DNA of 21,922 nucleotides from a virus. The position numbers were made by a program, and so were the translations under genes. Position 1 is the first letter of the stretch; every line of letters starts with the position of its first letter. A model generated the notes under the pieces. It saw only the letters and a list, made by a program, of their open reading frames with translations. It was not told where the DNA came from and searched no databases. The DNA lies in the IMG/VR virus record IMGVR_UViG_3300009194_000054, positions 1 through 21,922 of that record; one strand, given 5' to 3'. This document shows, one piece after another, positions 1 through 21,922 of the stretch.

Positions 1-1
1 A

Positions 2-14
2 TCTTACCTCTCTT
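2..14 (-). promoter_or_regulatory. Possible ribosome binding site of a leftward gene just off the left edge
   Basis: Read on the minus strand, the first bases of the window give CAAGAGAGGTAAGAT, a purine-rich AGAGAGG followed by a few bases before the edge. The leader of the small leftward gene ending at 811 reads CTAAGAGGTATCTT directly before its ATG. The similarity suggests that another minus-strand gene starts immediately left of position 1. This is inference: the start codon itself is not in the window. Confidence 0.35.
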
Positions 15-27
15 GATTGCATAGGAA

Positions 28-52
28 AGAGGCCAGCACTAAGCCAGCCTCT
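28..52 (-). terminator. Weak hairpin downstream of the leftward genes
   Basis: On the minus strand AGAGGC (pairing 28-33 with 47-52) forms a 6-bp stem, with a possible inner GC/GC pair, and is followed by only three T residues. It lies just after the stop codon of the 177-residue gene. It could be a weak rho-independent terminator or a processing/stability hairpin between that gene and the next leftward gene. The short T run argues against a strong terminator. Confidence 0.3.
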
Positions 53-76
53 TGTTAGATACAATCCTTGTTAGGC

Positions 77-610
77 TTATTCGGTAGCTTCGCTGATCCC
101 TTCCTTGGCCAGCAATTCCTTGATCTGGCGGACCACACCGACAGGAATAACTTTGTCGTGAATACCCTTGGCTTCCTTCTTCTTGATGGTATCCTCTGCC
201 TGCGCCTTGGCGTTCTTGTTCAGCAAGGCATAGAGCAGGCCAGTGAAGTCGGTTGCCTTGGGTTCGGCAGGCGGGGAAAATTCCCAGAAGGGTTCCTTGC
301 TAATCGCCTTGACCATATCGGCAGTCAACTTGGTTTCAGTGTAGGTGAAAGCCTTGGCCTTGGTATCCCAAGCAAATCCAAGCAAGGCTTGCGAGTAGTT
401 GACAAGGGCTTGGGCATAGTAGCCTTCGACCTCATTCGTGATTCGGGTCATAAGCTTTGCCGCCTGTGCCACGTTACCAGAGGCAAGCCATTGGCGAGCA
501 ATCGACAGGATCAGGGATTGAATGTCCTTGCGGAACCCTGCCCCGCGCTTGGCAAGCATAGGGATAGCCTTTTCAATGTCCTCAAAGGACATATTGCCAG
601 TATATTTCAT
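77..610 (-). CDS. Leftward phage protein of unknown function, 177 residues
   Basis: I do not recognise a named family. The protein is predicted to be soluble and mostly helical, with no membrane segment. The N-terminal half (about 1-100) has amphipathic helices rich in Ala and Leu. A distinctive stretch near residues 100-130 reads KEPFWEFSPP then ATDFTGLLYALL. The C-terminus is rich in Lys and Ala. The minus strand is chosen because ATG at 610 follows AAAGGA at a spacing of about 10 bases, and because a second minus-strand gene with its own ribosome site lies directly upstream. A longer plus-strand frame over the same bases (68-829) looks like an antisense shadow. Arg codons are mostly CGN with no CTAG tetramers seen, unlike most late genes in the window. 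It is probably part of an early or middle operon transcribed away from the structural genes. Role unknown. Confidence 0.75.
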   Translation of the reverse strand: MKYTGNMSFEDIEKAIPMLAKRGAGFRKDIQSLILSIARQWLASGNVAQAAKLMTRITNEVEGYYAQALVNYSQALLGFAWDTKAKAFTYTETKLTADMVKAISKEPFWEFSPPAEPKATDFTGLLYALLNKNAKAQAEDTIKKKEAKGIHDKVIPVGVVRQIKELLAKEGISEATE

Positions 611-625
611 GATGGTAGTTTCCTT

Positions 626-811
626 TTATTTGAGGGAAAAGAGTTTCATTCCCTTAGCCTTGCTAACAGAGCTAAAGCTAAGACTGTTGATAGACCCATA
701 GCTGTTGCCATACGTCAAGACACCGGCCAAGGGATCACCCTTGTTAGTGCCTTTGGGAAACCTTGCCGCAACACTGGCGTTCAAGGCGTTACGCTGTTTC
801 TTGGAAGGCAT
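626..811 (-). CDS. Small basic leftward protein of unknown function, 61 residues
   Basis: This is a short Lys/Ser-rich protein beginning MPSKKQRNALNASVAARFP, with a Gly/Asn/Ser-rich middle and a basic C-terminus. No catalytic or membrane motif is visible. The ATG at 811 is preceded by AGAGGT at about 6 bases, a good ribosome site. It lies 15 bases upstream of the 177-residue gene and is probably the first gene of the leftward unit visible here. The basic composition could fit nucleic-acid or ribosome binding, but that is only a guess. Confidence 0.6.
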   Translation of the reverse strand: MPSKKQRNALNASVAARFPKGTNKGDPLAGVLTYGNSYGSINSLSFSSVSKAKGMKLFSLK

Positions 812-820
812 AAGATACCT

Positions 821-884
821 CTTAGCTAGACTAATAATGTCCTTTGATTAAGACACTAATATATCTAGCTACTTACTAGCTAAG
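821..884. repeat. Inverted repeats upstream of the leftward genes
   Basis: CTTAGCTAG at 821-829 is the exact inverse of CTAGCTAAG at 876-884 (9 bp). An alternative pairing uses TAGCTAGA 823-830 with TCTAGCTA 864-871 (8 bp). The element sits directly upstream of the ribosome site of the 61-residue gene. In a leftward transcript it would form alternative 5' leader hairpins; as DNA it could be an operator. Function inferred from position only. Confidence 0.5.
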
Positions 885-1059
885 GCTTGGGCGTTAGGAC
901 AACAGACAATAGCCCATTCAAGGGACAGCAAGTCATAGCCTAGACGCCTAGTTTCCTAGCGTTCAATAGCTAACTCGACTGCATAGGCAGGGCTTGCGCT
1001 TAACCTATCATTTACGGCCGCCATGGCACGACACCATAGCAATCGCAGTCTTATGAGTA

Positions 1060-1151
1060 GTCACCTTGTCTTGGTGACAGGATAGGCAGGACGTACTGCC
1101 GGACCCTTAGACTTGCAGGCTACCCCCTGTCAGGACCAGCTAGGCGCTGGT
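1060..1151. other. Cluster of three GC-rich hairpins, possible structured RNA
   Basis: Three perfect stems lie within 92 bases: GTCACC/GGTGAC (1060-1065 with 1073-1078, 7-base loop), GGCAG/CTGCC (1085-1089 with 1096-1100, 6-base loop) and ACCAGC/GCTGGT (1135-1140 with 1146-1151, 5-base loop). An alternative long-range stem pairs GACAGG at 1076-1081 with CCTGTC near 1127-1132. The motif ATAGGCAGG occurs at 983-991 and again at 1082-1090. The density of stems in an otherwise gene-free stretch suggests a structured transcript or a DNA-level origin element. It does not look like a tRNA. Confidence 0.35.
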
Positions 1152-1276
1152 TGCCTTATGGTTTAGCGAGTGCCGGAACCCTGTCCCTTTCGCCATGAAC
1201 AAGAGATAGGTCATGCAGACAGGCATTGCAAGTAACATATTATTTCAAGACTGTAACAATACGTGATCACTTACGC

Positions 1277-1298
1277 GAAGAAAGAAAGAAAGAAAGAA
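1277..1298 (+). repeat. GAAA microsatellite (polypurine tract)
   Basis: A 22-base pure purine tract holds four full GAAA units flanked by GAA on both sides. It lies between the hairpin cluster and the palindrome array. Such tracts are prone to slippage and can form unusual DNA structures. No coding role is apparent. Confidence 0.85.
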
Positions 1299-1393
1299 CG
1301 GGCGCGCGTAACACAGGGCACAGGGATAAGTAAAGTAACAAAATGTTTCAAGTATGAAATGTAATGGTGATTAACATACTAAAAGAGTAGGAA

Positions 1394-1409
1394 ATAAGCG
1401 AGTGCTTAT
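1394..1409. repeat. 16-bp palindrome, copy 1 (ATAAGC-N4-GCTTAT)
   Basis: ATAAGC 1394-1399, spacer GAGT, GCTTAT 1404-1409. This is a perfect 6-bp dyad with a 4-base spacer, the size of a site for a dimeric DNA-binding protein. It is the first of three copies in the control region. Confidence 0.7.
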
Positions 1410-1427
1410 GTTGTAATAATGTCACAT

Positions 1428-1490
1428 ATACCAATAGTTTATGTATAAGCAGGTGCTTACTTGCGGCAATACCACATAAACCAAAGGTAT
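1428..1490. repeat. Long imperfect inverted repeat, 16-bp arms
   Basis: ATACCAATAGTTTATG at 1428-1443 is matched at 13 of 16 positions by the inverse of CATAAACCAAAGGTAT at 1475-1490. The arms enclose the second ATAAGC palindrome. A further CATAAACTTTAG half-arm follows at 1496-1507. Nested dyads like this are typical of operator or origin DNA; the exact role is unknown. Confidence 0.55.
1445..1460. repeat. 16-bp palindrome, copy 2 (ATAAGC-N4-GCTTAC)
   Basis: ATAAGC 1445-1450, spacer AGGT, GCTTAC 1455-1460. Five of the six arm positions are symmetric. It lies inside the longer inverted repeat 1428-1490 and shares the 10-mer GTATAAGCAG (1443-1452) with copy 3. Confidence 0.7.
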
Positions 1491-1531
1491 AGAGGCATAA
1501 ACTTTAGTTATAGAGAGCAATATTATCGCGT

Positions 1532-1547
1532 ATAAGCAGAAGCTTAT
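1532..1547. repeat. 16-bp palindrome, copy 3 (ATAAGC-N4-GCTTAT)
   Basis: ATAAGC 1532-1537, spacer AGAA, GCTTAT 1542-1547, a perfect 6-bp dyad. Together with copies 1 and 2 it defines a consensus ATAAGC-N4-GCTTAT. The copies start 51 and 87 bases apart. I did not see a further full copy elsewhere in the window. Confidence 0.7.
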
Positions 1548-1709
1548 GAGCATAGCACATAGCATTGCACAGGGGAAGTCTCTTGGAGGGCCACCAAGGG
1601 GGTGTGGGGGTACGTCTGGTTCATAGGAAATACCCCTTAAAATTATCTCACAGAAATTACCATGGTTTGAGGAACCCTCGGCCCGTCATAGTATTCCTTC
1701 TAAGTATTC

Positions 1710-1802
1710 CCTTAAGGAACTCTATGAGCTATCTCCCTATGTACTACGTAGATTAATACCTCTTATTACTTCGTAAGCTACCATAGGGCCTACCTTAAGG
1801 TA
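1710..1802. repeat. CTTAAG-centred palindromes in AT-rich DNA
   Basis: CCTTAAGG occurs at 1710-1717 and inside a perfect 12-bp palindrome TACCTTAAGGTA at 1791-1802; a third CTTAAG lies at 1839-1844. The stretch from about 1790 to 1870 is strongly AT-rich. This could be a melting region, operator sites or simply biased sequence. Nothing coding is seen here. Confidence 0.45.
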
Positions 1803-1904
1803 TATACCTATAATATTATATTACTATAGAAGAGTAGCCTTAAGTACTACCTTATAGTATCTTAGGGTAACAGAGATTTCTTGTCTAGTCAATATAAATA
1901 TTTT

Positions 1905-1916
1905 ACAAGGTCTTGT
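1905..1916. promoter_or_regulatory. Palindrome just upstream of the late promoter, possible operator
   Basis: ACAAG-GT-CTTGT is a 10-of-12 palindrome ending 9 bases before the -35 box. TTGTC within it (1913-1917) is also the inverse of GACAA at 1928-1932, which overlaps the -35 box. The position would suit an activator or repressor of the late promoter. No regulator can be assigned. Confidence 0.35.
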
Positions 1917-1925
1917 CGATTTAAC

Positions 1926-1954
1926 TTGACAATAAGCCTCACTTGTGTTAGAAT
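1926..1954 (+). promoter_or_regulatory. Sigma70-type promoter for the late operon
   Basis: A perfect -35 box TTGACA (1926-1931) is followed after exactly 17 bases by TAGAAT (1949-1954), one mismatch from the -10 consensus TATAAT. Transcription would begin near 1961, just before the small terminase gene. A promoter this close to consensus implies use of the host RNA polymerase. It is the only such match I saw ahead of the late genes. Confidence 0.75.
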
Positions 1955-1972
1955 TACTGTATTGATGAATTA

Positions 1973-2500
1973 TTGGGAGAACCATGTCCTTTGTCTATCC
2001 TTACCTACAAAGACCTTTACAACTCCAGAAACAACATGCTCCTTCGGGAAGTCTTCTGTGAGTACAACCCCGACGCCCTCTTGACTGTAGACAAGAACGG
2101 TAAGGACGGTAAGATTTGTCTATTCAAACTTTACATGACCCATGCTGTAGACGACCCATCTGAGGTCACCTTTGCTGAGGAAGTATTCGGAGACCTGTTC
2201 TTCTGGCAGAACCTCACAGAGTCCGTGTTCTTTAAGAAACACGCCGAAGAGTGGAGATTCCTTGCGGCCACCAAGCGTAAGCAAGCAGCCTTCAAAGCTA
2301 TTATTGAAGAAGTCAAGAACAATGGTAAGTCCAGCTTTACTGCCGCCAAGTACCTGATCGAGGAGCCTTGGAAGACTGGTAATGCTATGGAACGTAAGCG
2401 TAACAAGAAGATGGTATCCGACTCTGCTGACATCGCATTCAATGAGTCTACCATTCAATCTGATATTAAACGTCTGAGAGAAGATGGCGTCCTTAACTAA
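1973..2500 (+). CDS. terS: Terminase small subunit
   Basis: This is the DNA-recognition subunit of the packaging motor, which would bind phage DNA and hand it to the large subunit. The assignment comes from position directly before and overlapping the large subunit, and from the C-terminal sequence KSSFTAAKYLIEEPWK followed by a Lys/Arg-rich stretch and a terminal helix ending IKRLREDGVLN, a pattern of podovirus small terminases. The start is uncertain. The longest frame opens with TTG at 1973, which has no good ribosome site and only about 12 bases of leader. TTG at 1991 lies 11 bases after GGGAG, and ATG at 2036 would begin MLLREVFCEY. The best-placed ATG (1984, 4 bases after GGGAG) is in another frame and stops after 25 codons. 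The product is 154-175 residues depending on start. It overlaps the next gene by 17 bases. Confidence 0.8.
   Translation: MGEPCPLSILTYKDLYNSRNNMLLREVFCEYNPDALLTVDKNGKDGKICLFKLYMTHAVDDPSEVTFAEEVFGDLFFWQNLTESVFFKKHAEEWRFLAATKRKQAAFKAIIEEVKNNGKSSFTAAKYLIEEPWKTGNAMERKRNKKMVSDSADIAFNESTIQSDIKRLREDGVLN
1984..2061 (+). other. Out-of-frame 25-codon ORF over the terminase start
   Basis: ATG at 1984 follows GGGAG at 1975-1979 and is the first AUG with a ribosome site after the predicted transcript start. It encodes MSFVYPYLQRPLQLQ and ten further residues, then TGA at 2059-2061. It lies in the frame from which a +1 shift would enter the terminase frame. It could be a leader peptide coupled to terminase translation, the true N-terminus reached by a frameshift, or the trace of a sequencing error. 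It is listed for its position, not for a known product. Confidence 0.3.
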
Positions 2501-4034
2501 TAGAACTCTTGTTCAGGAAGTAAGAGAAGCAGCAGAAGCTGATCTTCTGTTCTTCATCAAGCTTATCGCTCCTGAGCAAGTACTGGGTGCCTGCCACGAA
2601 GAGGTAACCAAGTGGTGGACCAGAGAAGACGCTTCCACCCACCAACTACTACTCTTCCCCCGTGACCACCAGAAGTCCCGTCTGGTAGCCTACCGTGTTG
2701 TCTGGGAACTAACCAAAGACCCTACCCTAAGAGTCTTGTATATCTCAGCTACAGCGAACCTTGCAGAGAAGCAACTCTCATTCATGAAGTCCCTGATGAC
2801 TTCTGATATCTATCGTCGCTACTGGCCCGAGATGGTCCACCCAGACGAAGGCAAGCGTAAGAAGTGGTCTGTGTCTGAAATTATGGTAGACCACCCTAAG
2901 CGTGAGAGTGAGAAGGTCAGAGACCCCTCTATCTTCACCGCAGGTCTAACCACTACGATTACTGGTATGCACTGTGACATCGCTGTTATGGATGACGTGG
3001 TGATCTACGAGAACGCCTACTCCCGAGAAGGTAGAGACAAGGTTAAGAGCCAGTACTCCCTGCTCTCGTCTATTGAAGGCGCTAACGCCCGTGAGTGGGT
3101 TGTGGGTACCAGATACCACCCTGCCGATCTTTACTCTGAACTAATGTCAATGACTCAAGACAGCTACGATAGTGAGGGTGACCTTGTCGGTTCAGAGTCA
3201 ATCTACGAGGTCTACGAGAAGGCTGTAGAGTCTAGAGGCGATGGTACCGGAGAGTTTCTCTGGCCCAAGCAACAGCGTAAAGATGGTAAGTGGTTTGGCT
3301 TCGACCAGAAGATTCTAGCCAAGAAGCGTGGCCAGTACCTTGATCGTGGACAGTTCAGAGCACAGTACTACAACGACCCCTCTGACCCAGATAACGTACC
3401 AGTTACTAGAGATAAGTTTCAGTATTATGAAAGAAAGTTTCTAAGTCAAGAGAACGGCTATTGGTACTTCCGTGGTAAACGTCTAAACGTCTTCGCTGCG
3501 GTGGACTTCGCTTTCAGTCTGTCCAAGAAGGCTGACTACACCGCCATTGTTGTGACGGGTATAGACAGTGAGAACCAAATTTACGTCTTGGACATTGATC
3601 GTTTTCGTACTGATCGTATTAGTGAATATTTCGACCACCTACTCCAACTATCGAATAAGTGGGGATTTAGAAAACTTAGAGCAGAAGTTACGGTCGCTCA
3701 AGCCGTCATTGTTCGACAACTAAAAGAGATGATCAGGGATAATGGTTTGGCTATCTCCATTGATGAGCACAGACCGCAAGCCAAGAGTAAAGCAGAGCGT
3801 ATCCTAGCTATTCTCGAACCTCGCTACGATATGGGTAACATCTGGCACTACAAAGGTGGTGAGTGCCAAACACTAGAGGAAGAACTCTCTAGCCGTAATC
3901 CAGCCCATGACGATATCATTGATGCCTTTAGTAATTCTATCGACATCTCAGTAAAACCAACAAGAAACATAAACTCAGAACGTAAGTCCTCCATTGATTG
4001 GACCCAGTTCAGATTCAGAGGTCAAGCGGCTTAA
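2484..4034 (+). CDS. terL: Terminase large subunit (ATPase and nuclease)
   Basis: This is the packaging motor that pumps DNA into the procapsid through the portal and cuts it. The 516 residues show the two expected domains. The ATPase domain has a Walker A-type motif PRDHQKSR at 59-66, Walker B with catalytic acid DIAVMDD at 165-171, and a coupling motif VVGTRYHP at 206-213. The RNase H-like nuclease domain has Asp341 in AAVDFAFS, Glu401 in RAEVTV, and the final acidic pair in HDDIIDAFSNS at 475-485. All key acidic residues are present, so it should be active. The Walker A form is that of T7-like terminases. ATG at 2484 overlaps the small subunit. The stop codon shares its last base with the portal ATG. 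Confidence 0.95.
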   Translation: MASLTNRTLVQEVREAAEADLLFFIKLIAPEQVLGACHEEVTKWWTREDASTHQLLLFPRDHQKSRLVAYRVVWELTKDPTLRVLYISATANLAEKQLSFMKSLMTSDIYRRYWPEMVHPDEGKRKKWSVSEIMVDHPKRESEKVRDPSIFTAGLTTTITGMHCDIAVMDDVVIYENAYSREGRDKVKSQYSLLSSIEGANAREWVVGTRYHPADLYSELMSMTQDSYDSEGDLVGSESIYEVYEKAVESRGDGTGEFLWPKQQRKDGKWFGFDQKILAKKRGQYLDRGQFRAQYYNDPSDPDNVPVTRDKFQYYERKFLSQENGYWYFRGKRLNVFAAVDFAFSLSKKADYTAIVVTGIDSENQIYVLDIDRFRTDRISEYFDHLLQLSNKWGFRKLRAEVTVAQAVIVRQLKEMIRDNGLAISIDEHRPQAKSKAERILAILEPRYDMGNIWHYKGGECQTLEEELSSRNPAHDDIIDAFSNSIDISVKPTRNINSERKSSIDWTQFRFRGQAA

Positions 4035-5776
4035 TGGCAGGTACTGTCCTAGACATCGAAAGCATTATCCACGCAGACATCTTGGCTTCCGAGGTTTCTA
4101 ACAAGTGGATGGAATGGAATAGCTTCCGTTCTAGCTGGATTGAACAGAAGAAAGAACTACGTAACTACCTTTACGCCACGTCTACCAAGACGACTGGTAA
4201 CGCCTTGCTGCCGTGGTCTAATACGACTACCACCCCTAAGCTTACCCAGATCAGCGATAACCTCCACGCCAACTACATGGCCACCCTGTTCCCGCAGAAC
4301 AAATGGATGAAGTGGGAAGCTCTGGATAAAGAGTCTGGAACCAAGCTCAAGAGGGATATCATCCAGTCCTATATGGACAATAAGATTCGTCAGTCCAACT
4401 TCACCACTGTCGCTTCCAAGCTAGTCCAAGACTATATCATCTATGGTAACTGCTTTGCTACGGTAGAGTTTGAGAAGACGTTCCGTAAAAAGAAGGATGG
4501 GACTCAGGTTCTTGATTACGTAGGCCCTAAGCTGGTTCGTATCAGCCCCTATGATATCTGCTTCAACCCTACGGCGGCGTCCTTCGACAAGACCCCTAAG
4601 ATTGTCAAGTCTATTATGACTCTTGGTGAGGTGAAGAAGTTTATTGATGACACTGGTAATACCGCCTACCAAGCCGTCTTCGACAAAATGATCTACGCCC
4701 GTAATGCCGTTAAGGGTGGTGACGCTGATGTCTCTAAAGGTAATGCCTATACCGCTGATGGTTTCACAGACATCAAGAACTACTATGATTCTAACTATGT
4801 CGAGATTCTAACCTTCTACGGAGATATCTACGACTACAGCAACTCTCTTCTACTTAGAGATAGAATCATTACTGTTGTCGATAGGGCCTACATCCTAGAG
4901 AATGTAGAGCAACCTATGTGGTCTGGTAAGTCTCCAATCTTTATGGCTGGCTGGAGAGAGCGCCCTGACAATCTTTACGCTATGGGGCCTCTAGACAATC
5001 TTGTTGGTATGCAATACCGCATCGACCACCTAGAGAACCTTAAAGCAGACGTGTTTGATCAGATTGCCTACCCCATCCAGAAGATCAAAGGTGAGGTTGA
5101 CGACTACGACTTTTCTCCCGGCTCTAGAATCTATGTCGGTGAAGAAGGTGATGTGTCTTACCTCGTACCAGACGCTACAGCACTACAAGCAGACTTCCAG
5201 ATCAGAACTCTAGAAGATAAGATGGAAGAGATGGCTGGTGCTCCTAGACAAGCTATGGGTATTCGTACCCCCGGAGAGAAGACCGCCTTTGAGGTGCAGC
5301 AACTCCAGAACTCCGCCTCACGAATCTTTGAACATAAGGCTGCCCACTTCGAGAGGGTCTTCCTTGAGCCAGCCCTTAACGCTATGCTCGAACTCTCTAC
5401 CCGTAATCTAGACATGATTGATAATATCGAGATTGTCGATCCTAACTCAGGCGTTACCGTCTTCCGTCAGATCAAGAAAGAAGACATCTCCGGTAATGGT
5501 AAGATTGTTCCTATGGGTGCTCGCCACTTCGCAGAGAAGGCTCGTAGAGTACAAAGCTTGAGTACCCTATGGCAGCTTAAAGCAACTGATCCTAGTGTAG
5601 CTGCCCACCTGTCCGGTAAGAAGTTTGCCCAGATTCTTGCAGAAGAGTTGAACGAACCGGACCTCTTCGGTGAGAATATCGCAGTAACTGAGCAGATGGA
5701 AACTCAGATGGCGGCTCAAGATCATGAAGCAGATGCTATGCAGCAAATGCAGATCGCAGCAGATAATGGGTTGTAA
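4034..5776 (+). CDS. Portal protein (head-tail connector)
   Basis: This would form the dodecameric ring at one capsid vertex through which DNA enters and leaves, and to which the tail adaptor binds. The start is taken at ATG 4034, which overlaps the terminase stop as TAATG, giving 580 residues. A frame open from 3998 would begin with TTG inside the terminase gene and is less likely. Supporting sequence: position after the large terminase, length near T7 gp8-type portals (about 530-600), an N-terminal helical region with a WKxxRNYLYA-like element, and the motif RTPGEKTAFEVQ near residues 410-421, which is characteristic of podovirus portals. A Gln/Met/Ala-rich tail closes the protein. The stop again overlaps the next ATG by one base. 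Confidence 0.92.
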   Translation: MAGTVLDIESIIHADILASEVSNKWMEWNSFRSSWIEQKKELRNYLYATSTKTTGNALLPWSNTTTTPKLTQISDNLHANYMATLFPQNKWMKWEALDKESGTKLKRDIIQSYMDNKIRQSNFTTVASKLVQDYIIYGNCFATVEFEKTFRKKKDGTQVLDYVGPKLVRISPYDICFNPTAASFDKTPKIVKSIMTLGEVKKFIDDTGNTAYQAVFDKMIYARNAVKGGDADVSKGNAYTADGFTDIKNYYDSNYVEILTFYGDIYDYSNSLLLRDRIITVVDRAYILENVEQPMWSGKSPIFMAGWRERPDNLYAMGPLDNLVGMQYRIDHLENLKADVFDQIAYPIQKIKGEVDDYDFSPGSRIYVGEEGDVSYLVPDATALQADFQIRTLEDKMEEMAGAPRQAMGIRTPGEKTAFEVQQLQNSASRIFEHKAAHFERVFLEPALNAMLELSTRNLDMIDNIEIVDPNSGVTVFRQIKKEDISGNGKIVPMGARHFAEKARRVQSLSTLWQLKATDPSVAAHLSGKKFAQILAEELNEPDLFGENIAVTEQMETQMAAQDHEADAMQQMQIAADNGL

Positions 5777-5994
5777 TGGACTCCAGATGGTCTAAGGCTG
5801 GCTTCACCAGAGAAGAGACTCGTAGGTTTATTCCAGCCCTTAACGCACTAAAAGAAATCTTAGAGACCGACTTCCTTAAAAAAGAATCGGTCCGAGACTA
5901 CTCCCCCGGATGGGAGTACAAACAGATTGCAGTAAATGAGTACAACTCAGTACTGCAAGATATCCTAAAGCTCGTAACCATAGAGAAGGACTAA
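5776..5994 (+). CDS. Small protein between portal and scaffold, 72 residues, function unknown
   Basis: I do not recognise this protein. It is charged and helical, with FTREETRRFIPALNALKEI near the N-terminus and an amphipathic C-terminal helix, and has no membrane segment. It starts on the last base of the portal stop codon (TAATG), so it is likely translated by coupling. Small genes at this place in podoviruses are often minor head-assembly or virion proteins, which is the best guess here. Confidence 0.75.
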   Translation: MDSRWSKAGFTREETRRFIPALNALKEILETDFLKKESVRDYSPGWEYKQIAVNEYNSVLQDILKLVTIEKD

Positions 5995-5995
5995 A

Positions 5996-6739
5996 ATGCT
6001 TTTTGAGGACCAAACCAAGGGTCAAGACGGCAATCAACCCCAACAGACTCAAACCCAAGTAGACTGGCTGGCTAAGATTGTGGAGGTGAAGGGTGAGGCG
6101 TTCAAGGACCCTCAAGTACTCGCTAAATCCAAACTAGAGTCGGATAACTTTATCGGTGAACTTCAACGTCAAGTAGAAGAACTTCGTACCGAACTGAGTA
6201 AGGAAGAGTACGCTAAAAAGCTCCTAACCGAATTGCAAGGCAGGCGGCAAGACCCCAATGCAAACCTTGCACCGAAAGACGGGGAGACTAAACCGAGCGA
6301 CACCAAGCCGGAACTTAGTGAAGATGTAATCAAACGCCTAGTCGAACAGACGCTGACTCAACGAGAACAGGCCAGCACCTCCACCCAGAATACGAGGCTT
6401 GTGCAAGAAAAGCTACAAGAGAAGTACGGGACAGAGGCTAAAGCTTACGTTGAGAAGAAGGCCCAAGAACTTGGGATGAGCCTAGAAAGACTATCCAGTC
6501 TTGCCGCTGAGTCCCCTACCGCCTTCATGACGTTGATTGGAGAACCTGCCCAAGAGTATAAACCTCTGGTTTCTGGTACGATCAATACGTCTTCAGCCGC
6601 CTATTCGAATCCTGCGGAGAAGAACTGGGAATACTACCAGAATCTTCGTAGAACTAACAAGCAACTTTACTTTGACCCCAAGACGCAACAACAAATGCTA
6701 AAAGATAAGATGCGCCTTGGCGACCGCTTTGGAAATTAA
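5996..6739 (+). CDS. Capsid scaffolding protein
   Basis: This is the internal scaffold that would guide assembly of the capsid protein into a procapsid and then leave. The 247 residues fit scaffolds of T7-like phages. The N-terminus is rich in Gln, Asp and Pro. A coiled-coil-like charged segment runs at about 45-85 (LQRQVEELRTEL), followed by a Pro/Lys/Asp-rich linker, further charged helices and a C-terminal segment with KNWEYYQNLRR and a basic end, where scaffolds usually contact the coat. It lies immediately before the capsid gene. ATG at 5996 has AGAAGGA 5 bases upstream. No protease motif is visible, so a fused prohead protease is unlikely. Confidence 0.85.
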   Translation: MLFEDQTKGQDGNQPQQTQTQVDWLAKIVEVKGEAFKDPQVLAKSKLESDNFIGELQRQVEELRTELSKEEYAKKLLTELQGRRQDPNANLAPKDGETKPSDTKPELSEDVIKRLVEQTLTQREQASTSTQNTRLVQEKLQEKYGTEAKAYVEKKAQELGMSLERLSSLAAESPTAFMTLIGEPAQEYKPLVSGTINTSSAAYSNPAEKNWEYYQNLRRTNKQLYFDPKTQQQMLKDKMRLGDRFGN

Positions 6740-6751
6740 GGAGAAACTTAA

Positions 6752-7717
6752 ATGAGTGGTATGACTACTGGAAATATGAGTCAACTTACTCGCTCGGAAC
6801 TTTGGTCCTCGGAACTCAAAGAAATCCTGCGCGATGAGATGATGGCTCAACGCTATGTCAAAATGCTTGACGGCTTCCCGGATGGTGACACGTTTACGAT
6901 CCCGTCTATCGGCCAACTGCAAGTTGACAACTACGAAGAAGATACGGACGTTCTGTTCCGCCCGATGGATACTGGTGAGTTCCAATTCACCATCACTGAG
7001 TACCTGTCGAGTGCTTCGTACATCACCAATAAAGCAAAGCAAGATGCCTTCTATGCTGCACAGCTTGAGGCCGCATTTGTTCCCGAACAGGAACGCGCGA
7101 TCATGGCCCACTTTGAAGCCACGACCCTTGCCGCTGCTGAAGCTGGTATCTCCGCTAACTCCAACAACTCTATCGACTCGATTGAGCACCGTTGGGCTGG
7201 TGGTGGTTCTGGTGCTGTGATTACGGTATCCGACTTCGCTCGTGCTCGCTATGCCCTCAAGAAAGCCAATGTGCCAGATACCAATCTGATTGCCATTGTC
7301 GATCCCTCGGCAGAGTACACCATTAACACCCTGTCGAACCTTGTTTCGGTTGCCGATAATCCCCGTTGGGAAGGCATCGTTTCGAGTGGTATTGCGACTG
7401 GTATGAAGTTTGTTAAGAACATCTACGGCTTTGACGTTTACACGTCGAACTACCTTAAGGATGTCACTGACGGTGCTCTGCCCACTGCGGCTGATGCTAA
7501 CGTAGACTTCTCTACCGTTAATGGTAAAGCCAACCTGTTCTTCTCGGCAGCTTCTAACGTGATGCCCTTTGTTGGTGCATGGCGTCAAGCCCCTAAGGTT
7601 GACTTCGAGTACAACAAGAACAAGCAACGTGATGAATATGTTACTACGGCTCGTTATGGCGTCAAGCTGTACCGCCCTGAGAACATGGTCAGTATCGTTA
7701 CTAAGACTAACGTGTAA
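6752..7717 (+). CDS. Major capsid protein
   Basis: This is the main shell protein, expected to have the HK97 fold. The 321 residues, position after the scaffold and acidic, aromatic-poor N-terminal arm fit. Residues around 25-80 read like the N-arm and E-loop region (DGFPDGDTFTIPSIGQLQV), and a later segment (TNLIAIVDPSAEY, then SGIATGMKFVKNIYGFDVYTSNYL) resembles the P and A domains of podovirus capsids. The ribosome site is strong (AAGGAG before ATG 6752). By eye all Arg codons are CGN, Leu CTA is absent and Ser TCG is common, unlike the flanking late genes; this fits selection for very high expression. A long minus-strand frame over this gene is a shadow of that codon bias. Confidence 0.92.
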   Translation: MSGMTTGNMSQLTRSELWSSELKEILRDEMMAQRYVKMLDGFPDGDTFTIPSIGQLQVDNYEEDTDVLFRPMDTGEFQFTITEYLSSASYITNKAKQDAFYAAQLEAAFVPEQERAIMAHFEATTLAAAEAGISANSNNSIDSIEHRWAGGGSGAVITVSDFARARYALKKANVPDTNLIAIVDPSAEYTINTLSNLVSVADNPRWEGIVSSGIATGMKFVKNIYGFDVYTSNYLKDVTDGALPTAADANVDFSTVNGKANLFFSAASNVMPFVGAWRQAPKVDFEYNKNKQRDEYVTTARYGVKLYRPENMVSIVTKTNV

Positions 7718-7732
7718 TAGGAGGACAACTAG

Positions 7733-8212
7733 ATGTCTTACACTAACGCTGACGGTCTCCGTGTTCTTACCGGCCTTGATATGGCCGCTGAAAAAGCGCA
7801 GGGTGTCTCTGCTTCCGGTATGAGCCAAGTGCTCGTAATGGATATCACCCTGACTGCTCTCGGCACTTCCTTCGGGAGTTCGAACATCGACCTTAACAAC
7901 CCCTACATCCCTGCTGGCTCGCTTATCAAGCGCGCTGATCTTGTGATGACTACGGCAGGTACTTCCGGTGGTTCGGCTACGCTGACCATTGGTACCTACA
8001 ACTCTGCCGGTACTGCTATCGACGCAGATGGTATTGATGCAACGGTCGCTTTGACCGCCATTGATGCTATTGGTGAGACTGTGCGCTGTGACGGCGCTCA
8101 TCTGACCACTGGTGGGTATGTCGCAGAGAACGCCTACATTGGTGCTATCTACGCTACCGCAGCCTTCACCGCTGGTGTTGGTAAGCTGTACATCGAGTAC
8201 ATCAAGGTCTAA
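7733..8212 (+). CDS. Probable capsid decoration or minor structural protein, 159 residues
   Basis: This is an all-beta, Gly/Ala/Thr-rich protein directly after the capsid gene, with a very strong ribosome site (AGGAGG, 8 bases before ATG 7733). The middle (NNPYIPAGSLIKRADLV) and the end (YATAAFTAGVGKLYIEYIKV) resemble small phage structural proteins encoded next to capsid genes. It shares the CGN-rich, CTA-free codon use of the capsid gene, so it is probably also made in large amounts. A role as capsid cement or outer decoration is inferred from position and composition; no specific family is claimed. Confidence 0.7.
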   Translation: MSYTNADGLRVLTGLDMAAEKAQGVSASGMSQVLVMDITLTALGTSFGSSNIDLNNPYIPAGSLIKRADLVMTTAGTSGGSATLTIGTYNSAGTAIDADGIDATVALTAIDAIGETVRCDGAHLTTGGYVAENAYIGAIYATAAFTAGVGKLYIEYIKV

Positions 8213-8217
8213 CCTAA

Positions 8218-8255
8218 CTAAGGGGGCTGCTTAACGGTGGCTCCCACACCCTTAG
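8218..8255 (+). other. Hairpin overlapping the ribosome site of the next gene
   Basis: CTAAGGG (8218-8224) can pair with CCCTTAG (8249-8255), 7 bp. The right arm runs into the AGGAG ribosome site (8254-8258) of the gene starting at 8264. A competing stem pairs GGGGGC 8222-8227 with GCTCCC 8240-8245. This lies in one of the few spacers of the late operon. It could tune translation of the following gene or stabilise the 3' end of the capsid message; there is no T run for a terminator. Confidence 0.4.
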
Positions 8256-8263
8256 GAGATAAC

Positions 8264-8716
8264 ATGCCCGCCCACTCAGCACTTACTGGAACTGATCTTC
8301 ACGAACCTAAAGGTGTAGCTGCTGCTGCCTCAGGTAAGACCTACCTATCGGACGGCCTTGGTAGCGGTTCATGGGTAGTCCCTCCGTATACCCTTACAGC
8401 GGTCATAGATGACGTTTCTACAGCCTCTTCCGTGTATCTGGCTACCCCCTATGCCGGAACAGTCACTAAGGTTGTAACGGTGCTTGCAGGCGCTCTAACA
8501 GGCGCTGACTCTACCATTACTGTTTCAAACTCTGCCGGTGCGTCTATGGGCACTCTTACCGTAGCCTACTCAGGCTCTGCTGCCGGTGATATCGACACCC
8601 TAGAGCCAGTGTCCAACAACACCGTGGCTAGCAACAGTCGAGTACTTGTTCAAACTGATGGCGCTTCGTCTGGTACGGCTAAACTTTTTGTAACTGTGTA
8701 CATTCAAGGTTCGTAA
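8264..8716 (+). CDS. Probable head fibre or decoration protein, 150 residues
   Basis: The start is set at ATG 8264, which has AGGAG 5 bases upstream; an in-frame GTG at 8237 lacks a ribosome site. The N-terminus MPAHSALTGTDLHEPKGVAA carries the L-T-G-x-D-L-H-E-P-K-G-V motif, which recurs at the start of phage head-fibre and appendage proteins, followed by YLSDGLGSGSWV. The rest (about residues 45-150) is a Ser/Thr/Ala/Val-rich beta domain. It sits between the first decoration candidate and the head-tail adaptor, so it is most likely a virion surface protein. Which structure it decorates cannot be told from sequence. Confidence 0.7.
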   Translation: MPAHSALTGTDLHEPKGVAAAASGKTYLSDGLGSGSWVVPPYTLTAVIDDVSTASSVYLATPYAGTVTKVVTVLAGALTGADSTITVSNSAGASMGTLTVAYSGSAAGDIDTLEPVSNNTVASNSRVLVQTDGASSGTAKLFVTVYIQGS

Positions 8717-8718
8717 TA

Positions 8719-9432
8719 ATGAAGAGAACCCTGTTGTCTATGGTTCAGAGTGTCCTCTCTGATATGGACTCTGAGCCGGTTAATAGCATCTTTGACACTG
8801 AAGAGGCGCAACAGATAGCCTCAGTATTCAGAGATACCTACTTCAACATTGTTGCTGCTAGAGATACCCCAGAACACGATCGGCTATTAAAACTTACAGC
8901 ACTATCCGATGTAGACCTACCGGTACTTCTTGAGTACCCAGAGAACGTTAAAGAGATTCGACTGTTCGAGTATAATGGGAAGGAAGTCTATTGGAAGGAC
9001 CCCATCAAATTTCTAGACGGCCTCCCCAATGCTGATGAAGCTGATGTAATCTCATTTATTGACCCTACCAGTGGCATCACTCTTACCGCTAGAAACAGCA
9101 AAGACCCTCGGTACTACACCTCCTTTGATAACCACTACGTTGTATGCGATAGTTACGACAGTGCTGTTGACTCCACCCTGCAAGAGAGTAAGACCAGATG
9201 CTGGGGCACCAAGTACCCAACGTTTACTGTGTCTGACGCCTTCGTACCGGACCTTACTGAAGTAGCCTTCCCCTATCTATTAGCAGAAGCTAAGTCGGTT
9301 TGTTTCAGTATCTTTAAATCTGGTAGTGACCCTAAAATTGAACAAGCTAGTAGAAGACTAAAGAATGGAATCCAGAGTGACCGATTTAAAACTAGAAGAG
9401 ACAATCGAAGAAACCTATACGGTAGACGTTAA
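8719..9432 (+). CDS. Head-tail adaptor (tail tubular protein A-like)
   Basis: This is the ring that would sit between portal and tail nozzle and close the filled head, as T7 gp11 or P22 gp4 do. Support: 237 residues, position ahead of the nozzle gene, an N-terminal helical segment with EEAQQIASVFRDTYFNIVAARD, a central beta domain with the motif YPENVKEIRLFEYNG, and a C-terminal helix and very basic tail (RRLKNGIQSDRFKTRRDNRR). The segment FPYLLAEAKSVCF is like the helix following the beta domain in that family. ATG 8719 lies two bases after the previous stop. The 3' end overlaps the next gene by 68 bases. Confidence 0.8.
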   Translation: MKRTLLSMVQSVLSDMDSEPVNSIFDTEEAQQIASVFRDTYFNIVAARDTPEHDRLLKLTALSDVDLPVLLEYPENVKEIRLFEYNGKEVYWKDPIKFLDGLPNADEADVISFIDPTSGITLTARNSKDPRYYTSFDNHYVVCDSYDSAVDSTLQESKTRCWGTKYPTFTVSDAFVPDLTEVAFPYLLAEAKSVCFSIFKSGSDPKIEQASRRLKNGIQSDRFKTRRDNRRNLYGRR

Positions 9433-9706
9433 TCTAGAGGCTCAGTTGGCTAAGGTTAGTTCTGAAAAGCAAAAGGCTGAGTTCGTTGTCGGTAAACCTA
9501 GGTCGGCTATGTTTTTCAGTGTTAGGACTACTAAAGGAGTTGTACCAGCAGTTCTGTCTGGAAAGTTCACATCGTTAGAGTCAGGTATCAAAGCTGTAGT
9601 AGATCACGTCAAGAACTCTAAAGAATCTTTCGCTGTTAAATCTGATAGACTCCACGTAGAGCGCCAGAAGAGAAAAGATGCAGAACCTAAACCAGAGAAC
9701 GGTTAA
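9365..9706 (+). CDS. Unknown protein between adaptor and nozzle, 113 residues
   Basis: I do not recognise a family. The protein has an acidic N-terminus (LKLEETIEETYTVDVNLEAQLAKV), a central beta-like part with SAMFFSVRTTKGVVPAVLSGKFTS, and a Lys-rich tail. The ATG at 9365 lies inside the adaptor gene (68-base overlap) and the 3' end runs 29 bases into the nozzle gene. Dense overlap on both sides, reading through in a third frame, supports a real coding frame, though the ribosome site is weak. A structural or assembly role in the neck is inferred from position only. Confidence 0.7.
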   Translation: MESRVTDLKLEETIEETYTVDVNLEAQLAKVSSEKQKAEFVVGKPRSAMFFSVRTTKGVVPAVLSGKFTSLESGIKAVVDHVKNSKESFAVKSDRLHVERQKRKDAEPKPENG

Positions 9707-11876
9707 TAACCTTATCAAAGGTCTTATCACAGAGGCTGGGGAGCTCACATTTCCTGAAGGCGCCTCTATTGATGAGCTTAACTGTGTGCTGTCTAGAGAT
9801 GGCTCCAGATCACGTAGGCTTGGTTTGGAGTTTGAGGATGGCTATTCTCTGTCGTCTTTTGCAGTAGACCCGGATAAGGTCTTCTCTGTTGGTGAGTGGG
9901 CTAACCCCGGTGGAGTTCCGGGTCTGAACTTTATGGTCGTTCAGGCCGGTAGTACTCTTTACTTCTTTAATAGTGGGCAAGCACCCTATAGCGATAAGTA
10001 CACAGGCTTGTCTGTAGACCTATCCGCCTATCAAATTGCTGGCAAAGACGCTGGTTTGGTGGCCGCCCAGCTTACCAGTATCTCTGCGTCACTTGTCGTT
10101 GCCAGTGAGGCTATTAATACCATCTACCTATCTTACGATGGTTTGGTTATATCAGAGACTCAAATCAATTTCAGGATTAGAGACTTTGATTGGATGTCAG
10201 ATATCTGTGATCTTACAGATAAGATTCCCAATGCAAGTGTCACGGCTATCCGTAAATATGACACATTAAACTCCGGTTGGGTAGGCAACAACGGCACCAC
10301 TGTCGATAGGTGGTCTGGTATCACGGCTCCTTCAGGCGGTGGTTTCGATGCGTTGCAAACATACAATTCTAGTAGAACTGCTTGGCCTCCGCTGACCCAT
10401 CCTTGGTATAGTGGTAAAAACTCCTCTGGGGATTTCAGTCTTTCTGAGTGGGAAAAGGTATACTCAGGTTCAAGCCTGATTGGTAACGGCCACTTTGTTC
10501 TCGACTTCTTTGATAAAGACCGTAACACCGTCTCAGGTATGACTGGCATTCCAACTGAAACTGAGACTTCTAGATTCTCTGCTGTAGCAACGTATGCCTC
10601 CAGAGTATTCTACGCGGGACTTAGCTCTAATGAGAATAGTGGTAAAGTCCTGTATAGCCGTATTATCGAGAGCATTAAAGAAAGCTCTAGTTGCACAGTT
10701 ATCGGTGAGTGTTTCCAACAGAACGATCCTGTAGCAGAATACTACAGTGACCTTCTGGACACTGATGGCGGTGTAATTCACATCCCAGAAGCCTACGGAA
10801 TTAAAAAGCTCTATACCCACAACCAGTATCTCTATATCTTTGCAGAAAATGGGGTCTGGGTTATCTCTGGGGCAGATAACTCCTTTACAGCTACAAGCTA
10901 CTACGTGGCTAAGGTGTCAAACGTGGGTATCTATACGGCATCTAGCTTTGTGGCGGCAGAAGGTGTTCCGTTCTGGTGGTCTAAGTACGGTGTTCACACC
11001 TTCGCTTACGATGAGACCTCCGGGTTTCCTGTGGAACAAAATCTATCTATTCAAACTATACAAAGCTTTTGGGACAATATTGATACCACAGCTAAGGAAA
11101 GAGTTGTCGCCTCCTACGACAGAGTGAACAAACAAATCTTCTGGCTCTACCCAGAGAACGGCGAGGCAGCCCTAAATAAACGAACCAGAATTATAGTTCT
11201 TGATATTCCACTACAGGCCTTCTACCCTTGGAAACTAGGAGACTCCACTACGTACGCTATGGGTCTTTTCTTCTTCGATGCTTACGGTAGTGAAGAGTTC
11301 GAAGACACTGTGGTAGACGAGCTTGGAGACGATGTAGTTGACAGCTCAAGTAGCACTGTCTGGGTAACAGGATTTGATAGGATTAGGGGAGCCAGCACTC
11401 AACTGGGTGTCCTGACCTATAGTGCTGGATTTCTAACTGTATCTGCTTTTTCTGCCAAGACTTTCTTAGACTGGACTACCGAAAACTACGATAGTTTTGT
11501 AGAAGCTGGCTACGACTTTGGAGGCGACCTACTGTTAAAGAAGTCTACACCTTATGTGACTGTATACCTGAGGTCTACTGAAGAGGGCTACACGTATGCG
11601 CTAGAGCCTATAAACCCCTCCGGCCTATTCCTAGAGGCGTATTGGGACTTCAAGGATTACTCATCTACAAGACAACAAGCTTACCTACCTAAGCCAACCC
11701 CAGTTGCTAACGCTTCCGATCTTTCTGACACAGGTCAGAACAAATCAGTTGTAACTACTCGACTTAAAGTAAGGGGTAGCGGTAGGTCTGTTCGTCTTAG
11801 ATTTGAAGCTGAAGAGGGGAAGAACTTTATCCTACTTGGGTACTCTGTGCTTATTGGTGCAAATGCCCGCTTCTAA
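9678..11876 (+). CDS. Tail nozzle (tail tubular protein B-like)
   Basis: This is the tubular tail component below the adaptor, corresponding to T7 gp12, through which DNA and ejection proteins pass and to which fibres attach. The 732 residues begin with a hallmark N-terminus: LIKGLITEAGELTFPEGASIDELNC followed by LSRDGSRSRRLGLE (about residues 13-50). A long beta-rich body follows, with repeated Asn/Gly/Tyr-rich strands, as expected of a beta-propeller nozzle. LYTHNQYLYIFAENGVWVISG near residue 375 is a typical propeller blade sequence. ATG 9678 overlaps the previous gene by 29 bases. Confidence 0.88.
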   Translation: MQNLNQRTVNNLIKGLITEAGELTFPEGASIDELNCVLSRDGSRSRRLGLEFEDGYSLSSFAVDPDKVFSVGEWANPGGVPGLNFMVVQAGSTLYFFNSGQAPYSDKYTGLSVDLSAYQIAGKDAGLVAAQLTSISASLVVASEAINTIYLSYDGLVISETQINFRIRDFDWMSDICDLTDKIPNASVTAIRKYDTLNSGWVGNNGTTVDRWSGITAPSGGGFDALQTYNSSRTAWPPLTHPWYSGKNSSGDFSLSEWEKVYSGSSLIGNGHFVLDFFDKDRNTVSGMTGIPTETETSRFSAVATYASRVFYAGLSSNENSGKVLYSRIIESIKESSSCTVIGECFQQNDPVAEYYSDLLDTDGGVIHIPEAYGIKKLYTHNQYLYIFAENGVWVISGADNSFTATSYYVAKVSNVGIYTASSFVAAEGVPFWWSKYGVHTFAYDETSGFPVEQNLSIQTIQSFWDNIDTTAKERVVASYDRVNKQIFWLYPENGEAALNKRTRIIVLDIPLQAFYPWKLGDSTTYAMGLFFFDAYGSEEFEDTVVDELGDDVVDSSSSTVWVTGFDRIRGASTQLGVLTYSAGFLTVSAFSAKTFLDWTTENYDSFVEAGYDFGGDLLLKKSTPYVTVYLRSTEEGYTYALEPINPSGLFLEAYWDFKDYSSTRQQAYLPKPTPVANASDLSDTGQNKSVVTTRLKVRGSGRSVRLRFEAEEGKNFILLGYSVLIGANARF

Positions 11877-12165
11877 ATCCTTTACAGCTATAGATACCAA
11901 GGACTACTCTATCCGTCTAGAATACAACGAAAGTTTTGTTATCTTGCACCTACCAAATATCGACAAGATGGACAAGGGTGTGTTTTTAGATATGAAGTTT
12001 AGGTTAGAGGATTGGTACGAGTTTTTTAAGACTGCTGGGTACGCGGGTATCTTTGCGGCAGTTGACCCAGACAACCAGAAGATACAGAAGCTCTTGAAGA
12101 TGTTGGGCTTCAAATTAAAGGGATTCGCTGATAACATGAATGTTTACTTTTACGGAGAACTCTAA
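11863..12165 (+). CDS. Small GNAT-like protein (T7 gp13-like position), 100 residues
   Basis: The start is set at ATG 11863, overlapping the nozzle stop by 14 bases; an upstream in-frame ATG at 11803 would lie deep inside the nozzle gene. The C-terminal half reads like the core of an N-acetyltransferase fold: FFKTAGYAGIFAAVDPDNQKIQKLLKMLGFKLKG, where an NQKIQKLLKMLGF helix resembles the acetyl-CoA-binding helix and beta strand. T7-like phages carry a GNAT-like gene (gp13) at this same spot before the ejection proteins. The protein is short for a full acetyltransferase (usually about 140 or more), so it may have an assembly role rather than catalysis. Confidence 0.65.
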   Translation: MPASKSFTAIDTKDYSIRLEYNESFVILHLPNIDKMDKGVFLDMKFRLEDWYEFFKTAGYAGIFAAVDPDNQKIQKLLKMLGFKLKGFADNMNVYFYGEL

Positions 12166-12638
12166 TGGGTCCAGTAGTCGCAGTTATTGGTGCCGTAGCC
12201 ACAGTAGGCGGCACTGTTATGGCTTACAACGCCCAAAAGAAGGCTGCTAAGGCTGCTCAGAAGCAACAGGACCTGTCTACCCAACGTAGTAACAGACAGG
12301 CCATCAGAGAGGCTCAACTACGCCGTGCTGCCGCTATTGCGGCGGGGGCCTCTATGGGCGCTCTTGGTGGTTCTGCTCTTGCTGGTGGTCTGTCTTCGCT
12401 AGGAGCACAGCTTGGCTCTGGACTAGGTTTCTCTAGCCAGATGAGCGGACTTTCTGCACAGATTAGCAAGTACCAACAAAAGGCGGAGATGTGGGGTTCT
12501 ATAGCTTCTCTGGGCGGCTCACTGTTCCAAGCTGCTGGTGGGTTTAGTGCTTTTGGTTCCAGTGCCGATACTGCTGGTAAGGCTCCCACGGCGGCTCCTA
12601 CGTATACTTCTCCTCATGCGGCTAGACTAGGATTCTAA
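12165..12638 (+). CDS. Internal virion (ejection) protein, T7 gp14-like, 157 residues
   Basis: This is the smallest ejection protein, likely the one that forms a pore in the host outer membrane. It has an N-terminal hydrophobic Gly/Val/Ala segment (about 3-22), a Lys/Ala/Gln-rich helix (23-60), a Gly/Ala/Ser-rich hydrophobic middle (60-95) and a second such segment near 108-130. This low-complexity amphipathic make-up and the place before two large virion proteins are typical of gp14-type proteins. It starts on the last base of the previous stop codon (TAATG). Confidence 0.8.
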   Translation: MGPVVAVIGAVATVGGTVMAYNAQKKAAKAAQKQQDLSTQRSNRQAIREAQLRRAAAIAAGASMGALGGSALAGGLSSLGAQLGSGLGFSSQMSGLSAQISKYQQKAEMWGSIASLGGSLFQAAGGFSAFGSSADTAGKAPTAAPTYTSPHAARLGF

Positions 12639-15600
12639 TGTCAATCTTTAAAGCCAAAAAAGAGCAGCCAGTAAACACTATCTTCAAACTCCCGGTTGAT
12701 AACGCAACTTGGGATAAGGGTCTTCTTAGGTCTGAGTACGTAAAGGACTCTGCCAGCGTTCTGTACCCGCTAGTGGCTAAGAGCGATCCTACTGAAGTTC
12801 AGGCTTTTCTTGATGCTGGTATCATGGGTCCTCTCCAAGCTAGGGCAGAGGCCGCTACTGCTGAGAAGAGAAATGATATCTATACTGAGGTTATTGAGAC
12901 CTCGGCTCTTAGTGAGAAAAGCCCAGAACAAGCACTAGCAGAACTAGAAACCCTAAGGGAAGACAATCCATTCCTCAAGGCATACGTCTCTCCTGCCGTT
13001 CTCGCAGCCCTCAAGCAAAGCGATAATCCTACAGCGAGACGTGCCGCTCAGGGTAAGCTTTCTAATATCCTTATCGCCGCTGAGATTCTAAACAATAAAC
13101 TCAGTGAGTCGTCCACTAACTGGACAGATAGCACTCAGTTCACTAGGGATTTTAAGGATGCTATCCCAGGCGGCAACCTGTTCCTTGGGGATGCTGGTGG
13201 TGACTTCATTGATGCTATGCTCTCTGACCTTCCCATCGTCTCGGCATTCAATGTGTCTAGACGTAAAGAACTTAGTGATAAGTTTATCCAACTTCTAGAC
13301 TCCAACGAAGACCCTTCTGTTCTAAGCAAAGAGTTTCAAGCTATCGTAGACGAAGCCGCCGATATGGGCTTCCTTACCGACGCTAACAGATTCTATATGG
13401 GCGACTTCATTGACCTTACCCTAGACCAAGGTAAAGGGTCTGCCCTAGCTACTCAAGAAGCATTTGCTGGCCTAGACATTCTTCTGTCTGCTGGTGCTCT
13501 GGCAGATGCCGGTAAGCTCATTGCCTTGGCTAGAGGAGGCGTTGAAGATACCTCTGCTGCCCTTATGAAGGGTGTGTTGAAGGATAACCCTGCTGGCGCT
13601 ATTGACCCAGCCTATTGGCGTGAGAGCCTCTCTACAGTCGGCAGGACAGGCCCTAGAAGCCCTGTAGAGTCCGCTGCTGTCAAGAACGTAGAGATTGAAC
13701 TACAGGCCCGTAAGGAGGCTCTAGACATCCGCCTAGCCTCTGGCTCGTCTATTGATGATGAGTTGTTTGACGCTCTTGAAGCCAAGATGACTGTTGAGGC
13801 TAAGAAGAGGGCTGCTGAGAGTGGTAACCTAAGGTATATCGACTCCGATCTTATTAAGGACGAGTTTGACAATATCTCCCTAGATGAGTTCTACGGGACT
13901 ACTAAAGGTAGGGCGTTTACCAGCCAGAAGGCTGCTCAGATTTATGCTGACCAGATTCTTGGTGAGGTCGTGCCGGTAGCTGATGGCTCTGGCTTTATGG
14001 TCCGTAAGGCCACCAACGTTCCTACTGGTATCTACAGCCAAGGTGCCACTCCTAATAATATCATTGATGACTTAGCTCTTTATAGTCCACTGAATACTGA
14101 TGAACTCGGTAAAGGATTCTTCGCCCATTTCGGGTCACCTCTTAGCCAGACTGACTGGAGCAACAATGCTGTCCTTAAACAAGGGGAGTTTGCTAGGTCT
14201 AAGGCTCTAGAGGTCATCGGCAGAGATGTCGAGAAGCAACTTAAGATTGTTGGTAAAGACGGTAAAGCTGCTGTAGAGAAAGTCTTCTCTGAGCTTAGGG
14301 ACGGCTCCTCAGCCTCTATGAGGGAAGCTCCTACTGTGGCTGTTTTTGAAGACATGTTTCTAAAGGCTAATGGCCGTAAGGCTACTGACGCTGAAAAGGA
14401 CCTTTACCGTATGGTCTTGTCTTGGAACGACACTGATTGGTTCCTGTCAGCAGACATGCACTTCAAACGCGCTGTAGAGCGTGGTATCGAAATTATTATC
14501 CCACAAGACGGTATCGAGGTTGGTGCCGTTAAGATTACAAACGTTGAGAGTGGGCGGCTTGTCTGGGATATAGACACTAAAGCCTACGTTGCGGCAGACA
14601 CTCTTTCTGCCGACAGAAAACTCTACCGACTTGTTGAGCCTATGGAGTTTGACGGGAAGCTGCATGATCTTGTAGCCTCTGCTATTCCTAAAACTAGAGC
14701 ACTAAAGCACACCGATGTTATGGGGTATAACGTTGGTGGGTCTCGTCTGTACGCCCCCAACAGGACTAACTTTATCGTTAAGCAGGAGACTGAAGTAGCT
14801 CTTGCCGATGGTACAGTTCGTAAGGGTACGCCTAGAACCCTTATGGTCACCAAGACCGAGAAGGAAGCTCTTAAAGCTGAAACTGAAATTAACACAGTTC
14901 TTAAGGCACTACATGCTAAGGTAGACCCTAAAGCATTCCATAATGCTGATGAGTACATTAGAACTGTTACTACCAAACATAATGATTCTGACCTTAACGA
15001 CCTAATTGCTAGGAATAGTGGTTGGAATACTGACGTACATTCTATCGAGAATCTGGTAGAGTGGGCCACTGAAAATAACGTAGACCTTCGTAAGACCACT
15101 CAGTTTGTTTCTGATGGGCAACCTCTCCTAAAAGGAGACGATATGGTTGGTGATATCACCTTTAAAGATATCGCTGTATCCCCCGGTCCTCTGAAGATGG
15201 GGGACTTCCGTAAGGATCAGGTTCTTAAGGGCTACGGTGGTCAGAAGGTCCCCACTATTGCGCCATTCGAGGCTATCAATCACAGTCTTATGTCTAGTGT
15301 AGCCAGCCAGACTGAATTGGCCTACAGCACTAGAGCTACTATGAGACTCTTCAGAACAGCGTTGGAAAAGAACCTTATTCCTGCCGATAACATAGCTATG
15401 ATCCGTAACATGCCTGTACGCCAGAAACTCAGGAACATGGTTATTGATACCGGAACCTCAGATGGTAAGAAGCTTGAACTAGAGCGTAAGAAGATTCTCT
15501 CCAGACTGGCGAAACAGCGTGGTCTTGACAATTTTTACCACAAGGCTAGAGAAGGGCTGGCTAATGTGCTTTGGGATAAGGGGTGGAAAGAAACAGCCAA

Positions 15601-17092
15601 TAAGATTGACTCTCTTTCCGCTGATCCGGTAGCAGGCACTAGGGGCATCGTCTTTGACGCTTACCTAGGTTTAGGTGCTATTGACCAACTGTACGTACAG
15701 GCGTCCCAAATCTCTAACATCGTAGCTATGGCGAATAAGACTGTTGGTGTACAGGCCGCTAGTGTAGCCCCCTACTTCAGACTTACTGTGGCTAACGGAC
15801 ACAAGGCTCCTAGCGAGGTAATGGCAAGGCTCTCTAGCGGTGTACTCGGAATTACCCCAGAACAATTCCTGACTATGATTGAAACTTGGAAGAAGTCTGG
15901 TAAGGGTTACGTCCAAGGTTCTATCGCAGACCTAGGTTCTGACTCTGCTGGTAAGGTAGGCTTCCGTAAGGTCAGAGAGATTGGTCGTATTCCGTATACT
16001 GAGGGAGAAACCCTATCTCGTATTACAGCACACGTAGCAGCCTCGTTGGAGTATATCCAGAAGTTTGGCCCTAAAGCAGACCTATTAAGCCAACACGGCC
16101 AAAGATGGGTTACCCACCAGTCCGATATCTTTACCAATGGTATGTCCTCTTCTTCAAGGCACCCCGTCGAACAACTACCTATGATGCAGTTTATGTCGTA
16201 TTCTATGCGTATGACTGAATGGTACCTTAGTGGTATTGCTGGCGGTAAAGGAGTCCTTAATGGAAAGCAGAAGGCTAAACTACTCACCTTTCAGCTTGGC
16301 CTATACGGTGCTGCTGCCCTACCATTTGCCGGGTACTACCTTGATTGGTATAACTTCCAGCATGGTACCGAGCTTTCTGAGGCGGATTACTACCAAGTAA
16401 GACATGGCCTAGTCGATAGCTTTATTAGGTGGACTACTGGTGTTGAGTCTGAGCTAGGCCGTAGACTTGCTTGGGGTGAAGGTGTGTTTAACACCATCCA
16501 AGATATCCAAGGTAACAGTCCTTTGGAGACTGCTCTCGGCCCCTCCTATAGCTTTGGTAAGACTGTCCTAGAGTCCACCTCTAAGCTTTTGTGGAACATG
16601 AAGGTCGGTGGAACCGATATGCTTGCTGAAGACGCTTTGGATGTTCTTAGGTCTATCAAATCTGTTAACCTAGGCTACAACGCCTATATGGCTATGCGAT
16701 ATGGTATCTACCAAACCAGACGAGGGGATGTCATTAGTGATAAGCTTACTGACGCTGACGCTGTTGCTATTGCTCTTGGTGTACCTCTAGGTGAGATTAA
16801 TAAGGTGTGGCGTAATATCGAGATGACTAAAGCTGATAAAGGCCACTATCAAGACATCGCTAAAAGAGTTTCAGGTATCTGGCAAGACCTTTACGACGAA
16901 CGTAGGCGTAATGGTACTGGTACTGATAGAGAGCGTAAGCTTATCTCTGCTTTAGAGACTGTCTACGCTATCTATACACCGTATGAAATTCAGCAGTTTG
17001 AGAGATACGTGGATAAGAGTCCTATCACGATGAATGAAGAACTAATGATTGAAATCTTGAAAAGAGAAGCTGCTAAAGGAGTCTCTGAATAA
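12638..17092 (+). CDS. Large internal virion (ejection) protein, 1484 residues
   Basis: This is the largest gene of the window. It would be packed inside the capsid and ejected into the host ahead of the DNA to form part of the conduit across the envelope. The N-terminal 100 residues are helical. A long charged middle follows, with elements such as SGFMVRKA (about 450) and a second similar beta module near 700-740 (MGYNVGGSRLYAPNRTNFIVKQ). The C-terminal third is helical, with MMQFMSYSMRMTEWYL near 1183 and a hydrophobic stretch LLTFQLGLYGAAALPFAGYYL near 1215-1237, as in large podovirus ejection proteins (T7 gp16 type). No lytic transglycosylase motif is seen in it; that activity sits in the next gene. 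No RNA polymerase motifs were noticed. Both ends are joined to neighbours by TAATG overlaps. Confidence 0.82.
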   Translation: MSIFKAKKEQPVNTIFKLPVDNATWDKGLLRSEYVKDSASVLYPLVAKSDPTEVQAFLDAGIMGPLQARAEAATAEKRNDIYTEVIETSALSEKSPEQALAELETLREDNPFLKAYVSPAVLAALKQSDNPTARRAAQGKLSNILIAAEILNNKLSESSTNWTDSTQFTRDFKDAIPGGNLFLGDAGGDFIDAMLSDLPIVSAFNVSRRKELSDKFIQLLDSNEDPSVLSKEFQAIVDEAADMGFLTDANRFYMGDFIDLTLDQGKGSALATQEAFAGLDILLSAGALADAGKLIALARGGVEDTSAALMKGVLKDNPAGAIDPAYWRESLSTVGRTGPRSPVESAAVKNVEIELQARKEALDIRLASGSSIDDELFDALEAKMTVEAKKRAAESGNLRYIDSDLIKDEFDNISLDEFYGTTKGRAFTSQKAAQIYADQILGEVVPVADGSGFMVRKATNVPTGIYSQGATPNNIIDDLALYSPLNTDELGKGFFAHFGSPLSQTDWSNNAVLKQGEFARSKALEVIGRDVEKQLKIVGKDGKAAVEKVFSELRDGSSASMREAPTVAVFEDMFLKANGRKATDAEKDLYRMVLSWNDTDWFLSADMHFKRAVERGIEIIIPQDGIEVGAVKITNVESGRLVWDIDTKAYVAADTLSADRKLYRLVEPMEFDGKLHDLVASAIPKTRALKHTDVMGYNVGGSRLYAPNRTNFIVKQETEVALADGTVRKGTPRTLMVTKTEKEALKAETEINTVLKALHAKVDPKAFHNADEYIRTVTTKHNDSDLNDLIARNSGWNTDVHSIENLVEWATENNVDLRKTTQFVSDGQPLLKGDDMVGDITFKDIAVSPGPLKMGDFRKDQVLKGYGGQKVPTIAPFEAINHSLMSSVASQTELAYSTRATMRLFRTALEKNLIPADNIAMIRNMPVRQKLRNMVIDTGTSDGKKLELERKKILSRLAKQRGLDNFYHKAREGLANVLWDKGWKETANKIDSLSADPVAGTRGIVFDAYLGLGAIDQLYVQASQISNIVAMANKTVGVQAASVAPYFRLTVANGHKAPSEVMARLSSGVLGITPEQFLTMIETWKKSGKGYVQGSIADLGSDSAGKVGFRKVREIGRIPYTEGETLSRITAHVAASLEYIQKFGPKADLLSQHGQRWVTHQSDIFTNGMSSSSRHPVEQLPMMQFMSYSMRMTEWYLSGIAGGKGVLNGKQKAKLLTFQLGLYGAAALPFAGYYLDWYNFQHGTELSEADYYQVRHGLVDSFIRWTTGVESELGRRLAWGEGVFNTIQDIQGNSPLETALGPSYSFGKTVLESTSKLLWNMKVGGTDMLAEDALDVLRSIKSVNLGYNAYMAMRYGIYQTRRGDVISDKLTDADAVAIALGVPLGEINKVWRNIEMTKADKGHYQDIAKRVSGIWQDLYDERRRNGTGTDRERKLISALETVYAIYTPYEIQQFERYVDKSPITMNEELMIEILKREAAKGVSE

Positions 17093-19485
17093 TGGTATTC
17101 GCACCTAAACTAGAGGCTGGTGTCGCCTATAGCCAACCAGTACAAACTCCCAGCGCTATGGGAGCCTTAGCCAGTCTGTTCAACTTTGGGGCTGATACTC
17201 TCATCGAGTCTGCAAAGAACGCCCCTAAACCCACTGAAGGTGATAAGTTTGACGTTGCTATTGGTGAGTTTGTAAACAGCAAGGGTGGGGCCTTCTCTTG
17301 GGATAAGCGTTCGGCTAGAGAGTTTATCTTCCAGAACCCTCAGTTTGCTAACGAGATGAAATCCTACCTAGAGGGTACTGGTGTATTCGACACCCCTCAG
17401 GCTATAGCTGAAGATGCCTCCATGAAAATCTTCGAGACCCCGGAGGGGCAGCTTGCCGTAGCTACTGCGTCTAGTATGGAGCCGGAAGAACAACAAGCCT
17501 ACCTATCTCAGTTTGCGACTACGTACGCACAACAGAATGCTGAACTAGCGAAGCTCCAGAGAGAAGCTGCCACACTAGAGGCTGCTGGCACACTGGACGC
17601 TAAGAGGTGGGACGCCCTTAAGCCAGTGTCTAAAGATACGGTGGATAGTACCGTCTCCACTGTGCTGGCCCCTATTGTGCAAGATGTCATGAATGGTAAT
17701 AGTGTCTCTGTTCCAGAAGAGCTAAAGCAGCTGCTAGGTATTCGTTACGATACTGTAGACATGAATAACCTACCCGCTGTACTAGCCGATACTAAAACAT
17801 TTCTTAGTAAACAGGCCAGAGGGGCTTATGTCAATAACTTCGGTGAAGACATCCTTCCTAGTGAGGAGTGGAATAAAGAAGTCTTTGGCTCCATCGACGG
17901 TCTTATCGAAGTTGGTAAGTCTATTGACAGCCCACAAGAGCGTGCTGCCGCTATGCAGGCGATCATTGAGTCTAAGGCTTTTATGCAGTTGGATGAGGCT
18001 GGTGTGGCAGTCACTCTAGAAATCATCAAGAGCCTACCAGAGCAATCCGCTGCTGAACTACTGGCCTTGCCGACACTCTATGGCCCTCTTAAGGAAATCC
18101 TAGCTAATGGCGGCACTCTGTTCTCCTCCAAGGAGATTGCTACTAATGCCGCTGGTCTGTCTATAAAAGAAGCCAAGGATGTCGCTACCGACACTATTCA
18201 GATTATCGACAAGGGCATAACCCCAGAGTTCTTTACTGCTTTCAAAGAGTCCGCTAAACGGTCTGGCTACAATGTAGTAGATAGTAATAGTTTCAAATCT
18301 ATTATCGGTAACAACATTGAAGAGATTAAGAGGCTGTCTACTTCTAACCCTGAGTTCAGGGCTGAGATGGCCGACTTCCTTAACTCAGATATCCAACAGA
18401 CTATCTCTGTTATTAACAGCAATCTAATTGCTGGTGTGTCTATTCAATTCGATGGTAAGCAGTTTGTTGTGGTTCCTGAGAAGGGAACCCTTGCGGAGCA
18501 AAAGTGGAATGACCCGTACAGACCTTATAAGCAGACCGCTGAGAACCAGCTACCTGATGGTCTTAACCTAGCTGCTCTCAATGAGAAGCTTGGTGCTCTA
18601 GGGCTTCTTGGTGATGTTGGTAAGGAAGTCCGAGAGTCTATCGGTATCTTGAATCAGACAGAATCTAAAACCGACACCCGTAAGGCCACCTCTAGTGGTG
18701 GTAGGGCTAGAGGTAGGAATAGTGGTAAAGGTACAGTAGATATCGGAGCTTCACTGGGTATTGATTTTGAGGCCTACGAGACTGAGGCTGGCCTGCCATT
18801 AGGATACCTCAACAAGCTTGCTATGATTGAGTCTGGTGGTAACCCTAGCGCCCAGAACTCTAGTAGCAGTGCTGGTGGCTTGTTCCAACAGATTGACTCT
18901 AACGCCGATGCCTACGGTGTGGTGGACAGGCTTGACCCGGTGCAGTCTACTGAAGGTGCTGTAGCCTTTGCTGTAGATAATATGGCTTACCTTACTAAAG
19001 TACTGGGTAGGACACCTACTGGTGGGGAACTCTATCTAGCACATCAACAAGGACCCGGTGGGGCAGCCAAACTTCTAGCCAATCCTGACGCCAAGGCTGT
19101 GGATATTGTTGGTATGGACGCTATCAACCTAAATGGTGGTAACGCCGAGATGACTGCCGGTGAGTTCGCCAACATCTGGATCAGTAAGTATAATGGTTCT
19201 AGAGGTGAGGTCGTAGGAAGCCCGGATAGGCCCGTAGAACTTCAGGTGGATACTGGTGCTGAGGGGATACCCACCACGCCTAATGCCGCTTCTAGGGCCA
19301 ACACAGACGCTCTAAAGGGCAACGTAATCAGCTACGATAGCCCTGAGGTTCAGGAGCTTATCGAGATGTCCCAGAGTGCTCCTCAGGAAGTTGTTAAGAT
19401 GGCTAAGGAGCTTCTATCTGGTAAGCCTATTGATCCTCAAGTTAAAGCCCTTATTGAAGCTCTAGTCAGAATCGGAGAGAAATAA
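17092..19485 (+). CDS. Internal virion protein with lytic transglycosylase domain, 797 residues
   Basis: This ejection protein would locally cut peptidoglycan so that DNA can pass. Residues 1-520 are helical, Ala/Glu-rich and without a family I can name. A Gly/Arg/Ser-rich linker lies at about 528-548. The SLT-type transglycosylase domain spans about 556-705, with catalytic Glu580 in AMIESGGNP, the serine/glycine-rich SSSSAGGLFQQI at 590-601, and LYLAHQQGPGG at 647-657 (the family's L-A-Y-N-x-G-P-G region). A C-terminal helical tail follows. In T7 the SLT domain is at the N-terminus of the largest ejection protein; here it is near the C-terminus of the second one. The start overlaps the previous stop (TAATG) with AAAGGAG upstream. 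Confidence 0.88.
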   Translation: MVFAPKLEAGVAYSQPVQTPSAMGALASLFNFGADTLIESAKNAPKPTEGDKFDVAIGEFVNSKGGAFSWDKRSAREFIFQNPQFANEMKSYLEGTGVFDTPQAIAEDASMKIFETPEGQLAVATASSMEPEEQQAYLSQFATTYAQQNAELAKLQREAATLEAAGTLDAKRWDALKPVSKDTVDSTVSTVLAPIVQDVMNGNSVSVPEELKQLLGIRYDTVDMNNLPAVLADTKTFLSKQARGAYVNNFGEDILPSEEWNKEVFGSIDGLIEVGKSIDSPQERAAAMQAIIESKAFMQLDEAGVAVTLEIIKSLPEQSAAELLALPTLYGPLKEILANGGTLFSSKEIATNAAGLSIKEAKDVATDTIQIIDKGITPEFFTAFKESAKRSGYNVVDSNSFKSIIGNNIEEIKRLSTSNPEFRAEMADFLNSDIQQTISVINSNLIAGVSIQFDGKQFVVVPEKGTLAEQKWNDPYRPYKQTAENQLPDGLNLAALNEKLGALGLLGDVGKEVRESIGILNQTESKTDTRKATSSGGRARGRNSGKGTVDIGASLGIDFEAYETEAGLPLGYLNKLAMIESGGNPSAQNSSSSAGGLFQQIDSNADAYGVVDRLDPVQSTEGAVAFAVDNMAYLTKVLGRTPTGGELYLAHQQGPGGAAKLLANPDAKAVDIVGMDAINLNGGNAEMTAGEFANIWISKYNGSRGEVVGSPDRPVELQVDTGAEGIPTTPNAASRANTDALKGNVISYDSPEVQELIEMSQSAPQEVVKMAKELLSGKPIDPQVKALIEALVRIGEK

Positions 19486-19979
19486 TGAACTGGAAGAAGG
19501 AAGGCACCAAGGCTGTAGATGCTACTAACAAGTCCGCCACTAAGTTCGGTAACATTGACCCGATTAAGAGACATGAAGGTCTGGTCCTTAAGGCTTACAT
19601 GCCTACCCCTAATGACAAATGGACTATCGGATATGGTCATACTAAAACCGCCAAGAAAGGTATGGTTATTACTGAGGACCAAGCAGAAGCCCTTCTTCGT
19701 TCTGATCTAAGTTGGGTTGAGGACTGTATAAGCAGACTGGTTAAGACACCTCTTACACAGAACCAGTATGACGCGGTAGGTAGCCTAATCTTCAATATTG
19801 GTGAGGGTAACTTCTCTAAGTCCTCTGTCTTAAAAAGACTAAATGCCCAAGATTATCGTGGTGCTGCTGACGCCTTCCTTATGTGGAATAAGCAACGAAA
19901 TAGAACTACCGGGCAATTAGAGGTCCTCAAGGGTCTGACCAGACGTAGGGAGGAGGAGCGTAAGCTCTTCTTGAATTAA
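19485..19979 (+). CDS. Endolysin, lysozyme family (GH24)
   Basis: This is a muramidase that cleaves the MurNAc-GlcNAc bond of peptidoglycan at the end of infection. The 164 residues match T4/P22-type lysozymes. Catalytic Glu31 is in RHEGLVLKAY, followed by PTPNDKWTIGYGHT with Asp44 and Thr47, then LTQNQYDAVGSLIFNIG at about 89-105 (the conserved L-x-x-x-Q-x-D-A-L-x-S-x-x-F-N-x-G region) and a C-terminal RRREEERKLF. The Glu-to-Asp spacing is longer than the usual E-8-D-5-T because Pro40 stands where Asp is common, so Asp44 may serve instead. There is no signal peptide or N-terminal membrane anchor, so it should need a holin. Confidence 0.92.
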   Translation: MNWKKEGTKAVDATNKSATKFGNIDPIKRHEGLVLKAYMPTPNDKWTIGYGHTKTAKKGMVITEDQAEALLRSDLSWVEDCISRLVKTPLTQNQYDAVGSLIFNIGEGNFSKSSVLKRLNAQDYRGAADAFLMWNKQRNRTTGQLEVLKGLTRRREEERKLFLN

Positions 19980-20131
19980 TGCCAGAAGTAGTTAAAGACG
20001 ACCTTATCAACAGACTTATGGCTGGCGCTGTTATTGGACTACTTACTTGGAATATCTACACCACCCAGCAACTTACTATTGATATCGCAGTGCTGAAAGA
20101 GAAGATTGAGCGATTGGAGGAAAAGCTATAA
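19979..20131 (+). CDS. Small membrane protein, holin candidate 1, 50 residues
   Basis: The gene starts on the last base of the endolysin stop codon (TAATG) and ends in another TAATG junction. It encodes a short cytoplasmic N-terminus, one membrane segment at about 12-28 (LMAGAVIGLLTWNIYTT) and a charged coiled-coil tail (VLKEKIERLEEKL). A single-span protein of this size next to lysozyme could be a holin, an antiholin or a partner of the next gene. No specific family is recognised. Confidence 0.65.
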   Translation: MPEVVKDDLINRLMAGAVIGLLTWNIYTTQQLTIDIAVLKEKIERLEEKL

Positions 20132-20322
20132 TGAAGACTCTTAACTATTTACTTGACTTCCTGTTGTTTATCGTTCCTATGTTAGAGCTAACCGAACTGG
20201 TGGCGGTTGTTCCTGTAGAGTATCTGCCTTGGTATATGTTGGCTACCGTAGTTCTACGAAGAGTTATCAGAACTCTAGAGGAGAAATTGAAAAGGAGTGC
20301 AGAGGGTGAAGTGGGTAAATAA
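20131..20322 (+). CDS. Small membrane protein, holin candidate 2, 63 residues
   Basis: Two hydrophobic segments are visible, about 6-28 (LLDFLLFIVPMLELTELVAVV) and 31-46 (YLPWYMLATVVLRRVI), followed by a positively charged tail (EEKLKRSAEGEVGK). Two membrane spans plus a basic C-terminus fit class II holins, which would make this the better holin candidate. GGAGG lies about 10 bases before the ATG. The 3' end overlaps the i-spanin gene by 17 bases. Confidence 0.7.
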   Translation: MKTLNYLLDFLLFIVPMLELTELVAVVPVEYLPWYMLATVVLRRVIRTLEEKLKRSAEGEVGK

Positions 20323-20554
20323 ATGTCTGAACCTTGTCTTGTCTCAAACGTGGCTCCTTGTGGCTGGTGCCTTTGGTGTGTTAGTGCTCGTCGTCAAGCT
20401 GATGGGGAGAAGGATCACCTCTTTGAAGACACAGACCAAGACCTTAGAGACAGAAGTGAAGAGAGCAGAGAGGATTCAAAATGTCGAGACTACTACTACT
20501 AGGGGTGATGCTATCGAGCGGTTGCGTAGCAACGGGGACCTCAGACAGGATTAA
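20306..20554 (+). CDS. Rz-like i-spanin, 82 residues
   Basis: This is the inner-membrane spanin subunit that would join with an outer-membrane lipoprotein to fuse the two membranes at lysis. The start is set at GTG 20306, 8 bases after GGAG; an in-frame GTG at 20297 overlaps that ribosome site itself. One N-terminal membrane segment lies at about 14-34 (TWLLVAGAFGVLVLVVKLMG), followed by a periplasmic coiled-coil-like region (36-62) and a short charged tail. It is short for an Rz (often 100-150). The second half of the gene contains the start of the o-spanin in another frame, the classic overlapped Rz/Rz1 arrangement. Confidence 0.8.
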   Translation: MKWVNKCLNLVLSQTWLLVAGAFGVLVLVVKLMGRRITSLKTQTKTLETEVKRAERIQNVETTTTRGDAIERLRSNGDLRQD

Positions 20555-20660
20555 CCTTTGTAACGATTTGCCAACTGTATCCGAGAAGGATACGGACCAA
20601 ACTATTATTGAGGTAGACAACTTTAACGCTAAGTATAGGGCTGGTTACTGTGCCGAGTAG
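20481..20660 (+). CDS. Rz1-like o-spanin lipoprotein, 59 residues
   Basis: This is the outer-membrane spanin subunit. It begins at ATG 20481 inside the i-spanin gene in another frame (74-base overlap) and ends just past it. The signal sequence is MSRLLLLGVMLSSGC, with the lipid-attachment Cys15. The -3 residue is Ser rather than the usual Leu, so the lipobox is slightly unusual. The mature part is about 45 residues with LCNDLPTV, then DTDQTIIEVDNFNAKYRAGYC, a pattern (D-T-x-x-T then N-x-K-Y and a final Cys) seen in small phage Rz1-like lipoproteins. Context beside lysozyme, holin candidates and i-spanin makes the call firm. Confidence 0.8.
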   Translation: MSRLLLLGVMLSSGCVATGTSDRINLCNDLPTVSEKDTDQTIIEVDNFNAKYRAGYCAE

Positions 20661-20913
20661 TAAGAACTATGTCAGAGATTATAAGAGGGAGTACAAGGTC
20701 TCTCATTCCTCTCCTGAGGAGAAGAAGAAGCGTGCTTCCCGTAATGCTGCTAGAGCTAAAATGGAGAGGGTCGGTAAGGTTAGTAAGGGTGACGGCAAGG
20801 ATGTTGACCATAAAAACACCAATGCCAACGACAACTCACCCGGAAATCTTAGAGTAAGAAGCGCCTCTTCTAATAGAAGCTTCGCTAGAAACAAGAAGGC
20901 TGGTAAGAAGTAA
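20650..20913 (+). CDS. HNH endonuclease, 87 residues
   Basis: This is a small DNA-cutting protein of the HNH family. It starts with GTG at 20650, overlapping the o-spanin by 11 bases. The N-terminal half is very basic with a Lys/Arg-rich helix (KKKRASRNAARAKMER). The HNH core is at 51-80: DVDHKN with His54, DNSPGNLRVRS with Asn66, and SNRSFAR with Asn75. All expected core residues are visible. It lacks a DNA-recognition domain, so it is either a free-standing homing-type nuclease or a packaging/replication helper. The gene is not inserted within another gene and does not disrupt the lysis cassette. Confidence 0.85.
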   Translation: MPSSKNYVRDYKREYKVSHSSPEEKKKRASRNAARAKMERVGKVSKGDGKDVDHKNTNANDNSPGNLRVRSASSNRSFARNKKAGKK

Positions 20914-21922
20914 TGGCTAAGGGTCCGAGTTTAGGTCAGATTTCCTCCCCGGTATTTAGTGTAGGCCAGTTGAATACTGCCTTCTCAAAACTTGATACCG
21001 CTTTTCAGAATACCCTGTCTAGGGACGGCAGCACTCCGAACAATATGTTGTCAGACTTAGACATGGACTCCAATAGTATCTTGAATGCAGACAGCATTCA
21101 GGGTTCTTCTGTTACTGTGGAGAACGCCACTATCGGCGGGAAACTATTCAGCGGCACTATTGAGTGGCGTAGTGATTGGCTTACGGCCACCTCTTATCTA
21201 AAGCTTGATCTTGTCAGGTCTGGAGGTAATCTTTATATCTGCCAAATTCCCCATACGTCGGGGGTGTTCATGACTGATTTGACAGACTTGAAGTGGGAAA
21301 TATTTATTGAGAACACTGAAGGACCCACCGGGCCTCCGGGCGATGATGGCCTCGGCCTCACTGACGGAGATAAGGGTGACATAACCGTATCCGGGTCGGG
21401 GTCTGTAATGACGATTGATGACGGGGTTGTCACACTCGCCAAGCAGGCCGACATGGCGACGGCTTCGGTCGTCTATCGTAAAACTGCTGGAGTAGGTGCG
21501 CCTGAAGTTCAGACACTCGCCACTCTTAAAACAGACCTTGGGTTAAGTGGAGCCAACTCGGGCGACCAGACCAGTATCGTAGGCATTACCGGTACTAAGG
21601 CTCAGTTTGATACGGCTGTTACAGATGGTGACATACTCTACGTTGGAGATGTAACTCAGTATACAGACGAGCAGGCGCAGGACGCCGTAGGGGGCATGGT
21701 TGACGCCTCCCTGACCTACGTGGATGGAACGCCACTACTACAACGGGCTGCACTTACAGGGGCGGTCACAGCTTCTGCTGGGTCTAATTCTACTGCCTTG
21801 GGCAGCTTCACCAAGGCTGAACTGACGGCGGCGGTATCTGACGGCGATCCGCTTTATGGCCCGGCTGGGTCCACCACTCAACTGCAATACAACAATGCGG
21901 GAGCCTTAGCCGGGGCATCTAG
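20913..21922 (+). CDS. Tail fibre / adhesin, N-terminal part, cut by the window edge
   Basis: The frame is open from ATG 20913 (TAATG overlap with the HNH gene) to the right edge, at least 336 residues. Residues 1-130 look like the virion-attachment part: PVFSVGQLNTAFSKLDTAF, SRDGSTPNNMLSDLDMDSNSI, then a GTIEWRSDWLTATSYLKLDLV and GGNLYICQIPHTSGVF module found in phage appendage proteins. A short collagen-like linker GPTGPPGDDG lies at 137-146. From about 150 on come repeat-type fibre modules: GDITVSG, YRKTAGVGAPEVQTLATLKTDLG, TKAQFDTAVTDGD, YTDEQAQDAVGGMVD and TQLQYNNAGA. TKAQFDTAVTDGDILYVGD (229-246) is echoed by TKAELTAAVSDGDPLYGPA (300-318). It would recognise the host surface. The receptor-binding tip is outside the window. 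Confidence 0.88.
   Translation, partial: MAKGPSLGQISSPVFSVGQLNTAFSKLDTAFQNTLSRDGSTPNNMLSDLDMDSNSILNADSIQGSSVTVENATIGGKLFSGTIEWRSDWLTATSYLKLDLVRSGGNLYICQIPHTSGVFMTDLTDLKWEIFIENTEGPTGPPGDDGLGLTDGDKGDITVSGSGSVMTIDDGVVTLAKQADMATASVVYRKTAGVGAPEVQTLATLKTDLGLSGANSGDQTSIVGITGTKAQFDTAVTDGDILYVGDVTQYTDEQAQDAVGGMVDASLTYVDGTPLLQRAALTGAVTASAGSNSTALGSFTKAELTAAVSDGDPLYGPAGSTTQLQYNNAGALAGAS

Follow-up and report, generated by a model that had tools for sequence, protein, structure and literature searches.

The gene-free region between the divergent gene blocks of this podophage is probably the concatemer junction of a short-DTR phage, where the terminase would generate the DTR and which the late promoter adjoins. 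This is the most likely reading because a profile of the region finds the genome ends of phage isolates, and because the DTR boundaries annotated in ICBM1 and ICBM2 share one alignment column. Comparison with relatives supports the non-coding conservation of the region, the homology of one element to the ICBM1/ICBM2 DTR boundary, and the late promoter. The presence and the length of a DTR in this phage are predictions from the same comparison. Herein, the window is the complete virus record of 21,922 bases. Its features are collected in Table 1.

Table 1 Features of the gene-free region and the flanking genes, in window positions.
Feature	Position	Strand	Basis
Leftward gene, phrog_1448 (function unknown)	77-610	-	PHROG match
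First gene of the leftward block	626-811	-	ORF list; no PHROG match
Gene-free region between divergent blocks	812-1990		Gap size; no codon phasing of mismatches in the conserved parts
Conserved block shared with L008	1050-1200		48.3 bits vs best shuffle 29.7
Left hairpin GACCAGC-TAGGC-GCTGGTT, 7 pairs including one G-T	1134-1152		Pairing search
Conserved block shared with L005 and L002	1212-1443		69.7 and 59.7 bits
AAGTAACA..TGTTTCAAG repeat, copy 1	1230-1256		Repeat count
AAGTAACA..TGTTTCAAG repeat, copy 2	1333-1359		Repeat count
Palindrome ATAAGC-N4-GCTTAT, copy 1	1394-1409		Palindrome count
CATAAACCAAAGGTTTATG-like box	1425-1443		Pattern count
Palindrome, copy 2, one mismatch	1445-1460		Palindrome count
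Predicted DTR extent, if length 121-173 nt	1459-1631		Inferred from five relatives; left edge not fixed
Conserved block	about 1469-1725		Shared with L003, L002, L005, partly L008
Second CATAAACCAAAGGTTTATG-like box	1475-1493		Pattern count
Palindrome, copy 3	1532-1547		Palindrome count
Conserved terminus element of the genome end, with two G runs, a variable linker, the cut region, and an ATTWTCTMA box	1568-1692	+	Profile search
Predicted right DTR boundary (terminase cut)	between 1631 and 1632		Column of the ICBM1/ICBM2 annotated boundaries; inferred
Conserved block	about 1720-1932		Shared with L009, L005, L003, L007, L002
Hairpin, covarying 7-bp stem, ACTMCGTAG in loop	1735-1788		Arm pairing across loci
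Sigma-70-type late promoter TTGACA-17-TAGAAT	1926-1954	+	11/12 consensus bases; shuffle test
First late gene, probable small terminase subunit	1991-2500	+	phrog_8035 (function unknown); position before TerL
Terminase large subunit (TerL)	2484-4034	+	phrog_38, E 4e-90

Phage identity and gene organization

Judged by protein similarity, the phage is a podophage close to the Cobavirinae (Zobellviridae). In tblastn, TerL identity is 70.5% to Lentibacter phage ICBM2, 69.8% to Roseobacter phage CRP-5, and 65.6% to Roseobacter phage CRP-4, and more distant Zobellviridae are found among the TerL matches beyond the Cobavirinae. The PHROG matches appear in the order TerL, head-tail adaptor, major head protein, tail, and internal virion proteins. 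Both TerL and the structural genes are related in the way expected of a member of the Zobellviridae near the Cobavirinae. The DNA similarity to named phages is slight: megablast of the entire window aligned 65 nt to one record, and blastn with 600-2600 aligned 71 nt to ICBM2. TerL relatives are encoded at 40 IMG/VR loci, eight of them at 81-89% identity over almost the entire protein. Relatives are cited below by L numbers.

The first late gene is a probable small terminase subunit, a function suggested by its position before TerL. Two leftward genes are present in the window, and further leftward frames are present in L005. A homologue of the gene at 77-610 was found in one of 37 related records, that of L005, at the same place. 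The order of early block, gene-free stretch, and late block is common to ICBM1, ICBM2, and L005. The two ends of the L005 contig (48,226 bases) are identical over 127 bases, and the contig thus closes to a circle in the assembly; no such overlap was found in two other long contigs tested in the same way.

Extra frames lie between the first late gene and TerL in several relatives (L005:4472-5017, 181 aa and HNH-like by eye; L008:2634-4997, 787 aa; L003:1640-2161, two small frames), and the window has none there (2484-2500). This site is perhaps an insertion hot spot. In L003, a tRNA-Met (CAT) gene (1034-1112) separates the late promoter from the first late gene.

Extent and conservation of the gene-free region

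Gene starts were taken from the ORF list, the one at 1991 by homology and the others by eye. With these starts, the region is the only large intergenic gap of the whole record (1,179 nt), and the remaining gene junctions range from -74 to +24 nt. The first-pass annotation, made from the sequence alone, had described such a gap in an otherwise tightly packed genome, and this description holds. It had placed the limits at 812 and 1972. The left edge stands, and the right edge is moved to 1990, since the alignment with relatives places the gene start at a TTG at 1991. The AT tracts that it reported are found in 1701-2000 (G+C 0.31-0.33) and not in 1001-1200 (0.55).

The region was compared with the gene-free regions of eight relatives, with 100 dinucleotide shuffles as the control. 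Local alignments reach 84 bits, compared with a shuffle maximum of 29.7. Two of the eight relatives, L057 and L006, gave nothing of at least 30 bits against 812-1990. The mismatch rates of the conserved blocks by phase are 0.28, 0.28, and 0.33, versus 0.23, 0.15, and 0.49 in the next gene, and the indels are mostly of one or two bases. The nearly equal phases and the short indels indicate that the conserved blocks are non-coding. Some short frames have protein-level similarity (best E 4e-7), which is read as a by-product of the nucleotide conservation.

The first-pass annotation had set its view of a functional region against a degraded gene or a stretch varying freely without conserved blocks; conserved blocks with unphased mismatches were found. 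A degraded gene is extremely improbable. Open frames of up to 87 codons from stop to stop do resemble L003 (E 4e-7) and L002 locally, and other frames have similarity on both strands, but the phase rates are not those of the neighboring gene, and most indels are of one or two bases. A tRNA search of the window returned nothing in the gene-free region.

A terminus element shared with the genome ends of isolates

The profile was built from the terminus element of the window and its counterparts in L002, L003, L005, and L008 only; no isolate was included. Its top match was the gene-free genome-end region in all six cobavirus isolates, which are mutually related and do not represent six independent trials. 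The E values were 1.4e-6 for CRP-4, 7.6e-6 for ICBM1, 8.1e-5 for ICBM2, 8.2e-5 for ICBM3, 5.5e-4 for CRP-5, and 1.4e-3 for P12053L. The next matches had E of 2.3 or worse and included, for ICBM2 and ICBM1, the other copy of the DTR. In both phages the annotated DTR boundary is inside the profile match, and in the joint alignment the two boundaries occupy the single column that corresponds to the junction of 1631 and 1632 in the window.

The window therefore has a gene-free junction between modules with a conserved terminus element, as in short-DTR phages of the cobavirus type. A packaging site or terminal repeats, which were among the options of the first-pass annotation, are well supported by this homology to annotated DTR ends. 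Since the window holds one copy of the region, a terminal repeat cannot be seen in the sequence. The length range used for the predicted DTR, 121-173 nt, is that annotated or reported for ICBM1-3, RIO-1, and VpV262.

When extended with the isolates, the profile also matched SIO1, CVT22, TC6, and CW02; the CW02 match overlaps an annotated small gene. Among 57 distinct contigs, 24 matched at E <=0.1. Four of these had built the model and two had been fetched by the element pattern; among the 51 contigs outside model-building and pattern-fetching, 18 matched, not all of them mutually independent. The 57-contig table omits further pieces of listed contigs (L042, L051-L055, L058, L079-L088, L095, L096), the ICBM1/ICBM2 records (L099, L100, L102, L104), L101, and L097. 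The match in L097 was rejected as due to chance, its frames being those of a transposase region. The other 33 contigs had no profile match; nine of them span 5 kb left of TerL, which is perhaps short of the junction.

Further out, no profile match was found at the genome ends of RIO-1 and VpV262 with their annotated repeats (121 and 138 bp), in the searched pieces of the circular record T5S1-k141_653015, whose ends are gene-free, or in the searched stretch of ICP2, which also has no large gene-free gap. The annotated repeat of Klyazma ends at 711, and the profile match is at 747-840, about 90 bp off. In view of Klyazma, RIO-1, VpV262, T5S1-k141_653015, CW02, and the unmatched contigs, the element location appears firm for cobavirus-like phages and looser further out.

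A weight matrix was made from the 26-base right flank of the boundary, with the tested genome left out. The true boundary ranked first in ICBM2, second in ICBM1, and second in VpV262 (tied, within 2 nt); those of RIO-1 and Klyazma were outside the top five. The left borders of ICBM1, ICBM2, RIO-1, VpV262, and Klyazma have no common sequence by eye, and the left boundary of the DTR is thus not predictable. Three contig ends (L006, L007, L071) lie within 25 nt of the predicted cut. This clustering is given little weight, because contig breaks at this place are not a clear expectation for a collapsed DTR.

Two observations on the borders were made in isolates. The left DTR border of ICBM2 reads GGT/ATTTCC, and CRP-5 has GTATTTCC at a like place. 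This left border is the reverse complement of the predicted right border of the window group, GGAAAT/ACC (window 1620-1640), and the two are perhaps an inverted pair of cut sites. The records of CRP-4 and CRP-5 begin at the first base of a gene and have the terminus match about 0.3-0.7 kb from the other end, so the physical ends are probably not where these records were opened.

Two hairpins with changed bases in the stems

A hairpin with a 7-bp stem and a loop of 32-40 nt in seven loci is situated to the right of the predicted cut and to the left of the late promoter (1735-1788). Its arms pair in 42 of 42 cells across the seven loci (six distinct arm pairs), and four of the seven stem positions vary. 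All 42 paired cells are Watson-Crick with no G-T, in what is a small sample. When the arms were permuted across loci, one of 720 arrangements, the true pairing, gave full pairing; the arms had been chosen by eye, so this number overstates the case. The pairing was counted by script because MAFFT misaligned both hairpins. On this comparison, a covarying inverted repeat appears to be present near the predicted DTR. The loop word is absent from L008 and L057, though their sequence covers this stretch, and no such hairpin was seen in them. Three pattern scans for more hairpins returned only contigs already known and L110, which contains the loop word, gave no match to the terminus profile, and seems unrelated.

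The left hairpin was found in three of six regions searched, and its seven pairs are preserved in L005 and L008 despite base changes. Among the three regions without it, the L002 and L003 contigs begin to the right of 1134-1152. Folding of the tract was compared with 60 shuffles for each sequence. It is stronger than the shuffles in L002, L003, L005, and L006 (z -3.6 to -6.5) and in L007 (-2.6), and not clearly above them in L008 (-1.9), L057 (-1.6), window 1661-1925 (-1.5), and L009 (-0.2).

The Rfam search of 1-3000 gave three matches, all below the gathering score and none in the gene-free region. The small RNA suggested in the first-pass annotation thus finds no Rfam support in this stretch, which nonetheless holds two conserved hairpins. 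A small structured RNA or a leader RNA containing these hairpins would be compatible with a concatemer junction, and both stems are kept with changed bases; however, it is very unlikely that such an RNA is made here. No family reaches the gathering score, hairpin 1735-1788 is upstream of the late promoter and hence absent from the late leader, and Watson-Crick pairing without G-T in the 42 cells of this small sample is what a constraint at the DNA level would give.

Repeats and palindromes left of the predicted cut

The dyads and direct repeats that had been noted at first pass are present, and the repeat words are more frequent than expected. AAGTAACANANTGTTTCAAG occurs twice in the gene-free region (expected 0.03), and a CATAAACCAAAGGTTTATG-like box also occurs twice (expected 0.00), with a third match outside the region at 6557. 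With up to four mismatches, this box was found in five of six gene-free regions checked, and once outside them, in the window. Two copies of the AAGTAACA..TGTTTCAAG repeat are likewise readable in L005. The palindrome ATAAGC(N4)GCTTAT occurs three times, compared with 1.17 expected at up to two mismatches; 10 of 100 shuffles reach three copies, so the palindrome is weak by itself. The AT-rich stretch 1660-1925 contains dense short palindromes (CTTAAG, TACGTA, CCTTAAGG, and others), whose style is common to the relatives and whose order is not.

The repeats at 1230-1550 could be operator, terminase, or initiator sites. If they were initiator sites and the AT-rich palindromic tract served for unwinding, the region would be, perhaps in addition to a concatemer junction, a replication origin. 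The AT-rich 1701-2000, the repeats, and the low folding z-scores of the palindrome-rich tract in several relatives are consistent with an origin, but the z-score of the window itself for 1661-1925 is only -1.5, and an origin is considered unlikely.

A late promoter and the question of divergent control

Promoters were sought in the 220 nt that precede the first late gene, in the window, nine metagenomic relatives, and five isolates. The best site scored 9.0 to 12 in all 15 sequences. Shuffles of the 220 nt of the window had a mean of 8.7 and a maximum of 10.0 (n=300), and none reached the score of the window, which supports the promoter assigned to the right end of the region at first pass. 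Eleven of the 15 sequences exceed the shuffle maximum; L002 (9.0), CRP-4 (9.7), L003, and L009 (both 10.0) are below or equal to it. The search edge and distances are off by some bases in L004, L007, L008, and L009. Words of the TGTC(G/T)A type recur by eye upstream of the late promoter, in window 1855-1920 and in several relatives, and are possibly an activator site.

On the leftward strand of the window, the best early sigma-70 site is no better than shuffles (77 of 100 reach its score). Similarly, no early promoter above shuffles was found in L005, L008, L057, ICBM1, ICBM2, P12053L, or VpV262. RIO-1 and Klyazma do carry a leftward-strand sigma-70 site (0 of 100 shuffles reach it). Control of both gene blocks, as first proposed, is thus sustained for the late block and not for the early block, for which no consensus promoter was found.

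These results also bear on whether the region is a divergent control region only, composed of the late promoter and operators for phage or host regulators. The similarity to DTR ends would then be shared regulatory sequence, and the physical ends would lie elsewhere. The late promoter is present, the palindromic repeats resemble operator sites, and the Klyazma boundary is about 90 bp from its match. Against this, the profile with matches in the isolates coincides with the annotated DTR boundary and lies 294 nt from the promoter, on its left side, the ICBM1 and ICBM2 boundaries are in one column, and no early promoter stands above shuffles in the window, L005, L008, L057, ICBM1, or ICBM2. Regulation as the sole role is therefore judged quite unlikely.

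Proposed processing of the junction

In the preferred reading as a concatemer junction, replication would produce head-to-tail concatemers in which leftward (early) genes, one DTR copy, and rightward (late) genes follow in turn. The terminase would recognise the G-rich and ATTWTCTMA element and cut near the predicted boundary, which would create one of the mature ends. The other would come from a cut made further to the left once the repeat has been duplicated. The late promoter would end up just inside one end of the mature molecule. Hairpin 1735-1788 may act at the DNA level in junction processing, and the palindromes left of the cut may bind the terminase or a regulator. By analogy with T7, the hairpin might take part in DTR duplication.

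A composite terminus module can be proposed tentatively, though it is rather unlikely. It would consist of the cut element, present in several Zobellviridae genera, and a DNA hairpin some 100 nt beyond the repeat, with a freely covarying stem and a conserved loop word, which would prime DTR duplication by fold-back of the displaced strand.

Comparison with known systems

The location of DTRs within the ORF-free region of cobaviruses is already published; cobavirus DTRs mapped by PacBio are 159-173 bp, and the SIO1 ORF-free region resembles them (PMC6775973). The covarying hairpin and the wider conservation of the element were not found described in the consulted parts of PMC6775973, PMC9960094, PMC12697139, PMC10580990, PMC4925675, and PMC9503643, which does not establish their absence from print.

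The DTRs of ICBM1, ICBM2, and ICBM3 lie, like the region in the window, in an ORF-free region between two divergent gene modules, with a G-rich DTR end and similar flanking sequence at the boundary. Their DTRs are annotated or reported, whereas that of the window is predicted by homology. The boundary letters differ, being GGAAAT/ACC (predicted) in the window as against TACAAC/ACA and TACAAT/GCG in the ICBM1/ICBM2 pair. The late side of ICBM1 and ICBM2 opens with a hypothetical gene and tail genes, that of the window with the probable small terminase. RIO-1 (121 bp) and VpV262 (138 bp; Zobellviridae) are alike in having the repeat in a gene-free end region with early and late genes on opposite sides; they differ in having no profile match, VpV262 being found by the short matrix only. 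Klebsiella phage Klyazma (Zobellviridae, 711-bp long terminal repeat) has a gene-free junction in the same orientation and a profile match (E 3e-6), but the match is 36-130 nt outside the annotated repeat.

A sequence signature of this kind would make virion ends predictable in metagenomic podophage contigs without read-end data. Similarly, a conserved hairpin beside a terminal repeat would offer a way to study the duplication of short terminal repeats in the course of packaging. If an inverted repeat flanks the DTR of a podophage, hairpin-primed synthesis could duplicate that DTR, and a "hairpin" processing intermediate was reportedly proposed for the T7 concatemer junction by Chung and coworkers in 1990. 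The likeness of the window to T7 would lie in the inverted repeat beside the predicted repeat, and it would be one of a possible mechanism rather than of compared sequences. If the composite module is real, it would support, at the level of the sequence, the hairpin route put forward for T7.
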